Below, in pieces: positions 1 to 64,000 of a stretch of 64,000 bases of DNA. The stretch's first letter is position 1; each line of letters opens with the position of its first letter. The position numbers were made by a program, and so were the translations under genes. Origin of the DNA: Nonlabens sp. MB-3u-79. GTDB lineage: Bacteria > Bacteroidota > Bacteroidia > Flavobacteriales > Flavobacteriaceae. The DNA lies in contig NZ_CP025116.1 in NCBI RefSeq assembly GCF_002831625.1, positions 1,178,001-1,242,000 of the forward strand, written 5' to 3'. Below the pieces are notes generated by a model. It was given only the letters and a program-made list of their open reading frames with translations. It searched no databases and was not told where the DNA came from.

Positions 1-1
1 G

Positions 2-196
2 CTCGGTAATGATGATTATGAGTACGATATTCTTATGATGTCTAATCGGGTAGGGATAGATCAAATCATCATCACCAATAAGAAAGATAATGAAGAAGAC
101 GCTGATCGCAAATTTGGAAGAATTTTGAGAGAACGAGTGAGAAGCTCTATCGTATTTCCATCTTTTGATGATGGTAAAAAGAAGAAAGAAGAATGA
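2..196 (+). CDS. C-terminal end of an unidentified gene upstream of batA (partial)
   Basis: An open frame enters from the left edge and runs 64 codons to TGA at 194-196. The visible tail is charged and ends in a run of Lys and Glu, so it is probably cytoplasmic. Its stop overlaps the batA start (ATGA at 193-196), which points to translational coupling and membership of the Bat operon. In Bacteroidetes the genes upstream of batA are usually a MoxR ATPase, a DUF58 protein and a less conserved protein; this could be the last of these, but too little is visible to identify it. Confidence 0.6.
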   Translation, partial: LGNDDYEYDILMMSNRVGIDQIIITNKKDNEEDADRKFGRILRERVRSSIVFPSFDDGKKKKEE

Positions 197-1206
197 TGGA
201 CTGGTTTACAAATATCAAGTTTGCCTCACCAGAAATGTTTTGGTTGCTGCTGGCTTTGCCTGTGGTGATCGCTTTTTACATTTGGACTTTTAATAGACAG
301 AATGCGCAAATACAAGTTTCTTCAATTAAAGGTTTTCAAAATAAAGGATCTCTATTAGGAAAATTGAGGCCCTTACTTTTTGTGTTGAGATTGCTAGCTT
401 TGACCTTAATTATCATTGCTCTTGCAAGACCTCAAACAACTGATGTTACTACAAAGACTCAAACAACAAACGGTATAGATATCGTTCTTGCCGTGGATGT
501 AAGTGCGAGCATGCTGGCTAGAGACTTTGAACCCGATAGGCTAGAAGCTACTAAAGAAGTTGCTGCAAATTTCATTAATGGAAGACCTAACGACCGTATA
601 GGCGTTGTGGTGTATGCTGGAGAAAGCTACACAAAAACACCTATCACCACAGATGAAAGCATTTCTCTAAAAGCAATAAAAGACATCAAATTTGACGGTG
701 TTCTAGAAAATGGAACGGCAATAGGAATGGGACTTGCTACCTCAGTAAATAGACTGAAAGAAAGTGAAGCGCTGAGTAAAGTGATTATTTTAATGACTGA
801 TGGAGTGAACAACAGCGGTTTTCTCGACCCTAAAATAGCCAGTGAATTAGCGGTAGAGTTTGGCATTAAAGTGTACACCATTGGAATAGGTACTAACGGC
901 AACGCATTGTCTCCTTATGCTCAATTACCTGATGGAAGATTCCAGTTTAGAATGTCTCCCGTAGAAATTGATGAAGAGCTCATGAAACAAATCGCTGCTG
1001 ATACCGGTGGTAAATATTTTAGAGCAGACAATAATAAAAAGCTTAAAGAAATTTATGCGGAGATTGACAAACTAGAAAAAACAGAGATCGAGCAATTTGA
1101 GTTCTATAACATAGAAGAAAAATACAGGGATATTGTCTTACTGGCTTTACTATTTATAGGTGTAGAAATGTTATTGCGATATACCATTTTTAAAACCGCG
1201 GCCTGA
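193..1206 (+). CDS. batA: BatA, membrane von Willebrand factor A protein
   Basis: The 337-residue protein has two N-terminal membrane helices (about 14-32 and 60-78), a VWA domain from about residue 95, and a C-terminal helix near 313-332. The metal-ion-dependent adhesion site DxSxS is visible as DVSAS at residues 102-106, followed by the TTD and MTDG stretches expected in the fold. BatA and BatB are paired VWA membrane proteins of the Bacteroidetes aerotolerance (Bat) operon; their molecular job is unsettled. The start is ATG ATG, overlapping the stop of the previous gene, so translation is probably coupled. Confidence 0.93.
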   Translation: MMDWFTNIKFASPEMFWLLLALPVVIAFYIWTFNRQNAQIQVSSIKGFQNKGSLLGKLRPLLFVLRLLALTLIIIALARPQTTDVTTKTQTTNGIDIVLAVDVSASMLARDFEPDRLEATKEVAANFINGRPNDRIGVVVYAGESYTKTPITTDESISLKAIKDIKFDGVLENGTAIGMGLATSVNRLKESEALSKVIILMTDGVNNSGFLDPKIASELAVEFGIKVYTIGIGTNGNALSPYAQLPDGRFQFRMSPVEIDEELMKQIAADTGGKYFRADNNKKLKEIYAEIDKLEKTEIEQFEFYNIEEKYRDIVLLALLFIGVEMLLRYTIFKTAA

Positions 1207-1304
1207 CGAATTTAAAAGCTCCTTCAGCTGATTTGTGCTGAGTTGGTAGGGGAAGCAGTTGGGAAAGGAAGCATTAACTAATCAAAGAAAACGAACAGTA
1301 GAAA

Positions 1305-2336
1305 GTGTATATACTAGAAGAAAAAATATATTTCTGGATTTTGTGTCTTATCCCAGTCTTGATCGTTCTATTTATTGGACTTTCTTACTGGAGGTATCGC
1401 GCACAAAAAAAGTATGCTACTAAGCAAATGCTGGATCATTTGATTCCAGACCGCTCTTGGTTCAAGCCTATCTTAAAATTGGTAACCGTTTGTGTGGGAA
1501 TTGCATTTTTAGTTTTGGCGCTGGTGAACCTTAAAGCAGGCGAAAAAACAGAAACTGTAAATCGAGAAGGTGTCGATATTGTCTTTGCAGTAGATGTTTC
1601 AAAATCTATGCTGGCCGAAGATATCGCTCCTAACCGATTGGAAAAATCCCAACGTTTAGTGACAGAGATCATCAACAACTTAGCAAGTGATCGCATAGGA
1701 CTAATTGCTTATGCTGGAAGCGCCGTGCCACAATTACCGATCACCACAGATTACGGAAGTGCAAAAATGTTCTTGCAATCCTTGAATACCGAATTGATTT
1801 CCAGTCAAGGAACCGCTATTAACGAGGCGATACAGTTGGCAGAAAGTTATTATAGTGACGAGACAGAAGCTGCAAAAATTTTAGTCATCATCAGCGATGG
1901 AGAAGACCATGAAGGAGAGAGCGTTGCCGTTGCTGAAGCTGCTGCTGAGAAGGGAATACGCATCTTTACTATAGGAGTAGGAACTGAAAAAGGAACTACC
2001 ATTCCCATTAAAAGAAATGGAATAGTTAGAGAGTTTAAAAAAGATAGAGACGGGAAAACCGTTATCACTAAGCTCAAGGCCGAAACATTAAAGGAAATTT
2101 CTGAGGCTGGAAATGGGGCCTATATAGATGGTACGGTTACTGCAACAGTAATAGAAGAATTGAAGAATGAGCTTGCCGGAATAGATAAGGTGGCCTTTGA
2201 ATCACAGCAATATGCCGACTTTGAATCTCAATTTCAGTGGTTTTTGGGTTTTGGATTGTTCTTTTTATTTTTAGACATCCTTTACCTTGAGAAAAAAACC
2301 AATTGGCTTAAAAAATTAAACTTGTTCAATGAATAA
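1305..2336 (+). CDS. batB: BatB, membrane von Willebrand factor A protein
   Basis: The 343-residue protein has the same architecture as BatA: N-terminal helices, a VWA domain carrying DVSKS as the MIDAS motif, and a C-terminal helix before a short basic tail. The start must be GTG at 1305 because an in-frame TAG lies at 1299-1301 and no ATG follows for a long stretch; the N-terminus MYILEEKIYF fits the family. A 98-bp gap separates it from batA, the only sizeable gap in the operon. Its end overlaps the batC start by 8 bp. Confidence 0.92.
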   Translation: MYILEEKIYFWILCLIPVLIVLFIGLSYWRYRAQKKYATKQMLDHLIPDRSWFKPILKLVTVCVGIAFLVLALVNLKAGEKTETVNREGVDIVFAVDVSKSMLAEDIAPNRLEKSQRLVTEIINNLASDRIGLIAYAGSAVPQLPITTDYGSAKMFLQSLNTELISSQGTAINEAIQLAESYYSDETEAAKILVIISDGEDHEGESVAVAEAAAEKGIRIFTIGVGTEKGTTIPIKRNGIVREFKKDRDGKTVITKLKAETLKEISEAGNGAYIDGTVTATVIEELKNELAGIDKVAFESQQYADFESQFQWFLGFGLFFLFLDILYLEKKTNWLKKLNLFNE

Positions 2337-3177
2337 GAAGAAGATGAAAAATATAATAGGCATTTTATGGATTTTGGGTAGTTACGCTTTCGCGAAAGCG
2401 CAACAAACACCAGCAACAAATCCAGTATATGAAAACTCGATAGCAAAGGCTCAAGAATATGCAAGTGAAGGAAACTTTAACCTGGCCGAAGCAGCTTATA
2501 AAAAAGCAAAAGCAGTAAATCCGCAGAGTACGGATGCAGCTTATAATTTAGGAAATTTGTACTACGACAATACTAAGAAGTACAACGCCTCTAGCAGTTA
2601 TATTGCGGCTGCTGATGCCGCTACAACTAAAGAAGAAAAACACAGGATTTTTCACAATCAAGGAAATTTGTTGCTGGAAAACAAAGAATATAAAAAGGCA
2701 GTAGAGGCATATAAAAATGCGCTGAGAAATGATCCAACAGACGAAGAAACCCGATACAATCTAGCGATTGCTAAAAAAGAAGAAGAAAAGCAAGGCGGCG
2801 GCGGTGGCGGTGGCGATGACGAAAAAGACAAGAAAGACGATAGCCAGAGCAAAGATCAGGATAATAAAGAAGGGGACAAAGACGAGAAGTCTGACGGTAA
2901 AAACGACGGTAAAGAAAACGAGAAAGAAGGCGACAAGAAAAAAGGGGACGGAGAAGGCGATAAAGATCAAGATGGAAAGCCTAAGGATGGAAAGGATGGC
3001 GACGGGGAACCTAAAAAACAAGACCAAAAAGCGCCTCAACGTATGGAAGGTAAAATGACACCGCAACAAATAAGTCAGATACTAGATGCAATGAGTAATG
3101 AGGAACAAAAAATTAGAGATAAAGTAAACGCAAAGAAAGCTCAAGGTCCAGCAAAAAAATCTGAAAAAGATTGGTAA
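2329..3177 (+). CDS. batC: BatC, TPR protein with low-complexity charged tail
   Basis: The protein has 282 residues: a signal peptide ending near AFAKAQQ, TPR repeats over about residues 30-150 (AAYNLGNLYYD, ETRYNLAIAKKE), then a Gly7 run and a Lys/Asp/Glu/Gly-rich stretch to about 240, closing with a more ordinary C-terminus. TPR-plus-acidic-tail is usual for BatC, thought to be a periplasmic scaffold for the other Bat proteins. The signal-peptide end is encoded by a copy of the GCTTTCGCGAAAGC palindrome. The start overlaps batB by 8 bp; ATG at 2344 is an alternative. The homopurine tract around 2770-3040 creates long spurious frames in the other registers. Confidence 0.9.
   Translation: MNKKKMKNIIGILWILGSYAFAKAQQTPATNPVYENSIAKAQEYASEGNFNLAEAAYKKAKAVNPQSTDAAYNLGNLYYDNTKKYNASSSYIAAADAATTKEEKHRIFHNQGNLLLENKEYKKAVEAYKNALRNDPTDEETRYNLAIAKKEEEKQGGGGGGGDDEKDKKDDSQSKDQDNKEGDKDEKSDGKNDGKENEKEGDKKKGDGEGDKDQDGKPKDGKDGDGEPKKQDQKAPQRMEGKMTPQQISQILDAMSNEEQKIRDKVNAKKAQGPAKKSEKDW
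2386..2399. repeat. TTTCGCGAAA palindrome copy 1 (perfect)
   Basis: GCTTTCGCGAAAGC inside batC; read as AFAKA at the end of the signal peptide. Confidence 0.95.
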
Positions 3178-4943
3178 TGAAGAATTTGATTTATGTAGTA
3201 ATTTTTCTAGTAAGCAGTTTAAGTCTGGCACAAGTAGACTTTACGGCTGAGGCCAGTCGCGATAAAATTGCGATAAATGAACGTTTGCGTATTGAATTTA
3301 AAATGAACGTGGATGGGGATAATTTTACGCCTCCTAATTTTATCGGATTCCAAGTAGTTGCGGGGCCTAGTCAGTCAGTTTCACAAAGCTGGATCAATGG
3401 AGTAAGTAGCATGTCTAAGTCTTATACCTATGTGTTGAAGCCTAATAAGACAGGAAAGCTCACCGTACAGCAAGCGGTCATGACTTTTGATGGAAATGAA
3501 TATAAAACCATCCCACAAGTGATCAATGTCACTGGTGCGGTAGAAACACCCAAGGGTCCAGATGACCAGTCCATTAGCGCCGATGACAGCGTCTATTTAG
3601 TCGCTGAAGTTTCTAATTCCAACCCTTATTTGAACGAAGCCATACGAGTAGTTTATAAAATTTATGTTTCTAATCAGACAGGGATTACCGGTTGGAATGA
3701 ATTAGACAGTCCCAAATACAGAGACTTCTGGTCACAAAATATTGATAATCGCAATAGACAAGTTCAAAATGGCACCTATTTAGGACAGCCATATCGTTAT
3801 TTGGTATTAAGAGAAGCCGTATTGTACCCACAGAAAACGGGAATACTAGAAATTGAGCCGCTTACTTTAGATGTTCAAGTTCAAGTGCCTACTAACAGAA
3901 GAGACTTTTTCGGAAGACCTTATACCACAACGGTCAGTAAAACGGTCAGTGCGGGTAAACGTGAGATTACTGTTAAGAATTTACCCGCCCTAGGTAGACC
4001 AGCAAGTTTTACTGGAGCAGTGGGTGATTTTGACTTCAAAGTAGAAACAGATCGCGCGCAGCTTGATGCTGGGGAAAGTTTAACGGCCAGTATTAGTGTT
4101 TCTGGTTCTGGTAATTTAAAGCTGATGGCACTTCCCAAGTTAAAAGCTCCACAAAGTCTTGAAGTATATGATCCAGAACGCAAGAACAATGTGACCACTA
4201 ACATTTACGGGATGCGTGGCAGTATTGCTGACAGTTATACAGTAGTACCTCAATACGGTGGTAAGTATGTGATTCCACCAGTGGAATTCTCTTATTTTGA
4301 CCCTACAAAAGAGCAATATTTTATTAAGAATAGCGCTGAGATGTTGTTGATGGTAGATGGAGATGCGCCTACTACGGCAGGAGCAAATCCCGTTGCTTCT
4401 ACTGCAGATGAAACGAGAAATGTCATAGAGAACAACGCTCAGTTTGCCTTTATTAAAACAGAAACCCAATTAGAAAATCAAACCAAGACCTATTTTTTTA
4501 ATACGCTAACGTATTGGTCGGTGTTGGGAGGAATATTCTTGATTTTACCACTAGTTCTATTATTCAGAGGACAACAAGAAAAACGTCATTCAGACGTAGT
4601 AGGCAATAGAATCAGAACAGCTAATAAATTGAGTAAAAAGTACCTGAGTACTGCTAAGAAGAATTTAGGGAACCACGAGTTGTTTTACATTTCTTTGGAA
4701 AAATCTTTGCATAATTACCTCAAATCAAAACTGCGTATGCAAACTGCAGAAATGTCTAAAGATAAAGTAACGGCCTTACTTGCAGAGCGAGGAGCGATGG
4801 AAGGTGCTAGAAAGGAATTTATAGAATTGCTAGCAAGCTGCGAGTTTGCGAGGTTTACACCATCTTCTGAAGCCAGTATGAAAGAAGATTATGAAAAAGC
4901 GGGTCGCGTTTTAAACGACATTGATAAACAGATAAAAAAGTAA
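3177..4943 (+). CDS. batD: BatD, oxygen-tolerance family membrane protein
   Basis: This protein of about 588 residues has a signal peptide (cleavage near SLAQVDF), a long extracytoplasmic beta-rich region, one membrane helix around residues 440-460 (WSVLGGIFLILPLVLLF) and a cytoplasmic helical tail. This is the BatD layout. I chose ATG at 3177, which overlaps the batC stop (TAATG), over the upstream in-frame TTG at 3171. The gene is separated from batE by one base. Partner genes on both sides make the assignment firm; the biochemical role in the family is unresolved. Confidence 0.92.
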   Translation: MKNLIYVVIFLVSSLSLAQVDFTAEASRDKIAINERLRIEFKMNVDGDNFTPPNFIGFQVVAGPSQSVSQSWINGVSSMSKSYTYVLKPNKTGKLTVQQAVMTFDGNEYKTIPQVINVTGAVETPKGPDDQSISADDSVYLVAEVSNSNPYLNEAIRVVYKIYVSNQTGITGWNELDSPKYRDFWSQNIDNRNRQVQNGTYLGQPYRYLVLREAVLYPQKTGILEIEPLTLDVQVQVPTNRRDFFGRPYTTTVSKTVSAGKREITVKNLPALGRPASFTGAVGDFDFKVETDRAQLDAGESLTASISVSGSGNLKLMALPKLKAPQSLEVYDPERKNNVTTNIYGMRGSIADSYTVVPQYGGKYVIPPVEFSYFDPTKEQYFIKNSAEMLLMVDGDAPTTAGANPVASTADETRNVIENNAQFAFIKTETQLENQTKTYFFNTLTYWSVLGGIFLILPLVLLFRGQQEKRHSDVVGNRIRTANKLSKKYLSTAKKNLGNHELFYISLEKSLHNYLKSKLRMQTAEMSKDKVTALLAERGAMEGARKEFIELLASCEFARFTPSSEASMKEDYEKAGRVLNDIDKQIKK

Positions 4944-4944
4944 G

Positions 4945-5703
4945 ATGAAGAAGGCGTTGCACATAGTATGTTTGCTTTTTGTATTTATAGCTAATGCTCA
5001 AGATTCTTTTGAGTTGGCCGCTTTCGCGAAAGCAAACCAAGCATATACAGCCGAAAATTATGACTTGGCTATTGCCGGTTATGAGCAAATTTTAAAAACA
5101 GGTCAACATAGTGCTGAGGTATATTTCAATCTAGGGAATGCGTATTATAAAATTAATGCGGTGGGTCCAGCTATTTATAACTATGAAAAATCACTACAAC
5201 TCGATTCAGAAAATGTAGATGTCATCAACAACCTCAAATTTGCAAGTCAGATGAAAATTGATGCTATAGAGGCTACAAATACGCAAAGTTTAGAGTCTGA
5301 CCTGTCTAGTTTTGTCACCGCTCTAACTGTTGATGAATGGGCTTACTTTAGTATAGTGATTCTTTTGTTTACGATTTTAGTGGCTATACTTTATTTCTAT
5401 GCGCAAACCGCAGGTAAAAAACGGCTGTTTTTTATATTGACTTTTTTGGGGATTCTATTTTCAGCAATTTCTATCGCAGCTGCATTTTATGTAAAGGACA
5501 GTTTAAAGGACCAGCAATACGCGATCGTTTATACAGCAGAGTTTACTACAAGAGAGGAGCCTAAAGAAAATTCGGCACCTAGTTTCACCCTACACGAAGG
5601 CACAAAAGTAGAAGTGCTAGAGGAATTTAATGAATGGTCGCTGGTGCTGCTTTCAAATGGAAGTAAAGCATGGATGCCGCTTGATAAGATCAAAAAGTTA
5701 TAA
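4945..5703 (+). CDS. batE: BatE, TPR and SH3-like membrane protein
   Basis: The 252-residue protein has a signal peptide (cleavage near IANAQDS), two TPR units (about 25-100, with VYFNLGNAYYKINAVGPAIYNYEKSL), two membrane helices (about 133-152 and 160-182) and a C-terminal SH3-like domain ending in WSLVLLSNGSKAWMPLDKI. This order is typical of BatE, the last gene of the Bat operon. A copy of the TTTCGCGAAA palindrome encodes AAFAKAN just after the signal peptide. No clear terminator follows in the 109 bp before sulP. Confidence 0.9.
   Translation: MKKALHIVCLLFVFIANAQDSFELAAFAKANQAYTAENYDLAIAGYEQILKTGQHSAEVYFNLGNAYYKINAVGPAIYNYEKSLQLDSENVDVINNLKFASQMKIDAIEATNTQSLESDLSSFVTALTVDEWAYFSIVILLFTILVAILYFYAQTAGKKRLFFILTFLGILFSAISIAAAFYVKDSLKDQQYAIVYTAEFTTREEPKENSAPSFTLHEGTKVEVLEEFNEWSLVLLSNGSKAWMPLDKIKKL
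5020..5033. repeat. TTTCGCGAAA palindrome copy 2 (perfect)
   Basis: GCTTTCGCGAAAGC inside batE; read as AFAKA just after the signal peptide. Confidence 0.95.
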
Positions 5704-5812
5704 CTTTTTCACCTCTTCGACCTATAACTCTAGGAACCTTATTACTTTTAATTTTCAAATCTTAAGAAGACTTACGTACTCGTTTTTTTAAAAGATACCT
5801 AAATAGCAATCT

Positions 5813-7660
5813 ATGTTCAAGCATTTAAAGGGAGATTTATTAGGAGGTTTAACCGCTGGAGTTGTAGCCTTGCCTTTAGCGCTAGCTTTTGGAGTGCAAT
5901 CTGGTATGGGCGCCATCGCTGGATTATATGGAGCCATTTTTATAGGTTTTTTCGCATCGCTTTTTGGCGGAACCAATACACAAATATCAGGTCCTACTGC
6001 ACCTATGACTGCTGTAAGTATGGTGGTGATCGCAGGAATCGTTCAGGTATACGAGGGTGATTTATCAAACGCACTACCAGCCATTCTTGCTGTATTCATT
6101 ATGGCTGGAATCATGCAAGTTTCTTTAGGAATCCTTAAACTAGGGAGGTACATCAAATACATTCCTTATCCAGTAGTATCTGGATTTATGACAGGAATAG
6201 GAGTCATTATTTTAATCACACAATTGCTTCCTGCCATTGGGTACTACCCAGCAGAAGACCAGCAGTTTGTTGAAAAATTTAGACCGGCTGCAGAAGAAGT
6301 TATCCTTAAAGAGATTCTTAAAAATGACATTGACGATAACATTTTAGTCTTAAAAAACTACGAAGCAACTATTGAAAAGGCAAAAGAAATAACCCCAGAT
6401 CAAATTCTTACGGCTTCCAAAATATTAGCCAAAAAGGACAGTAGCGGGGTCATAGGAGCTTTAAAAACACTACCCACTGGAATTCAAAAAATTAATTGGC
6501 TCGAATTAGGACTCACCTTGATTACCATTTTTATTATTTTTGGATTCAAACGTATTACGACTGCTATTCCTTCTACATTAGTGGCATTGCTAAGTGTTTC
6601 TCTTGCTGTCTTTTTTATGGATATGGAGGTGCGAAAGATAGGAGAAATCCCTACTGATTTACCTATTCCTAATTTTGAAATCATTACTGGATTTAATTTT
6701 ACTGCTATTGTGCCCTATGTCTTTACGGCATTGACCTTAGCCTTTTTGGGTGCTATTGATTCTTTGCTAACCAGTGTTGTGGCTGATAATATGACTAAAA
6801 CTAGACACAATCCAAATAAAGAACTCATAGGTCAGGGAGTTGGAAATAGTATTGCGGCAATCTTCGGAGGTATTCCAGGCGCCGGGGCCACCATACGGAC
6901 AGTAGTAAATATCAATTCTGGCGGAAAAACTAAACTTTCAGGTATGATCGCGGCAGTAATGCTGTTAATTATAGTCGTTGCTTTAGGAGGGTTTGCTGAG
7001 AATATACCTAGTGCAGTTCTTGCTGGAATATTAATTACTGTAGGTATAGGTGTGATGGATTATAAAGGTCTCAAAGTACTAGGTTCCATCCCTAAAAGTG
7101 ACGTAGTAATCATGTTAGTGGTCTTGCTGCTTACCGTTTTTTGGGATTTGGTTTACGCTGTAGGGATAGGCTTAGTCATAGCCAGTTTGATCTTTATGAA
7201 AAAGATGGGGGATTCTAATAACGCAAAATCAGGCATCAAAAGACTATCTGATGCCAAGCATATGGACCATGCAGACTATTCTCGTATTCCAGCTAAATTG
7301 AGGGAAGAAATATTCATTAAAGAATTGAGAGGCCCTATTTTCTTTGGCTACACCAGTGATTTTCAATCCATGTCTCGTGATATTCCCCCGTACGCCACCC
7401 ATGCTATTATTCGCATGAAAAAGGTGCCGTTTATTGATCAGTCCGGGTTATTTGCTTTTGAAGATGTGCTACAGAATTTGGTGCAAAAGGGAATTCAACC
7501 CCTGTTGATTGAGGTCCAAGAGCAGCCCTTGTATCGATTAGAAACTATTGATATCATTCCAGACCTGGTAGGAAAAGAGCATGTTTTTGAAAGTTACGAT
7601 GCTTGTCTTCAATGGATAGTTGCAAATGTGGAAGATACGGTGCCAGCCTTGGAGAATTAA
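5813..7660 (+). CDS. SulP (SLC26) family anion transporter with STAS domain
   Basis: The 615-residue inner-membrane protein begins with the SulP signature region (DLLGGLTAGVVALPLALAFGV) and contains about 10-14 hydrophobic helices up to residue 465, including GPTAPMTAVS and the GGIPGAGATIRT stretch. A cytoplasmic STAS domain occupies roughly residues 490-600 (MKKVPFIDQSGLFAFEDVL). SulP proteins move sulfate, bicarbonate or other anions; in marine bacteria bicarbonate is common, but nothing here fixes the substrate. An insertion of about 60 residues near 145-220 between helices is longer than in many relatives. Confidence 0.88.
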   Translation: MFKHLKGDLLGGLTAGVVALPLALAFGVQSGMGAIAGLYGAIFIGFFASLFGGTNTQISGPTAPMTAVSMVVIAGIVQVYEGDLSNALPAILAVFIMAGIMQVSLGILKLGRYIKYIPYPVVSGFMTGIGVIILITQLLPAIGYYPAEDQQFVEKFRPAAEEVILKEILKNDIDDNILVLKNYEATIEKAKEITPDQILTASKILAKKDSSGVIGALKTLPTGIQKINWLELGLTLITIFIIFGFKRITTAIPSTLVALLSVSLAVFFMDMEVRKIGEIPTDLPIPNFEIITGFNFTAIVPYVFTALTLAFLGAIDSLLTSVVADNMTKTRHNPNKELIGQGVGNSIAAIFGGIPGAGATIRTVVNINSGGKTKLSGMIAAVMLLIIVVALGGFAENIPSAVLAGILITVGIGVMDYKGLKVLGSIPKSDVVIMLVVLLLTVFWDLVYAVGIGLVIASLIFMKKMGDSNNAKSGIKRLSDAKHMDHADYSRIPAKLREEIFIKELRGPIFFGYTSDFQSMSRDIPPYATHAIIRMKKVPFIDQSGLFAFEDVLQNLVQKGIQPLLIEVQEQPLYRLETIDIIPDLVGKEHVFESYDACLQWIVANVEDTVPALEN

Positions 7661-7675
7661 GGTTTTGTAAATTTC

Positions 7676-7689
7676 GCTTTCGCGAAAGC
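7676..7689. repeat. TTTCGCGAAA palindrome copy 3 (perfect, intergenic)
   Basis: GCTTTCGCGAAAGC 15 bp after the sulP stop; outer bases extend the symmetry to 16 bp. Confidence 0.95.
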
Positions 7690-7844
7690 GAATCCATTAT
7701 CCAGCAGTCTATCATATGGAAAGTGAAGAAGTACACTGCAAGTTATTCATTTTCAACGCCTAAAAAAATGAAGATTTTTTTAAATTCGTTATTCACGCAC
7801 AGTATCCATGCAGTATTGATAATTTTAATACCTTAAAATAATGG

Positions 7845-7852
7845 TATCTTTG
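7845..7852 (+). promoter_or_regulatory. Candidate -7 promoter element upstream of gpsA
   Basis: TATCTTTG matches the Bacteroidetes -7 consensus TAnnTTTG. There is no well-spaced TTG at -33, so the call rests on one element. It lies 178 bp before the gpsA ATG. Confidence 0.35.
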
Positions 7853-8030
7853 AATTCTAAACAAGGATGCGATTTTCATGTTAAATTTCGTATTCGTAAT
7901 GGAGATGATTTTTTGTTTAAAGGAGACAGAAAATCCAATCATAATGTAGTTTAGGGTATAATTTTATATGGAAATATAGGCGGAAAAGGAAAGAATTTAA
8001 TGCAAAAATTTAATATCAAAATTGTTTAAA

Positions 8031-9026
8031 ATGGATCAGACCAAAAAAGTTGCTGTAATTGGCGGTGGTAGTTGGGCGACGGCCATAGTAAAAATGCTTT
8101 GCGAAAACCTCGATACCGTTTACTGGTATATGCGCAGCGATTATGCTATTGAATACATCAAACGCAACGATCACAATCCTAGTTATTTGAGCTCTGTAGA
8201 GTTCAGTCCAGAGCAATTACATCTTTCTAGCGATATTAATGAAATAGTAAGCCTAGCAGATCTTTGTATATTTGCAGTACCTAGTGCTTTCTTATCTAAA
8301 GAATTGGAAAACCTTAGCGTTTCTTTAAAGGATAAAATCATATTCAGCGCGATAAAAGGTATCGTACCAGAAACGGGGCTTATAGTAGGAGAGCATTTCC
8401 ATGAGCATTACAATATTGAATTTGAAAACATAGGTGTTCTTACAGGTCCTTGTCACGCAGAAGAGGTGGCTTTGGAACGACTTTCTTATCTAACTATCGC
8501 TTGTGCAGATGAAGGAAAAGCAAAGTTTCTTGCAGAGCGTTTAGAAAGCGATTACATCAATTGTAAAATCAGTGATGATATTATAGGTACAGAGTATGCA
8601 GCAATGCTTAAAAACATCTATGCCATTGCTGCTGGAATAGCACATGGTTTAGGCTATGGAGATAATTTCCAGAGTGTATTGATGAGTAATGCCATACGTG
8701 AAATGAAGCGTTTTATCAAGAAAGTGCACAAGATGAAACGCAATATAAATGACAGCGCTTATTTGGGTGACTTGCTGGTAACTGGATATTCTGGATTTTC
8801 GCGCAATCGATTGTTCGGTAATATGATGGGAAAAGGATATACCGTAAGAAGTGCACAAATGGAAATGAATATGGTGGCCGAAGGTTATTACGCTACCAAA
8901 AGTGCTTTTAAAATCAATGAAGAAAAAGGAGCTAAAACTCCTATTCTAGATGCTGTTTACAGCATTTTATACGATAATAAAAACCCTAAAAAGGTATTTA
9001 AAAAGCTAGCTGATAAGCTGGATTAA
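8031..9026 (+). CDS. gpsA: NAD(P)-dependent glycerol-3-phosphate dehydrogenase
   Basis: This 331-residue cytoplasmic enzyme interconverts dihydroxyacetone phosphate and sn-glycerol 3-phosphate, supplying the phospholipid backbone. The Rossmann motif GGGSWATA is at residues 11-18, followed by the family blocks SAIKGI, LTGPCHAEEV and EYAAMLKNIYAIAAGIAHGL, which contains the catalytic Lys. NRLFGNMMGKGYTV and the helical C-terminal domain complete the family pattern. I chose ATG at 8031; the open frame extends to a TTG at 8022 with no family support. It is followed after 16 bp by the aldehyde dehydrogenase gene. Confidence 0.94.
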   Translation: MDQTKKVAVIGGGSWATAIVKMLCENLDTVYWYMRSDYAIEYIKRNDHNPSYLSSVEFSPEQLHLSSDINEIVSLADLCIFAVPSAFLSKELENLSVSLKDKIIFSAIKGIVPETGLIVGEHFHEHYNIEFENIGVLTGPCHAEEVALERLSYLTIACADEGKAKFLAERLESDYINCKISDDIIGTEYAAMLKNIYAIAAGIAHGLGYGDNFQSVLMSNAIREMKRFIKKVHKMKRNINDSAYLGDLLVTGYSGFSRNRLFGNMMGKGYTVRSAQMEMNMVAEGYYATKSAFKINEEKGAKTPILDAVYSILYDNKNPKKVFKKLADKLD

Positions 9027-9042
9027 AAATTAAAACAATACA

Positions 9043-10596
9043 ATGTCAACACTTGCAAAAGATTTTGGGATGGATGTTGCTCTAGAGCAATTGGGTCTCA
9101 AAGAAACAAATCACGGAACATCAACTGGTAATCATCACTTCGGTAATGGAGCTACCATAACTTCTTCTTCTCCGGTAGATGGAGCAGTTATAGGTAAGCT
9201 AACCACTACAAGCCAAGAAGATTATGAAAAAGTAGTTACTAGCGCACAAGCTGCTTTTAAAGACTGGAAAATGAAGCCAGCACCTTTACGCGGTGAAATC
9301 GTACGCCAGTTTGCTGATGAATTGCGACGTTTGAAAGAACCACTAGGTAAACTGGTTTCTTATGAAATGGGTAAATCCTATCAAGAAGGTCTAGGAGAGG
9401 TACAGGAAATGATCGATATCTGTGATTTTGCAGTAGGTCTTTCTCGTCAGTTGCACGGTTTAACCATGCATTCAGAACGCCCTGGACACAGAATGTACGA
9501 GCAATATCATCCATTAGGAATAGTAGGAATCATTAGTGCTTTTAACTTTCCAGTAGCTGTTTGGGCATGGAATACAGCTCTTGCATGGATTTGTGGCGAT
9601 GTGTGTATCTGGAAGCCAAGTGAAAAAACACCTCTTTGTGGTGTGGCTTGTCAGAATATCATTGCAACCGTTCTTAAAAAAAATAACCTGCCAGAAGGAA
9701 TTTCTTGTTTAGTAAACGGAGATCACAAAGTAGGGGAAATGATGTCTACAGATAAACGTGTGCCACTTCTAAGCGCAACTGGTTCTATTCGTATGGGAAG
9801 AATTGTTGCCAGTAAAGTAGCAGAACGTCTTGGAAAATCATTATTAGAATTAGGTGGTAATAACGCCATTATAGTGACTCCAGATGCCGATATAAAAATG
9901 ACGGTAATAGGTGCTGTTTTTGGAGCAGTAGGAACTGCTGGACAGCGTTGTACTTCTACACGTCGTCTTATTGTTCATGAATCTATGTACGATAAGGTAA
10001 AAGAAGCAGTTGTTGCTGCTTATGGCCAGTTGAAAATAGGTAACCCATTAGATGAGAACAACCACGTAGGTCCAGTAATCGATACCGATGCTGTTGCTAA
10101 CTACAACCATGCCTTAGAGCAAGTTGTAAAAGAAGGTGGTAAAGTGCTCGTAGAAGGTGGTGTACTTACTGGTGCTGGTTATGAAAGCGGTTGTTATGTA
10201 AGACCTGCGATTGCAGAAGCTACTAACGATATGAAAATCGTACAACACGAGACTTTTGCTCCGGTATTGTATTTATTAAAATACTCTGGAACTGTAGAAG
10301 ATGCTTTGGAACAACAAAACGGTGTAGCACAAGGTTTATCTAGTGCGATCATGACCAATAACCTAAGAGAAGCAGAACATTTCTTATCTCAAAGAGGATC
10401 TGATTGTGGTATTGCAAACGTCAACATAGGAACTAGTGGTGCTGAGATAGGTGGTGCCTTTGGTGGTGAAAAAGATACTGGTGGTGGACGTGAGTCTGGA
10501 TCTGATGCTTGGAAAGTTTATATGCGAAGACAGACCAACACGATCAATTATACTACAGAATTACCTCTTGCACAAGGAATCAAATTTGATTTGTAA
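9043..10596 (+). CDS. ALDH7-type aldehyde dehydrogenase (aminoadipate-semialdehyde dehydrogenase-like)
   Basis: The 517-residue NAD-dependent aldehyde dehydrogenase has its catalytic Cys within GQRCTSTRR (about residue 305) and the catalytic Glu within LLELGGNN. The FNFPVAVWAWN block, the NVNIGTSGAEIGGAFGGEK block and the length are characteristic of ALDH7 (antiquitin), whose usual substrate is alpha-aminoadipate semialdehyde in lysine degradation. Whether lysine breakdown is its role here is inferred from family only, since no other lysine-catabolic gene is nearby. A strong terminator follows. Confidence 0.88.
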   Translation: MSTLAKDFGMDVALEQLGLKETNHGTSTGNHHFGNGATITSSSPVDGAVIGKLTTTSQEDYEKVVTSAQAAFKDWKMKPAPLRGEIVRQFADELRRLKEPLGKLVSYEMGKSYQEGLGEVQEMIDICDFAVGLSRQLHGLTMHSERPGHRMYEQYHPLGIVGIISAFNFPVAVWAWNTALAWICGDVCIWKPSEKTPLCGVACQNIIATVLKKNNLPEGISCLVNGDHKVGEMMSTDKRVPLLSATGSIRMGRIVASKVAERLGKSLLELGGNNAIIVTPDADIKMTVIGAVFGAVGTAGQRCTSTRRLIVHESMYDKVKEAVVAAYGQLKIGNPLDENNHVGPVIDTDAVANYNHALEQVVKEGGKVLVEGGVLTGAGYESGCYVRPAIAEATNDMKIVQHETFAPVLYLLKYSGTVEDALEQQNGVAQGLSSAIMTNNLREAEHFLSQRGSDCGIANVNIGTSGAEIGGAFGGEKDTGGGRESGSDAWKVYMRRQTNTINYTTELPLAQGIKFDL

Positions 10597-10622
10597 GAAG
10601 TACTTATTTTATAGAATATTCA

Positions 10623-10653
10623 AAAACCGCCTTATTTCTAAGGCGGTTTTTTT
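10623..10653 (+). terminator. Rho-independent terminator after the aldehyde dehydrogenase gene
   Basis: Stem AAAACCGCCTTA (10623-10634) pairs perfectly with TAAGGCGGTTTT (10639-10650) around a TTTC loop and runs into seven T. The flanking A-run makes it potentially active in both directions. Confidence 0.9.
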
Positions 10654-10882
10654 GTGCTTTTATTTCAGCTTTTCAGAATCGACAGACCAACTATTTATGT
10701 TGGCATCGTCTGAATCCTATCGGGATGTATTTTATGTAAAATAGAATCTGAAACAAAATAAAGCTACACTTCGACAAGCTCATTGTGACTTTTATTTCAC
10801 CCTTTTAGATGCTACATGCAAACATTCTTCTAACTACCGCGGGAATTTCATCAAGAAAATGTTGTTGAAAGCCAGAAATACG

Positions 10883-10916
10883 TTCATAGGTGCCGACTTA
10901 AGTCCGCACCTATGAA
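10883..10916. repeat. Long palindrome with GACTTAAGTC core
   Basis: Arms TTCATAGGTGC (10883-10893) and GCACCTATGAA (10906-10916) flank C-GACTTAAGTC-C, making a 34-bp palindrome broken only by one C/C pair. It sits 4 bp beyond the folK-dNK stop, where a terminator would be, but no T-run follows on the minus strand. A second palindrome with the same core and different arms is at 62646-62675. Confidence 0.8.
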
Positions 10917-10920
10917 TATT

Positions 10921-12060
10921 TTAATCCTCTAGGATCTTCTCCAAAACCTTCAAATAATCCTCCTGATTATTTACAAAATCAAGATCCGTTACATCGATCA
11001 CTTTTACTTTGAGTTCTTGTTGCGATCTTATAAAACCAGCATAGCCTTGTTGTATTTGTGAGAGGTAACTGGCTTCTATATTTTTTTCATAATCCCGACC
11101 TCGTTTCTTGATGTTTTCTAGCAATCGGTCTTCGGTCTGGTAGAGGTAGACATATAAATCTGGCTTGACCAGTTCTTTATACATCATATTAAAAAGGCGC
11201 TTGTAGAGCGAGTACTCTTCTTTTTCTAGCGTTATTTTACTAAATATCAATGATTTGATTACGTAATAATCAGCAATGGTGAATTCTTTAAAGAGATCTT
11301 GCTGTGCGACATCATCGCTTAGTTGCTGGTAGCGATCGGCAAGAAAAGACATTTCTAGTGGGAAGGAATAGCGTTCTTTATCTTCATAAAAAAGAGGCAA
11401 AAAAGGATTGTCTGCAAAACGTTCCAGCACTTGCTTGGCATTAAAATCTTCTGATAATTTTTGCGTGAGACTGGTTTTACCACTTCCTATATTTCCCTCC
11501 ACAGCTATAAAGTTGAGGTCTTGTATAGGATACCGCTTTCGCGAAAGCGGAATTTCAAAATCCACCATCTTCTCTAAGGGTTCCAGACTACTGGAAAGTT
11601 CCACCATGTTTTTGCTTAGAACAGGATGGATGATTTTATAAGCAATATCTACTAGGGGTTGCATGACAAAATTGCGCTCGTGCATTCTAGGGTGAGGAAC
11701 TTGTAAACGGTCTGTGGATATGATTTCATCATCAAATAATACAATGTCCAAGTCAATCACTCGATCTTCATAAGTATCGCCCGTGCGAGGTACGCGTCCC
11801 ATTTCACGTTCGATATGCTGTAAAATAGTTAACGTTTCTTGGGCATTTTTAAGACTGTGTACAAGAATACAGGTGTTTAAAAAATCACCACCAGTAAATC
11901 CAGCAGCAGGTACTTCATAAACGCCAGCTGTTTTAATCAACAGACCTAGACGTTGCTCGATCTGTCGAGAGGCGTCTAGTAAATGCTGTTTTCTATCGCC
12001 TTGATTGCTTCCTAAGGCAATGAATATCTTATGATTATGATGAGAAGAGATGCTATTAAT
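10921..12060 (-). CDS. folK: HPPK (FolK) fused to deoxynucleoside kinase; probable non-AUG start
   Basis: The N-terminal half is 6-hydroxymethyl-7,8-dihydropterin pyrophosphokinase (IALGSNQGDR, DRVIDLDIVLFDD, PHPRMHERNFVMQPL), which makes the diphosphate precursor of folate. The C-terminal half is a deoxynucleoside kinase with P-loop GNIGSGKTSL and the lid-like NIKKRGRDYEKN. The linker between the domains (IPLSRKRYP) is encoded by a palindrome copy. The first ordinary start codon is TTG at 11940, which would delete the essential LGSNQGDR block. In-frame codons extend back to a TAA at about 12075 with no ATG, GTG or TTG; ATT at 12060 is my best start. HPPK-dNK fusions are known in marine Flavobacteriia. 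Confidence 0.85.
   Translation of the reverse strand: MNSISSHHNHKIFIALGSNQGDRKQHLLDASRQIEQRLGLLIKTAGVYEVPAAGFTGGDFLNTCILVHSLKNAQETLTILQHIEREMGRVPRTGDTYEDRVIDLDIVLFDDEIISTDRLQVPHPRMHERNFVMQPLVDIAYKIIHPVLSKNMVELSSSLEPLEKMVDFEIPLSRKRYPIQDLNFIAVEGNIGSGKTSLTQKLSEDFNAKQVLERFADNPFLPLFYEDKERYSFPLEMSFLADRYQQLSDDVAQQDLFKEFTIADYYVIKSLIFSKITLEKEEYSLYKRLFNMMYKELVKPDLYVYLYQTEDRLLENIKKRGRDYEKNIEASYLSQIQQGYAGFIRSQQELKVKVIDVTDLDFVNNQEDYLKVLEKILED
11535..11548. repeat. TTTCGCGAAA palindrome copy 4 (perfect)
   Basis: GCTTTCGCGAAAGC inside folK-dNK; read as LSRKR in the linker between the two enzyme domains. Symmetry extends to 18 bp. Confidence 0.95.
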
Positions 12061-12099
12061 TTTTATAGCAAATTAAGGAATAATGATCAACTCTTGAAC

Positions 12100-12107
12100 T
12101 ACTTTTG
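12100..12107 (+). promoter_or_regulatory. Candidate -7 element of the queuosine-precursor transporter gene
   Basis: TACTTTTG matches TAnnTTTG and ends 8 bp before the ATG at 12116, implying a very short leader. No TTG is found at a proper -33 distance. Confidence 0.4.
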
Positions 12108-12115
12108 TTATAATT

Positions 12116-12814
12116 ATGAAGACACTAACTGGTAAAAAACTACGTCTTGCGCATCGCATTTATCTGGTGCTCGCAGCAATTTTTATTTGCTCTCTAGTGG
12201 TATCTAATTTGATCTTTCAGAAGTTTTTTTATTGGAACCCGTTCGGTTGGTTCAATTTTGAAATTTCGGTAGGCTTATTGCCATATCCTGTTACCTTTCT
12301 AGTTACCGATTTAGTGAGTGAGATTTATGGACGTCGCAAGGCAAATGACCTGGTCCTTGCTGGAATATTTGCATCGGTCTTCAGTCTTGGAATTATAGCT
12401 GTGGCAGACGTAGCTCCAGCGATTGACGCAAGCCCTATACAAGATGCTGTTTTTAATAAAGTTTTTGGCGCGACAACTATTGCAGTGATGGCGAGTATGG
12501 CCGCTTATTTGTTTGCTCAATTTATAGACATACAGATTTATCATTTTTGGAAAAGGGTTACAGGAGGCAAAATGCTATGGTTGCGCAATAATTTTAGCAC
12601 TGTATTTTCACAGTTTGTTGACACTATGAGCGTCTTATTATTGTTATGTTATTATGAAGTGTTATCCTGGGAACAATTTTGGCCCTTATTATTGGCAGGA
12701 TTTCTCTTTAAGATGCTAGTTGCATTTCTTGATACGCCTTTATTATATGGAGGGGTTTTTATTTTTAGACGACTGTTCGGGTTAAAAATGGGAGAAGAAA
12801 TAAAAATTGATTAA
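12116..12814 (+). CDS. yhhQ: Queuosine precursor transporter (YhhQ/DUF165 family)
   Basis: The 232-residue integral membrane protein has about six helices and the family core PYPVTFLVTDLVSEIYGRRKAND near residues 57-80. YhhQ proteins import queuosine precursors such as preQ0 or preQ1 for tRNA modification. Length and the acidic VTDLVSEIYG segment fit the family well. It is divergent from folK-dNK (55 bp between proposed starts) and is followed after 9 bp by the AsmA-like gene, with which it is probably cotranscribed. Confidence 0.88.
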   Translation: MKTLTGKKLRLAHRIYLVLAAIFICSLVVSNLIFQKFFYWNPFGWFNFEISVGLLPYPVTFLVTDLVSEIYGRRKANDLVLAGIFASVFSLGIIAVADVAPAIDASPIQDAVFNKVFGATTIAVMASMAAYLFAQFIDIQIYHFWKRVTGGKMLWLRNNFSTVFSQFVDTMSVLLLLCYYEVLSWEQFWPLLLAGFLFKMLVAFLDTPLLYGGVFIFRRLFGLKMGEEIKID

Positions 12815-12823
12815 AAAAACAAC

Positions 12824-15517
12824 ATGAAGAAAATATTTAAAATATTAGGAATTACGTTGCTCGCTGTAATCATTGTCATTGTAGCTGCTCCTTTTTTCTT
12901 CAAAGACCAAATCGCTCAAATTATTAAGGACAAGCTTAATGCTGCTATGGAGGCACAAATTGATTTTGCTGAGGTAGACTTGAGTCTCTTTAGATCATTT
13001 CCAGACGCACAACTCCACATAGAAGGTTTTTCTATTATCAATAAAGCACCTTTTGCGGGTGACACTTTGTTCTACGGTAAAGAAGTGAAACTGGACCTGC
13101 CTATAGGTGATTTGTTGAACGATGCCAGTGAGCCTATTCATATCAATGAGTTGATGGTTAATCAAGCGGTAGCCAGGTTTACGGTTGATGAAAACGGTAA
13201 CTCCAGTTGGGATATTTCTAAGGAGCCCGCTTCCGCGAAAGCAAATGACCCACAAGACACAGAACAAGATACAGGCTTCTCTTTTGACTTAAAACATTAT
13301 GAGATAACAGATTCGGAACTTACTTACGAAGATAGGTCTACCCAAAATAAGCTTGTGCTTTCTAAATTGAATCACTCTGGAAACGGAAATTTTTCATTAG
13401 GCAAGAGCACGCTAGCTACTAATACAGAGGCATTAGTTTTTTACGGGTTGGATGGTATGGAATACTTATCTGGCCAGCAAGTAAAACTGGATGCTGCTAT
13501 TCTTATGGATCTAGATAATCAGAAATATACCTTTCAAGAAAACAAAGGTTTTGTCAATGATCTGGAATTAAAGATGAATGGTTTTGTGCAGTTAGAGGAA
13601 TTGTATACGATGGTAGATTTACGTTTTGATACCCCATCATCAGATTTTAAAAACTTCTTTGCAGTTATTCCAGAAACCTATTGTAAAAACTTAGACGGTA
13701 TCACAACTACTGGAGATTTTACTGTAAACGGAATAATTAAAGGTGAAGTGGACGAAACGCGCATTCCTAAAATGGATATCAAGATCAGTTCAAAAAACGC
13801 TTCTTTCAAATATCCAGACTTACCTAAAACAGTTACGAACATCGATATAGATGCACAACTTAAAAACGATACAGGAAATGTAGAGGACACTTATTTCAAT
13901 GTTGCACAAACCTCTTTTAATATTGGGAGTGATAGAATAAGCGGTAATGCAATGATCAAAAACCTGACAACTAATATGGACATTGATCTAAATGCAAAGG
14001 GAAACCTAGATTTTCAAAATCTAGCTCAAGCATTTCCTTTGCCAGAAGACATGAATCTTGACGGGAAGTTGGCACTCGATATGGCAGCTAAGTTTGATAT
14101 GGAAAGTATCGAGAAAGAACAGTATGAACGTATCAATACGAGAGGGTCTGCCAGTCTTACCAACTTCAGATACGAAGGTGATGCACTTATAAAACCTTTA
14201 GTAATCAACAAGGCTAGTATTGATATGACTACTTCTAGAATACTGCTAAAAGACTTTGAAGCTCAAACAGGCAATACCGACTTAGATGCAAAGGGGACCA
14301 TCAATAATTTGATAGGATTTTTACTTCAAGACCAAGATTTAAAAGGAACTTTTACTTTAAAGTCTAACACACTAGACGCTGCAGATTTTATGACTGCTGT
14401 AGAGGTTGCTCCTGCCAAAAAAGCAAACCAAACAACTCAAACGTCTACATCTGCAACAACTGAAGATGCGATTAAGATCCCAGCTTTTCTGGATGCCAAC
14501 TTAGATTTCCAAGCAAATCGAGTGTTGTATGATGGTCTTGAACTTAAAAATGTAAGTGGTGTAGCTTTGATTAGAGATGAAACCTTAACCTTAAACAATA
14601 CGACGACTGATATTTTTGACGGTAACATAGCTGTGAACGGTTCGGTTTCCACTAAGGGAACTACTCCAGTTTTTAACATGGCGCTGGACATGAAGAACCT
14701 AGATATCGCAAAGTCTTTTGAAGGTTTTGATATGTTTAGATCTTTTGTTCCTATTATCAGTGTGTTACAAGGTAGGATCAATACAGATATAGCTCTTACT
14801 GGATCGTTAGACAAGCAGCTTTCTCCTATTTTAAGTACACTAGCGGGAGATGCTATTGCACAGTTGCTGACTAAAGAGGTCAATGCTGCTAACAATCCGT
14901 TATTAGGGAAATTAGATCAAAAATTGAGTTTTATAGATCTTAATAAATTTGATATTTCGGACATTACAACCAAGCTTAATTTTAAAAATGGAGCGGTGCA
15001 AGTAGCACCATTTGACTTTAATATCAAAGGCATTAAAGCCACAGCTAGTGGTAAGCACAGTCTTACTAATGAGATGGATTATACTTTGTCATTAAATGTA
15101 CCTGCAAAATACTTTGGTAAAGAAGGAGCTAGCTTGCTTTCTAAATTAGAAGAAAAGGAAGTAGAAAGTATTTCAGTTCCTGTGCCGGTTAAGTTCTCAG
15201 GATCATTTTTGAGTCCTAAAATCGATTTGAATCTTGATCTTGCCGTAAAAAACCTAACCAATCAAATTATAGAGATCCAAAAAGCCAAGCTTAAGGATAA
15301 AGGCAAAGAAGCAGTAGGTGGCGCCATAGGTGATCTTATAAATGGAAAGAACCCTTTAAATGGCATCAAGGATGTGATAGGCGGTAATGGAAAGCCTAAG
15401 GATTCTACGTCTGTAATTAAACCTATAGACCCAATTAAGGAAGCAGCGGGTAATGCAATTAAAGACTTGTTCGGGCGTAAAAAAAAGAAAGTGGTAGATA
15501 CTACCAAAACAAAATAG
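12824..15517 (+). CDS. AsmA-like inner-membrane/periplasmic protein
   Basis: The 897-residue protein has one N-terminal membrane helix (about 5-27) followed by the AsmA N-terminal signature (LFRSFPDAQLHIEGFSI) and long beta-strand-rich repeats. The C-terminal AsmA-type region (about 560-800) includes LTLNNTTTDIFDGNIAVNG. A basic tail ends in RKKKKVVDTTKTK. AsmA/TamB-type proteins are bridge-like factors linked to outer-membrane lipid and protein homeostasis; no specific cargo can be read here. An imperfect palindrome copy (13229-13242) encodes PASAKAND. A terminator follows. Confidence 0.85.
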   Translation: MKKIFKILGITLLAVIIVIVAAPFFFKDQIAQIIKDKLNAAMEAQIDFAEVDLSLFRSFPDAQLHIEGFSIINKAPFAGDTLFYGKEVKLDLPIGDLLNDASEPIHINELMVNQAVARFTVDENGNSSWDISKEPASAKANDPQDTEQDTGFSFDLKHYEITDSELTYEDRSTQNKLVLSKLNHSGNGNFSLGKSTLATNTEALVFYGLDGMEYLSGQQVKLDAAILMDLDNQKYTFQENKGFVNDLELKMNGFVQLEELYTMVDLRFDTPSSDFKNFFAVIPETYCKNLDGITTTGDFTVNGIIKGEVDETRIPKMDIKISSKNASFKYPDLPKTVTNIDIDAQLKNDTGNVEDTYFNVAQTSFNIGSDRISGNAMIKNLTTNMDIDLNAKGNLDFQNLAQAFPLPEDMNLDGKLALDMAAKFDMESIEKEQYERINTRGSASLTNFRYEGDALIKPLVINKASIDMTTSRILLKDFEAQTGNTDLDAKGTINNLIGFLLQDQDLKGTFTLKSNTLDAADFMTAVEVAPAKKANQTTQTSTSATTEDAIKIPAFLDANLDFQANRVLYDGLELKNVSGVALIRDETLTLNNTTTDIFDGNIAVNGSVSTKGTTPVFNMALDMKNLDIAKSFEGFDMFRSFVPIISVLQGRINTDIALTGSLDKQLSPILSTLAGDAIAQLLTKEVNAANNPLLGKLDQKLSFIDLNKFDISDITTKLNFKNGAVQVAPFDFNIKGIKATASGKHSLTNEMDYTLSLNVPAKYFGKEGASLLSKLEEKEVESISVPVPVKFSGSFLSPKIDLNLDLAVKNLTNQIIEIQKAKLKDKGKEAVGGAIGDLINGKNPLNGIKDVIGGNGKPKDSTSVIKPIDPIKEAAGNAIKDLFGRKKKKVVDTTKTK
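13229..13242. repeat. TTTCGCGAAA palindrome copy 5 (one mismatch)
   Basis: GCTTCCGCGAAAGC inside the AsmA-like gene; read as ASAKA. Confidence 0.75.
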
Positions 15518-15539
15518 ATTTTTAGAAAATGAAATGTAG

Positions 15540-15571
15540 AGCTCCTCAATTATATTTTTGAGGAGCTTTTT
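15540..15571 (+). terminator. Terminator after the AsmA-like gene
   Basis: Stem AGCTCCTCAA (15540-15549) pairs with TTGAGGAGCT (15558-15567), followed by TTTTA. It lies between convergent genes; the minus strand lacks a T-run, so it mainly serves the plus-strand gene. Confidence 0.85.
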
Positions 15572-15579
15572 ATTGTTCC

Positions 15580-16407
15580 TTATATGTTTTCGTTTAAATA
15601 TTTCCAGCACCTTTCGGGAACATACTGCAAGTGTAGTTTTAGATTTTTTCTAGACTTGATATGGGTGCTATTAAAATATTGATTCCAGAGATCTTTGTAG
15701 TTGATCTCCTTAGAGTTGATACGAAGCGCAGTTGAACTGCGAAAGCTGCTTGATGAGTCTACATCACTGTTGTTTTCTGAGGCTCTAGTAGGTAAAATGG
15801 CACCTTGACTACGGGCTTTTTTAAAATCAATTTGTACTTCTTGAACCGTTTCTAGGTCATAGCTTATTCCAAAATTGCGTTTTAAGTCATAAATAACCCA
15901 TTTCTGGTTGTGGTAATGGTCTTTAAAGTGACTGGCTATAAGGGGTAGTACGTTAAAGTCAGGTTCTATATTAGCATAATAGGTTTCTTCATCGATTAAA
16001 TGAAAACGCACCAAGGCTTCTATGCGTTGTTTCTCGTGATTTACCATTTTTGCCGCTTGAGTAATCTTTAAAACTGTAGCGTTAGCAGAGTCACTGCCTG
16101 GTGCTTTTTGAGCAGTAAAAGTCATTTTTAAATACTCATAAATCGTGTTTTCGATCCCGATGATTTCACTTAAGAAAGCACAGTATACCTGATGAGAATC
16201 TTGGTGCTCGCATAAAGAGTTAAAACGGTTCCATACACGTTGCGCTTTATCAGGATCTGTAATGACCAGTTCGGTACCTTCAAAAAGGTGGTTTTGCTCA
16301 CGAGAATCTAAAGCGATGATGGGCAGTTTAATCTTGCGGTCGTAAATAGTGAAAATAGCCGTCATCAAACCGTTTAAACTACCGTCATATAAAAGTGTAG
16401 TGGTCAT
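15580..16407 (-). CDS. TIGR03915-type putative DNA repair protein
   Basis: The 275-residue protein opens with LLYDGSLNGLMTAIFTIYDRK and contains HEKQRIEALVRFHLIDEETYYANIEPDFNVLPLIASHFKDHYHNQ-like blocks (the longer run spans residues 125-170) and the ending WNQYFNSTHIKSRKNLKLHLQYVPERCWKYL. This is the pattern of the family annotated as TIGR03915 putative DNA repair protein, which normally sits beside a radical-SAM partner. No such partner is present in the window; instead it lies downstream of dnaE and dinB. It may be the last gene of the error-prone polymerase cluster (inference). Confidence 0.8.
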   Translation of the reverse strand: MTTTLLYDGSLNGLMTAIFTIYDRKIKLPIIALDSREQNHLFEGTELVITDPDKAQRVWNRFNSLCEHQDSHQVYCAFLSEIIGIENTIYEYLKMTFTAQKAPGSDSANATVLKITQAAKMVNHEKQRIEALVRFHLIDEETYYANIEPDFNVLPLIASHFKDHYHNQKWVIYDLKRNFGISYDLETVQEVQIDFKKARSQGAILPTRASENNSDVDSSSSFRSSTALRINSKEINYKDLWNQYFNSTHIKSRKNLKLHLQYVPERCWKYLNENI

Positions 16408-16535
16408 GAGAAAAGATTTAATAGGGGACTAGAATTCTTATGATGCTTGCTGCTAGGATTGATCATGATCAGGTATCTCTTTTGTTTTGTCATGCGGTCT
16501 AAGGAAGGCAACGGTTACTACTATGTTGTTTCTAT

Positions 16536-19500
16536 TCATATCTCGATGGGTTTATCTGGTAGTTCCTGACGTCGGTACCCATGGCTATTTCCCATTCTGC
16601 GATCTTTTAGGTTGGATTGTTTATCCAGTCGCTGCATGGTCTGCGGATTCTCTTCTGCATACCTTGGATCTTGAATATAATCTGCTTTTTGCATGTTGTG
16701 TACCTCGATGGAATAGAAGTCAAATTCTTCTACAACCTTGCCGTATATTTTATAGATACCACTTCCTCTAAAGCTAATTTTTGCCGCTACTGGAGGAAAC
16801 ATCACCGTATCAAAAAAATGACCCGTACAATCTAAAAAAGTACCAAATTGCATGCGTTTTCCTTTTGCCGTATGTGTGGTCTTGATATTTACTACGTAGC
16901 CATAAATCAAAATCATTTTCTTGTTATGTGCTTTCATGTCTTCACGACTGTTGTTGTTTTTAGGCAGCTCTACTAATAGGTCAAAATGCGAACACAATGG
17001 AAAGCCTAAAAGTTCTATTTGTTCATAAGCCAATTCCTGATTTGTAGTATGAAGTTGAGGGATTTTGGCTTCTCTATATTCTGGGACGAATAGTTTGTTT
17101 TGGATATATTTTTGGGGTGATTTGTCAAGCTTATAATGTGCTTGCCACAACAATTCATAACGATCCATTGCTGTAAACCTAAAAGCATTGATGCGTATTA
17201 AAATAGAAAGCTGATCGATACTGATAAGGACACGATTTATAAAGTCATCTAGAGAGGTAAAGCTTCCATTCAAATGACGCGCTTCTATGATGCGTACCAT
17301 GGTTTTTCTTTCCAGTTCCTTGAGGTAACTGTAGCCTAGATAGATACTTTTTCCTTTAATAATGTTAGCAATATTGCTGTGATTAACACAAGGTGATTCT
17401 ATGACAGCACCACACATTTTTGCTTCGTGAACGTAGAGTTCAGGTTGGTAAAAGCCACCGCCATTATTAAGTGTTGCAGTCATGTATTCTAAGGGGAAAT
17501 ACCGTTTTAAGTAAAGAGTTTGATAACTTTCTACAGCGTAAGATGCGGAGTGCCCTTTCGCGAAAGCGTAACCAGCAAAACTCTTAATTTGATTCCATAT
17601 TTCTCTAGTTTGCTCTGGATCATGTCCTAAATCGATACAGTTCTGAAAGTATTTTTGTTCTACTTTTTGAAACTCCTCACGAGATCGGTATTTACCGCTC
17701 ATTCCACGACGCAGTACATCTGCTTCGCCAAGGTCCAGTTTTGCATAGTAATGTGCTACCTTGATCACGTCTTCTTGATAGACCATGATCCCATAAGTTT
17801 CGGGCATAATGCCTTGCATGATGGGGTGTGCATCCTTGCGTTTTTCTGGATGTCGAGTGCGTAAAATAAACTCGCGCATCATCCCGCTCTGTGCAACTCC
17901 AGGACGTATGACAGAGCTGGCAGCAACCAGTCCTATATAATTATTAGTAGCAAGTTTGCTGAGCAACATTCTCATAGCTGGAGACTCTATATAAAAGCAA
18001 CCTATGCATTTTGCCTGTGAGATCATGTTGTTGATTTCAGGGTCTTTCATAAATTTCTTTACATCAGTATGCAGGTTTGCTATAGGAGCTTCTGGTTGGT
18101 TGTATTTGATAATCTCAATCGTGTCGCGTATTTTTCCTAAACCACGTTGTGCAAGAATGTCAAATTTATGAATCCCAGCATCTTCGGCAATATGCATGTC
18201 AAACTGTACGGTACGGTATCCTTTTGGGGGCAAACTCGTGGCGCTGTAATAATGAATAGGTTTTTCAGTAATAAGAATTCCGCCGGCGTGAATGCTGGTA
18301 TAGTTGGGCATGCCTTTTATCAAATGGCTGTATTTCAATACCAATTGGTGCATTTGATCCAGCTGCTCGAGTTGAAAATTACCTGTGGCGAGTAGGTCAA
18401 TATCTGCTTTTGGAAGACCAAAAACTTTTCCTAATTCCCTGATAACTGCACGGTACTGAAAGGTGTTGTAAGTGGCAAGCAAGGCGACATGGTCAAATTC
18501 TGCAAAAATAAACCGAGTAATGTCTTCCCGGTCGTCCCATGAGAAATCAATATCAAAATCTGGCGGACTCGTCCTGTAATCGTTGATAAAACGTTCAAAA
18601 TAAAGATCGAGTTCTATGGGGTCTACCTCGGTGATCTGTAACAAATAGGCAAGAATACTGTTAGCTCCACTACCGCGACCTATGTAAAAGTAGCGTTTGC
18701 TACGTGCGTATTCACAAATGCGCCAATTGATCAAAAAATAGGCGACAAAACCTTTCTTTTTTACAACGCCTATTTCTTTTTCTATACGCTCAAAGACGTC
18801 TGTTTTATCTTCTTTATCTCCGTATCTATTTGCCACACCAGCATAAGCAAGTGTTCTTAGTTTTTGATAATCTGCTTCCTTACTCTCTGAATAGAGGTGT
18901 TGATTTGCGTTAAGTTGAGCGTTCTCAAAGTCAAAATATATCCCGCAATCTGCTAATAGGCGTTTGGTATTTTCAATGATAAAAGGATATTCTATAAAGA
19001 CTTCTTCTATTTCAGGAACAGGAATCATCTGATCTTCAAAATGACCTTGCTGGGATTCTGGCAACTGACTCAAAAGAATATTTAAATCTACACACCGTAG
19101 TAGCCGGTGGGCGTTAAAATCTTTTCTACTTCTAAACGTCACCGTTTGCATCACCACTAATTTGTCCTTCATTTTTACATATGCGGTAAAAGGAAGTTTG
19201 CGTAGTGCGGCAATAGAGATTCCTATGAATTCGCTTTCGCGAAAGCGAGTTTTCTCCAAGGTTACTACCTTTTTAAATGGATAGATGACAAAAGCATTCT
19301 CAAAGGCTGGGGCCTGATCTGGAAAAGGAATTTTGTTTTCTAGATGAAAGGATAAGTATTCATTGAGTTCCTGAAATCCATGGTTGTTCTTAGCAATACC
19401 TACATACAATTGTTGGTGCTGGTTTCTAAAATCGATCCCTATTACTGCATGAAGATTGCTTTGAGTACAAAGCCTTATAAAATTTAGGCATGCACTGGTG

Positions 19501-19619
19501 TTATTGATGTCAGTTAGAACAATGGTCTTCACTCCATTTTCAAGCGCAAGTTTTATCAGCTCTTCTTCATTAAAAGTGCCGTAACGCAAGGAGTAATAGG
19601 TGTGATTGTTTAGGTACAA
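16536..19619 (-). CDS. dnaE2: DNA polymerase III alpha subunit, short second type (DnaE2/ImuC-like)
   Basis: The 1027-residue C-family polymerase has an N-terminal PHP domain (HTYYSLRYGTF; LTDINN, lacking the PHP His of active metal sites), the catalytic palm with PPDFDIDFSWDDRED near residue 350, the GYAFAKGHSASYA block, helix-hairpin-helix region and a C-terminal OB-like region (ILIYGYVVNIKTTHTAKGKR). It is much shorter than the replicative Bacteroidetes DnaE (about 1,400-1,500 residues as I recall), and it neighbours dinB, so I infer an accessory, error-prone polymerase. One perfect palindrome copy encodes TRFRESE and an imperfect one overlies the conserved AFAKGH block. Start ATG at 19619. 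Confidence 0.85.
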   Translation of the reverse strand: MYLNNHTYYSLRYGTFNEEELIKLALENGVKTIVLTDINNTSACLNFIRLCTQSNLHAVIGIDFRNQHQQLYVGIAKNNHGFQELNEYLSFHLENKIPFPDQAPAFENAFVIYPFKKVVTLEKTRFRESEFIGISIAALRKLPFTAYVKMKDKLVVMQTVTFRSRKDFNAHRLLRCVDLNILLSQLPESQQGHFEDQMIPVPEIEEVFIEYPFIIENTKRLLADCGIYFDFENAQLNANQHLYSESKEADYQKLRTLAYAGVANRYGDKEDKTDVFERIEKEIGVVKKKGFVAYFLINWRICEYARSKRYFYIGRGSGANSILAYLLQITEVDPIELDLYFERFINDYRTSPPDFDIDFSWDDREDITRFIFAEFDHVALLATYNTFQYRAVIRELGKVFGLPKADIDLLATGNFQLEQLDQMHQLVLKYSHLIKGMPNYTSIHAGGILITEKPIHYYSATSLPPKGYRTVQFDMHIAEDAGIHKFDILAQRGLGKIRDTIEIIKYNQPEAPIANLHTDVKKFMKDPEINNMISQAKCIGCFYIESPAMRMLLSKLATNNYIGLVAASSVIRPGVAQSGMMREFILRTRHPEKRKDAHPIMQGIMPETYGIMVYQEDVIKVAHYYAKLDLGEADVLRRGMSGKYRSREEFQKVEQKYFQNCIDLGHDPEQTREIWNQIKSFAGYAFAKGHSASYAVESYQTLYLKRYFPLEYMTATLNNGGGFYQPELYVHEAKMCGAVIESPCVNHSNIANIIKGKSIYLGYSYLKELERKTMVRIIEARHLNGSFTSLDDFINRVLISIDQLSILIRINAFRFTAMDRYELLWQAHYKLDKSPQKYIQNKLFVPEYREAKIPQLHTTNQELAYEQIELLGFPLCSHFDLLVELPKNNNSREDMKAHNKKMILIYGYVVNIKTTHTAKGKRMQFGTFLDCTGHFFDTVMFPPVAAKISFRGSGIYKIYGKVVEEFDFYSIEVHNMQKADYIQDPRYAEENPQTMQRLDKQSNLKDRRMGNSHGYRRQELPDKPIEI
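17554..17567. repeat. TTTCGCGAAA palindrome copy 6 (one mismatch)
   Basis: CCTTTCGCGAAAGC inside dnaE2, over the conserved AFAKGH block, so it may be protein-driven coincidence. Confidence 0.6.
19233..19246. repeat. TTTCGCGAAA palindrome copy 7 (perfect)
   Basis: GCTTTCGCGAAAGC inside dnaE2; read as RFRES. Symmetry extends to 18 bp. Confidence 0.95.
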
Positions 19620-19797
19620 ATTGACTTTTTAAGGTTGTTTTATTTAAAGCGGTTTTCTAGAGCTTCGGACTTCAATAGGTTATTTATAGCCAGCATGGAG
19701 CTTCTTGAAAGGTGTAATTAATTTGTTGGCAGGTCTGTTTTATAATTCATTGGGATTTATTTCAATGCATGCCTATATTTTTCAATTTTCCCTAATC

Positions 19798-21015
19798 TTA
19801 TTGTTTGCGATGAGCGAGCACGACAGGAGGTAATCCATTAAAAGGGTTGAGTATTCGGCCTATGGTTTTTGCTTCCATTCCAGCAGCTCTCATTACGGTC
19901 CTATCCCCATACTTCTCTCTTATTTTATCTAGTGCGTTATACAGGTTAAGTGCAGTTTCATTATCATCAAACAGGTTGATCTGGTAATGACCATTTACAA
20001 TATGTGAAAATCGGATCCCTATAAGTCGGATCAATAACCTGCGGTTGTATAGCTTTTCAAAAATCTCTAGTATGCGGGGTATCAAAATATGATCTGCGCT
20101 GCAATAAGGGATTCGCATCTGCTTGGTGTAAGTGTTGAAGTCAGAGTATTTTATCTTCACGTTAATGCAACCGGTGAGTTTATCGCCGCGTCTTAGTTGA
20201 AAAGCGAGGTTTTCAGTCATGGCGATAAGAATGGAATTCAGTTTTTTCACATCGATGGTATCTCGGTCAAAAGTGCGCTCGGTACTGATAGATTTACGCT
20301 CATTAAAAGCAATCACTGGTCGGTTATCTATTCCTTGAGCACGGCGCCAGATCATACTGCCGTTTTTACCCAGTACGTTGATGAGCATTTCTTCAGGCAT
20401 TTCTTGAATGGTATGAATGCGTTTAACGCCTAAATGTCTCAGCGTTTGATAGGTTTTATCTCCTACTTGCGGAATTTTTTTTACAGACAGTGGGGCCATA
20501 AAGTCTTTTTCTTCCCCATAATTGATCATCAATTGGTTGTTAGGTTTTGCTTCTCCAGTGGCGATTTTGGAAACAACTTTATTCATAGAAAGGCCAAAGG
20601 AAATAGGCAGTCCTGTTTCTTTGATTACTTTCTTGCGCAATTCTGTTGCCAGCTTATAACAGCCATAAAATCGATCCATTCCAGAGAGATCTGCATAGAA
20701 CTCATCAATACTTGATTTTTCAAAAAGAGGGGTTTCTTGTTTGACGATTTCAGTGACTTCATCAGAGTGTTTAGAATACGTCCCTGCATTACCTCTTATA
20801 ACAACTGCTTCTGGGCAAAGCTGCCTTGCCAATTTCATAGACATGCCGCTGTGTACACCATAGCCTCTTGTCTCATAACTACATGCAGCAACGACGCCAC
20901 GATCGCTAGTTCCACCTACGAGTAGAGGTCTGTTTTCAAGACGTGAATCCATCTTTCTCTCTACAGAAACGTAGAAAGTGTCTAGATCTAAATGCATGAT
21001 GTGTTTATCGCTCAT
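19798..21015 (-). CDS. dinB: DNA polymerase IV (Y-family, DinB)
   Basis: This translesion polymerase has about 405 residues. Catalytic acidic residues are visible in HLDLDTFYVSVE (Asp10) and SSIDEFYADLSG (Asp104, Glu105), so it is catalytically competent, unlike ImuB. The PxPGVGxK-like HhH region (KKIPQVGDKTYQTL) and little-finger domain follow, and QINLF in the C-terminal third matches a beta-clamp-binding motif. I prefer the ATG at 21015; the frame extends to ATG 21024, but that lies at the edge of a REP-like palindrome. It is about 180 bp upstream of dnaE2 on the same strand. Confidence 0.92.
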   Translation of the reverse strand: MSDKHIMHLDLDTFYVSVERKMDSRLENRPLLVGGTSDRGVVAACSYETRGYGVHSGMSMKLARQLCPEAVVIRGNAGTYSKHSDEVTEIVKQETPLFEKSSIDEFYADLSGMDRFYGCYKLATELRKKVIKETGLPISFGLSMNKVVSKIATGEAKPNNQLMINYGEEKDFMAPLSVKKIPQVGDKTYQTLRHLGVKRIHTIQEMPEEMLINVLGKNGSMIWRRAQGIDNRPVIAFNERKSISTERTFDRDTIDVKKLNSILIAMTENLAFQLRRGDKLTGCINVKIKYSDFNTYTKQMRIPYCSADHILIPRILEIFEKLYNRRLLIRLIGIRFSHIVNGHYQINLFDDNETALNLYNALDKIREKYGDRTVMRAAGMEAKTIGRILNPFNGLPPVVLAHRKQ

Positions 21016-21025
21016 AGTTATCATA

Positions 21026-21076
21026 CCTGCGCAGGCAGGAATCTGTTTGATCTGTTATTCCGCTGTAGAGCGGAAT
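21026..21076. repeat. REP-like pair of palindromes upstream of dinB
   Basis: CCTGCGCAGG (21026-21035, followed by CAGGAAT) and the hairpin ATTCCGCT-GTAG-AGCGGAAT (21057-21076) sit side by side. Both resemble short palindromic repeats common in Flavobacteriia. They could form hairpins in a dinB leader. Confidence 0.55.
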
Positions 21077-21231
21077 CGGTTTGTTATATCTCGATTCTAT
21101 TTAATTTCTCGATTAACTATAATTTGTGGCTAAAACCTATGGTGTTGCCCACTAAGTGTTTTTTTAATGTTCAGCTGTCTTGAAGAGGAACCTTCACAGG
21201 TTGAACCATCACTTCGCTTAAAATAATCGGT

Positions 21232-21264
21232 TAAAAAACCTCACAGAAATAGTTCTGTGAGGTT
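21232..21264 (-). terminator. Terminator of the SRAP operon (minus strand)
   Basis: On the minus strand AACCTCACAGAA pairs with TTCTGTGAGGTT (plus 21237-21248 and 21253-21264) and runs into TTTTTTAA. It separates the SRAP and 94-residue genes from dinB, so dinB probably has its own promoter. Confidence 0.88.
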
Positions 21265-21303
21265 GGTGAAATAACGAGTTAGTTATTTTATGTTTTGTAG
21301 CTA

Positions 21304-21588
21304 CTAATCGATCATGTTTTTAATGACTAGATCATTTACTGTAGGTTCCATAAAGCTTACAAAACCTTCCTTTTCAATTTCATTCTTAAAATGAATACCC
21401 TTTTGCTGTAGTACCTCATGAAGTGTGTGGTATACTTTATGGATTAGGTCTTCTGTCTCGGCTACTTTATCAGACCAAGTTTTTACTTGGCACACTACCT
21501 TCATAGTAGCTTGCCTACTAGTTTTTCTAGTGATAAGGAGCTGTTCTACTCGTTGCGCTAGTTCTGTTTTTATGAGTTCTATATTCAT
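21304..21588 (-). CDS. Small protein of unknown function downstream of SRAP
   Basis: The predicted product is about 94 residues, mainly helical and charged (MNIELIKTELAQRVEQLLITRK...), with no signal or membrane segment. I do not recognise a family. I place the start at ATG 21588, 13 bp past the SRAP stop; a further in-frame ATG at 21615 would overlap the SRAP end by 14 bp. A terminator follows directly, so SRAP and this gene form a two-gene operon under the S24 operator. That context suggests a DNA-damage-related role (inference). Confidence 0.65.
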   Translation of the reverse strand: MNIELIKTELAQRVEQLLITRKTSRQATMKVVCQVKTWSDKVAETEDLIHKVYHTLHEVLQQKGIHFKNEIEKEGFVSFMEPTVNDLVIKNMID

Positions 21589-21601
21589 GTCAGTATTTAT
21601 T

Positions 21602-22429
21602 TTAAAATAAAACAAATTGGTCTCCTTCTACAAGACGCTCTTCTCTGATGGCGTATTCATCTTCTTCAGCAAACTTGAGTCTTTCATATAGACAGCGGTC
21701 GTAATCTTTGAAAAGTTTATCTCCTATAGGCTTCAAAAGTTCTAAGCCGTTTGCTTCTGGATTTTTTATTTTTTGTGAAATAGGATAAGCATTGAATCCT
21801 TTAGAGTCAAAAGGTTGCATCATGTTAGAAAGCTCTGCGGTAGAGATGTCTGGATTGAGCCACTTCTCTTCATCTTCTTTACTCAGTACTACCGGAGCTC
21901 TATGGTGCTCTATTCTTTGGGTAAGTCTATTTGCTGCAGTGGTAATAATGGCGACGGTACGATGTAATTCTCCAGTTAACGGATGTTCCCAAGTGTCATA
22001 AATTCCAGCTAGTGCAAAGGGGCCACGATCACGATTAGGATATACGATAAAGGGTTTATTAAGCTTTTCTTGCTTCGGACCTTCTATAAAGGCATCTACA
22101 AGAACTAAACAACGTTGAGATTTAATGGCATGACGGAACATAGGTTTATTAAAAATACCCATAGCTCCTTTATAATTAGGATTGTTTTCTATGTTTAAAC
22201 TTCCCTCACTGCGCGCATTGATCATGTACGTCTGTTTGTGAGCCCAGTGAGGTGTATAGCCTAAAGTAAATAGCTGTATATGGTTAGGTTGCTCGCTTGT
22301 AATTACAGGTATCTCATTACCTGCGCTTATGTTCACGTTTTCTTTGAGTTCAGCACTTTTTATAAAGGCGGCATTGAACCGCTTTTCTAAATCTACTGCT
22401 GGTGTAATTATCGTTGCTCTTCCACACAT
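21602..22429 (-). CDS. SRAP domain protein (HMCES/YedK-like abasic-site shield)
   Basis: This 275-residue protein belongs to the SOS-response-associated peptidase family, whose members form a covalent link through Cys2 to abasic sites in single-stranded DNA. The start must be ATG 22429 so that processing exposes Cys2 (MCGRATIITP); an upstream in-frame ATG at 22456 would bury it. Other active-site residues are visible: Asn71 in INARSE, Glu116 in DAFIEG (the usual motif is FYEW-like) and His175/176 in EHHRAPVVL. The promoter region carries operator copies shared with the divergent S24 repressor gene. Confidence 0.92.
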   Translation of the reverse strand: MCGRATIITPAVDLEKRFNAAFIKSAELKENVNISAGNEIPVITSEQPNHIQLFTLGYTPHWAHKQTYMINARSEGSLNIENNPNYKGAMGIFNKPMFRHAIKSQRCLVLVDAFIEGPKQEKLNKPFIVYPNRDRGPFALAGIYDTWEHPLTGELHRTVAIITTAANRLTQRIEHHRAPVVLSKEDEEKWLNPDISTAELSNMMQPFDSKGFNAYPISQKIKNPEANGLELLKPIGDKLFKDYDRCLYERLKFAEEDEYAIREERLVEGDQFVLF

Positions 22430-22442
22430 AATTATAGTTTTA

Positions 22443-22455
22443 TGGAAATATTCCA
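22443..22455. promoter_or_regulatory. Operator copy 1 (S24/SRAP)
   Basis: TGGAAATATTCCA, a perfect GGAA-N3-TTCC dyad with flanking T/A, lies 14 bp upstream of the SRAP start codon, in its predicted leader. Confidence 0.75.
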
Positions 22456-22477
22456 AGAATTATCTCCGTTGACGATT

Positions 22478-22485
22478 CAAATATA
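22478..22485 (-). promoter_or_regulatory. Candidate -7 element of the SRAP operon
   Basis: On the minus strand TATATTTG matches TAnnTTTG. It directly abuts operator copy 2, so a repressor bound there would block it. No ideally spaced TTG is seen. Confidence 0.5.
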
Positions 22486-22498
22486 TGGAATAATTCCA
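22486..22498. promoter_or_regulatory. Operator copy 2 (S24/SRAP)
   Basis: TGGAATAATTCCA, same dyad as copies 1, 3 and 4 with a TAA centre; adjacent to the SRAP -7 element. Confidence 0.78.
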
Positions 22499-22504
22499 AC
22501 ATTA

Positions 22505-22517
22505 TGGAAATATTCCA
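22505..22517. promoter_or_regulatory. Operator copy 3 (S24/SRAP)
   Basis: TGGAAATATTCCA, identical to copy 1; its start lies 19 bp from that of copy 2, close to two helical turns, which would favour cooperative binding. Confidence 0.8.
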
Positions 22518-22526
22518 GTGTTAAAA

Positions 22527-22556
22527 TTGGAAATATTCCTAAATGACCTATATTTG
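22527..22556 (+). promoter_or_regulatory. Promoter of the S24 repressor gene
   Basis: TTG (22527-22529), a 19-bp spacer and TATATTTG (22549-22556) match the Bacteroidetes -33/-7 consensus exactly. The ATG at 22561 is only 4 bp beyond the -7 element, so the transcript is predicted to be leaderless or nearly so. Operator copy 4 covers the -33 element and the spacer. Confidence 0.78.
22528..22540. promoter_or_regulatory. Operator copy 4 (S24/SRAP)
   Basis: TGGAAATATTCCT, one base from copy 1 and 3. It overlaps the -33 element of the S24 promoter, as expected for autorepression. Confidence 0.8.
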
Positions 22557-22560
22557 TCTT

Positions 22561-23349
22561 ATGGCACAAGAGATTCCAACAGAAGCAAAAAGATTCAAAC
22601 AGGTACGAGAGGACTTGGGGAAAACGCAAAGTGAGTTTGCAGACTTGCTCGATGCAGGTAGCACAACTGCCGATATAGAGCGCGGTAAAAAGAAAATTAC
22701 TGGTAAGATTGTCACAGAATTATTACGACAGTTTAATGTGAACCCATTGTGGTTGTATGGGAATAGTTATAATAAATACTTAGAGACGAGTACAAGTACA
22801 GCGCCTAAGATCATAACCATGGATACTAATGATCGTGAAAATATGATCATGGTTCCTATTAAAGCAAGTGCTGGTTACGCAAGTAATGTACAAGATACAG
22901 ACTGGTATAACGAGTTGCCTGCATTTAATATACCCCTGCCTCAATATAGAGAAGGAAGCTATCGCGCTTTTCAGGTACAAGGGGATAGTATGTTGCCTGT
23001 ATTGCAGCCGCAAGAATGGGTGATGGGAAAAGCAGTAGAAAGTGTGCGTACAGCAAATGACAATCGCATTCATGTGGTCGTAACTGCAGATAGTGTTTTA
23101 GTAAAGAAACTACGCAAGTCAGAATCTCCAGAGGCGGTAAATTTGATTTCCCTTAATCGAGAATACCCAGTGATTGAGCAAGCAGTGGTGGAGATTAAAG
23201 AGCTTTGGGAAGTGAATTCAAAATTGAGTTTTGACCTAGACGTGCATGAAGGAGAAGAAGCGATGATTTCTTTAAAACAAGGACTCGATAGTTTGCGGGA
23301 AGAAATACAGAGTATTAAAAAAGGGAATACATTTAAAAAGCTACTCTAA
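22561..23349 (+). CDS. XRE-type HTH repressor with S24 (LexA-like) peptidase domain
   Basis: The 262-residue protein has an N-terminal helix-turn-helix (about 8-60, KTQSEFADLLDAGSTTADIERG) and a C-terminal S24 peptidase domain with nucleophile Ser143 in QGDSML and general-base Lys182 or 183 in VLVKKLRK. An Ala-Gly pair at 104-105 in KASAGYA is a plausible self-cleavage site. This is the LexA/CI design: RecA-stimulated autocleavage would derepress targets. I chose ATG 22561 because the promoter ends just before it; the frame extends to ATG 22543 inside the promoter. It is the likely owner of the four flanking operators. Confidence 0.9.
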   Translation: MAQEIPTEAKRFKQVREDLGKTQSEFADLLDAGSTTADIERGKKKITGKIVTELLRQFNVNPLWLYGNSYNKYLETSTSTAPKIITMDTNDRENMIMVPIKASAGYASNVQDTDWYNELPAFNIPLPQYREGSYRAFQVQGDSMLPVLQPQEWVMGKAVESVRTANDNRIHVVVTADSVLVKKLRKSESPEAVNLISLNREYPVIEQAVVEIKELWEVNSKLSFDLDVHEGEEAMISLKQGLDSLREEIQSIKKGNTFKKLL

Positions 23350-23372
23350 AGCAAGTATTCTAGTATAGAATT

Positions 23373-23392
23373 GAGGTGCTAACTATCACCTC
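23373..23392 (+). terminator. Weak hairpin after the S24 repressor gene
   Basis: GAGGTG (23373-23378) pairs with CACCTC (23387-23392) around an 8-base loop and is followed by CTATCTTTT. A possible terminator, but the stem is short. Confidence 0.4.
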
Positions 23393-23551
23393 CTATCTTT
23401 TCAAATGTTTAGCTGTTCTTTCAAGAATGCCTTCTATTTCTTTAGCAGTTCCAGCAGTAGTTTTATTGTTTGGGTTTCCCTTTCTATATCGGAAGTTACT
23501 GCTGTTATAACTACCGTAGCAATACGGAATAGGATCATTTTTATAAAAATA
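23393..23551 (-). pseudogene. Remnant of an unidentified gene
   Basis: On the minus strand an open stretch of about 52 codons ends at TAG (23393-23395) and begins directly after a TAG, with no start codon. Its translation is protein-like (NDPIPYCYGSYNSSNFRYRK, then AKEIEGILERTAKHLKR) and not low-complexity, which suggests the C-terminal relic of a lost gene. I cannot name the family. Chance cannot be excluded at this length. Confidence 0.35.
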
Positions 23552-23687
23552 CTATTTTATAGTAATAAGTAAATAGGTGTAGGTTAGGGGCTTAAATCAT
23601 ATATGTTTTTACAATGTTTAAGAAAATATAGCAAAGTATATTCATATTTGAGCTCTTTTCAAAGGGAGCATAAACTTCTTATATTTA

Positions 23688-23701
23688 GCTTTCGCGAAAG
23701 C
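23688..23701. repeat. TTTCGCGAAA palindrome copy 8 (perfect, intergenic)
   Basis: GCTTTCGCGAAAGC 28 bp before the DUF2461 start codon. Confidence 0.95.
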
Positions 23702-23729
23702 GAAACAAAACAAATACAACTTCTATTTA

Positions 23730-24389
23730 ATGAGCTTTTATAAATTATATGATTTCCTACGGGACTTACAAAAGAACAATTCCAAAGACTGGATGGACGA
23801 GAACCGAAAACGCTACCATGAAGTACGTGACTGGTACATTTCATGGCTCAACGAACTCGATATAGAGTTGGGAAAAGTAGATCCTAATTATGTTTCTATA
23901 GACGGTCGTAAAGCTATTAATCGCATCAATAATAATTTGATGTTTCATCCTAATAAACCTGTCTATAAAGATCATTTTGGTGCAGGTATGGACCTTAATG
24001 AAAACGGGAAACAAGGCGATTTTTATATTCATTTAGGAACAGAAGAATCCTTTATCGCTGGCGGATTTTACAAGCCTAAAAAGGAATTGCTCGACTCTAT
24101 AAGAGATGCCATAGATTATAATGGACAGGAGTATAAAGAGATCCTTAACAAGAAATCTTTTAAAGAAACTTTTGACGTGATTGATGATGGTGATTCTCTG
24201 AAAACTTCCCCTAAAGGTTATTCTCAAGACCATGAGCATATAGAGTTGCTGCGATTAAAAACATTTGCCATACAACATGACCTCTCTCAAAAACAAGTGA
24301 TGCAAGAAGATTTTATGCAGTATTGTGTTGCAGTATATAAAGAAATGATTCCTTTTAGAGCTTATTTGAATAAAGCGGTAACGGTTTGA
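23730..24389 (+). CDS. DUF2461 domain protein
   Basis: The 219-residue protein matches the DUF2461/TIGR02453 pattern: an N-terminal FLRDLQKNNSKDWMDENRKRY segment, then GRKAINRINNNLMFHPNKPVYKDHFGAGM, and GDFYIHLGTEESFIAGGFYKP. The function of the family is unknown. No signal or membrane segment is seen. It converges with the carboxypeptidase-regulatory-like gene, their stops being one base apart. Confidence 0.85.
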   Translation: MSFYKLYDFLRDLQKNNSKDWMDENRKRYHEVRDWYISWLNELDIELGKVDPNYVSIDGRKAINRINNNLMFHPNKPVYKDHFGAGMDLNENGKQGDFYIHLGTEESFIAGGFYKPKKELLDSIRDAIDYNGQEYKEILNKKSFKETFDVIDDGDSLKTSPKGYSQDHEHIELLRLKTFAIQHDLSQKQVMQEDFMQYCVAVYKEMIPFRAYLNKAVTV

Positions 24390-24390
24390 T

Positions 24391-25368
24391 TTATTGATCC
24401 CTATAAAAGACTTTAAACTCGGCACCCATACCATAATCGTCGTTACCAGATCGTACTAATTTGCTATTAGGATTATAAGTCAGGTCAAATAGTTGCCAGG
24501 TTTTATTATTAAAAAAGATGCGTCTTACCCAAGTGTTTTTACCCTCTATTTCTTTGGTAAAAGGGAGAAGCGGTCGGAAAGTAGTGGAGACCTTTACGGT
24601 GCCAGTTCTGGTTTTGATTTCCCTGTATTTTTTAGCTTTGATGAGTTTCCCATCTGGTTTTGTATATCCCAATACTTGGATAGAAGCAAAGATTCCATTT
24701 TGTGGAATATTGATCTTCATTTCTTCTATATCTAATTCAAATGTTTCTTCAGTGGTTTGATCAATAATAAAAGTTTTTGAGGGATATAAAGATCTATCAG
24801 ATGGATTTCCACCTTCTTGAACATCATAAAAAGAAACTCTAAACATGGTAGAAAACTGGCGCAACTTCCCTTTGTTACTGGATTGACTCTCTTCTAAAAC
24901 TACGGGTAATTTAAGTTGTGTGATTTGGGTGGGTTCGCCATCGTAACGATCAAACTTCACTGCAATTTCACTTTCTACTGTAGGCAACCAGCAGTCAAAG
25001 TAATTATCGTGACCTAATTCTTTCTTTTTACGGTCTTTGTGTTTTCCTGTAAGAGCGGCACTTATGATGACGGTTTCCAGTTCATCTGCTTGCTGATAAA
25101 GAAACACTTCTGATTGCAGGTTTTCTACAGCGACACCTAAATCAGCATAACCTATACTGGAAAAGAATAAAGAGTCTACGTCATTATAGAGTTTTTTGGA
25201 GAACCTGAAACTTCCTTCATCGTCTGCAAAAGTTCCTTTACCGTTTCCAAAACTGATGGTAGCAAAAGCAATAGCTTCTTTAGTAGCCGCATCTTTTATG
25301 ATAATGTCTTGACTTAAGCCTAAGTTGAAACTTGCTAGTACAAGACTAATCCAGAATAAGTTTTTCAT
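24391..25368 (-). CDS. Exported protein with carboxypeptidase-regulatory-like domain
   Basis: The 325-residue protein has a signal peptide (cleavage near LGLSQD) and a CarbopepD_reg_2-type beta domain at about 20-100 (IIIKDAATKEAIAFATISFGNGKGTFADDEGSF), common in Bacteroidetes surface and TonB-dependent proteins. The remaining 220 residues form a beta-rich region I cannot assign. Its start overlaps the waaA stop by 23 bp, so the two are probably cotranscribed, but a shared function is not implied. Confidence 0.75.
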   Translation of the reverse strand: MKNLFWISLVLASFNLGLSQDIIIKDAATKEAIAFATISFGNGKGTFADDEGSFRFSKKLYNDVDSLFFSSIGYADLGVAVENLQSEVFLYQQADELETVIISAALTGKHKDRKKKELGHDNYFDCWLPTVESEIAVKFDRYDGEPTQITQLKLPVVLEESQSSNKGKLRQFSTMFRVSFYDVQEGGNPSDRSLYPSKTFIIDQTTEETFELDIEEMKINIPQNGIFASIQVLGYTKPDGKLIKAKKYREIKTRTGTVKVSTTFRPLLPFTKEIEGKNTWVRRIFFNNKTWQLFDLTYNPNSKLVRSGNDDYGMGAEFKVFYRDQ

Positions 25369-26611
25369 CTATAGTTTTTAAATAGTTGACAATTTCTCGC
25401 GTTGCGCCCGTATTGCTGTTGATCCAGTGACCACAAATCATTCCAGTTTTATCTCTTAAATAATCGTCTTCTAGAAGTTGGTTGGTCATGCTTTCAAATT
25501 CAAGAGCATCTTTTACAGAAAACAAACCTCCTAAATCTTCTAGTTTGCCAGCTTCAGGGAATTTTTCATAGTTCTTACCTATGATCACCGGAACGCCATA
25601 AGTTGCTGCTTCTAGAATATTGTGTAAGCCTTTTGTTCCCATAGCTCCACCTACGTAGGCAAGATCTGCATAGCTATAGACTTTCGTTAGCAAGCCTATG
25701 CTGTCTATAATCAGTGTCGATGCAGACTCGAGATCATGGATCACACAGCCTTGAAGGCTGCTCCACTTTATAGGATGGTAATTCAGACTATCGCACAACT
25801 GATTAATAGAACTAGGCGCTACTTCATGTGGAGCAATAATGATTTTGTAGTTCTTGTTTTGGTCATTGTTGTTCAACCAGTTTTTCATGATCGCTATATC
25901 TTCTGGCCAGGAACTTCCTATAACAAGACACTTTTTATTTCCTATAAAGCTTTTTAGCTCGGTAATGGAACTATCTCTTTCTATCAATTGGCTAGCGCGA
26001 TCAAACCTGGTATCGCCACTAACGCTAGCATTAGTAAAGCCTAGTTTTTTTAGATTTTGAAGTGAAGATTCATTTTGTAAAAAGAAATGATCAAAACTTT
26101 CTAAGGAATGGATCATCCATTTTCCATACCAACTATTAAAAGACATCTTATCTCTAAAAACGCCACTTACAAGAATGGTTTTACAATTGGTTTCTTGGAG
26201 TGCATTTAAATAATTAGGCCAAAATTCATACTTCACCATAATGGCCAGCGATGGTTCTACGGTGGCGATAAATTTATTTACGTTACTCACGGCGTCTAGG
26301 GGTAAATAGCAAACCACATCAGCTAGGGGGGTGTTTTTTTTGTTCTCGTAGCCACTAGGAGAGAAAAAAGTGAGGATGACTTGATAATTCTCCCGGTTGA
26401 TGCGTTCTAGTACGGGAACAACTTGTTCAAACTCGCCTAAACTTGCTGCGTGTACCCATATTTTGGGTAGCGACGACTTTACTTTTTTATCTAAAATGTC
26501 CCAAGTGCGTTCGCGACCTTGCGCACCGAGCTTTAGTTTTTTATTAAAAGCTCCAGCTAGTGGTAGGCACGCTTTCGCGAAAGCGGAAAAAATATCATAC
26601 AAGGTCTTCAA
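25346..26611 (-). CDS. waaA: 3-deoxy-D-manno-octulosonic acid (Kdo) transferase
   Basis: This 421-residue GT30 enzyme transfers Kdo from CMP-Kdo to lipid A precursor at the inner membrane. Recognisable blocks are WVHAASLGEFEQVVPVLE, YLPLDAVSNVNKFI, VKYEFWPNYL, and the C-terminal YVGGAMGTKGLHNILEAATYGVPVIIGKNYEKFPEA region. The start appears to be TTG at 26611 because a TGA lies two codons upstream and MKTLYDIF fits the family N-terminus. A palindrome copy encodes SAFAKACLP at residues 9-17. Confidence 0.92.
   Translation of the reverse strand: MKTLYDIFSAFAKACLPLAGAFNKKLKLGAQGRERTWDILDKKVKSSLPKIWVHAASLGEFEQVVPVLERINRENYQVILTFFSPSGYENKKNTPLADVVCYLPLDAVSNVNKFIATVEPSLAIMVKYEFWPNYLNALQETNCKTILVSGVFRDKMSFNSWYGKWMIHSLESFDHFFLQNESSLQNLKKLGFTNASVSGDTRFDRASQLIERDSSITELKSFIGNKKCLVIGSSWPEDIAIMKNWLNNNDQNKNYKIIIAPHEVAPSSINQLCDSLNYHPIKWSSLQGCVIHDLESASTLIIDSIGLLTKVYSYADLAYVGGAMGTKGLHNILEAATYGVPVIIGKNYEKFPEAGKLEDLGGLFSVKDALEFESMTNQLLEDDYLRDKTGMICGHWINSNTGATREIVNYLKTIDEKLILD
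26571..26584. repeat. TTTCGCGAAA palindrome copy 9 (perfect)
   Basis: GCTTTCGCGAAAGC inside waaA; read as AFAKA near the N-terminus. Confidence 0.95.
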
Positions 26612-26727
26612 AAATCAGTCTTTTTTCAAATGTAATATAAAAAATAAGGTTTGGGCATTCCTATCATTATTGCTTATTTTTACATGGATATGCATCATCA
26701 AATGCCTATTAATAATACAATTTACAA

Positions 26728-27861
26728 ATGCGTAAAATACAGATGGTTGACCTCCAGGGTCAGTACGAGGGAATAAAGGATAGAATAAATACTGGGCTAC
26801 AAGAGGTTATAGAGTCAGCGGCTTTTATCAATGGTCCAGAGGTTCATGCTTTTCAAAAAGAACTGGAAGAATATTTAGGAGTGAAACACGTGATTCCGTG
26901 TGCAAATGGTACCGATGCATTACAAATCGCAATGATGGGACTAGGTTTACAGCCTGGTGATGAAGTCATCACAGCCGATTTTACTTTTGCAGCGACGGTT
27001 GAGGTTATAGCGCTTTTGAATTTGACGCCAGTCTTAGTGGATGTAAATCCGTATAATTTTAATATCGATATAGAGGCTGTCAGAAAGGCAATAACGCCTC
27101 AAACAAAAGCTATTGTTCCTGTTCATTTATTTGGACAAACGGCCAATATGGATGAGATCATGGCGATTGCAAAAGAGCACGATCTTTATGTCATTGAAGA
27201 TAACGCGCAAGGAATAGGTTCTAATTATATGCACAGTAATGGATCTAAATCTAAAACAGGAACTATAGGACATGTAGGGACTACCTCATTTTTCCCTTCA
27301 AAAAATTTAGGTGCTTACGGAGACGGCGGGGCTATTTTTACTAATGATGACGAACTGGCTCATATCATAAGAGGAGTTGTAAATCACGGTATGTACGAGC
27401 GTTACCATCATGATGTAGTAGGAGTGAATTCTCGATTAGATGCGATGCAAGCCGTAGTTTTAAGAGCAAAACTACCTTTCTTAACCGATTATAACAATGC
27501 CCGTAGAGACGCTGCTAGAAAGTATACAGCAGCTTTTGCTGGTGAAGAAAAAATCATCACGCCTATAGTTTGCGATAGTTGCGACTGTCACGTGTTTCAT
27601 CAATACACCTTAGTTATTAAAAATGCAGACCGAGACGGACTGGTAAAACATTTACAGGCAAATAACATTCCTTGCGGGGTGTATTACCCGATACCACTAC
27701 ACAAACAAAAGGCTTATGTAGACGATCGTTACAAAGAAGAAAACTTCACGGTGACCAATCAACTAGTGAAGGAATGTATTTCTTTGCCTATGCATACCGA
27801 GCTGGATGATGAGCAGATCAAGTTTATTACCGATCATATTAAGGAGTTTATAAACAGATAA
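26728..27861 (+). CDS. DegT/DnrJ/EryC1/StrS-family sugar aminotransferase
   Basis: This 377-residue PLP enzyme normally aminates nucleotide-linked keto-sugars for surface polysaccharides. Visible blocks: MVDLQGQYEGIKDRI, FINGPEVHAFQKELEEYLG, PCANGTDALQIAM, FTFAATVEVIAL, VIEDNAQGIG, and SFFPSKNLGAYGDGGAIFTN with the PLP-binding Lys. It is divergent from waaA (116 bp apart), compatible with an envelope-sugar role, but it stands alone and its substrate cannot be read. A terminator follows. Confidence 0.88.
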   Translation: MRKIQMVDLQGQYEGIKDRINTGLQEVIESAAFINGPEVHAFQKELEEYLGVKHVIPCANGTDALQIAMMGLGLQPGDEVITADFTFAATVEVIALLNLTPVLVDVNPYNFNIDIEAVRKAITPQTKAIVPVHLFGQTANMDEIMAIAKEHDLYVIEDNAQGIGSNYMHSNGSKSKTGTIGHVGTTSFFPSKNLGAYGDGGAIFTNDDELAHIIRGVVNHGMYERYHHDVVGVNSRLDAMQAVVLRAKLPFLTDYNNARRDAARKYTAAFAGEEKIITPIVCDSCDCHVFHQYTLVIKNADRDGLVKHLQANNIPCGVYYPIPLHKQKAYVDDRYKEENFTVTNQLVKECISLPMHTELDDEQIKFITDHIKEFINR

Positions 27862-27883
27862 TTTTAGAACGATAATTCTAAAA

Positions 27884-27930
27884 AAAACCCGCTAGGAAAG
27901 TAAATTTTAAACTTTTTTAGCGGGTTTTCT
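27884..27930 (+). terminator. Terminator after the sugar aminotransferase gene
   Basis: AAAACCCGCTA (27884-27894) pairs with TAGCGGGTTTT (27918-27928) around a long AT-rich loop. Confidence 0.8.
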
Positions 27931-28156
27931 GCTTTCTTGCATGCTGATAGGGCTGGTTTCAAAAGCAGCATTATAAATAGCGACCGACTATTTTATGACT
28001 GCCTGAGCGACTAAACTCCTGAAATGCTTTCTTGTTTATCTGTAAAGTAGCTATTCATAAAATTTGTCATTCATTTCCAAACACAGCAAAAAAGGAGATT
28101 TTAAAATAAGCCATATGTGACAAATCTGTCTTAACTTGTGGTTTCAATTTATTCCT

Positions 28157-29437
28157 ATGAAACTGCGACTTACTTTATTGATGCTCTTAGTGATCACCAT
28201 CACCATAGCTCAAAACACAACAACTATTATTCACGCTGGACACCTTTTAGATACGGAGAAAGGAACCTGGCTCACAGAGATGACAGTGACCATAGCTGAT
28301 GGAGAAATACAATCTTTGGATAAAGGCTATTCAAGCGTTCCAACAACTGCCGATTATTATGATTTGAAAGATAAGTGGGTGATGCCAGGTCTTACAGATA
28401 TGCATGTCCACATGGAAACAGAGTATAATCCTCATGCGTACATTTCAAAATTTGTGGATGATCCTGCAGACGTTGCTTATAATTCTGTAAAATATGCAGA
28501 GATTACTTTAATGTCTGGTTTTACAACGGTAAGAGACCTAGGTGGTAGTGGTATTAATATTTCGCTACGGGACGCTGTAAATAAGGGTAAAGTGCCAGGT
28601 CCAAGAATCTTTACGGCAGGAAAATCCATCGCCACAACTGGTGGTCATGCCGATCCTACTAACGGAGGTAACCAAGCCTTTATGGGTGATCCAGGTCCTA
28701 GAGAAGGCGTTGCTAATGGTCCAGATGAAGCAAGAGCAGCAGTAAGACACCGTTATAAAAATGGTGCCGATTGTATTAAAATAACTGCTACAGGGGGTGT
28801 TTTAAGTGTGGCAAAAAATGGTAGCAATCCGCAATTTACATTGGAGGAGATCAAAGCCATCACAGAAACTGCAGCAGATTATGGCTATCATGTGGCTGCG
28901 CATGCTCATGGTGATGAAGGTATGTATCGCGCGGTAGAAGGTGGCGTGAAAACTATAGAACATGGAACTTATATGAGTGAAAGAACTATGGAGCTTATGA
29001 TCAAAAAGGATTGTTACTTAGTCCCTACGATTACCGCAGGAAAAGAAGTAGCCGAAAAAGCTGAAGTAGAAGGTTTCTACCCAGCGATAGTAGTTCCTAA
29101 AGCGAGAACTGTTGGCCCACAAATTCAAGGGACTTTTGCTAGAGCTTATAAAAAAGGAGTGCCTATTGTTTTTGGAACAGACGCAGGTGTTTTTGCACAT
29201 GGTCAGAATGCCAAAGAATTTGGCTATATGAATGAGGCAGGAATGCCAGTTATGGAAACCATACAAAGCGCAACTATAACACCTGCAAAAATCTTAAAGT
29301 TAGAAGATAAAATAGGTCAAGTCAAAAAAGGCTTTTATGCAGACATTATAGCCGTTTCTCAAAACCCAGAAAAGAATGTTGCGATTTTAGAAGAGATGAG
29401 TTTTGTGATGAAGGATGGTGTGGTTTATAAGAGATAG
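28157..29437 (+). CDS. Exported metal-dependent amidohydrolase
   Basis: The protein has about 426 residues, with a signal peptide (MKLRLTLLMLLVITITIAQ) and an amidohydrolase TIM barrel. Metal ligands are visible: HVH in DMHVHME, the Lys region in CIKITATGGVL, His in AAHAHGDEG and IEHGTYM, and Asp in GTDAGV. Relatives are annotated as imidazolonepropionase-like or Xaa-Pro dipeptidase-like hydrolases; the substrate is unknown. I chose ATG 28157, which gives a clean signal peptide; the frame runs back to a TTG at 28136. No terminator other than the following repeat hairpin. Confidence 0.88.
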   Translation: MKLRLTLLMLLVITITIAQNTTTIIHAGHLLDTEKGTWLTEMTVTIADGEIQSLDKGYSSVPTTADYYDLKDKWVMPGLTDMHVHMETEYNPHAYISKFVDDPADVAYNSVKYAEITLMSGFTTVRDLGGSGINISLRDAVNKGKVPGPRIFTAGKSIATTGGHADPTNGGNQAFMGDPGPREGVANGPDEARAAVRHRYKNGADCIKITATGGVLSVAKNGSNPQFTLEEIKAITETAADYGYHVAAHAHGDEGMYRAVEGGVKTIEHGTYMSERTMELMIKKDCYLVPTITAGKEVAEKAEVEGFYPAIVVPKARTVGPQIQGTFARAYKKGVPIVFGTDAGVFAHGQNAKEFGYMNEAGMPVMETIQSATITPAKILKLEDKIGQVKKGFYADIIAVSQNPEKNVAILEEMSFVMKDGVVYKR

Positions 29438-29450
29438 GAAATATCTTCAG

Positions 29451-29611
29451 AAACAAAAACTTCCACCCTTTAGGGCTGGGGGAAGAAGTTTTGGAATCTC
29501 ATCAACGCAACCTTTTCCCCAGCCCTAAAGGGTGAGGGTTCTCAAAAGCTTCTAAATAGGTAAACTCCTTCCCTTGAGGGAAGTCGGGATGGGTGTTGGC
29601 CATGTGGGATG
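29451..29611. repeat. Repeat A flanking the DUF559 gene
   Basis: Two inverted segments, CTTCCACCCTTTAGGGCTGG (29460-29479) and CCAGCCCTAAAGGGTGAGG (29519-29537), can pair across a spacer; then TCCCTTGAGGG and GTCGGGATGGGTGTTGG follow. It matches repeat C (30138-30294) base for base over 70 bp (29451-29520 against 30138-30207), with further imperfect similarity downstream. Confidence 0.9.
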
Positions 29612-29694
29612 TATTTACAAAGTAAAGTTCAATGGCAAAACTGTGTGTTGAGAATAGGTGTAATAATACTCAGTTTATAGAATAATTAAAATGA

Positions 29695-29728
29695 AACCTT
29701 TTCCCCAGCCCTAAAGGGTGAGGTTTCT
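29695..29728. repeat. Repeat B (right half only) before the DUF559 gene
   Basis: AACCTTTTCCCCAGCCCTAA and the following AGGGTGAGGTTTCT repeat the right half of repeats A and C, ending 58 bp before the likely DUF559 start. Confidence 0.88.
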
Positions 29729-29786
29729 ACCTTTTCAAGACTAAAAAGTACAAGTGCAAGAATTAGACTATCTAAAAATTGAAGGA

Positions 29787-30215
29787 ATGTTTGCAGGAGC
29801 CACTGCTGAGGTTAAAAAATTTGCAATGCAACTACGAGCAAACACTACCGATTCTGAAGATAAGTTATGGGGCTATCTAAAGACAAATCCGCTAGATTTA
29901 AAGTTCAGGAGGCAACACCCCTTTAATCTTTACGTACTAGACTTTTACTGTCATAAATTGAGGCTGGTTATTGAGGTTGATGGCGGTTACCATTTTACTA
30001 GATTACAACAAGAAAAAGATAGAAATCGAACTTTAGAAATCTCAAAATATAAAGTTGATGTGATCCGATTCACAGATATGGAGGTAATCGACGATTATGA
30101 AAGCACCATTGAAAAAATAGATGCTATAATAAAAGAAAAACAAAAACTTCCACCCTTTAGGGCTGGGGGAAGAAGTTTTGGAATCTCATCAACGCAACCT
30201 TTTCCCCGGCCCTAA
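29787..30215 (+). CDS. DUF559 endonuclease-like (very-short-patch-repair-like fold) protein
   Basis: The product is about 142 residues from ATG 29787 (153 if GTG 29754 is used). It shows the DUF559 pattern: KKFAMQLRANTTDSEDKLWGYL, then KFRRQHPFNLYVLDFYCHKLRLVIEVDGGYHF, with the acidic residues expected of a PD-(D/E)xK-type nuclease fold. I prefer ATG 29787 (MFAGATAEVKKF), which fits relatives. The last 25 or so codons (LPPFRAGGRSFGISSTQPFP) are encoded by repeat C, so the C-terminus is repeat-derived. The gene is surrounded by four repeat copies, suggesting it moves or spreads with them. Host function unknown. Confidence 0.8.
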   Translation: MFAGATAEVKKFAMQLRANTTDSEDKLWGYLKTNPLDLKFRRQHPFNLYVLDFYCHKLRLVIEVDGGYHFTRLQQEKDRNRTLEISKYKVDVIRFTDMEVIDDYESTIEKIDAIIKEKQKLPPFRAGGRSFGISSTQPFPRP

Positions 30216-30294
30216 AGGGTGAGGATTCTGCAAAGTATTTAAATAAGCACTTTCCCTAGAGGGAAGTCGGGATGGGTGTTGGTCTTGTGGGAGG
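30138..30294. repeat. Repeat C, overlapping the 3' end of the DUF559 gene
   Basis: Near-identical to repeat A at a 687-bp offset. It contains the inverted CCACCCTTTAGGGCTGGGGG and CCCCGGCCCTAAAGGGTGAG segments, then TCCCTAGAGGG and GTCGGGATGGGTGTTGG. The DUF559 stop codon (TAA, 30213-30215) lies inside the right inverted segment. Confidence 0.9.
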
Positions 30295-30307
30295 TAACAA
30301 AGACTAA

Positions 30308-30345
30308 AAACTTCCACCATTTAGGGCTGGGGGAAGAAGTTTTGG
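30308..30345. repeat. Repeat D (left half only)
   Basis: AAACTTCCACCATTTAGGGC and the following TGGGGGAAGAAGTTTTGG repeat the left half of repeats A and C with one substitution, stopping just before the ABC1-kinase stop codon. Confidence 0.85.
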
Positions 30346-30347
30346 AG

Positions 30348-31688
30348 TTACAATGCACTGTGATTCTTAAAGCCTTTTTCTTCAAGGTACTTTACATATT
30401 CATACGTATTCACTTTAGCTTTAAGATCATGTAAAAGATTGTAAAGACCAAAAAACGTGCGGTTGATGTACAAGAAATGCTTGCTGCCTCGATTGCCATT
30501 CATTTTACGCAACTCTTTATCGTTGCTGTATTTCTCACTTAGAGAGGAGATTTCATCCCAGAAAAAGGGGTCTGCAAAGTCAAATGTCTTTTCTTTGAAA
30601 GGCCTTGTAAAAAGACTGAGCATCTCATGAAATAAGGTGCTGAAATACGCGACTTCTCTGTCACTATCATCTTTGCGCAAAATCTCCAATTGAAAGAGCT
30701 TTTCTTTAAAGATCTCAGGATTATTAATATTTTCAGGGACCGCTAGTTCAAAATACGGTTGGTAAAATTCATCTACTATATCCTTTATACAACCGAAATC
30801 GATAGCAATCAATTCACACTCTTTGGAGATCAAGAAATTCCCTGGGTGTGGATCAGCATGAACAGCTTTTATACCGTGCATTTGAAACATATAGAAATCC
30901 CAAAGTGTTTGTCCCAGTTTATTGCCAGTCTCTGGCGTAAAATCTGTTTTTGCAAACTCGCTTAAATGCTTTCCAGTCATCCAGTCCATCGTGATGATGC
31001 GTTTGTTAGAAAGCGCTGGATAATATTTTGGAAATTTTAAATTAGGGATATGTGCGCAAGCCTCTGTAATTGCGATACTCTGCTTTACTTCAAGCTCGTA
31101 ATCGGTCTCTTCTGTTAATTTATCTTCTACTTCAGAAAAATATCTTTTAGAATCTTCTCCTTTGAGGTTGAACATTTTTATAGCAATAGGTTTTACCATC
31201 GCAAGATCACTTCCTATAGATTCTGCTACGCCAGGATATTGAATTTTTATCGCTAATTCTTTGCCGTCTTTAGTAGCTCTGTGAACTTGACCTATACTCG
31301 CCGCATTGACAGAATCTTTAGAGAAGGTATCGTAAATTTCTTCTGGATAAGCACCTTGGTATTTTTTAAAGGTTTTTCTAACTAAAGGAGCAGACAGCGG
31401 TGGCACACTAAATTGCGCTAGACTAAACTTCTCTACATAGGCACCAGGTAATAAACTCTTGTCCATAGACAGCATTTGCGCTACTTTAAGCGCGCTACCT
31501 TTCAAGTTTTTTAATCCATCATAAATATCGGTAGCATTGTCCTCATCTAGCGAGGAGCGATCCATTTCTCTGTTTACCGCTTTTTTAGAATAATATTTGA
31601 TATAATTTGCACCTATTTTAGCTCCAGTCTTTACTAGCTCTGTTGTGCGCCCTATTTTACTGGTAGGTATTTTGTCTAATGTTTTCAT
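30348..31688 (-). CDS. ABC1/UbiB-family (AarF) atypical kinase
   Basis: The 446-residue protein has the ABC1 kinase blocks: KGSALKVAQMLS near residue 50, LAIKIQYPGVAESIGSDLAM with the ATP-binding Lys, MKAVHADPHPGNFLI-type catalytic loop (VHADPHPGNFL) and LIAIDFGCIKDI. No membrane helices are evident. UbiB relatives assist isoprenoid-quinone biosynthesis or lipid homeostasis; flavobacteria use menaquinone, so the exact role is open. It is downstream of a TetR gene on the same strand, with a dyad between them, so TetR control is likely. Confidence 0.88.
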   Translation of the reverse strand: MKTLDKIPTSKIGRTTELVKTGAKIGANYIKYYSKKAVNREMDRSSLDEDNATDIYDGLKNLKGSALKVAQMLSMDKSLLPGAYVEKFSLAQFSVPPLSAPLVRKTFKKYQGAYPEEIYDTFSKDSVNAASIGQVHRATKDGKELAIKIQYPGVAESIGSDLAMVKPIAIKMFNLKGEDSKRYFSEVEDKLTEETDYELEVKQSIAITEACAHIPNLKFPKYYPALSNKRIITMDWMTGKHLSEFAKTDFTPETGNKLGQTLWDFYMFQMHGIKAVHADPHPGNFLISKECELIAIDFGCIKDIVDEFYQPYFELAVPENINNPEIFKEKLFQLEILRKDDSDREVAYFSTLFHEMLSLFTRPFKEKTFDFADPFFWDEISSLSEKYSNDKELRKMNGNRGSKHFLYINRTFFGLYNLLHDLKAKVNTYEYVKYLEEKGFKNHSAL

Positions 31689-31705
31689 AGCTTGATGATA
31701 ATTCC

Positions 31706-31719
31706 GCTTTCGCGAAAGC
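31706..31719. repeat. TTTCGCGAAA palindrome copy 10 (perfect, intergenic)
   Basis: GCTTTCGCGAAAGC between the TetR and ABC1-kinase genes; symmetry extends to 22 bp, the longest in the window. Confidence 0.95.
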
Positions 31720-31762
31720 GGAAATAAAAAAACTTATTACTTCAGCCTATTTCAGTTTAAAT

Positions 31763-31784
31763 TTAAACTTAGATTTAAGTTTAA
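31763..31784. promoter_or_regulatory. Possible TetR operator upstream of the ABC1-kinase gene
   Basis: TTAAACTTA (31763-31771) and TAAGTTTAA (31776-31784) form a 9-bp inverted repeat with spacer GATT. The half-site AACTTA...TAAGTT also occurs in the TetR promoter region at 32504-32523, but with a different half-site spacing. Confidence 0.4.
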
Positions 31785-32468
31785 TTACGCCATGCGTTCT
31801 TTCCAGAGAAATTTCCCAAAATCTAAAACGGCATCTAGAGGTGTGTTATCAAAAACATCAAAAATGGTGTTTACAGATTTCTCGATAGCCATGTCTGTTT
31901 TTTCGAAACCAGCACTGTCGTCGTCCATCCAAAACTTTATAAGGAATAACATTTGTATCCAAGCTCCTTCACTATAAATGGTTTCAGAACGCTCTAATAA
32001 AATATTAGATTTATCCTCATTGCGTTGCATGATCAAGTCTTTAGAAAAATTCTTTACCTGCTTGCGCAAACCTTTTAACTGCTCCATTTTGCTCATCATG
32101 TGCTGATTCTCCTTTAAGGTATAGAGCACATAACTTCTGTTAAGCGTGAGAAGTTCAAAGAATGTGTAGAAAAACGTGAGCATTTTTTCACGATTGGAAA
32201 AGTGATCATACTCTTCATTTTTGTGGGCCACATCCATGGTCATGGTAAAGAATGTGTTCCAAATGTCCTTGCGCAAACTGTCAAAACTACCAAAAAACTG
32301 ATAAAAATCTTGCTCAGACATATTGTTGTCCTTAGCAAACTTATAAACAGACTTAGGAGTTTTTTCATGCAGTAAAACATAATCCATATAGGCAGTGATG
32401 ATATCATGCTTAGTGATTTCTGTCTTTTTAATTGCCTTTTTTGCAGGTGTTTTTTTAGTAGTTGCCAT
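31785..32468 (-). CDS. TetR-family transcriptional regulator
   Basis: The 227-residue protein has a Lys/Ala-rich N-terminal tail (about 1-16), a TetR-like DNA-binding head (HDIITAYMDYVLLHEKTPKSVYKFAKDNNMSEQDFYQFFGSF, about 19-62) and a helical ligand-binding-type C-terminus. Its gene precedes the ABC1-kinase gene by 96 bp, so that is the first candidate target besides its own promoter. The inducer is unknown. Confidence 0.82.
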   Translation of the reverse strand: MATTKKTPAKKAIKKTEITKHDIITAYMDYVLLHEKTPKSVYKFAKDNNMSEQDFYQFFGSFDSLRKDIWNTFFTMTMDVAHKNEEYDHFSNREKMLTFFYTFFELLTLNRSYVLYTLKENQHMMSKMEQLKGLRKQVKNFSKDLIMQRNEDKSNILLERSETIYSEGAWIQMLFLIKFWMDDDSAGFEKTDMAIEKSVNTIFDVFDNTPLDAVLDFGKFLWKERMA

Positions 32469-32503
32469 AACCTTAGTATTTGAGGTAAAGATAGTATCTG
32501 TTT

Positions 32504-32535
32504 AACTTATTATACAATAAGTTTAAACAAAAGTA
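32504..32535 (-). promoter_or_regulatory. TetR-gene promoter with overlapping dyad
   Basis: On the minus strand a TACTTTTG -7 element (plus 32528-32535) is followed at once by the dyad AACTTATT-ATAC-AATAAGTT (plus 32504-32523). A dyad just downstream of the -7 element fits autorepression. No well-spaced TTG is seen. Confidence 0.5.
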
Positions 32536-32672
32536 TGTTAAGGTTTAGTCGTTATTTCTTTGCAAAACTTAATTGAAATACGGGGAATTTATTGAGATTC
32601 TTTGCTAATGATTTGATTGTTTCATTACTCAAGTAAATGAAATTAATGCTAGCGATAAAATTAAGGAAAGGT

Positions 32673-32680
32673 TATATTTG
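32673..32680 (+). promoter_or_regulatory. Candidate -7 element for the unknown membrane protein gene
   Basis: TATATTTG matches TAnnTTTG and lies 27 bp before the ATG at 32708; there is no clear -33 TTG. Confidence 0.42.
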
Positions 32681-32707
32681 TATGCACCTGATAATTATAA
32701 GCTACTG

Positions 32708-33721
32708 ATGTTCTTCACATCTATATTGAACAAAGCAAACTTTACTGACCAACTGAATATTTTTTTGGTAATAGTATCTGCCTTACTGGCATATATTTTT
32801 CCCCTGGAGCTTTTTATCTTAACCTATACTTTGCTAGGTCCATTACATTATGTAACGGAAATTAATTGGCTCCATGATAAGAGTTATTTTTTTACAAATA
32901 ATAAGGTCATCTGGTTAACTATAGGGATTACAGCGTCTCTTATATTATTTGTTCCTAAATTGTTTCTCTATTATGAAAATAGCGACACTGCTCTTACCGC
33001 AACAATGATTTTCATTAATGCATGGTCCAATAGCGTCATTTTTATAACTCTCATGCTTGCTATAGCTTATCAATTTGTTTCTTCTAAAGTGGCATGGTTA
33101 ATTATCACCTTATTGAGCGTTATAGGTGCTATTCTTTTAAAGAACGTAGAGCAATATAAATTATTGATAGGTGTATTTGTACCTACTGTAATCCATGTCT
33201 ATTTATTTACTATGATTTTTATGCTCTATGGTGCAAAAAAATCTAAAAGTGTTTACAGTTATATCTCTGTAGCGCTAGTTTTATTAATTCCCATAATTAT
33301 TATAAACTTAGGACTTACTAGAGGCTCATATCTCTTCAGTGATTTTTCAAAAGAACTATATTTAGAAAATGATTTTCATGTTTTGCCAGTCAGTTTTTCA
33401 AAGTTTTTAGGCATGACCGATGGAACAGAGTTTTACTTCTACGAGTCAATCTGGCTTAAATTCATGATATTTATTTCATTTATTTATTGCTATCACTATC
33501 TCAATTGGTTTTCTAAAACGACAGTTATCAAATGGCATAACATGCTCAATAAGAAAAAGATCATTACTATTGCTATCCTGTGGTTTACTGTCATCTTTCT
33601 TTACTGGTTTGACTTTGGCCTTGGGTTATTGATATCCTTATTTCTAGGTTTTATACATGTAATTCTAGAATTTCCTTTAAACATGTTAAGTATTAAAGAA
33701 CTGTTCTTTTCAAAAAAATAA
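32708..33721 (+). CDS. Integral membrane protein of unknown function
   Basis: The protein has about 337 residues and 8-10 hydrophobic helices. I do not recognise a named family. A conserved-looking segment near residue 40 (LLGPLHYVTEINWLHD) and a C-terminal GFIHVILEFPLN place His and Glu within or beside helices, loosely reminiscent of membrane enzymes such as Brp/Blh carotene oxygenases; this is only an impression. I chose ATG 32708; the frame extends to a TTG that is part of the -7 element, so it cannot be the start if that promoter is real. Confidence 0.6.
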   Translation: MFFTSILNKANFTDQLNIFLVIVSALLAYIFPLELFILTYTLLGPLHYVTEINWLHDKSYFFTNNKVIWLTIGITASLILFVPKLFLYYENSDTALTATMIFINAWSNSVIFITLMLAIAYQFVSSKVAWLIITLLSVIGAILLKNVEQYKLLIGVFVPTVIHVYLFTMIFMLYGAKKSKSVYSYISVALVLLIPIIIINLGLTRGSYLFSDFSKELYLENDFHVLPVSFSKFLGMTDGTEFYFYESIWLKFMIFISFIYCYHYLNWFSKTTVIKWHNMLNKKKIITIAILWFTVIFLYWFDFGLGLLISLFLGFIHVILEFPLNMLSIKELFFSKK

Positions 33722-33807
33722 TGCTTTAAAGAAAACAGATATTTATATAGTTGCGTTGATCGTTATCATAACATAATTTATCTACTAGTACTGTAAATGG
33801 TTAAATA

Positions 33808-36800
33808 TTATGGTTGATCTTGGTCTACAGTCATTGCCCAGATTTTTCTACGCTCATTTATTTGTTCTAGTCTTTTTTTCCAGTAATCAGCTCTTTCAGG
33901 AAATAAAAGATTTAATTGTATAACCATCTCACTTAAATTTTTATAAGTTTTAACCGCCGTAATCATTTGCCTGCGTGGATAAGCTATATTATTTACAAAC
34001 AATCTGTCCAGCGTTATAAAATTATTATTTATAACGGTTTCACAAACTAATTTTGCTTCAATATTATGGCCCATGCGATGGTACAATTTACCCATAGAAT
34101 AACTAAAGTTACCATAAGGAACTTTTTCGTTAGGCAAAGCTTTTAAACTCAAGTCTAATAAGTTTATAGCTGCAATAGTATCTCTGTTTTCTAAAAGCGC
34201 TTGTGATTCAAAATAGGTAGTTCTACGCAATACGGTTTTAGAAATATCTTGCTCTTTACTTGTTGAAATTACAACGTCATCCATTGCTTTATAAATTTGA
34301 GGAAGAACAGGATTAGTAATTACAATTTTAGGATTACTGTTTTTATCAACAACAGGCCGTTGAAGTGGTTGTAGTATTTGTATCAATCCGTGTTGTATTA
34401 GGTATTCATCCATACCTAAATAATGATTTGTTTTGCCGTTAATTAAAAAACAAATAGGCCGCTCTACCATATTTGCTTGAATCACATCTAAAGCAATAAG
34501 CTCACCTCTACTCACGACATCTTTAGATAAATTAAAAACGATATCGCTGCGCAACAATTCTTTCTGATCTTCCAAGATTTGAAATTTATAAAGAAAATCT
34601 GCCGCAAATATTCCCATAGTCTTGCTTGGTAAATATTTTATTTTGCGAGATCCATTGTTGTAAAAGAGAGAATCATTTTTAAGATGATCGTCCAGCATTT
34701 TCAGATTTGTAACTCGTTTTTCTTCCAGGTTAATAGGGAATTGATACTGCGATCCTTTAAGTGTCATTTCATAAGGTATGTCTGTTCGCACGGCCTTACT
34801 CTTACCCATATCTATTTCTAGCTTCTCAATAAATGAAGGCAACTGTAATAAATCAATATTTAGAACTCTAACATCTGTGCGGTAATTATGTATTTCTTGT
34901 AAATACCATAAAGGGAAAGTAAAGTTATCGCCTTGTGTAAATAATATGGCGTTTTGGGGGCAGCTATCTAAATATGCTTTTGCTACCAGATCTATCAAAC
35001 CACTATTTGATAGATCTCTTTGGCTGTAATTTTTTGCCAGCATTTGCAATGGTAGTGCTATTATTAGTAATGCCGCGATGATGGATTTTGTTGCTTTTGG
35101 GAAAGCGTAACCACTTAATTTATTAAATAATATACTCATGATTTTGAAAATTAAAGGAAGGCTTAGACCTATAAAAATTGAAAAAACTAAAAAAGACCCT
35201 ATAAATATATAATCTCGTTCTCTTATTAAAACACTTAAAGGCGTTGGATTAATAATGATAATTATGCCAATGCCATAAAGTACAAATAAAGATAGTAGGA
35301 ATAAACCTAGCTTAGTACGGTAAATCAGCATGCCCATAAGACCGATCAATCCTAATAAAAAAGGAAGTAAATAGTAGTATGCAGAAGAATGTGTAGAATT
35401 TACACCATCATCAATTTCAACACCTCTTGAGCCGTCTATAATTGAAATGCCAGACAGCCAGTTGCCATTTAAATTATCGCCGTTACCTAAATGAATGTTT
35501 TGACGTCCAGAAAAGTTCCACATGAGGTATCTAAAATACATCCAGTCCATTTGATAACCCATAAAAAACAAAAATTGATCCTTTAATACTGGAACCTTTA
35601 TTTTTGTTTTAGTACCGCCTGTATAGAAAGACTCCATTCTTCCATCAATATCTATCCAAGTAGTATAAAGATTACTATTCACATCATCATTTGCATAAAG
35701 CCTAGGGAAATAGGTATCAAAGATGGGATGGTAGTTCAGTTCTAAATTTATTCCATCTTCAGTAATTTGATAACGTTTTTCTACTTTGTTATAAGCGATG
35801 ACCTCATTTCCATCATTGAATGGATGTGTAGCATCAATAATTGCATTGTAAGATGGTGCCTTAAAAATTGGAATGTTATCTACCCCAAAACGGCTAGCTT
35901 CCATGTAATCTACTTGGTCATAAAAAGAAGTAGAAACACTATTGAAATTTGTAGTGTTGCTATTGATTAAAGGTAAAAGATTTGAATAACTACTCACTAG
36001 AAAAACAATACTTAAAAACATAGCTGATTTCACAGCAGTATTAATCCTTTTTTTCTTTTGAATATACTTGAGAAAAAGAAAGAATATTAAAGGTGCTAAA
36101 AACATAAAAGCCATCCCGCCTAGGTTTTTATTCCATCCTAGTTTATTTACAAATAGGTAGTCTACATTACCTGCAATAGTAAAAAGTTTGAAGTATAATA
36201 TCTGATAACCTATTACAAAGCTAACTAATCCGAGGCCTAAGAATCCCAAGTGAAACAACCATTTGTCATATTTCTTAAAGCTATACAACATAAATAAAGG
36301 AATTACACAGGCTACATTTATAGGATGCAGGCTGGCAGATATGCCTAATAAAACAAAAATAATCCTCAGATAGTATCGTGATTTTTTATCAGCCACAGCA
36401 TTCGACTTGTACCATTTTAAGCTAAACAATAAGGTGCAGGATAGAGCTAGCATGGACAGTGAGTATACCTCTACCTCTGTGCTGTTAGTCCAAAATGTAG
36501 ATGAAAAAGCAAGACAAAGGCTACCCAATGAAGCGGAAAGCACCTTTGTAAGTTCATCAGAATTTAAAAAGGCCAGTTCTATAAGTTCATAAATGATTAA
36601 GAATACCACGCCTATGGCTAATGATCCAAACAAAATGGAATAAAAAACAAAGGCATCTGTTCCAAAAAATGGATGGAATATAAAATCAAGTAAATAAGTA
36701 AATAGGGTGTAAAAAGGACTGCCTGGTGCATGTGTGGTTCCTAAGCTATTGGTGCTCATAGCAAACTCCGGGCTATCCCAAACGCCCATTCCAGTTTGTC

Positions 36801-36819
36801 TTGTTAACCAGTATATCAA
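33808..36819 (-). CDS. DUF2723 large membrane protein (glycosyltransferase-like), 5' end frameshifted
   Basis: The open frame is 1003 residues: a DUF2723 (O-mannosyltransferase-like) N-terminus with GVWDSPEFAMSTNSLGTTHAPGSP, about 12 membrane helices, and a long soluble C-terminal part. The contiguous frame can only start at TTG 36819, which loses the first helix. Upstream, ATG at 36884-36882 opens MNFKK, and adding one A to the A7 tract (plus T7 at 36869-36875) gives MNFKKNLLIKYLYTSIIALI joined perfectly to this frame. So the gene is either phase-variable, freshly broken or mis-sequenced here. An imperfect palindrome copy (35093-35106) encodes YAFPKA. It is divergent from the adhesin gene. 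Confidence 0.82.
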   Translation of the reverse strand: MIYWLTRQTGMGVWDSPEFAMSTNSLGTTHAPGSPFYTLFTYLLDFIFHPFFGTDAFVFYSILFGSLAIGVVFLIIYELIELAFLNSDELTKVLSASLGSLCLAFSSTFWTNSTEVEVYSLSMLALSCTLLFSLKWYKSNAVADKKSRYYLRIIFVLLGISASLHPINVACVIPLFMLYSFKKYDKWLFHLGFLGLGLVSFVIGYQILYFKLFTIAGNVDYLFVNKLGWNKNLGGMAFMFLAPLIFFLFLKYIQKKKRINTAVKSAMFLSIVFLVSSYSNLLPLINSNTTNFNSVSTSFYDQVDYMEASRFGVDNIPIFKAPSYNAIIDATHPFNDGNEVIAYNKVEKRYQITEDGINLELNYHPIFDTYFPRLYANDDVNSNLYTTWIDIDGRMESFYTGGTKTKIKVPVLKDQFLFFMGYQMDWMYFRYLMWNFSGRQNIHLGNGDNLNGNWLSGISIIDGSRGVEIDDGVNSTHSSAYYYLLPFLLGLIGLMGMLIYRTKLGLFLLSLFVLYGIGIIIIINPTPLSVLIRERDYIFIGSFLVFSIFIGLSLPLIFKIMSILFNKLSGYAFPKATKSIIAALLIIALPLQMLAKNYSQRDLSNSGLIDLVAKAYLDSCPQNAILFTQGDNFTFPLWYLQEIHNYRTDVRVLNIDLLQLPSFIEKLEIDMGKSKAVRTDIPYEMTLKGSQYQFPINLEEKRVTNLKMLDDHLKNDSLFYNNGSRKIKYLPSKTMGIFAADFLYKFQILEDQKELLRSDIVFNLSKDVVSRGELIALDVIQANMVERPICFLINGKTNHYLGMDEYLIQHGLIQILQPLQRPVVDKNSNPKIVITNPVLPQIYKAMDDVVISTSKEQDISKTVLRRTTYFESQALLENRDTIAAINLLDLSLKALPNEKVPYGNFSYSMGKLYHRMGHNIEAKLVCETVINNNFITLDRLFVNNIAYPRRQMITAVKTYKNLSEMVIQLNLLFPERADYWKKRLEQINERRKIWAMTVDQDQP
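35093..35106. repeat. TTTCGCGAAA palindrome copy 11 (degenerate)
   Basis: GCTTTTGGGAAAGC inside the DUF2723 gene, two mismatches; read as AFPKA. Possibly a decayed copy. Confidence 0.5.
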
Positions 36820-36868
36820 CGTGCAAATTAGAGCTATAATGCTAGTGTACAGATATTTAATAAGTAAG

Positions 36869-36875
36869 TTTTTTT
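36869..36875 (-). other. A7 tract at the frameshift of the DUF2723 gene
   Basis: Seven T on the plus strand (seven A in the coding strand) lie 9 bases after the ATG at 36884. One extra A restores the reading frame with a typical first membrane helix. Confidence 0.7.
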
Positions 36876-36942
36876 AAAATTCATAATGAAACATTGAAGT
36901 AAAACAAAAAAAAGCATAATATTGAAGATAAATTAACTTATT

Positions 36943-39186
36943 ATGAAAAAAATAATATTTTTATTAATGTCATTAATCTCAATAATGTCATTTTCTCAAA
37001 CTTTAAATGAAATACAAGGAACGGGATCTGGAGTAAATATTACGACTGGAGATTTCAATACTCATTATGGTGATAGTACGGGTTCTTTTATTACGTCTGG
37101 TTCACGTACAGTTTTAATAGGTTACAGTGCTGGTAGAAGTATGACTACTCAAAGCGAGCTTATAGCAATAGGTTATTTAGCAGGTTATTCTAACACCTCT
37201 GGATTTGACAACACTTTTATGGGATATGAAGCTGGTCGCTTAAACACTACTGGAGGTGATAACACTTTTATAGGTACAGAAAGTGGTGAGATGAATACAA
37301 CTGGCTATGATAATACATTTGTAGGAGAAGAGTCTGGTGCAAATAATACAACAGGCTATGAAAACACTTTTATAGGGGAAGATGCTGGTTTTTCCAATAC
37401 CACTGGATATAAGCAAACATTTATTGGTAATGAGGTTGGTATTTCTTCTAATAGAGGATATAGAAACACTGGGGTAGGAAGTGAGGCAATGAGTGATGTA
37501 GACGACGGACACCATAATTCAGCATTTGGAGATTCAGCTGGTATTGACATAGGTGATGGTATTTACAATACTATGGTAGGAGCCGCATCTGGTGTAGCAA
37601 CAGAATATGCTGATTATAATACCTTTATAGGTGCGCAAGCAGGTTGGGATAACAACCGTACCAATAGTACTACAAATGCAAATCACAATACTTACTTAGG
37701 TTATTCTGCTGGTTATACAAACAGAGAAGGACAATATAATGTAGGGATAGGTTCACTTGCAGATTTTGACAATAACGTCAGATCTAATGCCATTTTTATA
37801 GGATATGATATCAATGCAAGTAATAACGACATTCTTGGAATTGGTAACAGAGCCTTTGCAGACGGACAATATTCTGTTTCTTTAGGACATGATCATGATG
37901 TTAGAGGGCAAAATTCTGTGATGTTGGGATATTTGGGTAACATGTCAGCATTAGCAGATTATTCTGTTGGTATTGGAGACAGAGTTGATATTGAAGAAAA
38001 CGATGTTGTAGGTATTGGGCGTGGTGTTGATGTTGATAACCAACAAGCAATTGCCATTGGTTCTACTTCGGTAGCACAAAATGATGGTGCTATTGTGATT
38101 GGATATACCGCTTCTTCAACAGATCCAAGTTCTTTAGACCCTACAAATAACATCGCTATTGGTTATGCTGCTAACGTACAAGGAACAAACTCGGTAGCTA
38201 TTGGTAATGCAGCAACTGCTGTAAACAACAATACAATGGTCCTTGGTGGCGCAACAAATCCTTTAAGTGTGGGTATAGGTACAGATGCGCCAGATGCGCT
38301 TGCTTCATTAGATCTAGGAGATACAGATAAAGGAATTCTTTTCAATAGATTAACTGATGCACAAATAACTACACTGGAGACTTCATTGACCACAGCTCAT
38401 AAAGGTCTTTCCTTGTATGACGCAACTAATGATGTTTTTCAAGTATGGAACGGTACAGAATGGAAATCAGCTATTAATACAGATGATCAAGAACTTTCAT
38501 TAAATGGAAGTAATCTAGGCATCACAAACAGCATGAATACAGTAGATCTGTCTTCCATAAATACAGATGATCAACAACTAACCCTAAGCGGCTCTGATTT
38601 GAATATTACAAATGGAACTGCTGCAGTAGATCTTTCACCTCTTACTTCAGATCTAGAAACAAGAGTCACAGCTTTAGAAAATAGAACGACAGCCTCTACA
38701 ACAGATACGACACCATTGATGTTCAACTACCAGTCGGTAATTAGAGATACAGATGGTAACCCTATAAAAAATGACGATGTTGATTTGCGCATTGCGGTTA
38801 GAGAAGATGGAGTATCTGGGACAGTTGTATATAACGAGCAACATGGATTAACCAGTTCTGAATATGGTGTATTGAGCCTGCAAGCAGGTGGAGGTACACT
38901 TATAGCTGGCGATATGGCAACTATTAACTGGGGAGAACACGAGTATTATCTAGAAGTGTCTATCGATAGAGCACAAACAGGAACCTATACCATTTTAAGT
39001 ACAACACAACTCCTTAGTGTTCCTTATGCTTTGCACGCAAGAACAGCAGACTTTATTACGGGAACATCAGGAACTTCTGGAGCAAGAAGTACGGTATCAA
39101 AATCTCAATTAGAAATACAGGATCTTAAAAATCAAGTAAAGCAACTACAGGCTCAAATGCAGCAATTGATGGACATGAAAAAATAA
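36943..39186 (+). CDS. YadA-head-like repeat adhesin with C-terminal coiled coil
   Basis: The 747-residue exported protein (signal peptide MKKIIFLLMSLISIMSFSQ) has tandem 17-residue units, clearest at about 101-166 (NTTGYDNTFVGEESGAN, NTTGYENTFIGEDAGFS), then YadA-head-type motifs such as NSVAIGNAA up to about 430. Two short INTDDQ-LSL-GS-L-ITN repeats follow, then a compact domain common in Bacteroidetes surface proteins (FNYQSVIRDTDGNPI ... LLSVPYALHARTAD), and a C-terminal coiled coil (KSQLEIQDLKNQVKQLQAQM). No T9SS signal is visible. It probably forms a trimeric stalked surface structure (inference). The next gene starts 18 bp later. Confidence 0.78.
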   Translation: MKKIIFLLMSLISIMSFSQTLNEIQGTGSGVNITTGDFNTHYGDSTGSFITSGSRTVLIGYSAGRSMTTQSELIAIGYLAGYSNTSGFDNTFMGYEAGRLNTTGGDNTFIGTESGEMNTTGYDNTFVGEESGANNTTGYENTFIGEDAGFSNTTGYKQTFIGNEVGISSNRGYRNTGVGSEAMSDVDDGHHNSAFGDSAGIDIGDGIYNTMVGAASGVATEYADYNTFIGAQAGWDNNRTNSTTNANHNTYLGYSAGYTNREGQYNVGIGSLADFDNNVRSNAIFIGYDINASNNDILGIGNRAFADGQYSVSLGHDHDVRGQNSVMLGYLGNMSALADYSVGIGDRVDIEENDVVGIGRGVDVDNQQAIAIGSTSVAQNDGAIVIGYTASSTDPSSLDPTNNIAIGYAANVQGTNSVAIGNAATAVNNNTMVLGGATNPLSVGIGTDAPDALASLDLGDTDKGILFNRLTDAQITTLETSLTTAHKGLSLYDATNDVFQVWNGTEWKSAINTDDQELSLNGSNLGITNSMNTVDLSSINTDDQQLTLSGSDLNITNGTAAVDLSPLTSDLETRVTALENRTTASTTDTTPLMFNYQSVIRDTDGNPIKNDDVDLRIAVREDGVSGTVVYNEQHGLTSSEYGVLSLQAGGGTLIAGDMATINWGEHEYYLEVSIDRAQTGTYTILSTTQLLSVPYALHARTADFITGTSGTSGARSTVSKSQLEIQDLKNQVKQLQAQMQQLMDMKK

Positions 39187-39204
39187 TAATTAAAATACAT
39201 ACTT

Positions 39205-41322
39205 ATGAGAATTCTAATTATTATTTGTTGCCTCGCTTTCGCGAAAGCGGGCTTATCACAAACTACTTTATCACATCAAGTCGTAGGTTCACTAGGCGGT
39301 ACCACAACCTCTGGAAATCTCGTGATGGAACAAAGCTTAGGAGACTTAGTTATTGTTTCTAGCAATGCTGGCGATGACATCGCTTCTGGTTTTCAACAAG
39401 GAAGAAAATATATTGATTATATATATGAATCCAGCAGTTGGAGGCCTAAAGTGCCTGAAGCTAATGCTACCTTTATTGACAATTTTTTTATAAGGTCAAC
39501 GGGACCTGTGTTAGGGAGCGATATAAATATTAAAAACATAACCATAGAGGGAGCTTATTCTTTAGGCTTAGGAGGGTTTCATTTATTTTTTAAAGGTGAT
39601 ATAGCTAGTCAAAATGGAATTATTGAAAATGGTACGCTTCATTTTGTAGGAGATGATACTGAGTTGAACCGTCTTTATAGCAATGGAATTACTGTTGATA
39701 GTTTTGTTCAAGAGGGTCCCGACGAGTTTGTCCTAGAAGAAGAAATGAAATTGAAGAACCTCTTTACCATGAAAAACGGAAACTTAAATGCCGGCGATGG
39801 TAATTTATTGTTTTTGAGTACGAGCAGTAATACAGCAGAGATAACACCTTATGAAGGAGGTGTAATGACAGGAAGTGCTAGAGTGCAACGTTTTATTCCT
39901 GCAAAACGAGCCTTTAGGTTTCTTGCGAGTAGTGTAAATACAAGTGGTACTATATTGGGAAACTGGCAAGAAAATGGAGCTAGTGCTGGTGGTTTTGGAA
40001 CTCATATTACAGGTTCTGCTTCTGGTGCCAATGGTTTTGATATCAATGCGACAGGTAATGCAAGCATGTTTGATTTTGATAATACCGCTCAATCATGGGC
40101 AGCTATTCCAAACACTGATGTTGATGGCCTTAACGTCGGTAAAGCTTATAGGGTAATGGTACGAGGTGATCGTAACACAGACCTTACGAATAACGCGGCT
40201 ACTGCCTCTCCAACCGTATTACAAGCTAAAGGGACTATGGACTTAGGCTTCCATGAAGATAATACCCTATCACTAGTAGCGGGTCAATTCAACTTTATTG
40301 CAAATCCATATCAGGCAACTGTTCATATGAATACGGTTTTACAAGGCTCAAATAATATAAATGAAAACCTATATTACATTTGGGATCAGACTATTAACGC
40401 CCGTGGAGCTTATGTTACTGTTTTATTGCCTTCAGGGAATAATATCGCAGGCTCTGTTGCAAATGAGTATTTACAACCATCACAGGCTGCTTTTGTAACG
40501 ACCCTTAATAATACCACTGCCGCATCACCAACAGCAATAACCTTCAATCAAGATGATATTGTTAACGGGAATCAAACTTTAATTTTCTCTACTCCTAATG
40601 TTGATTTTAGTATCGTAGGCAAGCTTCAAAACAATATAACTGGCCAGCCTATGCAACTTATGGATGCCTGGGGAATTTTTATGGATGGACAATACGCTAA
40701 TAATATAGATTCGTTAGATGCTTTATCAATAGGTAACCTTGATGAAACCATTAGTATAGTGAGCAACAATACCCTACTGAATATAGAATTTAGGGATGTG
40801 CCAGGGGATATGGATATCATTCCATTGAATCATACGAGTTATAGACATACTTCTTATAACTATTTACTGCAAATAGAGGCTATTCCTGCAGGAATAGAAG
40901 TGTACCTAAAAGATAATTTCTTAAATGTAAGTCAAAGATTAAATGAAGGAAATAACAATTATCCATTTGTACTTGATGCCAGTCTTATAGATTCATCTGG
41001 ACCAGATCGCTTTCATTTATATTTTACAGCAACCACTCTAAATGAAGACACCGCTGAGGCACTTTCTAGTTTTGAATTTTATCCCAATCCTGTGAATGAT
41101 GTACTTAACATAAGCTGGAACAACTCCAATGCCAACAAGGATGAAGTTCTTTCCTATAGGTTGATCAATACACTGGGACAGATCATTAGGACTGGAGCGC
41201 TGGATTTTACAGGTAGTAATACTGCTACAATAACCGATCTAGGAAATCTAGCTAGTGGAAGTTATTACATAGAGTTGAGTTATAATGGAACGGCCAATAC
41301 AATTCAAATTATAAAAGAGTAA
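39205..41322 (+). CDS. T9SS-secreted surface protein with C-terminal sorting domain
   Basis: The 705-residue protein has a signal peptide (MRILIIICCLAFAKAGLSQ, part of which is encoded by a palindrome copy) and a type A T9SS sorting domain at the C-terminus: FEFYPNPVNDVLNISW, then YRLINTLGQIIRTG and LASGSYYIELSYNG, ending IIKE. The middle is beta-rich with no enzyme motif that I recognise. Close spacing to the YadA-head-like gene suggests that both are made together and act at the cell surface. A strong bidirectional terminator follows. Confidence 0.85.
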   Translation: MRILIIICCLAFAKAGLSQTTLSHQVVGSLGGTTTSGNLVMEQSLGDLVIVSSNAGDDIASGFQQGRKYIDYIYESSSWRPKVPEANATFIDNFFIRSTGPVLGSDINIKNITIEGAYSLGLGGFHLFFKGDIASQNGIIENGTLHFVGDDTELNRLYSNGITVDSFVQEGPDEFVLEEEMKLKNLFTMKNGNLNAGDGNLLFLSTSSNTAEITPYEGGVMTGSARVQRFIPAKRAFRFLASSVNTSGTILGNWQENGASAGGFGTHITGSASGANGFDINATGNASMFDFDNTAQSWAAIPNTDVDGLNVGKAYRVMVRGDRNTDLTNNAATASPTVLQAKGTMDLGFHEDNTLSLVAGQFNFIANPYQATVHMNTVLQGSNNINENLYYIWDQTINARGAYVTVLLPSGNNIAGSVANEYLQPSQAAFVTTLNNTTAASPTAITFNQDDIVNGNQTLIFSTPNVDFSIVGKLQNNITGQPMQLMDAWGIFMDGQYANNIDSLDALSIGNLDETISIVSNNTLLNIEFRDVPGDMDIIPLNHTSYRHTSYNYLLQIEAIPAGIEVYLKDNFLNVSQRLNEGNNNYPFVLDASLIDSSGPDRFHLYFTATTLNEDTAEALSSFEFYPNPVNDVLNISWNNSNANKDEVLSYRLINTLGQIIRTGALDFTGSNTATITDLGNLASGSYYIELSYNGTANTIQIIKE
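39235..39248. repeat. TTTCGCGAAA palindrome copy 12 (perfect)
   Basis: GCTTTCGCGAAAGC inside the T9SS-secreted protein gene; read as AFAKA within the signal peptide. Confidence 0.95.
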
Positions 41323-41357
41323 TTCGCTTTAAATTAAGTTAGTATTGATTGCATAAA

Positions 41358-41391
41358 AAAATCCCTTTCTAAAATTTTAGAAAGGGATTTT
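41358..41391. terminator. Bidirectional terminator between convergent genes
   Basis: A perfect 34-bp palindrome: AAAATCCCTTTCTAAAA (41358-41374) and its complement (41375-41391), with A and T runs on both sides. It serves the T9SS protein gene and the MORN-like gene on the opposite strand. Confidence 0.88.
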
Positions 41392-41413
41392 CAAGATTAT
41401 AAGGAATCGTGAA

Positions 41414-41773
41414 CTACGGTGTGTTTGTTGCCACTGGTTCTTTACTGATCCAAGTGTTAACGGCTACAATAGCATTTTCACTATAATCTACTTCAGTGAG
41501 TTGGTCGTTAGTCCAGAAAAACCATTTACCTGCTTTTCTATTGTTTTTATACTCTGCTTTAGCAGTTTTTTTACCATCAGCATTATAGCTGATCCACTCA
41601 CCGTGTCTTTTGTTATTTAAAAATGTACCTGTTTGTGCTACAGTACCATTTTCATGGAAATACGTTGCTTTAATCACTCCATCTTCCATCTTTTCAAAAG
41701 TAGGCTTTGCCTCTTGTGCCATTGCAAAGGTTCCTATTGCTAATGCGCATATTAAAAGAAATTTTTTCATCAT
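41414..41773 (-). CDS. Exported MORN/YwqK-like repeat protein
   Basis: The 119-residue protein has a signal peptide (cleavage near FAMAQEA) and MORN-type repeats (TYFHENGTVAQTGTFLNNKRHGEWISYNADGKKTAKAEYKNNRKAGKWFFW). Databases often label such proteins YwqK-family antitoxins, but a secreted flavobacterial version is unlikely to be an antitoxin; a role in the envelope is more plausible (inference). ATG ATG offers two adjacent starts. Confidence 0.78.
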   Translation of the reverse strand: MMKKFLLICALAIGTFAMAQEAKPTFEKMEDGVIKATYFHENGTVAQTGTFLNNKRHGEWISYNADGKKTAKAEYKNNRKAGKWFFWTNDQLTEVDYSENAIVAVNTWISKEPVATNTP

Positions 41774-41973
41774 TCTGTGATTTTGTATAGGCCAAATTTA
41801 ACTTTAAAAACACATTCACACAACATTTTGGTAACATTAATTTTACATTAAAACTTTAATAAACTGTAAATCAATAAAGTAAGCTAAATAAAAATAGAGC
41901 ATTTTGTCTGATTAGGGTCTAATTATAGCCAAATCTTTACCTATTCCTTATGTGTTTATGAGTGAAATCGGTT

Positions 41974-41981
41974 TATTTTTG
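41974..41981 (+). promoter_or_regulatory. Candidate -7 element of aspS
   Basis: TATTTTTG matches TAnnTTTG and lies 22 bp before the aspS ATG at 42004. It makes the upstream in-frame start at 41962 impossible if real. Confidence 0.45.
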
Positions 41982-42003
41982 CACTTTATTAGAAGTTTTA
42001 ATT

Positions 42004-43752
42004 ATGTATAGATCACACGATTGTGGTAGCCTACGTGCTAACGATATAAATAAAGAAGTAACACTTGCCGGTTGGGTTCAAAAAAGCCGCGATAAAGGTT
42101 TTATCGTTTGGGTAGACCTGAGAGACCGTTACGGAATTACTCAGCTATTATTTGACGAAGAACGCACAGAAAAGACACTTATTGAAAAAGCTCAAAAGCT
42201 AGGTCGCGAATTTGTGATTCAAGTGAAAGGGACCGTCATTGAGCGCGAGTCTAAAAACAAAAATATGCCTACGGGTGAGATCGAGATTCTTGTAAAAGAG
42301 CTTGAAATCCTCAGTGTTTCTAAAACGCCTCCTTTTACCATTGAAGATAAAACAGATGGTGGAGAAGAGCTGCGTATGAAATACCGTTACCTAGACATAC
42401 GTCGCAATCCAGTACGTGAGAACTTGATCTTCCGTTCTAAAGTGGCTATGGAAGTGCGTAACTTCCTCGCAGGAAGAGATTTTATTGAGGTAGAAACTCC
42501 TGTCTTGATCAAATCTACTCCCGAAGGTGCTCGTGATTTTGTGGTGCCGTCTCGCATGAATGAAGGCCAGTTTTATGCCTTACCACAGTCTCCACAGACT
42601 TTTAAGCAATTGCTCATGGTAGGTGGTATGGATAAATACTTTCAGATTGTGAAGTGTTTCCGTGATGAAGACTTGCGTGCAGACCGTCAGCCGGAGTTTA
42701 CACAAATAGACTGCGAGATGTCCTTTGTTGAGCAAGAAGATGTGTTGAATGTTTTTGAAGAGATGACACGTCACTTATTAAAGAAAGTGAAGAACATAGA
42801 TCTTGCTGAGTTTCCGAGAATGACCTACAACGAGGCGATGGAAAAATACGGTAATGACAAACCAGACATTCGTTTTGGGATGGAATTTGCTGATATTTCC
42901 GCTTTCGCGAAAGCGGGAGAATTCAAAATCTTTAACGAGGCAGAGCTAGTCGTTGCCATAGCAGTACCTGGCGGAGAGAGCATGACGCGTAAAGAAATAG
43001 ATAAATTAATAGACTGGGTACGCCGTCCACAAGTAGGGGCGACTGGAATGGTATACGCAAAATGTAACCTAGACGGAACTTATAAATCCAGTGTAGATAA
43101 ATTTTACTCTCAAGAAGACCTGGCCAAATGGGCCGAAGCTACTGGCGCAGAACCAGGAGACTTGATCTGTGTGATGTCTGGACCAGCCCATAAAACGCGT
43201 GCACAATTAAGTGCGTTGCGTATGGAAATGGCAGAGCGATTGGGATTGCGTAATGCCAATGAGTTTGCGCCATTATGGGTAGTAGATTTTCCTCTTTTAG
43301 AGTGGGATGAAGACTCAGCGCGTTACCACGCGATGCACCATCCATTTACTTCTCCTAAACCAGAAGATATTGAAAAGTTAAAAACTGATCCGGGAAATGT
43401 ACGTGCTAACGCTTATGACCTGGTGATGAACGGAAACGAAATAGGCGGTGGATCGGTAAGAATATTTGATAAAGAACTTCAAGCATTAATGTTTGATCAT
43501 CTAGGATTTACTCCAGAAGAAGCAAGAGCACAATTCGGTTTTCTGATGGATGCTTTTGAATATGGAGCTCCTCCACATGCAGGATTAGCATTCGGTTTTG
43601 ATCGACTGGTAGCTATTTTAGGCGGTCAAGAAACCATTAGAGATTTTATTGCTTTTCCTAAAAACAACAGCGGTCGCGATGTCATGATTGATGCGCCAAG
43701 TGCCATTGATCAAGAGCAGTTAAAGGAATTGAATCTGAAGGTTACGGTTTAG
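42004..43752 (+). CDS. aspS: Aspartyl-tRNA synthetase
   Basis: This bacterial-type class II synthetase has about 582 residues. The N-terminal OB-fold opens [32 protein letters not shown]; motif 2 is [18 protein letters not shown], a GAD insertion domain follows, and motif 3 is [16 protein letters not shown] chose ATG 42004 (MYRSHDCG), consistent with the family and the promoter. A palindrome copy in the GAD domain encodes [10 protein letters not shown] (42901-42914). Confidence 0.96.
42901..42914. repeat. TTTCGCGAAA palindrome copy 13 (perfect)
   Basis: GCTTTCGCGAAAGC inside aspS; read as AFAKA in the GAD domain. Symmetry extends to 18 bp. Confidence 0.95.
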
Positions 43753-44066
43753 CCGGTTAGTTTTTGAGTGGTATTTTTTAGAATATCCAATATCGAGGAT
43801 GCCTGGTTGAGCGATAGTCGAAACCTTTTTTCTAGTATGATGTTTTTACATTCATCACTGTAGAAGCATTTCCCCTTTTTAAATGGAAAACAGAGCTTGT
43901 GCCGATGAATATCGGTATTGGCGACGATCTTGGCTTAGTCAAGAGAGCAACCAAAAGGGCTTTACGGTTGAAAATTGAAATGAAAAATGCCTGGTCAGCA
44001 CTAAATAAATTTCCGCACAGGCTTCGTAGAAATATTTTTCAATAGTAAAATACGATTATATAACAT
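43753..44066. other. Gap between aspS and a small membrane protein gene
   Basis: The 314-bp gap contains a fragment resembling a common Bacteroidetes interspersed repeat (TTGAGCGATAGTCGAAACC, 43807-43825) and a short dyad CCGATGAATATCGG (43902-43915). No coding or RNA gene is seen. Confidence 0.45.
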
Positions 44067-44333
44067 ATGAATTTATTAAAATTTCTTGGAATCCTACTTT
44101 TGTGTACCTTGATAGCCATAGGATTTGGGTTTTATACTATCGATCAAGGTGATACTGCTTATGGTCATAAAATCATTGGTCTTTCTACCTTATTTATATT
44201 TTTTGTAGTGATGCCTTTATTTATATGGACACGCTATAAAAACAAAGATTTGAGTAAATTTAATTTCAACCAGAATAAGAAGGATGATGAAGATGAGGAC
44301 TGGGATCCAGATGATAAAAGTAAGTGGAATTAA
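44067..44333 (+). CDS. Small two-helix membrane protein of unknown function
   Basis: The 88-residue protein has two hydrophobic helices (about 4-24 and 35-53) and an acidic, Asp/Lys-rich C-terminal tail (KKDDEDEDWDPDDKSKWN). Similar small membrane proteins are common in Flavobacteriia without known function. It lies just upstream of a toxin-antitoxin pair, with 42 bp between. Confidence 0.65.
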   Translation: MNLLKFLGILLLCTLIAIGFGFYTIDQGDTAYGHKIIGLSTLFIFFVVMPLFIWTRYKNKDLSKFNFNQNKKDDEDEDWDPDDKSKWN

Positions 44334-44344
44334 AGAACGTAATT

Positions 44345-44354
44345 TATACGTATA
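44345..44354. promoter_or_regulatory. Possible operator of the toxin-antitoxin pair
   Basis: TATACGTATA is a perfect 10-bp palindrome 21 bp upstream of the antitoxin ATG and overlaps a weak -7-like TATATTTA. Type II antitoxins usually bind such sites. Confidence 0.35.
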
Positions 44355-44375
44355 TTTATCGTAAATAAATCGGTC

Positions 44376-44624
44376 ATGGTTAAGGATAAAAAAAGAAAAG
44401 AAATCTCTTTAGATAGCGACACCATCGCGATTTTATCTATTCAAGCTGAAAAGGAAGGTAGAAACCTCAAGAACTACATGGAGCATGTTTTGCGAGATAG
44501 AGCCAGCAGTTTTGAACTTACAGATGGGTATAAAGCTATGATTGATAATAAACTCATTAAGCATAAAGAAGGTAAGCCTAATTACCTTTCAGAAGAAGAA
44601 TTTAGACAACACACTTCTAGATAA
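44376..44624 (+). CDS. Antitoxin of a type II toxin-antitoxin pair
   Basis: The 82-residue protein has a ribbon-helix-helix-like N-terminus (KEISLDSDTIAILSIQAEKEGRNLKNYMEHVLRDRA) and a flexible charged C-terminus that would wrap the toxin. Its stop overlaps the toxin ATG by one base (TAATG at 44622-44626), the standard arrangement of such pairs. Confidence 0.8.
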   Translation: MVKDKKRKEISLDSDTIAILSIQAEKEGRNLKNYMEHVLRDRASSFELTDGYKAMIDNKLIKHKEGKPNYLSEEEFRQHTSR

Positions 44625-44902
44625 TGACTTATCAAATTAAATTTGATGAAGAGGCTTTAGATGATTTTAAAAAAGCACTAAGTCATTATAATTTGAATTC
44701 CATTTCGTTGTCTGATCAGTTTCATAAAGAATTTTGGAACAACATTGATTACTTAAAATTGAGCCCTCTTCATTTCCAATTGAAGTATAAAGAAGTGAGA
44801 ATTTCACACTTAAAAAAGTTTCCTTACGCTATTCATTATATAATGGATGCTAATGTTTTGTTTGTATTTAGAATTTTACACCATAAACAGTTTTATATGT
44901 GA
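44624..44902 (+). CDS. RelE/ParE-family toxin
   Basis: The 92-residue protein shows the ParE/RelE pattern: N-terminal YQIKFDEEALDDFKKALSHY, a central helical part, and the C-terminal beta-sheet RISHLKKFPYAIHYIMDANVLFVFRILHHKQ. Whether it attacks gyrase (ParE) or mRNA (RelE) cannot be told by eye. It overlaps the antitoxin gene by one base. Confidence 0.82.
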   Translation: MTYQIKFDEEALDDFKKALSHYNLNSISLSDQFHKEFWNNIDYLKLSPLHFQLKYKEVRISHLKKFPYAIHYIMDANVLFVFRILHHKQFYM

Positions 44903-44999
44903 TCTGTTTTGTAAGAATTCGATCTTATTTCACATTTTAAACCATTTTTAAGTAATAACCTCTCCTTATTACCGACTTTTGTATTAGTAACAAACAACT

Positions 45000-46031
45000 A
45001 TGAAAAAAGGCGTATTAATGGTCAATCTGGGATCTCCAGATAGTCCTAATCCAAAAGATGTAAAAAAGTATTTAGACGAGTTTTTAATGGATGAGCGTGT
45101 GATCGATCTTCCTTATATATTAAGAGCCATTCTTGTAAAAGGTATTGTATTAAATACAAGACCTAAAAAAAGTGCTGAAGCTTATAGTAAAATCTGGTGG
45201 GATGAAGGCAGTCCGTTAATTGTACTATCAGAAAGACTACAAGAGAAAATAGATGCTTTTACAAGCGTACCTATAGCACTCGCTATGCGTTATGGAGCCA
45301 TGTCGATTGAGGAAGGAATGCAAGAACTACACGATAAAGGGGTGGACGAGATTTTATTGATCCCATTGTATCCACAATATGCCATGGCAACTACAGAAAC
45401 CATACAAGTGCTTGCCGAAGAATTGCGACAAGAAAAGTTTCCACATATTTCTTTTACGCACATGCCTCCGTTTTACAATCATCCAGATTACATACGGGTC
45501 CTCTCAGAATCGATTAAGGAATCTTTAGAAGGTAAAGACTACGAGCATTTGCTTTTCTCATATCACGGTATTCCTAAAAGGCATATCAGAAAAAGCGATA
45601 TTACTAAGTCACATTGCAAAATGGACGGCAAATGTTGCTCTACACCATCACCTGCACATGAATTTTGTTACAGCCATCAATGTAAGGAAGTGACCCGATT
45701 AGTGGGAGAATACTTGGGAATGGAAGAAGGGACCTTCTCTACGAGTTTTCAGTCCCGTTTAGGTTTTGATCCGTGGTTAACACCTTATACCGATCGTACT
45801 ATTGAAAAAATGGGCTTAGGCGGCACTAAGAAAATGGCTGTTGCTACACCAGCTTTTGTAAGTGACTGTTTAGAGACATTAGAAGAAATCGCTATGGAAG
45901 GGGAAGAGATTTTTCACGAAGTAGGTGGGAAAGACTTTCATGTGATTCCCTGTTTGAACGACCGTGAGGATTGGGTAAAAGTTCTTTCTCGATGGATCGA
46001 TGAATGGGCGATGAGTGAGGTCACCGCCTAA
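45000..46031 (+). CDS. hemH: Ferrochelatase
   Basis: The 343-residue enzyme inserts ferrous iron into the porphyrin in haem synthesis. It has MVNLGSPDSPNPKDVKKYL at the N-terminus, the catalytic-His block FSYHGIPKRHIRKSD, and the C-terminal TPAFVSDCLETLEEI. A Cys-rich segment (HCKMDGKCCSTPSPAHEFCY...C, about residues 203-227) is typical of several bacterial HemH proteins. A MATE transporter gene follows after 15 bp. Confidence 0.94.
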   Translation: MKKGVLMVNLGSPDSPNPKDVKKYLDEFLMDERVIDLPYILRAILVKGIVLNTRPKKSAEAYSKIWWDEGSPLIVLSERLQEKIDAFTSVPIALAMRYGAMSIEEGMQELHDKGVDEILLIPLYPQYAMATTETIQVLAEELRQEKFPHISFTHMPPFYNHPDYIRVLSESIKESLEGKDYEHLLFSYHGIPKRHIRKSDITKSHCKMDGKCCSTPSPAHEFCYSHQCKEVTRLVGEYLGMEEGTFSTSFQSRLGFDPWLTPYTDRTIEKMGLGGTKKMAVATPAFVSDCLETLEEIAMEGEEIFHEVGGKDFHVIPCLNDREDWVKVLSRWIDEWAMSEVTA

Positions 46032-46046
46032 AGGTTAAACACCCAG

Positions 46047-47411
46047 ATGTCTATAAAACCAGCTAGTAAATCCCAACTTTTAGGGACAGAAACGATTACA
46101 AGGTTACTTATAAAGCAGGCAGTTCCTGCTTCTATAGGTATTCTGGTTATGTCGCTCAATATTCTGGTGGACAGTATTTTTGTGGGCAACTGGATCAATT
46201 CAGATGCGCTGGCAGCCATAGGTGTTGTTTTACCTATTTCCTTTTTTGTTGCTGCTTTAGGAATGGCGATAGGAATAGGCGGCTCCAGTATTATTTCTCG
46301 AGCACTAGGAGCAGATGATACAGAAAAAGCCAAGCGGACTTTTGGAAACATGCTTTCTCTTACGGTAGTCATCACCGTATTGATGACTGTTTTTGGTCTT
46401 GTTTTTGTCGACTCTTTGGTACCCGCATTTGGCGGTAGAGGTTCCCTCTTTGAACCGGCCAAAATTTATTATCAGATCGTCTTTTACGGTATTCCTGTTC
46501 TTGGTTTGTGTATGATGGGAAATAATGTGATCAGAGCTGAAGGCGCTCCTAAACACGCTATGATAGCCATGTTAATCCCATCTGTTGGGAATTTGCTGTT
46601 GGATTATATTTTGATCAACCACTTGGATATGGGTATGGCTGGTGCCGCATGGGCAACGACTATTAGTTATGTTCTATGTTTTAGCTACGTACTTTGGTTT
46701 TTTGTGTCTGGAAAAAGCGAGTTGCTCTGTACTCTCCAACACTTATTGCCAGACTGGGAGATTCTTAAAGAAATAGGAGGTCTCGGTTTTGTAACCCTAT
46801 CAAGACAGGCTACTTCTAGTTTGATCTACTTAATAATGAACAACATCTTATTTGAATTAAGCGGGGCAGACGGCGTTGCCGTATTCCGTATTATAGGAAG
46901 TATGATGATGTTTGCTTTATTTCCAGTAATGGGAGTTACTCAAGGCTTCTTACCTATAGCGGGATATAATTATGGGGCAGAACTCTGGGGCCGTGTGCGA
47001 GAGGTCATTTATACATCTATCAAAATTTCTTGCGGATTAGGAGTATTGATTTTCTTAGGCCTTTTCTTTTTTACTCGTGAGATTGTAAGTGTCTTTACCG
47101 ATAATCCAGATGTTATCGAGCAAGCTTCCTTTGCTATGAAATTAGTGTTTCTTTCGGTACCTATTATTTCTATTCAATTGATTGGTTCTGCTTATTACCA
47201 AGCCATAGGTAAAGCGATTCCTGCTTTATTGCTCACACTGCTCCGGATGGCTATTATTTTGATACCCCTATTACTGATTCTTCCTAATTTTTATGGAGAA
47301 TTTGGAGTCTGGATCAGCTTCCCTATTGCAGACGTGCTTTCTACGCTTATTACGGCTTATTTTTTATGGAAAGCAATGGGTAAATTAAAACCTGTTTCTA
47401 CTGCAGATTAG
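46047..47411 (+). CDS. MATE-family efflux transporter
   Basis: The 454-residue inner-membrane protein has about 12 helices in two similar halves. Family blocks include LLIKQAVPASIGILVMSLNILVDSIFVG, GIGGSSIISRALGA and FPVMGVTQGFLPIAGYNYGA. MATE proteins export drugs or metabolites against sodium or proton gradients. It is 15 bp after hemH, so it may be cotranscribed. A palindrome copy follows 12 bp after its stop. Confidence 0.9.
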   Translation: MSIKPASKSQLLGTETITRLLIKQAVPASIGILVMSLNILVDSIFVGNWINSDALAAIGVVLPISFFVAALGMAIGIGGSSIISRALGADDTEKAKRTFGNMLSLTVVITVLMTVFGLVFVDSLVPAFGGRGSLFEPAKIYYQIVFYGIPVLGLCMMGNNVIRAEGAPKHAMIAMLIPSVGNLLLDYILINHLDMGMAGAAWATTISYVLCFSYVLWFFVSGKSELLCTLQHLLPDWEILKEIGGLGFVTLSRQATSSLIYLIMNNILFELSGADGVAVFRIIGSMMMFALFPVMGVTQGFLPIAGYNYGAELWGRVREVIYTSIKISCGLGVLIFLGLFFFTREIVSVFTDNPDVIEQASFAMKLVFLSVPIISIQLIGSAYYQAIGKAIPALLLTLLRMAIILIPLLLILPNFYGEFGVWISFPIADVLSTLITAYFLWKAMGKLKPVSTAD

Positions 47412-47423
47412 TTTTTTAATCTC

Positions 47424-47437
47424 GCTTTCGCGAAAGC
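47424..47437. repeat. TTTCGCGAAA palindrome copy 14 (perfect, intergenic)
   Basis: GCTTTCGCGAAAGC between the MATE and thioesterase genes. Confidence 0.95.
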
Positions 47438-47500
47438 GGAATTATTAAATATATCCCAACCTTTTCAATGCTATGCATGCATATAATACCTTCGCCTCAA

Positions 47501-47989
47501 ATGAGTCAAGAGATGTACAAAAAAGAATTTGATGTAAGATGGAGCGATCTAGACGCTAATAGGCATATGGCAAATAGTGCGTATCAAAACTTTATGAGTC
47601 ACACGCGTATGGCTTTCTTAATAGATAATGATTTTGGACAACGAGAAATGGTTCAATATGAAACTGGTCCAGTTATTTTTAATGAAAACATCTTCTATTT
47701 TAAAGAAATTCATCAAGGGAAACCAATTACGGTAACTTGTGAGGTGACTGGAATGAGTGAAAATGGGAGTATGTTTAGTTTTAGACATAATTTTTATGAT
47801 TACAAAGGCCGTAACGTCGCTCGAGGTCTAATGACAGGCGCATGGATGAATTTAAAAGAACGTAAAATCACCGCACTGCATTCTGAGCTTTATGAAAAGA
47901 TCAAAAACTTTCCAAAATCTGAAGATTTTAAGGTTTTAGAAAAAGCAGATATGCGAGCACATGGAGAATTTCCTTTAGATAATCTGTAG
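47501..47989 (+). CDS. Acyl-CoA thioesterase (4HBT hotdog fold)
   Basis: The protein has about 162 residues with the 4-hydroxybenzoyl-CoA-thioesterase-like signature FDVRWSDLDANRHMANSAYQNF, in which the WSDxDxNxHMxNxxY block carries the catalytic Asp. ATG 47501 (MSQEMYKKEF) follows a near-consensus -7 element TACCTTCG (47487-47494); ATG 47513 is an alternative and the frame runs back to 47468. Substrate unknown. Confidence 0.85.
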   Translation: MSQEMYKKEFDVRWSDLDANRHMANSAYQNFMSHTRMAFLIDNDFGQREMVQYETGPVIFNENIFYFKEIHQGKPITVTCEVTGMSENGSMFSFRHNFYDYKGRNVARGLMTGAWMNLKERKITALHSELYEKIKNFPKSEDFKVLEKADMRAHGEFPLDNL

Positions 47990-48031
47990 TTAACAGATAA
48001 GTATTGTTATAAGGAATGCGGTACTAAGATC

Positions 48032-48308
48032 TTAATTTATACAGGTAACGTTCCATACAGTAGCGTCTTTGCAAGAGCCTGGGGAATGGTCTTGAACGAT
48101 CAGAGTTTCATAAAACAAATGACTCAGGTGTTTATGCAGTTTTGTTTCACGCTCTTGCCGATTGTCACTATCTTCTTTTAAAAAATCAATGTTTTGTAGG
48201 GTTTTTGCAACTGGTGTTCTTAGATGATGAGAAATCAATTCAGCTATCTCTTGTTTTTTTATCGACCTCATTGAGACAGGTGATGGTATGTTGAATGTTT
48301 CTCAACAT
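48032..48308 (-). pseudogene. Frameshifted histidine-kinase-like fragment (HisKA H-box only)
   Basis: An open frame of 79 codons (48032-48271) contains an H-box, IAELISHHLRTPVAKTLQNI, like that of sensor kinases, but no ATPase domain. In the next frame, ATG 48308 opens MLRNIQHTITCLNEVDKK and, if one A is removed from an A7 tract (plus T7 at 48254-48260), continues straight into QEIAELISHHLRTP. It therefore looks like a small dimerisation-domain protein or kinase relic broken at a homopolymer. A sequencing error is possible. Confidence 0.5.
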
Positions 48309-48336
48309 TTTACCATCTTCATCAGAGTAGTTTTTT

Positions 48337-48344
48337 TATTTTTG
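48337..48344 (+). promoter_or_regulatory. Candidate -7 element of the 139-residue unknown gene
   Basis: TATTTTTG matches TAnnTTTG and ends 4 bp before the ATG at 48349, implying a nearly leaderless transcript. Confidence 0.45.
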
Positions 48345-48348
48345 CCCT

Positions 48349-48768
48349 ATGAAATCTATTAAAGATTCTGTTTTTTATAGTGAGGTGCTCAAGGAGTTGA
48401 ATTATCATTTTGGTGATTATTACTTTTTTGACGGTTTTATTGTATCAGAAATCAAAGAAGGTGTTGATTTCTCTTGGGACAATGCAAAAATAATTATTGA
48501 TGAGGCAGCCAATTATTATAATACTTCTGGAAATGATATCGTTTATATCTCTAACCGAATATTTAAATACAAGATACAACCGGTTCACTGGCTCAAGTTT
48601 AGTATGCATGCGTACACACTAAAAGGCTATGGTATTGTTACAACAAATGAAATAGCCAACAGGAATGCAAAATTTGAATCTACTTTTGTACGCTCAAAAT
48701 TCCAAATATTTAACGATGTTTTTCAAGCTATTCAATGGGCAGCAGCGATTAATGACAGTAAAAAGTAA
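48349..48768 (+). CDS. Unknown cytoplasmic protein, possibly STAS/SpoIIAA-like
   Basis: The 139-residue protein has no signal or membrane segment. Alternating strands and helices (VYISNRIFKYKIQPVHWLKF, GYGIVTTNEIANRNAKFES, VFQAIQWAAAI) resemble short STAS/SpoIIAA-fold proteins widespread in Flavobacteriia, but I cannot assign a family with confidence. It is divergent from the broken H-box gene across 40 bp. Confidence 0.6.
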   Translation: MKSIKDSVFYSEVLKELNYHFGDYYFFDGFIVSEIKEGVDFSWDNAKIIIDEAANYYNTSGNDIVYISNRIFKYKIQPVHWLKFSMHAYTLKGYGIVTTNEIANRNAKFESTFVRSKFQIFNDVFQAIQWAAAINDSKK

Positions 48769-48776
48769 GGGAACCT

Positions 48777-49670
48777 TTAAGCTTTTTTCTTCTTCAGCCC
48801 AGTTAAAAAGACTCCGCTGAAAATAAGAAGTCCTGCGACTGCTTTTTGCCAAGTAATGATATCTTTTCCCAAACCTACTGCTATGAAGGTAGCCAGTAGC
48901 GGTTGTAAATACACAAAGACAGCCACAACACTAGGCTTTAAAGTTCTTATGGCAATAATATTTAGCATGTAAGTTCCAAAAGTCGCAAATAAAATGACGT
49001 AACCTATATTGAGTAAAGTAGTTGTACTCGCCATTGAAAAATCAAAGGCTAGTCCTTGCGTGATTCCAAATGGTGTGATGAACAGTACACCAAAAAAGTA
49101 CAGCCATTTCATTAAAGTAAATACGTGATATTTTGCTGTTAGCCTTTTAGCTAGAAGAATGTAAAAGGAATAGGAAAAAGCATTTAAAAATATCAATAGG
49201 TTTCCTAAGGTGGGGTTTGATGCTTCAGCACCAGCACCGGTAGATAAAAATATCAACAAGGCCGCTCCAGAAAAGCCAACGAGGATTCCTACAATACGAG
49301 TAGCAAAAAGACGTTCTTTTAAAAATATTGCACTTAATACCAATACGATAATAGGTGTGCTTACCATCAACACAGAGGCATTTATAGGGGAAGTAAGGGA
49401 TAATCCCCACATAAAAGTTACCATATTGAAACCTACACCGCAAAATGCTGCGAGTGCTATAAGCGGTAACTCCTTAAAAGGTATCTTTTCCTTAGGTCCA
49501 GCAAATAAAGATATGATCCAGAAAATGGCGCAAGTCACTATAACTCTATACCAGGTTAATCCAAATGGGCCTATATATAATGGAGTTACTTCTTTTGCCG
49601 CAGTAAAATTATAGGCGTAAAATAAAGCTACAAAAAAGCCGCAAATAATAGCTATGCTACGTGCATTCAT
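48777..49670 (-). CDS. EamA/DMT-superfamily transporter
   Basis: The 297-residue membrane protein has ten helices in two EamA halves (LFYAYNFTAAKEVTPLYIGPFGLTWYRVI; LLIFLNAFSYSFYILLAKRL). Such permeases export or import small metabolites; substrate unknown. Its ATG directly abuts the stop of the ArsC/Spx-like gene upstream, so the two form an operon. Confidence 0.85.
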   Translation of the reverse strand: MNARSIAIICGFFVALFYAYNFTAAKEVTPLYIGPFGLTWYRVIVTCAIFWIISLFAGPKEKIPFKELPLIALAAFCGVGFNMVTFMWGLSLTSPINASVLMVSTPIIVLVLSAIFLKERLFATRIVGILVGFSGAALLIFLSTGAGAEASNPTLGNLLIFLNAFSYSFYILLAKRLTAKYHVFTLMKWLYFFGVLFITPFGITQGLAFDFSMASTTTLLNIGYVILFATFGTYMLNIIAIRTLKPSVVAVFVYLQPLLATFIAVGLGKDIITWQKAVAGLLIFSGVFLTGLKKKKA

Positions 49671-50024
49671 CTAGGAGATCGCCACTTTTGCATCAGCAAC
49701 TACTTTTTTAGAGTTACCTATAAAAGCTTCCCCCTTATAAATAAGAATAGGTCGTTTTATAAAGGTATAATGATCCAACAAAAGCTCTTTATAATCGGCA
49801 TCAGAAAGATCTTTTTCGTGAAGTCCACGTCCTCGATACAGCTGTGCCCGCCTATTAAAAAGGGCTTCATAAGAACCAGCTTGTTCTTTTAGAAACTCTA
49901 ATTGTTCAACAGTTACCAGTTGCTCTTTTGTGTTTTGTAAGACAACATCTGTAGGAAGGTGTAGTTCCTCTTTTATACGCTGACAGGTGTTACAACTATC
50001 TAGATAAATGAATAGATTTTTCAT
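49671..50024 (-). CDS. ArsC/Spx-family thioredoxin-fold protein
   Basis: The 117-residue protein has CxxC at Cys11-Cys14 (DSCNTCQRI) and the ArsC/Spx ending FIKRPILIYKGEAFIGNSKKV. Members are arsenate reductases or redox regulators; with no ars genes nearby the role stays open. It abuts the EamA transporter gene without a gap. Confidence 0.83.
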   Translation of the reverse strand: MKNLFIYLDSCNTCQRIKEELHLPTDVVLQNTKEQLVTVEQLEFLKEQAGSYEALFNRRAQLYRGRGLHEKDLSDADYKELLLDHYTFIKRPILIYKGEAFIGNSKKVVADAKVAIS

Positions 50025-50199
50025 GCCGCAAAATTACGATAGCTTTTGCTATAAGGAATATGTTTCATGTGATATTAATTGTTGCAAGTGTTGCGCTCTC
50101 TATTTTCTTTATGAAAGAGTAGTTGAAGCTGTGCTGGGTGTAGAATGAAAGGTCAATTTAAATACTATAAAAAAGCCTTAAAGGTTAAATAAACACAAT

Positions 50200-50235
50200 A
50201 AAAAATGGGTTGACTAATTTCTTAGACCAACCCAT
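50200..50235 (-). terminator. Terminator of the prohibitin-like gene (minus strand)
   Basis: On the minus strand ATGGGTTG pairs with CAACCCAT (plus 50228-50235 and 50205-50212), with an inner CTAA/TTAG pairing, followed by TTTTTTATT. Confidence 0.85.
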
Positions 50236-50256
50236 GATTTTAAAAAAGCTAGATGG

Positions 50257-51030
50257 CTAATTCTTTGCTTCGTTAATAAGGTACGGTGTTCTACCATCGG
50301 TAATAATTACTTTACTGTTAGCAGATTTTGAGAGCTCTATAAAAGCTTCAATACTGCGTATTTTAAGTATCTCTGGTGTAAGACCTTGTGCTAGGATTAT
50401 CTGAGCATCTCTGGTCCCAGTAGCCTCAATGATTTTACGATCTGCCTCTAGGCGTTCTCTTTGTAGAATAAACTCCATTCTCATGGCATCTTGCTCTGCT
50501 TGTAGTTTTTGCTCTATAGAAAGAGAAAGCCCTTGAGGCAATTGGATGCTTTTCATAAGAACCGCTTCAATAATAATTCCTTGTGGAGTAAGGGTTTCTT
50601 CCATTTTTGCTTTAATGGCTTTTTCTATATCTGCCCTTTTTCCAGAGTGCATGTCTTTGGCAAAAAACTGTGAGCACACATCAGAACTGGCAGAACGAAA
50701 TACTGCAGACATCACATCTTTATAGTTAGGACCTATGTTTTTAAGAACTGTAGGTACCATATCAACTTCCAGTCTGTAAAGAATTGAAATTTCAGAATCA
50801 ACACTTAAACCCTCTTTACTAGGTATCCTAAGAGCTAGCTTCAGATTGTTAGTTTGTATGGATTCTTTGATAACTCTTGTTGTAAAAGGGTTAAAAACGA
50901 TAGTACCTTGGGTGGTTACTTTATCGTCTAGTTTTCCTAGTCGTTGTTTTATACCAGCTTCTCCTGGTCTAATAACTGCGCAACTCGTTATTAATAAAAA
51001 AGCTGCGATCATGGCAAGTTGTTTTTTCAT
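50257..51030 (-). CDS. Prohibitin/SPFH-domain lipoprotein
   Basis: The protein has about 257 residues. A lipoprotein signal peptide ends in LLITSC (Cys18), followed by an SPFH/prohibitin domain (FNPFTTRVIKESIQTNNLKLAL, YKDVMSAVFRSASSDVCSQF) and a coiled-coil-like region (EQKLQAEQDAMRMEFILQRERLEADRKIIEATG). Prohibitin-like proteins form ring assemblies on membranes; a lipid anchor instead of a membrane helix is unusual. I chose ATG 51030 for the lipobox; the frame extends to 51066. An 11-bp hairpin lies just before the start codon. Confidence 0.82.
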   Translation of the reverse strand: MKKQLAMIAAFLLITSCAVIRPGEAGIKQRLGKLDDKVTTQGTIVFNPFTTRVIKESIQTNNLKLALRIPSKEGLSVDSEISILYRLEVDMVPTVLKNIGPNYKDVMSAVFRSASSDVCSQFFAKDMHSGKRADIEKAIKAKMEETLTPQGIIIEAVLMKSIQLPQGLSLSIEQKLQAEQDAMRMEFILQRERLEADRKIIEATGTRDAQIILAQGLTPEILKIRSIEAFIELSKSANSKVIITDGRTPYLINEAKN

Positions 51031-51032
51031 AG

Positions 51033-51059
51033 TAATACTATTAGTTAATAATAGTATTA
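51033..51059. promoter_or_regulatory. Hairpin or operator just upstream of the prohibitin-like gene
   Basis: TAATACTATTA (51033-51043) and TAATAGTATTA (51049-51059) are perfect 11-bp inverted repeats around GTTAA. The end is 2 bp from the start codon at 51030, so the structure could hide the initiation region or bind a regulator. Confidence 0.6.
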
Positions 51060-51251
51060 GTCGCAATAGTGATTGTAATAGTAACAGTTCTGTTTGTTAA
51101 TTTTTTATTAAAACTATATCAACCTGTTTATTGCTGTCGGGTCAATGAAGAACCAGGAACTTTAATAACCCATCAACTAGTAAGCTAAAGGATCAACTAT
51201 TTTGTTTTAGCAAGTTGTGCTTGTTATCTTTATCTCATAGAAAATAAGGAC

Positions 51252-52409
51252 ATGAAATTTAACACAAAGACCATTCACGGTGGTCAACACAATATAGATC
51301 CAGGATATAATTCTGTGATGTCACCTATATATCAAACCACCACTTACAAGCAAAGTACACCAGGAGGGCACAAAGGTTTTGAATATTCACGCAGTGGTAA
51401 CCCCACTCGTGATGCGTTAGAGAAGTCTATTGCTAGTATTGAAAACGGTTATTATGGGCTGGCTTTTGGTTCTGGATTAGCAGCTATCGACGCTGTTCTT
51501 AAATTATTAAATCCAGGAGATGAAGTCATTTCAACAAACGACCTTTATGGCGGTTCTTATCGTTTGTTTACTAAGATATTTCAAAATTTTGGCATTAAGT
51601 TTCATTTTATCGGAATGGAAAATGCAGATCATATAGAAAACTTTGTAAATGAACACACAAAGTTAGTTTGGGTAGAAACCCCTACGAACCCAATGATGAA
51701 TATTATAGATATACAGGCAGTTGCAGAAATTACTAAAAAGCACGACATCTTACTTGCAGTAGACAACACTTTTGCGACAGCTTACCTACAAAGGCCTTTA
51801 GATCTGGGAGCAGATATCGTTATGCATAGCGCGACTAAATATTTGGGAGGCCATAGTGATGTGGTCATGGGCTCTCTAGTGGTAAACGATAAAAATCTTG
51901 CTGACAGATTGTACTTTATACAAAACGCAAGTGGAGCAGTTCCTGGTCCACAAGACTGTTTCTTAGTACTGCGAGGTATTAAAACTCTTCATGTGCGCAT
52001 GCAACGCCATTGTGAAAATGCTAAAGCGGTTGCTTATGCATTAAAAATACACCCAAATGTCGCTGAGGTATACTGGCCAGGTTTTGAAGACCACCCCAAT
52101 CATGAAATTGCCAGAAGGCAGATGAGTGACTTCGGAGGTATGGTGTCTTTTACTACTAAGGCAGGTACGCTAGACAGTGCGGTAAAAATGGTAGAAAAGT
52201 TAAAAGTCTTCACCCTAGCCGAATCTCTAGGAGGCGTGGAGTCTCTTGCAGGTCATCCAGTAAGTATGACGCATGCCAGTATACCAAAGAAAGATCGAGA
52301 GAAAATAGGAGTAGTGGATTCCCTTATACGCTTGAGCGTAGGAATCGAAGATATAGAGGATTTATTAGCTGATTTAAATCAAGCGCTGGTTGAATCTAGC
52401 AGTTTTTAG
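51252..52409 (+). CDS. Cystathionine gamma-synthase/lyase-family PLP enzyme
   Basis: The 385-residue Cys/Met-metabolism enzyme has PIYQTTTYKQ, FEYSRSGNPTRDALE, LAFGSGLAAIDAVL, the PLP-Lys block MHSATKYLGGHSDVVMG, and AESLGGVESLAGHPVSMTHASI. Synthase (MetB) and lyase (Mgl) activities cannot be separated by eye. It stands alone. A weak -7-like TATCTTTA (51225-51232) precedes it. Confidence 0.9.
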   Translation: MKFNTKTIHGGQHNIDPGYNSVMSPIYQTTTYKQSTPGGHKGFEYSRSGNPTRDALEKSIASIENGYYGLAFGSGLAAIDAVLKLLNPGDEVISTNDLYGGSYRLFTKIFQNFGIKFHFIGMENADHIENFVNEHTKLVWVETPTNPMMNIIDIQAVAEITKKHDILLAVDNTFATAYLQRPLDLGADIVMHSATKYLGGHSDVVMGSLVVNDKNLADRLYFIQNASGAVPGPQDCFLVLRGIKTLHVRMQRHCENAKAVAYALKIHPNVAEVYWPGFEDHPNHEIARRQMSDFGGMVSFTTKAGTLDSAVKMVEKLKVFTLAESLGGVESLAGHPVSMTHASIPKKDREKIGVVDSLIRLSVGIEDIEDLLADLNQALVESSSF

Positions 52410-52591
52410 AATAGTGATGATAATTGCGAGGTTTCACCAGTAAATCGGTCTTTTTGAAGAAATGAATCCTCATAGGAGAATTAAAAACTAGCTTAGAGAT
52501 TTAACTAAAATGCCTTTATTTTTAACTAAAAAATAAATGGCATAATCTTGGTCTAATATATATTTACTTTATAATTTTAAAGTCATATACC
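52410..52591. other. AT-rich gap before the 34-residue gene
   Basis: No gene is seen. A near-consensus -7 element, TAATCTTG (52543-52550), lies 41 bp before the ATG of the 34-residue gene and may be its promoter. Confidence 0.4.
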
Positions 52592-52696
52592 ATGGCAAAT
52601 AAACCAGCAAAAGGCGCCGTAAACTTCGGTAAGCCTTCTTCAAAGCCAGCAGCAGCAATGCCTAAAGCTAAGAACTCTGCTTCTAAAAAGAAGTAA
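52592..52696 (+). CDS. Small basic protein, 34 residues, unknown function
   Basis: ATG at 52592 opens 34 codons ending at TAA 52694-52696. The product starts MANKPAKGAVNFGKPSSK and continues Ala/Pro/Lys-rich to a KKK end, strongly basic with no hydrophobic segment. The frame has its own downstream terminator (52748-52784) and a possible promoter, and fills the only coding slot in a 507-bp gap. The lysine-rich composition suggests binding to nucleic acid or ribosomes (inference). A minus-strand frame across the region is a shadow. Confidence 0.65.
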   Translation: MANKPAKGAVNFGKPSSKPAAAMPKAKNSASKKK

Positions 52697-52747
52697 TTGT
52701 TCTCGATGTGCGATTCGGTCGCATAGAACTCCAACTCATAAAAAAAG

Positions 52748-52784
52748 AGCCGTTTCCATAAAGAAGAAACGGCTTCTTTATTTA
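52748..52784 (+). terminator. Terminator after the 34-residue gene
   Basis: AGCCGTTTC (52748-52756) pairs with GAAACGGCT (52766-52774), followed by TCTTTATTTA. An A-run precedes it. Confidence 0.85.
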
Positions 52785-52829
52785 TAGCCATCCACACGCT
52801 GTCAATGCTCATAGTTTTGAAGTATTCTC

Positions 52830-52843
52830 GCTTTCGCGAAAGC
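52830..52843. repeat. TTTCGCGAAA palindrome copy 15 (perfect, intergenic)
   Basis: GCTTTCGCGAAAGC upstream of the retropepsin-like gene; symmetry extends to 20 bp. Confidence 0.95.
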
Positions 52844-52916
52844 GAGACCTACAGCACTACCCAATTTATAATTTAAAGTTTACACGACACAAATGGTTAT
52901 ATAAAAATGCATCTTT

Positions 52917-53375
52917 GTGAAATATTTGAAAACTAAATTGGCAACAAAAAAAATAATCATAGGCCGCACAGACCGTGCTGATTTTCCAAAATTAAAGATA
53001 GAGGGAATTGATATTAAAATCGATACAGGTGCTTATACGAGTAGTATACACTGTAAAGATATTGAAGAAGCTGATGGTGTGCTTTATGCAACACTTCTAG
53101 ATGAAGAACACGATCAATACCATGGAAAGCGACTGAGCTTTGAGGAGTATAAGATCACTAGCGTGCGCAGTAGTAATGGTAGTGTGGATTTGCGCTATGA
53201 GGTACAAGGAAATATAAGGCTTTTTAAAAAACTTTATAAAATCTCTTTAACTTTGAGTAATCGGGAAGAAATGAAATACCCAGTTTTAATAGGTCGTAAA
53301 TTTCTTTCTCTTAAATTTATAATAGATCCTGAATTACAGGATGTTTCCTATTTACATTCCCAATATGAAGATTAG
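52917..53375 (+). CDS. RimK-associated retropepsin-like aspartic protease (COG4067 type)
   Basis: The protein has up to 152 residues, with the retropepsin-like motif KIDTGAYTSSIHC (catalytic Asp in DTGA) and the second block YPVLIGRKFLSLKFIIDP. Databases often call this family an ATP-dependent zinc protease. No ATG is available: the frame opens with GTG 52917, and TTG 52938 (giving MATKKIIIGR) is a plausible alternative. A near-consensus -7 element (CATCTTTG) overlaps the GTG, favouring the later start. It overlaps rimK by 11 bp. Confidence 0.85.
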   Translation: MKYLKTKLATKKIIIGRTDRADFPKLKIEGIDIKIDTGAYTSSIHCKDIEEADGVLYATLLDEEHDQYHGKRLSFEEYKITSVRSSNGSVDLRYEVQGNIRLFKKLYKISLTLSNREEMKYPVLIGRKFLSLKFIIDPELQDVSYLHSQYED

Positions 53376-54243
53376 TATTTTATCTCGCAGCACAAGCCTT
53401 TACAGTACGAAAAGACTGCTAGAAGAGGCTCGTAAAGCAGGACATATTGCTAAGGCGATCAATGTACTACATTGTAATATCAAATTAGAAAAACAGAAAC
53501 CTACCGTTTATTATCACGGAGAAAGGTTGGTCACACCAGATGCCATTATTCCACGTATAGGTGCTAGTATTACTTTTTATGGTACCGCTATCGTACGGCA
53601 GTTTGAGATGATGAATTGTTTTACGACGGTAAGCTCTATGTCCTTGGTATGTAGTAGAGATAAATTACAAAGTCTGCAATTGCTTTCCAGAAGCGGTGTG
53701 GACATGCCCAAGACCGTATTTACTAACTTTGGCGATCATACAGATGATATTTGTAAACAAGTAGGTGGCCCTCCAGTGGTCATCAAAGTCCTTGAAGGAA
53801 CTCAAGGGATAGGTGTGAATCTTGCAGAAACTATAGCTGCAGCAGACGCTATTATAGATGCTAATAATGAACTGAGGACTCGTGTTATTATACAAGAATT
53901 TATAAAAGAAGCAGGAGGTGCAGATTTGCGTGCTTTTGTCGTTGGGGATAAAGTAGTAGGTGCCATGAAAAGACAGGCTCAAAAAGGAGAGTTCAGATCT
54001 AATCTGCATCGTGGTGGAACTGCAAAAAGCATCACCCTTACTAAGCTGGAAGAACAAACAGCCGTACGTGCAGCAAAATCTTTAGGTCTTGGAGTTTGCG
54101 GTGTGGATTTACTTCAAAGTAGCCGTGGTCCCTTAGTTCTTGAGGTAAATAGTTCTCCAGGTCTCGAAGGAATAGAAAGAGCTACAGGTAAAAATATTGC
54201 TGCTGAAATAATCAAGTATATAGAAAAAGGAGTCCATGCTTAA
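53365..54243 (+). CDS. rimK: RimK-family ATP-grasp ligase
   Basis: The protein has about 292 residues: the RimK N-terminal domain (MKISILSRSTSLYSTKRLLEEA), then the ATP-grasp fold (GGPPVVIKVLEGTQGIGVNLAE, VIIQEFIKEAGGADLRAFVVGD) and metal-binding end GPLVLEVNSSPGLEGIE. RimK adds glutamates to the C-terminus of ribosomal protein S6; relatives ligate other amino acids. I chose ATG 53365, overlapping the protease gene. It overlaps the next gene by 8 bp, so the three are coupled. Confidence 0.92.
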   Translation: MKISILSRSTSLYSTKRLLEEARKAGHIAKAINVLHCNIKLEKQKPTVYYHGERLVTPDAIIPRIGASITFYGTAIVRQFEMMNCFTTVSSMSLVCSRDKLQSLQLLSRSGVDMPKTVFTNFGDHTDDICKQVGGPPVVIKVLEGTQGIGVNLAETIAAADAIIDANNELRTRVIIQEFIKEAGGADLRAFVVGDKVVGAMKRQAQKGEFRSNLHRGGTAKSITLTKLEEQTAVRAAKSLGLGVCGVDLLQSSRGPLVLEVNSSPGLEGIERATGKNIAAEIIKYIEKGVHA

Positions 54244-55195
54244 AGAACTCAAGATATTTGATACGATTATTGAACCAGGGAAAAGCTACAGGCTCAATTT
54301 TAATATGGCTAAGCTTTATACCTCTACGAGTATTGAAGTGCCTGTGATTATAAATCGGAGTAAAAAAGCTGGTCCAGTAGTGTTGGTTACCGGGGGTATT
54401 CATGGAGATGAAATTAATGGTATTGAGGTCGTAAGACAATTGATCTCTAAAAAGATCAATAAACCAGTAATAGGAACAATAATAGCTATTCCTGTTTTAA
54501 ATGTTTTCGGATTCTTGAGCGGTAAGAGAGAGTTTCCTGATGGTAGAGATTTAAATAGAGTTTTTCCCGGAACAAAGTCAGGAGCGCTAGCAAGTAGATT
54601 TGCGTATCAAGTATCATCAGAAATTTTACCGCATGTCGATATCATTTTAGATTTCCATACTGGTGGAGCTCAACGCTTCAATGCGCCGCATTTAAGAGTT
54701 TCTCAGTTAGAAGTGAACTCTTGGAATTTGGCTAAAGTTTTTAATGCGCCATTTTTGATGCACGGCAACAATATCAAAAAGACATTTAGAGCAACCTGTT
54801 CTGACTTGGGGAAGACGTATTTGCTTTTTGAAGGTGGCATGTCCAATCGCAGCGATAAAGAAGTAGTCGCTACTGCTGTAAATGGAGCTATAAGAGTGCT
54901 GGAGCATCTCAAAATGTTAGGGCCTGATATCCCTGTTGAACTTCCAAAAGAAGATTCTATTATCGTAACAGATTCCATGTGGATCAGAGCAAAATATTCT
55001 GGATTATTGCACCCTAAAGTAACAACTGGAAAACGAGTAGAAAAAGACGAATTTATCGCTATTATAACAGACCCTTATGGAGAATTAAGGTACAAGGTCA
55101 AATCTCCTCATACCGGCTACATTATCAATGTTAATCATAGTCCGCTGGTATATCAGGGGGATGCGATTTTTCATATTTCAAAACATGGAGAGTAA
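54236..55195 (+). CDS. Succinylglutamate desuccinylase/aspartoacylase-family zinc hydrolase
   Basis: The 319-residue M14-like enzyme has the zinc-ligand pair His/Glu in GGIHGDEINGIE and a third His in DFHTGG; FPDGRDLNRVFPG is the substrate-binding Arg block. The C-terminal beta domain is present. Members cleave N-acyl amino acids or peptide-like amides. Its overlap with rimK suggests removal or processing of amino acids that RimK adds (inference). It overlaps the next gene by 11 bp. Confidence 0.88.
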   Translation: MLKELKIFDTIIEPGKSYRLNFNMAKLYTSTSIEVPVIINRSKKAGPVVLVTGGIHGDEINGIEVVRQLISKKINKPVIGTIIAIPVLNVFGFLSGKREFPDGRDLNRVFPGTKSGALASRFAYQVSSEILPHVDIILDFHTGGAQRFNAPHLRVSQLEVNSWNLAKVFNAPFLMHGNNIKKTFRATCSDLGKTYLLFEGGMSNRSDKEVVATAVNGAIRVLEHLKMLGPDIPVELPKEDSIIVTDSMWIRAKYSGLLHPKVTTGKRVEKDEFIAIITDPYGELRYKVKSPHTGYIINVNHSPLVYQGDAIFHISKHGE

Positions 55196-55757
55196 AGAAG
55201 TACTTAGAAAGCAATATATTCAACGTAGACTTGCTTTGACGCTTGATCAGGTAGAAGAATACAGCCTACAAATCGCTAATAACGCATTAGAAATTGATAT
55301 TTGGAACCATTCCAATTACCACATTTTCCTTCCTATAGAAAAACAAAAAGAAATCAATACAGAGTACTTGCTCCATGTCCTTCAGGGGAAGGACAAAAAT
55401 GTGGTCATCTCTAGATCAAATTTCAAGGATTTTTCTATGTCTAATTATTTGTTGACAGATCAGACTAAATTAACGGTTAATACATACGGCATACCAGAGC
55501 CTGATGAAAACGGTATAGCTATAGACGAAAAAAGTATCGATGTGGTATTTGTTCCATTAGTAGCTGTAGATAGATTTGGTAATCGTGTAGGTTATGGAAA
55601 AGGATTTTACGACCGATTTTTAAAGAAATGTAGGCCCGATGTTTTGAAGATAGGATTGTCTTTTTTTACACCAAGGGAGGTTAAAATAGACCCTAGTAGT
55701 ACTGATGTTGGGCTGGATTACATCATATATAGACAGGGTATTCTCAAAGTAGTTTAA
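55185..55757 (+). CDS. 5-formyltetrahydrofolate cyclo-ligase
   Basis: The protein has about 190 residues, with the family ending VPLVAVDRFGNRVGYGKGFYDRFL, which carries the ATP/folate site. It converts 5-formyl-THF to 5,10-methenyl-THF with ATP. I chose ATG 55185 (MESKEVLRKQYIQRR) because it fits the family; the frame extends upstream within the aspartoacylase-like gene. It is the last gene of the coupled rim cassette here. Confidence 0.9.
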   Translation: MESKEVLRKQYIQRRLALTLDQVEEYSLQIANNALEIDIWNHSNYHIFLPIEKQKEINTEYLLHVLQGKDKNVVISRSNFKDFSMSNYLLTDQTKLTVNTYGIPEPDENGIAIDEKSIDVVFVPLVAVDRFGNRVGYGKGFYDRFLKKCRPDVLKIGLSFFTPREVKIDPSSTDVGLDYIIYRQGILKVV

Positions 55758-55895
55758 ATCTTGATTTTCTATCTATAAAGTGAATAATGCGTCACCTTTG
55801 TTTATTAAATAATTATTTTTTGTAACTTTCACTTACATTTCAATCTAACCTTGCTTGTTTCTAGCAATATCATTTAAACGTTTTCCCCTAAAACG

Positions 55896-56993
55896 ATGAA
55901 AACTTCTCCTAAAAAAAGCTTGCAGCAAAAGCTACAAGACAAAGACTACTTCTTAAATGAGACAGCTCTAATGACCCAAACAGGTTCTTATAGTGGAAAC
56001 TTTAAAACAGGATTTTGCTTTATGGATGAGATAGGAAAAAAGATTCTTAATATCCCATATGATTTTGAATTAAATTTTGAATCTGCTTTAACCTTATTTG
56101 TAGATAATAAACAAACGGTGAAGAGATTTAAAAACACTCTAGAAGGATTTAGCTTTGAGCATGATGTTGAAATGATCGATTATGATTGTAAAAAGTTTTG
56201 GGTAAGAGCTACCGGAAAACCGCTTGTTGACGATACTGGAGCAATTGTAGGAATTAGGGGTGTTTTTACAAGTATAGACCGTTTTATTAATCAAGGAAAA
56301 GAATTAGAAAAAAGAGCGGAACTCATCGAGGCTCAAAATGAAAGGTTGATTCATTTTGCACATATAGTGTCCCATAATTTAAGATCACACGCTAGTAATT
56401 TAGAGCTCACGCTTGAGACCTTTGCGGGTAAAAATTCTGATTCAGAAGAAACCGTTTTTAAGAGCTATCTCAAGGATATTTCGGCTAATTTAAGTCAAAC
56501 CCTTGAGCACCTCAATGAAGTGGTAACTATCAATACTCATGAAAGAGGCAGGGAACTAGTTGATATTAAAGCTGTTTTTGAATCGGTACTTGAGGATCAT
56601 CGCCCTTTATTAGCTCAGATAGACTTGCGTTTAGATTATGACTTTACGGCTTTGACTCATATTAATTACATTCCATCATTTTTACGTAGTATTCTTGCTA
56701 ATTTACTCTCTAATGCTATTAAGTATAGAGACGCCTTAAGACCGCTTCAAATAGAAGTAAAGTCGAAAACTAAAGATTCAAAAGAGCTTCTTGTTTTTAA
56801 GGATAACGGAATAGGTATAGATCTTCAGAAGAATGGAGGTAAAATTTTTAATATGTACTGTACCTTTCACAATAATGATGATGCTCGTGGAGTTGGTTTA
56901 TTTTTAACTAAAAACCAAGTAGAATCCCTAGGGGGTGATATTTCTGTTAAAAGTAGTCCAGGTGTAGGAAGTTCATTTAAAGTAAAATTTTAA
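55896..56993 (+). CDS. Sensor histidine kinase with PAS domain
   Basis: The 365-residue cytoplasmic protein has no membrane helix. A PAS-like domain (about 20-130) is followed by an H-box with His160 in FAHIVSHNLRSHASNLE, then HATPase boxes: N-box ILANLLSNAIKYRD, G1 FKDNGIGIDL and G2 DARGVGLFLTKNQVESLGG. The paired response-regulator gene starts 1 bp after its stop. The signal is unknown. Confidence 0.9.
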   Translation: MKTSPKKSLQQKLQDKDYFLNETALMTQTGSYSGNFKTGFCFMDEIGKKILNIPYDFELNFESALTLFVDNKQTVKRFKNTLEGFSFEHDVEMIDYDCKKFWVRATGKPLVDDTGAIVGIRGVFTSIDRFINQGKELEKRAELIEAQNERLIHFAHIVSHNLRSHASNLELTLETFAGKNSDSEETVFKSYLKDISANLSQTLEHLNEVVTINTHERGRELVDIKAVFESVLEDHRPLLAQIDLRLDYDFTALTHINYIPSFLRSILANLLSNAIKYRDALRPLQIEVKSKTKDSKELLVFKDNGIGIDLQKNGGKIFNMYCTFHNNDDARGVGLFLTKNQVESLGGDISVKSSPGVGSSFKVKF

Positions 56994-56994
56994 T

Positions 56995-57405
56995 ATGGAA
57001 GATACAGTGATTAAAAGAGCGTGTATCATTGATGATGACAAACTTTATGTAAGTTTGATTAGGATGCTTATTAAAAAAAACAGACTAGCAGAGGACCTAC
57101 TGATTTTTGAAAACGGTCAAGATGCTTTTGAATTCTTTAAAGAAGAGCTTACAAAAAAAGAGCCTCATCTACCACAAGTCATACTTTTAGATCTCAATAT
57201 GCCTGTTATGAATGGGTGGGAGTTTCTCGATGCAGTAAAGCCGTTTGCTGGACAGCTTCAGGCAAAGATCAATGTAGTAAGCTCTACGATCAATCCTGTT
57301 GAGATTAATAAAGTAAAAAAATACGACTTTGTCAGTACTTTTATTACAAAGCCCATTAATAAAGAAGCAATAGTCCGGGCATTCACTCTAGAAGTTTCAC
57401 CCTAA
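56995..57405 (+). CDS. Single-domain response regulator (CheY-like)
   Basis: The 136-residue receiver domain has an acidic pocket at Asp13-Asp15 (IIDDDK), phospho-acceptor Asp66 (ILLDLNMPVMNGWEF), the Thr/Ser block VVSSTINP and Lys in TFITKPINKEA. There is no output domain, so it likely acts by protein contact or phosphorelay. It overlaps the convergent lspA stop by 4 bp. Confidence 0.92.
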   Translation: MEDTVIKRACIIDDDKLYVSLIRMLIKKNRLAEDLLIFENGQDAFEFFKEELTKKEPHLPQVILLDLNMPVMNGWEFLDAVKPFAGQLQAKINVVSSTINPVEINKVKKYDFVSTFITKPINKEAIVRAFTLEVSP

Positions 57406-58037
57406 TGTCTTGAGGATTCTTTTTTAGTCTCTGGGAAAGCTTTTTTACTAAAGACTATCAAAAGGGTCACGCCTATAGTAATCGCACTATCTGCAACGTT
57501 AAAAATAGCGTTAAAGAATTTGAAGTGTTCCCCACCTACAACAGGCATCCATTGTGGCCAGTCTCCTTCAAATAAAGGGAAATAAAGCATGTCTACTACA
57601 TGTCCATAGCCTAAACCTGCATAACCACCACTATCAGGAAAAGCGGTTGCTATGGCGCCGTGATAGCTGCCTGAGAAAACAACGCCGTAAAAAATAGAAT
57701 CAATAATATTCCCTAATGCTCCAGCAAAGATTAATGAAATACAAATAATTAAAATTTGATGTCCATTATTCTTAATACTGCTTACCAACCAGTAACCGAT
57801 TCCAAAAACAGCAAATACTCTAAACACAACTAGTATCAACTTACCATAATCACCTGGAATTTCCATTCCCCAGGCAGCACCGGCATTTTCATAAAAGAGT
57901 AGTTTAAATTTTCCCCAGTCTACAATAGCTTCACTATTGCTTCCTGTTAATGTATAATTAAGCTTTATATAAATCTTGCTCGCTTGATCTATTAGAAGAA
58001 CCAATAGAATAATAAGTAACGCTCTTGATAATTTCAT
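57402..58037 (-). CDS. lspA: Lipoprotein signal peptidase II
   Basis: The 211-residue inner-membrane aspartic protease cleaves prolipoprotein signal peptides. It has four helices, LLIDQASKIYIK near the start, ENAGAAWGM, and the catalytic Asp residues in AGALGNIIDSIFYG and FNVADSAITIGV. At about 40 residues longer than E. coli LspA, it carries a loop (GDWPQWMPVVGGEHF) usual in Bacteroidetes. It is last of the minus-strand run ileS, dksA-like, surface protein, lspA. Confidence 0.93.
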   Translation of the reverse strand: MKLSRALLIILLVLLIDQASKIYIKLNYTLTGSNSEAIVDWGKFKLLFYENAGAAWGMEIPGDYGKLILVVFRVFAVFGIGYWLVSSIKNNGHQILIICISLIFAGALGNIIDSIFYGVVFSGSYHGAIATAFPDSGGYAGLGYGHVVDMLYFPLFEGDWPQWMPVVGGEHFKFFNAIFNVADSAITIGVTLLIVFSKKAFPETKKESSRH

Positions 58038-58063
58038 TAGGTTTTTTCAAAGTTGTAAAAATA

Positions 58064-58741
58064 CTACTTATTGCGCTTTTTAAGATTGCTTATGTTGCCC
58101 GATATGCTTTCTAGTCGAGCAAAATATTTGATCAATGAAGGTTTTTCAAAATTAAAAACATTTCCAGACCTAGAAACAGCCTGAATATCATAGTTTTTAA
58201 GGTCTACAGAGATCGTTGCATAAACAGAGACATATCTGAGGTCGCCTGCAAGTTCGTCTATTTTACAACTTCCAGAAAGCTGGTTTATATAAATGCTTTT
58301 GTAGTTTCCTGTGATAGTTATGTCTGCTGTTTGGGAATTGATCACCAGATATTTATTTCTAGGGAGGGACAAAGTAGCTTTGCCATCGATAATTTTATGA
58401 GCGCTTAATTTGTCTTGAGGAAAGGAAAAAGCAGGGTTAAAAGGATCAGTAATTAACAGAGAATCGTTTCTGATCTCGCTAGATAGCACTACCGCATTTT
58501 TATATTCGCCGTTCTGTGAGCTTACAAAGCTTACTTTATCAGAGTCGTTAGTGGTTATTTCTAATTCGAGGTATTGAACCATTTGAATATCTACCACGTT
58601 GAACTGAGCTTGAAGATGACTGGTCTCGTTTTTTACGGGTGTAGATTCTTGAGCATCCGCTTTCGCGAAAGCGAGAACAGCACCAATGAATACAGCACAA
58701 AAAAACCTTTGTAAAGTAGAATAAGCGGGATCTTTATTCAT
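58064..58741 (-). CDS. Exported protein of unknown function (DUF4097-like beta-repeat)
   Basis: The 225-residue protein has an N-terminal signal segment (FFCAVFIGAVLAFAKADAQ, partly encoded by a palindrome copy) and a beta-strand-rich body (LVINSQTADITITGNYKSIYINQLSGSCKIDELAGDL), reminiscent of DUF4097-type head domains. I cannot name the family with certainty. It sits between the dksA-like gene and lspA. Confidence 0.6.
   Translation of the reverse strand: MNKDPAYSTLQRFFCAVFIGAVLAFAKADAQESTPVKNETSHLQAQFNVVDIQMVQYLELEITTNDSDKVSFVSSQNGEYKNAVVLSSEIRNDSLLITDPFNPAFSFPQDKLSAHKIIDGKATLSLPRNKYLVINSQTADITITGNYKSIYINQLSGSCKIDELAGDLRYVSVYATISVDLKNYDIQAVSRSGNVFNFEKPSLIKYFARLESISGNISNLKKRNK
58659..58672. 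repeat. TTTCGCGAAA palindrome copy 16 (perfect)
   Basis: GCTTTCGCGAAAGC inside the exported unknown protein gene; read as AFAKA in the signal peptide. Confidence 0.95.
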
Positions 58742-58792
58742 ATTACAAAGGTTTAAAGTTTAAAAACTCCTCGACGGAGCGCAGCAATTGGT

Positions 58793-59179
58793 TTACTGCA
58801 AGTTTTTTGCTTCAATGCTTAGTGTGGCATGAGGAACAAGCTCCAAGCGTTTTTTGTTAATCAGCTTGCCGGTCACTCGACAAACACCATAAGATTTGTT
58901 TTCAATTCTTATCAATGCATTCTTTAGGTCGCGTATAAACTTTTCCTGGCGTATAGCCAGCTGTGAACTTGTTTCTTTGCTCATCACAGCGCTTCCTTCG
59001 TCAAATGCTTTAAATTGTGGTGCAGTATCATCTGTACCATTATTTGCATCATTCATGTAGGCGCTTTTGATCAATTCATACTGTTCTTTAGCTTCTTCAA
59101 TTTTTGTATTTAGGATGTCTTTGAAATAAGCGAGATCCTTATCGCTGAATCTTAATTTTTCATTTTCATTCGTACTCAT
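58793..59179 (-). CDS. TraR/DksA-family protein lacking zinc-finger cysteines
   Basis: The protein has about 128 residues with a DksA-like coiled coil (DLAYFKDILNTKIEEAKEQYELIKSAYM) and a degenerate C4 zinc-finger region YGVCRVTGKLINKKRLELVPHATLSIEAK, where only one of four Cys remains. Bacteroidetes DksA-like proteins often show this. It may act on RNA polymerase. I chose ATG 59179, 4 bp after the ileS stop; the frame extends to 59224 inside ileS. Confidence 0.83.
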   Translation of the reverse strand: MSTNENEKLRFSDKDLAYFKDILNTKIEEAKEQYELIKSAYMNDANNGTDDTAPQFKAFDEGSAVMSKETSSQLAIRQEKFIRDLKNALIRIENKSYGVCRVTGKLINKKRLELVPHATLSIEAKNLQ

Positions 59180-59183
59180 TCGT

Positions 59184-62100
59184 TTATATTTTAGTGACTT
59201 TGATTGTTGTGGTAATATCGTCAAATTCTATTGACGTACCCTTATCAATATGTGTTGTTATCGTTAATAAATCTGCTAGCGTTTCATCTTTGATATATTG
59301 CTCGTTTGTTTTAATAGCATCGTCCAGTTCACTATGAGATGCAATCTCAATATTGATACGGTCGGTTACCTCGAGTCCAGATTCTTTTCTTATGTTTTGA
59401 ATGCGATTTACTATTTCTCTAGAAACCCCTTCTTTTTTAAGTTCTGGCGATATGGTTACATCGAGTGCAACGGTTATACCTGATTGGTTTGCTACTAACC
59501 ATCCTTCTATGTCTGAAGATGTAATCTCCACATCTTCAAGGGTCAATATAATAGCATTTCCGTTGATTTCCATCTCTTTTTTGCCAGTTTTTTCTAACAA
59601 AGCAATATCCTCTTGTTGAAAACTTTTAATCATACCAGCGATTTGTCCCATTTGCTTGCCAAAACGCGGGCCTAAGGCCTTGAAGTTGGGTTTGATTTCT
59701 TTTACAAGTATACCACTCGCATCATCGATCAACTCAATTTCTTTCACGTTTACTTCACTCTTCACTAAATCTGCGATGGCTTCTATCTGTGCTTTATCTC
59801 TGGCATCTAGAACCGGTATCATAATACGCTGTAGTGGTTGACGTACTTTAATACGTTCCTTTTTACGCAAGGATAAGGTAAGACTAGAAATGATCTGTGC
59901 TTTATGCATTTTTTCCTCTAGTACAGCGTCTATAAGAGACTCATCTGCTTTAGGGAAAAGTGCAAGGTGCACACTCTCACTCGCATCGCTTTCACAAACA
60001 CCAGTTAGGTCTCGATACAATTGATCCATAAAGAATGGAGCAATAGGAGCGCCTAATTGTGCTATTGTTTTTAAACACGTATACAAAGTTTGATATGCAG
60101 CAATTTTATCGTGCTCATAAGTTCCTTTCCAGAATCTTCTTCTACATAAACGCACGTACCAGTTGCTCAAGTTCTCTGTAACGAAAGTGGTTATCGCGCG
60201 AGCAGCTTTAGTAGGTTCATAATCTTCATAGAATGCTGTGCTGTCTTTTATCAAAGTGTTTAATTCTGATAATATCCATCGGTCTATTTCTGGTCGTTCT
60301 GATAATGGAATGTCTTTCTCACTATAGGCAAATCCATCAACGTTTGCATACAGACTGAAGAACGAATAAGTATTATAAAGTGTTCCAAAAAACTTGCGTT
60401 GCACCTCCGTAATCCCATCGAGATCAAACTTGAGATTGTCCCATGGATTAGCATTACTAACCATATACCAGCGCGTCGCATCAGCACCGTATTTTCCTAA
60501 AGTCTCAAAAGGGTCAGCTGCATTACCTAAACGCTTGGACATTTTTTGTCCGTTTTTATCCAGAACCAGTCCGTTAGAAACAACGTTTTTATAAGCTACA
60601 TCATCACTTATCATGGTTGCTATAGCGTGTAGTGTGTAGAACCATCCACGTGTTTGATCTACACCTTCGGCGATGAAGTCTGCTTTTCTAAGTTGGTTTT
60701 CTACTTGTTCTTTATTTTCAAATGGATAATGCCATTGGGAATAAGGCATGGATCCTGAATCAAACCAAACATCGATAAGGTCTGCCTCACGAGTTAACTT
60801 TGCCCCGTTTTTCCCTACTAGATAAATTTGATCTACTACGTTTTTATGAAGGTCTACGATATTGTAGTTTTCTTCACTCATGTCGCCATTTTTAAATCCA
60901 GCAAACGGATTGGTAGTCATCAATCCAGCAGCGATAGATTTTTCTATCTCGCCCATCAACTCTGCTATAGAGCCTATGATCATTTCTTCGGTTCCAGTTT
61001 CATTTCTCCAGATAGGAAGGGGTATTCCCCAAAAACGAGAACGCGATAAATTCCAGTCGTTGGCATTTGCGAGCCAGTTTCCAAATCTTCCTTCTCCAGT
61101 AGATTTAGGTTTCCAGTTGATGGATTTGTTCAACTCGTGCATTCTGTCCTTGAACTCGGTTACTTTTATAAACCAACTGTCTAGTGGATAATATAATATA
61201 GGCTTGTCAGTCCTCCAACAATGCGGATAACTGTGTACGTATTTCTCTACGTTAAAAGCGCGGTTTTGTTCTTTTAAAGCAATGGCGATATCTACATCTA
61301 CTGAGCGTTCTGGCGCTTCTCCATCTACAAAGTATTCGTTTTTTACATATTTTCCGCCTACCTCTGGCAACTCCTCGCGGAATTTACCTTGTAGGGTGAC
61401 AAGAGGTACTGGATTGTTGTGTTCATCCAATACCAACATAGGCGGGATAGGCGGATTTGCCTGTTTAGAAACCAATGCATCATCTGCTCCAAAAGTAGGT
61501 GCAGTGTGCACGATTCCTGTTCCGTCTTCTGTAGTTACAAAATCTCCTAGTATGACTCTATAGGCATCCTGTGCGTTTTCAAAAGGCGTCGCATAAGGTA
61601 ATAATTGCTCGTATCTTAAGTTGACCAGGTCCGTTCCTTTACAAGATCCTAAGATTTGACAAGGTATTTTTTTATCTCCTAGTTGGTATGTTTGTTTCGC
61701 TTTCGCGAAAGCCTCACCTTTTAAAACCTGATACTTTTTACCAAACTGATAGTTCACTAACTTCTCAGCAAGAATTACTTGCATAGGCTCACCAGTATAC
61801 TGGTTGAACGTCTCAGCAAGTACGTAATCTATTTTAGGACCTACAGTAAGTGCGGTATTAGATGGTAATGTCCATGGTGTCGTGGTCCAGGCAAGGAAAA
61901 AAACCTCTCCATTTGTTGGAAAAGGTAATTTTGATGGGTCTTCCACTTTAAATTGAGCAGTAACAGTAGTGTCGGTTACGTCTTGATAGGTTCCTGGTTG
62001 GTTCAACTCATGGGAGCTCAATCCAGTTCCAGCAGCAGGCGAATACGGTTGTATGGTATAACCTTTATAAATTAAATCTTTAGAATAAATCTCTTTTAAC

Positions 62101-62591
62101 AACCACCATACCGATTCCATGTATTTGGATTTATAAGTAATATATGGATCTTCCATATCTACCCAATACCCCATATCCTCAGTAAGCTTGCTCCATACGT
62201 CGGTGTATTTGAGAACTGCTTTTTTACATTCCTCATTATATTCCTCTACAGATATTTTTGTACCGATGTCTTCTTTGGTAATTCCAAGTGCTTTTTCAAC
62301 ACCTAACTCTACAGGAAGCCCGTGTGTATCCCAACCTGCTTTGCGATTTACTTGATAGCCTTGTTGTGTTTTAAAACGACAGAATAAATCCTTAATCGTA
62401 CGTCCCATAACATGGTGAATCCCAGGCAAGCCGTTAGCAGATGGTGGTCCTTCAAAGAAAATAAAAGGCTCATTTCCTTCACGAGTCGTCATGGACTTGT
62501 TGAAAATGTCGTTTTCCTTCCAAAAAGATTTGATACGCTCATCAACTTCCGGAAGGTTCAATCCTTTGTATTCATTGAATTTTTTACTCAT
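59184..62591 (-). CDS. ileS: Isoleucyl-tRNA synthetase (KMSKR type)
   Basis: This class I synthetase has 1135 residues. The HIGH-like motif is in GLPGIHHVMGRTIK, the KMSKS motif reads GQKMSKRLGN, and the editing domain includes the TTTPWTLPSNTALTVGP block. The KMSKR form and length fit the eukaryote-like IleRS typical of Bacteroidetes, a class often less sensitive to mupirocin. A palindrome copy encodes GEAFAKAKQTY in the editing domain (61699-61712). It starts the run that continues with the dksA-like gene. Confidence 0.96.
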   Translation of the reverse strand: MSKKFNEYKGLNLPEVDERIKSFWKENDIFNKSMTTREGNEPFIFFEGPPSANGLPGIHHVMGRTIKDLFCRFKTQQGYQVNRKAGWDTHGLPVELGVEKALGITKEDIGTKISVEEYNEECKKAVLKYTDVWSKLTEDMGYWVDMEDPYITYKSKYMESVWWLLKEIYSKDLIYKGYTIQPYSPAAGTGLSSHELNQPGTYQDVTDTTVTAQFKVEDPSKLPFPTNGEVFFLAWTTTPWTLPSNTALTVGPKIDYVLAETFNQYTGEPMQVILAEKLVNYQFGKKYQVLKGEAFAKAKQTYQLGDKKIPCQILGSCKGTDLVNLRYEQLLPYATPFENAQDAYRVILGDFVTTEDGTGIVHTAPTFGADDALVSKQANPPIPPMLVLDEHNNPVPLVTLQGKFREELPEVGGKYVKNEYFVDGEAPERSVDVDIAIALKEQNRAFNVEKYVHSYPHCWRTDKPILYYPLDSWFIKVTEFKDRMHELNKSINWKPKSTGEGRFGNWLANANDWNLSRSRFWGIPLPIWRNETGTEEMIIGSIAELMGEIEKSIAAGLMTTNPFAGFKNGDMSEENYNIVDLHKNVVDQIYLVGKNGAKLTREADLIDVWFDSGSMPYSQWHYPFENKEQVENQLRKADFIAEGVDQTRGWFYTLHAIATMISDDVAYKNVVSNGLVLDKNGQKMSKRLGNAADPFETLGKYGADATRWYMVSNANPWDNLKFDLDGITEVQRKFFGTLYNTYSFFSLYANVDGFAYSEKDIPLSERPEIDRWILSELNTLIKDSTAFYEDYEPTKAARAITTFVTENLSNWYVRLCRRRFWKGTYEHDKIAAYQTLYTCLKTIAQLGAPIAPFFMDQLYRDLTGVCESDASESVHLALFPKADESLIDAVLEEKMHKAQIISSLTLSLRKKERIKVRQPLQRIMIPVLDARDKAQIEAIADLVKSEVNVKEIELIDDASGILVKEIKPNFKALGPRFGKQMGQIAGMIKSFQQEDIALLEKTGKKEMEINGNAIILTLEDVEITSSDIEGWLVANQSGITVALDVTISPELKKEGVSREIVNRIQNIRKESGLEVTDRINIEIASHSELDDAIKTNEQYIKDETLADLLTITTHIDKGTSIEFDDITTTIKVTKI
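61699..61712. repeat. TTTCGCGAAA palindrome copy 17 (perfect)
   Basis: GCTTTCGCGAAAGC inside ileS; read as AFAKA in the editing domain. Confidence 0.95.
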
Positions 62592-62645
62592 CGTACTGGT
62601 GTTTTAAAGCTGGCAAAAGTACGGAAATTTGTGCATTATATTATG

Positions 62646-62675
62646 CCTAAGGGCAGACTTAAGTCTGCCCTTAGG
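62646..62675. repeat. Perfect 30-bp palindrome with GACTTAAGTC core
   Basis: CCTAAGGGCAGACTT (62646-62660) followed by its exact complement (62661-62675). It lies between the DUF2797 stop and the ileS start on the minus strand and shares the core GACTTAAGTC with the palindrome at 10883-10916, while the arms differ. It may act as a terminator for DUF2797, but no clear T-run follows on the minus strand. Confidence 0.85.
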
Positions 62676-62724
62676 TAGGTGCCTTTTGTTTTTCTTTTTT
62701 ATTTCTTATTTTGGGAATAACGTT

Positions 62725-63519
62725 TCAATCTACCTTAATCTCCAGCACCAGTCCTTCATGACTGCGCAAATTCATTACGGTGCCGTCTTCAAAGATGAGG
62801 TATTGCCCCTTGATACCTTTTAATTTTCCAGCATGTTGAGTGGTTTTAGCAAGGTTAACGCTGGTCACTTTTGTGGGATATTGAAGTACAGGAAATTTAA
62901 TTTGCCATTCTTTTTCATTCTCCAGAATGAATTCTTGGGCTTCTTGAGGTATAAATTGGAGCAAGCTTTCGCGAAAGCCTAATAGGTCAAGATCTTCTAT
63001 GCTATTTGTAAGCATTTTACGCCAGTTGGTTTTGTCTGCCACGTGGTCTTTTAAGGCAATTTCTGTAATACCAGCGAGGTAACGGTTAGGTGCTTCAAGA
63101 ATCGCAACGGCTTCATGAGCGCCTTGATCGATCCATCGGGTAGGGATTTGTGTTTTACGGGTCACCCCTACTTTTATATTACTGCTGTTAGCCAGGTAAA
63201 CGATATGTGGTTTGAGTTGGACTTTTTTCTCGTACTCTAGATCGCGATCTTCTTCATCCAGATGTGCTCGGCTCAACTCGGGTTTCATGATCCATTCTCC
63301 GGCTTGTGGGATTTGAGAAAAGCAATCATAGCAATATCCCTGACGCCATATTTTTTTATCAAGGCCGCAATTAAGGCATTCATTTCCTACATGCTTTAAA
63401 GAGATATTTTTATCCAGCAGTTGGTTCATGTGCAAAAAGTTATCTGGGAAAACAAGGTAATATTGAACGGTTTCCTTCAGTTCTGTTTGCATTTTTCTAA
63501 TCGTGCCGGTAAGGATCAT
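62725..63519 (-). CDS. DUF2797 domain protein
   Basis: The protein has about 264 residues. A CxxC...CxxC cluster (CLNCGLDKKIWRQGYCYDCF, about 46-65) probably binds zinc, and KVGVTRKTQIPTRWIDQGA resembles a GIY-YIG-type core (YLANSSNIKVGVTR). The family is of unknown function. I chose ATG 63519 (MILTGTIRKMQTEL); the open frame extends to 63600, overlapping the divergent GH3 gene. A palindrome copy encodes GFRESLLQF. Confidence 0.8.
   Translation of the reverse strand: MILTGTIRKMQTELKETVQYYLVFPDNFLHMNQLLDKNISLKHVGNECLNCGLDKKIWRQGYCYDCFSQIPQAGEWIMKPELSRAHLDEEDRDLEYEKKVQLKPHIVYLANSSNIKVGVTRKTQIPTRWIDQGAHEAVAILEAPNRYLAGITEIALKDHVADKTNWRKMLTNSIEDLDLLGFRESLLQFIPQEAQEFILENEKEWQIKFPVLQYPTKVTSVNLAKTTQHAGKLKGIKGQYLIFEDGTVMNLRSHEGLVLEIKVD
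62965..62978. repeat. TTTCGCGAAA palindrome copy 18 (perfect)
   Basis: GCTTTCGCGAAAGC inside the DUF2797 gene; read as FRES. Confidence 0.95.
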
Positions 63520-63545
63520 GGTAGTAACTTTAAAAATTAAGGAAG

Positions 63546-63553
63546 TATCTTTG
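63546..63553 (+). promoter_or_regulatory. Candidate -7 element of the GH3-family gene
   Basis: TATCTTTG matches TAnnTTTG exactly and lies 34 bp before the ATG at 63588. No TTG at the expected -33 position. Confidence 0.45.
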
Positions 63554-63587
63554 AGACTGTAAAAATACCAATTAGGATTTGTAAAAT

Positions 63588-64000
63588 ATGGCAAACGCAT
63601 TACTCAATTCTGTCGTCTCGTGGTTTCTCAAGAAGCGCCTTCACGATATGGAGCTTTTTATGAAGCATCCACAGGAGTTGCAGGATAATATTTTACAAGA
63701 CCTTATTTATTACGCAAGGCATACAGAGGTAGGTAGGAAACACGGTTTTGACTCCATAAAATCTTATAGAGAATTTGCAGACAGAGTTCCAGTTTCTGGA
63801 TATACTGAAATGGAAGCCTCCATAGAAAGGTCTAGAAAGGGCGAGGGAAATATTTTCTGGCCTAGCGATATCAAGTGGTTTGCTATGAGTAGCGGGACGA
63901 CTAATTCCCGCAGTAAATACATACCAGTAAGCCAGCAGTCACTAGAAGACTGCCACTATGCAGCCGCAAAGGATTTGTTGTGTATGTACTTAAATAACAA
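63588..64000 (+). CDS. GH3 auxin-responsive promoter family protein (5' part, cut by window end)
   Basis: The first 137 codons are visible: MANALLNSVVSWFLKKRLHDMELF, then DLIYYARHTEVGRKHGFDSIKSYREFADRVPVSGY, and the adenylation-type loop FAMSSGTTNSRSKYIPVS. This is the bacterial GH3-like acyl-adenylate family often found in Bacteroidetes; substrate unknown. The gene continues past the right edge. Confidence 0.85.
   Translation, partial: MANALLNSVVSWFLKKRLHDMELFMKHPQELQDNILQDLIYYARHTEVGRKHGFDSIKSYREFADRVPVSGYTEMEASIERSRKGEGNIFWPSDIKWFAMSSGTTNSRSKYIPVSQQSLEDCHYAAAKDLLCMYLNN

Follow-up and report, generated by a model that had tools for sequence, protein, structure and literature searches.

The DNA analysed here, a 64,000-nucleotide stretch of the Nonlabens sp. 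MB-3u-79 genome (the window), contains a gene for an S24-type repressor (22561..23349, plus strand; Pfam HTH_3, 1.2e-6, and Peptidase_S24, 1.4e-9) that lies back to back with a gene for an SOS response-associated peptidase (SRAP; 21602..22429, minus strand; PF02586, 9e-46). From SRAP onwards, the minus strand encodes a 94-residue protein (21304..21588, ORF103 without its TTG extension), a DinB/Pol IV-type Y-family polymerase (19798..21024), a DnaE-type (DnaE2-like) polymerase recognised from domain matches (16536..19619) and a putative DNA repair protein of the TIGR03915 family (DUF4130; 15580..16407; TIGR03915, 7.2e-66, and PF13566, 4.4e-44). An intrinsic-terminator hairpin followed by T6 (21237..21264, minus strand) separates ORF103 from dinB. 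The 94-residue protein has no Pfam or NCBIfam match, and the eight of its 26 database homologues that carry an organism name are all from Nonlabens. In two Nonlabens relatives, a radical SAM gene of the TIGR03916 type follows DnaE2 (L056:1-120 and L057:1-129); no match to such a gene was detected in the 64-kb window.

Four dyads occupy the interval between the S24 and SRAP genes, as had been predicted from the sequence. The motif TGGAANNNTTCCA occurs exactly in copy 1 (22443..22455), copy 2 (O1, 22486..22498) and copy 3 (O2, 22505..22517), and with one mismatch in copy 4 (O3, 22528..22540), so that successive copies are 43, 19 and 23 bp apart; the published core GGA-N5-TCC is matched exactly in all four. 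This clustering in 22443..22540 is far above chance. While 131 bp of the window hold four sites with at most one mismatch to TGGAANNNTTCCA, 19,735 of 20,000 Markov sequences with the region's own composition contained no site, 264 contained one and a single sequence contained two, and no 110-bp stretch in 60 simulated 64-kb windows held more than one. Across the 3.18-Mb contig containing the window, the single motif is not enriched, either as TGGAANNNTTCCA (10 occurrences versus 12 for the reversed control) or as GGAWWWWWTCC (43 versus 88 for the control), and only clustered dyads are therefore informative.

The dyads are arranged around two facing promoters, each with the -7 box TATATTTG, at 22549..22556 on the plus strand for the S24 gene and at 22478..22485 on the minus strand for SRAP. 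In agreement with the original prediction, the S24 promoter has its -33 region covered by copy 4, which lies upstream of the -7 box, and copy 2 adjoins the -7 box of SRAP, its GGA-N5-TCC core being 1 nt away. The S24 start codon, ATG 22561, is conserved across eight aligned Nonlabens loci; an ATG at 22543 was rejected as the start, being not conserved among the same loci. SRAP starts at ATG 22429 (the protein begins MCGR), which places copy 1 within the SRAP leader. In Flavobacterium johnsoniae, the last G of the -7 element corresponds to position -5, and the -33 consensus is weak (PMC6847099). Since the S24 -7 box ends 4 nt upstream of the start codon, we predict that transcription begins at the A of the ATG, giving a leaderless repressor mRNA. 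Box and ATG are separated by 3-4 nt in 39 of the 69 genera with a box near a dyad, so leaderless repressor mRNAs are predicted to be frequent across genera; in F. psychrophilum, 5.5% of mRNAs are leaderless (PMC9723704). A classical sigma-70 promoter scan gave no excess of hits (14 versus 13.4 in shuffled sequences), as expected for promoters of the Bacteroidetes type.

Comparison within the genus revealed a footprint. All eight Nonlabens loci (seven distinct sequences) retain the 43/19/23 spacing, with copy 1 present in every one of them. Among the seven distinct sequences, the GGA/TCC columns (24 of 24) and the -7 box columns (16 of 16), including those of the SRAP box, are invariant, compared with 31 of the 63 remaining intergenic columns. 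The flanks of copy 3 change on both sides in three species, from ATGG...CCA to TAGG...CC(T/C)A-type ends, with the core kept. The region is a genuine, functional-looking operator region of a kind that has been published.

The S24 protein retains the residues expected of a self-cleaving repressor. The Ser/Lys pair and the Ala-Gly cleavage candidate, which the original prediction had described as intact, correspond to candidate catalytic residues Ser143 (22987..22989) and Lys182 (23104..23106) and to Ala104-Gly105 (22870..22875), numbered from ATG 22561, the start given by the footprint; none of them varies among the 14 aligned orthologues. The N-terminal domain is a PF01381-type HTH and not the winged HTH of LexA, and LexA_DNA_bind (PF01726) has no match in the protein or anywhere in the genome, which encodes one RecA. 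The nearest named records come from an uncultured Nonlabens and N. dokdonensis (96-98%). The protein is 53% identical over its full length (134/255 residues) to an orthologue from Salegentibacter agarivorans DSM 23515 (L258), which is tied to the experimentally tested protein of that species (WP_075324850.1) by strain and not by accession. A structure model of the S24 protein was weak (mean pLDDT 64.8, pTM 0.39); it includes a predicted helix at residues 226-261, a low-confidence candidate for the additional C-terminal helix of the GGA-N5-TCC group introduced below. A Foldseek search with this model placed lambda repressor first (E 1.5e-4) and LexA chains next, with whole-chain TM-scores below 0.3, and a profile search of solved structures gave three matches, to HTH proteins only. 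In view of the poor model confidence and the low TM-scores, the fold match lends weak support only.

Previous work has shown that S24 repressors with CI-type DNA-binding domains run the SOS response of Bacteroidetes, and that one group of these non-canonical LexA proteins, occurring for the most part in Flavobacteriaceae, recognises GGA-N5-TCC (Sanchez-Osuna et al. 2021; PMC8565304). In S. agarivorans DSM 23515, this motif is supported by EMSA with mutated sites and by RT-qPCR after mitomycin treatment; predicted targets include SRAP (COG2135), dinB/dnaE and a GIY-YIG exonuclease, and, according to the main text, several promoters hold two or more motif instances (PMC8565304). The S24 protein resembles this group in its CI-type HTH and S24 domain, in its Ala-Gly, Ser and Lys residues, in the motif in its own promoter, present here in four copies, and in the lack of a canonical LexA in the genome. 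It differs in genomic setting, with a dyad-free recA, dinB behind a terminator and the additional 94-residue gene. As proposed at the outset, the operator does differ from the classical LexA boxes, but its suggested novelty falls, since GGA-N5-TCC is the published motif. The regulator itself has thus already been described, and the locus confirms the published kind in another genus. We consider it very probable that the SOS repressor of this Nonlabens-type flavobacterium is the product of the S24 gene, that this protein belongs to the GGA-N5-TCC group, and that the dyads are its operators. That it acts through them on itself and on SRAP, as predicted, fits all our findings and matches the published group, although the damage response and the binding motif are known from the published relative and are extended to the window organism by analogy.

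A further group of non-canonical LexA proteins, which recognises CTAA-N5-TTAG, has the same architecture as the S24 protein, and a second S24 protein with such a site has been reported for several Flavobacteriaceae (PMC8565304). We observed a second S24/HTH_3 protein, a paralogue encoded in the window's genome (L271:1387-2136, at ~924 kb), whose start is preceded, at a distance of 49 bp, by CTAA-N5-TTAG. It is 22% identical to the S24 protein in the alignment and keeps the aligned Ser, but has no Ala-Gly pair and carries Arg at the position of the Lys, suggesting that it is possibly a repressor unable to cleave itself.

To place the array in the context of the family, we read the loci of all close orthologues (E up to 1e-50), which were present in 114 of 299 family genomes (113 in addition to the window) and in 91 of 236 genera sampled; genus statistics use one locus for each of the 91 genera. 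Within 300 bp upstream of the orthologue, 111 of the 114 loci carry one or more GGA-N5-TCC dyads and 106 carry at least two, compared with one locus for the reversed control AGGN5CCT. The spacings of adjacent dyads in the 91 genera are two-peaked, with 61 of 149 at 18-20 bp and 71 of 149 at 21-23 bp, and a strict triple combining the two (18-20/21-23 bp) recurs in 45 of the 91 genera, so that a fixed dyad array is found in many genera of the family. The other 46 genera have the 21-23 bp pair alone (23), the 18-20 bp pair alone (9), an outer pair at 40-43 bp (4), another arrangement (7) or none (3). Every triple (45/45) has a divergent TAnnTT(T/C)G -7 box 1 nt beyond O1, and 41 of 45 have an S24-side -7 box 8-11 nt beyond O3; in the 23 genera with the 21-23 bp pair alone, the divergent box is absent at the corresponding place. 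S. agarivorans, the tested species, carries no triple: it has two dyads 30 bp apart, unlike the four at 43/19/23 bp between the S24 and SRAP genes of the window. Such pairs at 29-31 bp before the S24 gene form a third spacing class, seen in S. agarivorans (L258:4940-5000) and related genera; among 79 named loci, selected by closeness to the alignment, there are 28 triples and 17 pairs of this class, S. agarivorans included.

The orthologues adjoin DNA-repair genes in 60 of the 91 genera, counting radical SAM TIGR03916, TIGR03915, DinB or SRAP as repair-type divergent neighbours. The triple, and with it the distal dyad, was present in 44 of these 60 genera, compared with one of the 31 whose neighbour was classed as 'other' (Fisher p 3.1e-11), a class defined by the lack of a match to six reference proteins and which may itself include repair genes. 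The association may nevertheless reflect common descent, as the tree offers only two independent, well-supported pairs. We describe the array as a bidirectional module, apparently serving the repressor gene on one flank and a gene for DNA repair on the opposite flank.

The original prediction had also proposed scanning the genome for sites near repair genes. Single dyads, which show no excess, did not yield a regulon, and this search was rejected: of the 43 GGAWWWWWTCC sites, four belong to the S24 locus and 32 of 35 others examined lie inside ORFs, while the last four comprise one exonuclease dyad, one intergenic site, one site in an ORF and the site at 3118585, which was left out of the context check. 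The doublet pattern GGAN5TCC-N6-14-GGAN5TCC was more selective. Of its six places in the window's genome, three fall within long ORFs, two belong to the S24 locus and one precedes an exonuclease gene, leaving only two intergenic regions, the S24-SRAP locus and the exonuclease promoter. The latter is a 19-bp dyad doublet at genome position 3009876-3009905 (L009:1483-1512) preceding a DEDD/GIY-YIG exonuclease gene, in whose open frame the first ATG falls inside the conserved domain. Among exonuclease orthologues at 30 loci in 30 genomes, the nearest six all have a 19-bp pair, one has a single dyad and 23 have none. The motif precedes SRAP and the exonuclease gene among the SOS genes of this genome, and is absent upstream of recA and dinB. 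With a doublet at the exonuclease promoter, and with dinB-dnaE2 behind a terminator and without dyads, the description of the switch as 'self-contained' proved too strong.

The position of dinB-dnaE2 bears on the extent of the regulon. The terminator, which we found by folding (the promoter and terminator scan listed only plus-strand terminators here), has a folding z of -5.9 for its stretch of the window. A perfect stem of 10-12 bp with T6 is present in six of seven distinct Nonlabens loci and a weaker one in the seventh; the stem sequences vary while pairing is kept through compensatory changes. Such a conserved terminator would attenuate dinB-dnaE2 transcription arriving from the SRAP promoter. 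As the interval between ORF103 and dinB also contains neither a dyad nor a TAnnTT(T/C)G box in any of the seven loci, dinB-dnaE2 must either be transcribed by polymerases reading through from the SRAP promoter or escape repressor control. The second option would mean a narrow regulon in Nonlabens, limited to the repressor gene itself, SRAP-ORF103 and the exonuclease gene, with dinB-dnaE2 expressed independently. Both the terminator and the empty interval speak for it, but no alternative promoter was found before dinB either, which makes read-through the simplest source of dinB mRNA. Moreover, searching 30 genomes with the window's DinB returned 27 dinB loci in 25 genomes, and in these other genera dyads exactly 19 bp apart are found at 20 of the 27 (two of the 20 facing an S24 gene), with five of the 27 dyad-free. 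We regard independent expression of dinB-dnaE2 as possible, though less likely than not.

Two further readings question the identity of the system itself. The locus could be the immunity region of a prophage remnant, with a CI-type repressor maintaining itself beside repair genes by chance; the HTH_3 domain, the lambda repressor as best fold match by E-value (from a weak model) and three operators between facing promoters, reminiscent of lambda OR, would all suit such an origin. Against this, orthologues occur in 91 of 236 sampled genera and, in 60 of these 91, have DNA-repair genes as neighbours, and a host SOS role has been published for the group (PMC8565304), making a remnant highly improbable. 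Alternatively, the dyads might belong to another regulator, with the S24 protein not binding them. Doublet excess over the reversed control, however, tracks the presence of the orthologue, at 106 versus 27 in 22 genomes that have it against 42 versus 28 in 38 genomes that do not (Mann-Whitney p 3.2e-5, 60 genomes), and EMSA places the S. agarivorans orthologue on GGA-N5-TCC (PMC8565304), so that we give this reading even less credence than the prophage remnant.

Taking the S24 protein as the SOS repressor, a mechanism can be proposed for the locus. By analogy with the published relative (PMC8565304), dimers of the repressor would occupy every dyad and hold the two promoters repressed. The anatomy of the region suggests that copies 2 and 3, 19 bp apart, act on the SRAP promoter and copies 3 and 4, 23 bp apart, on the S24 promoter itself, while copy 1 may block early SRAP elongation or strengthen binding. 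The fixed spacing suggests that adjacent dimers may bind cooperatively. After damage, RecA filaments would trigger self-cleavage of the repressor, as expected from the relative, most likely at Ala104-Gly105, and removal of the cleaved protein would derepress the S24 and SRAP genes together.

Like canonical LexA of E. coli and B. subtilis, the S24 protein would be a self-cleaving S24 repressor of itself and of repair genes; unlike LexA, it lacks the LexA_DNA_bind domain and uses a different operator. In phage lambda, OR comprises three operators flanked by facing promoters, and the repressor is translated from a leaderless mRNA. The system described here shares with lambda a CI-type DNA-binding domain, the arrangement of three operators with a promoter facing outwards on either side (a likeness of anatomy only, in 45 of 91 genera) and a predicted leaderless repressor mRNA, but it differs in being a host gene adjoining repair genes and in the spacing and sequence of its sites. 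Spacing, cooperativity and leaderless mRNA were not found in the main text of PMC8565304, whose supplements may give spacing; those supplements aside, we found no printed account of the array layout, the doublet rule or the predicted leaderless mRNA, which we regard as additions to the published description.

These features allow a tentative and rather speculative proposal, in which the GGA-group repressor reads arrays whose spacing carries meaning. Doublets at 18-19 bp, with one dyad core against the -7 box, would mark its targets and a 22-23 bp pair its own promoter, the middle operator being common to both where target and repressor gene lie opposite one another; together with the leaderless mRNA, this would amount to a host SOS circuit still arranged like a lambda-type immunity region, its repressor perhaps a descendant of such a phage repressor. 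The array layout is a sharper means of finding targets, with single dyads showing no excess and doublets leaving two intergenic regions beside plausible targets, and it provides a testable link between the host repressor and the phage repressors thought to be its origin.
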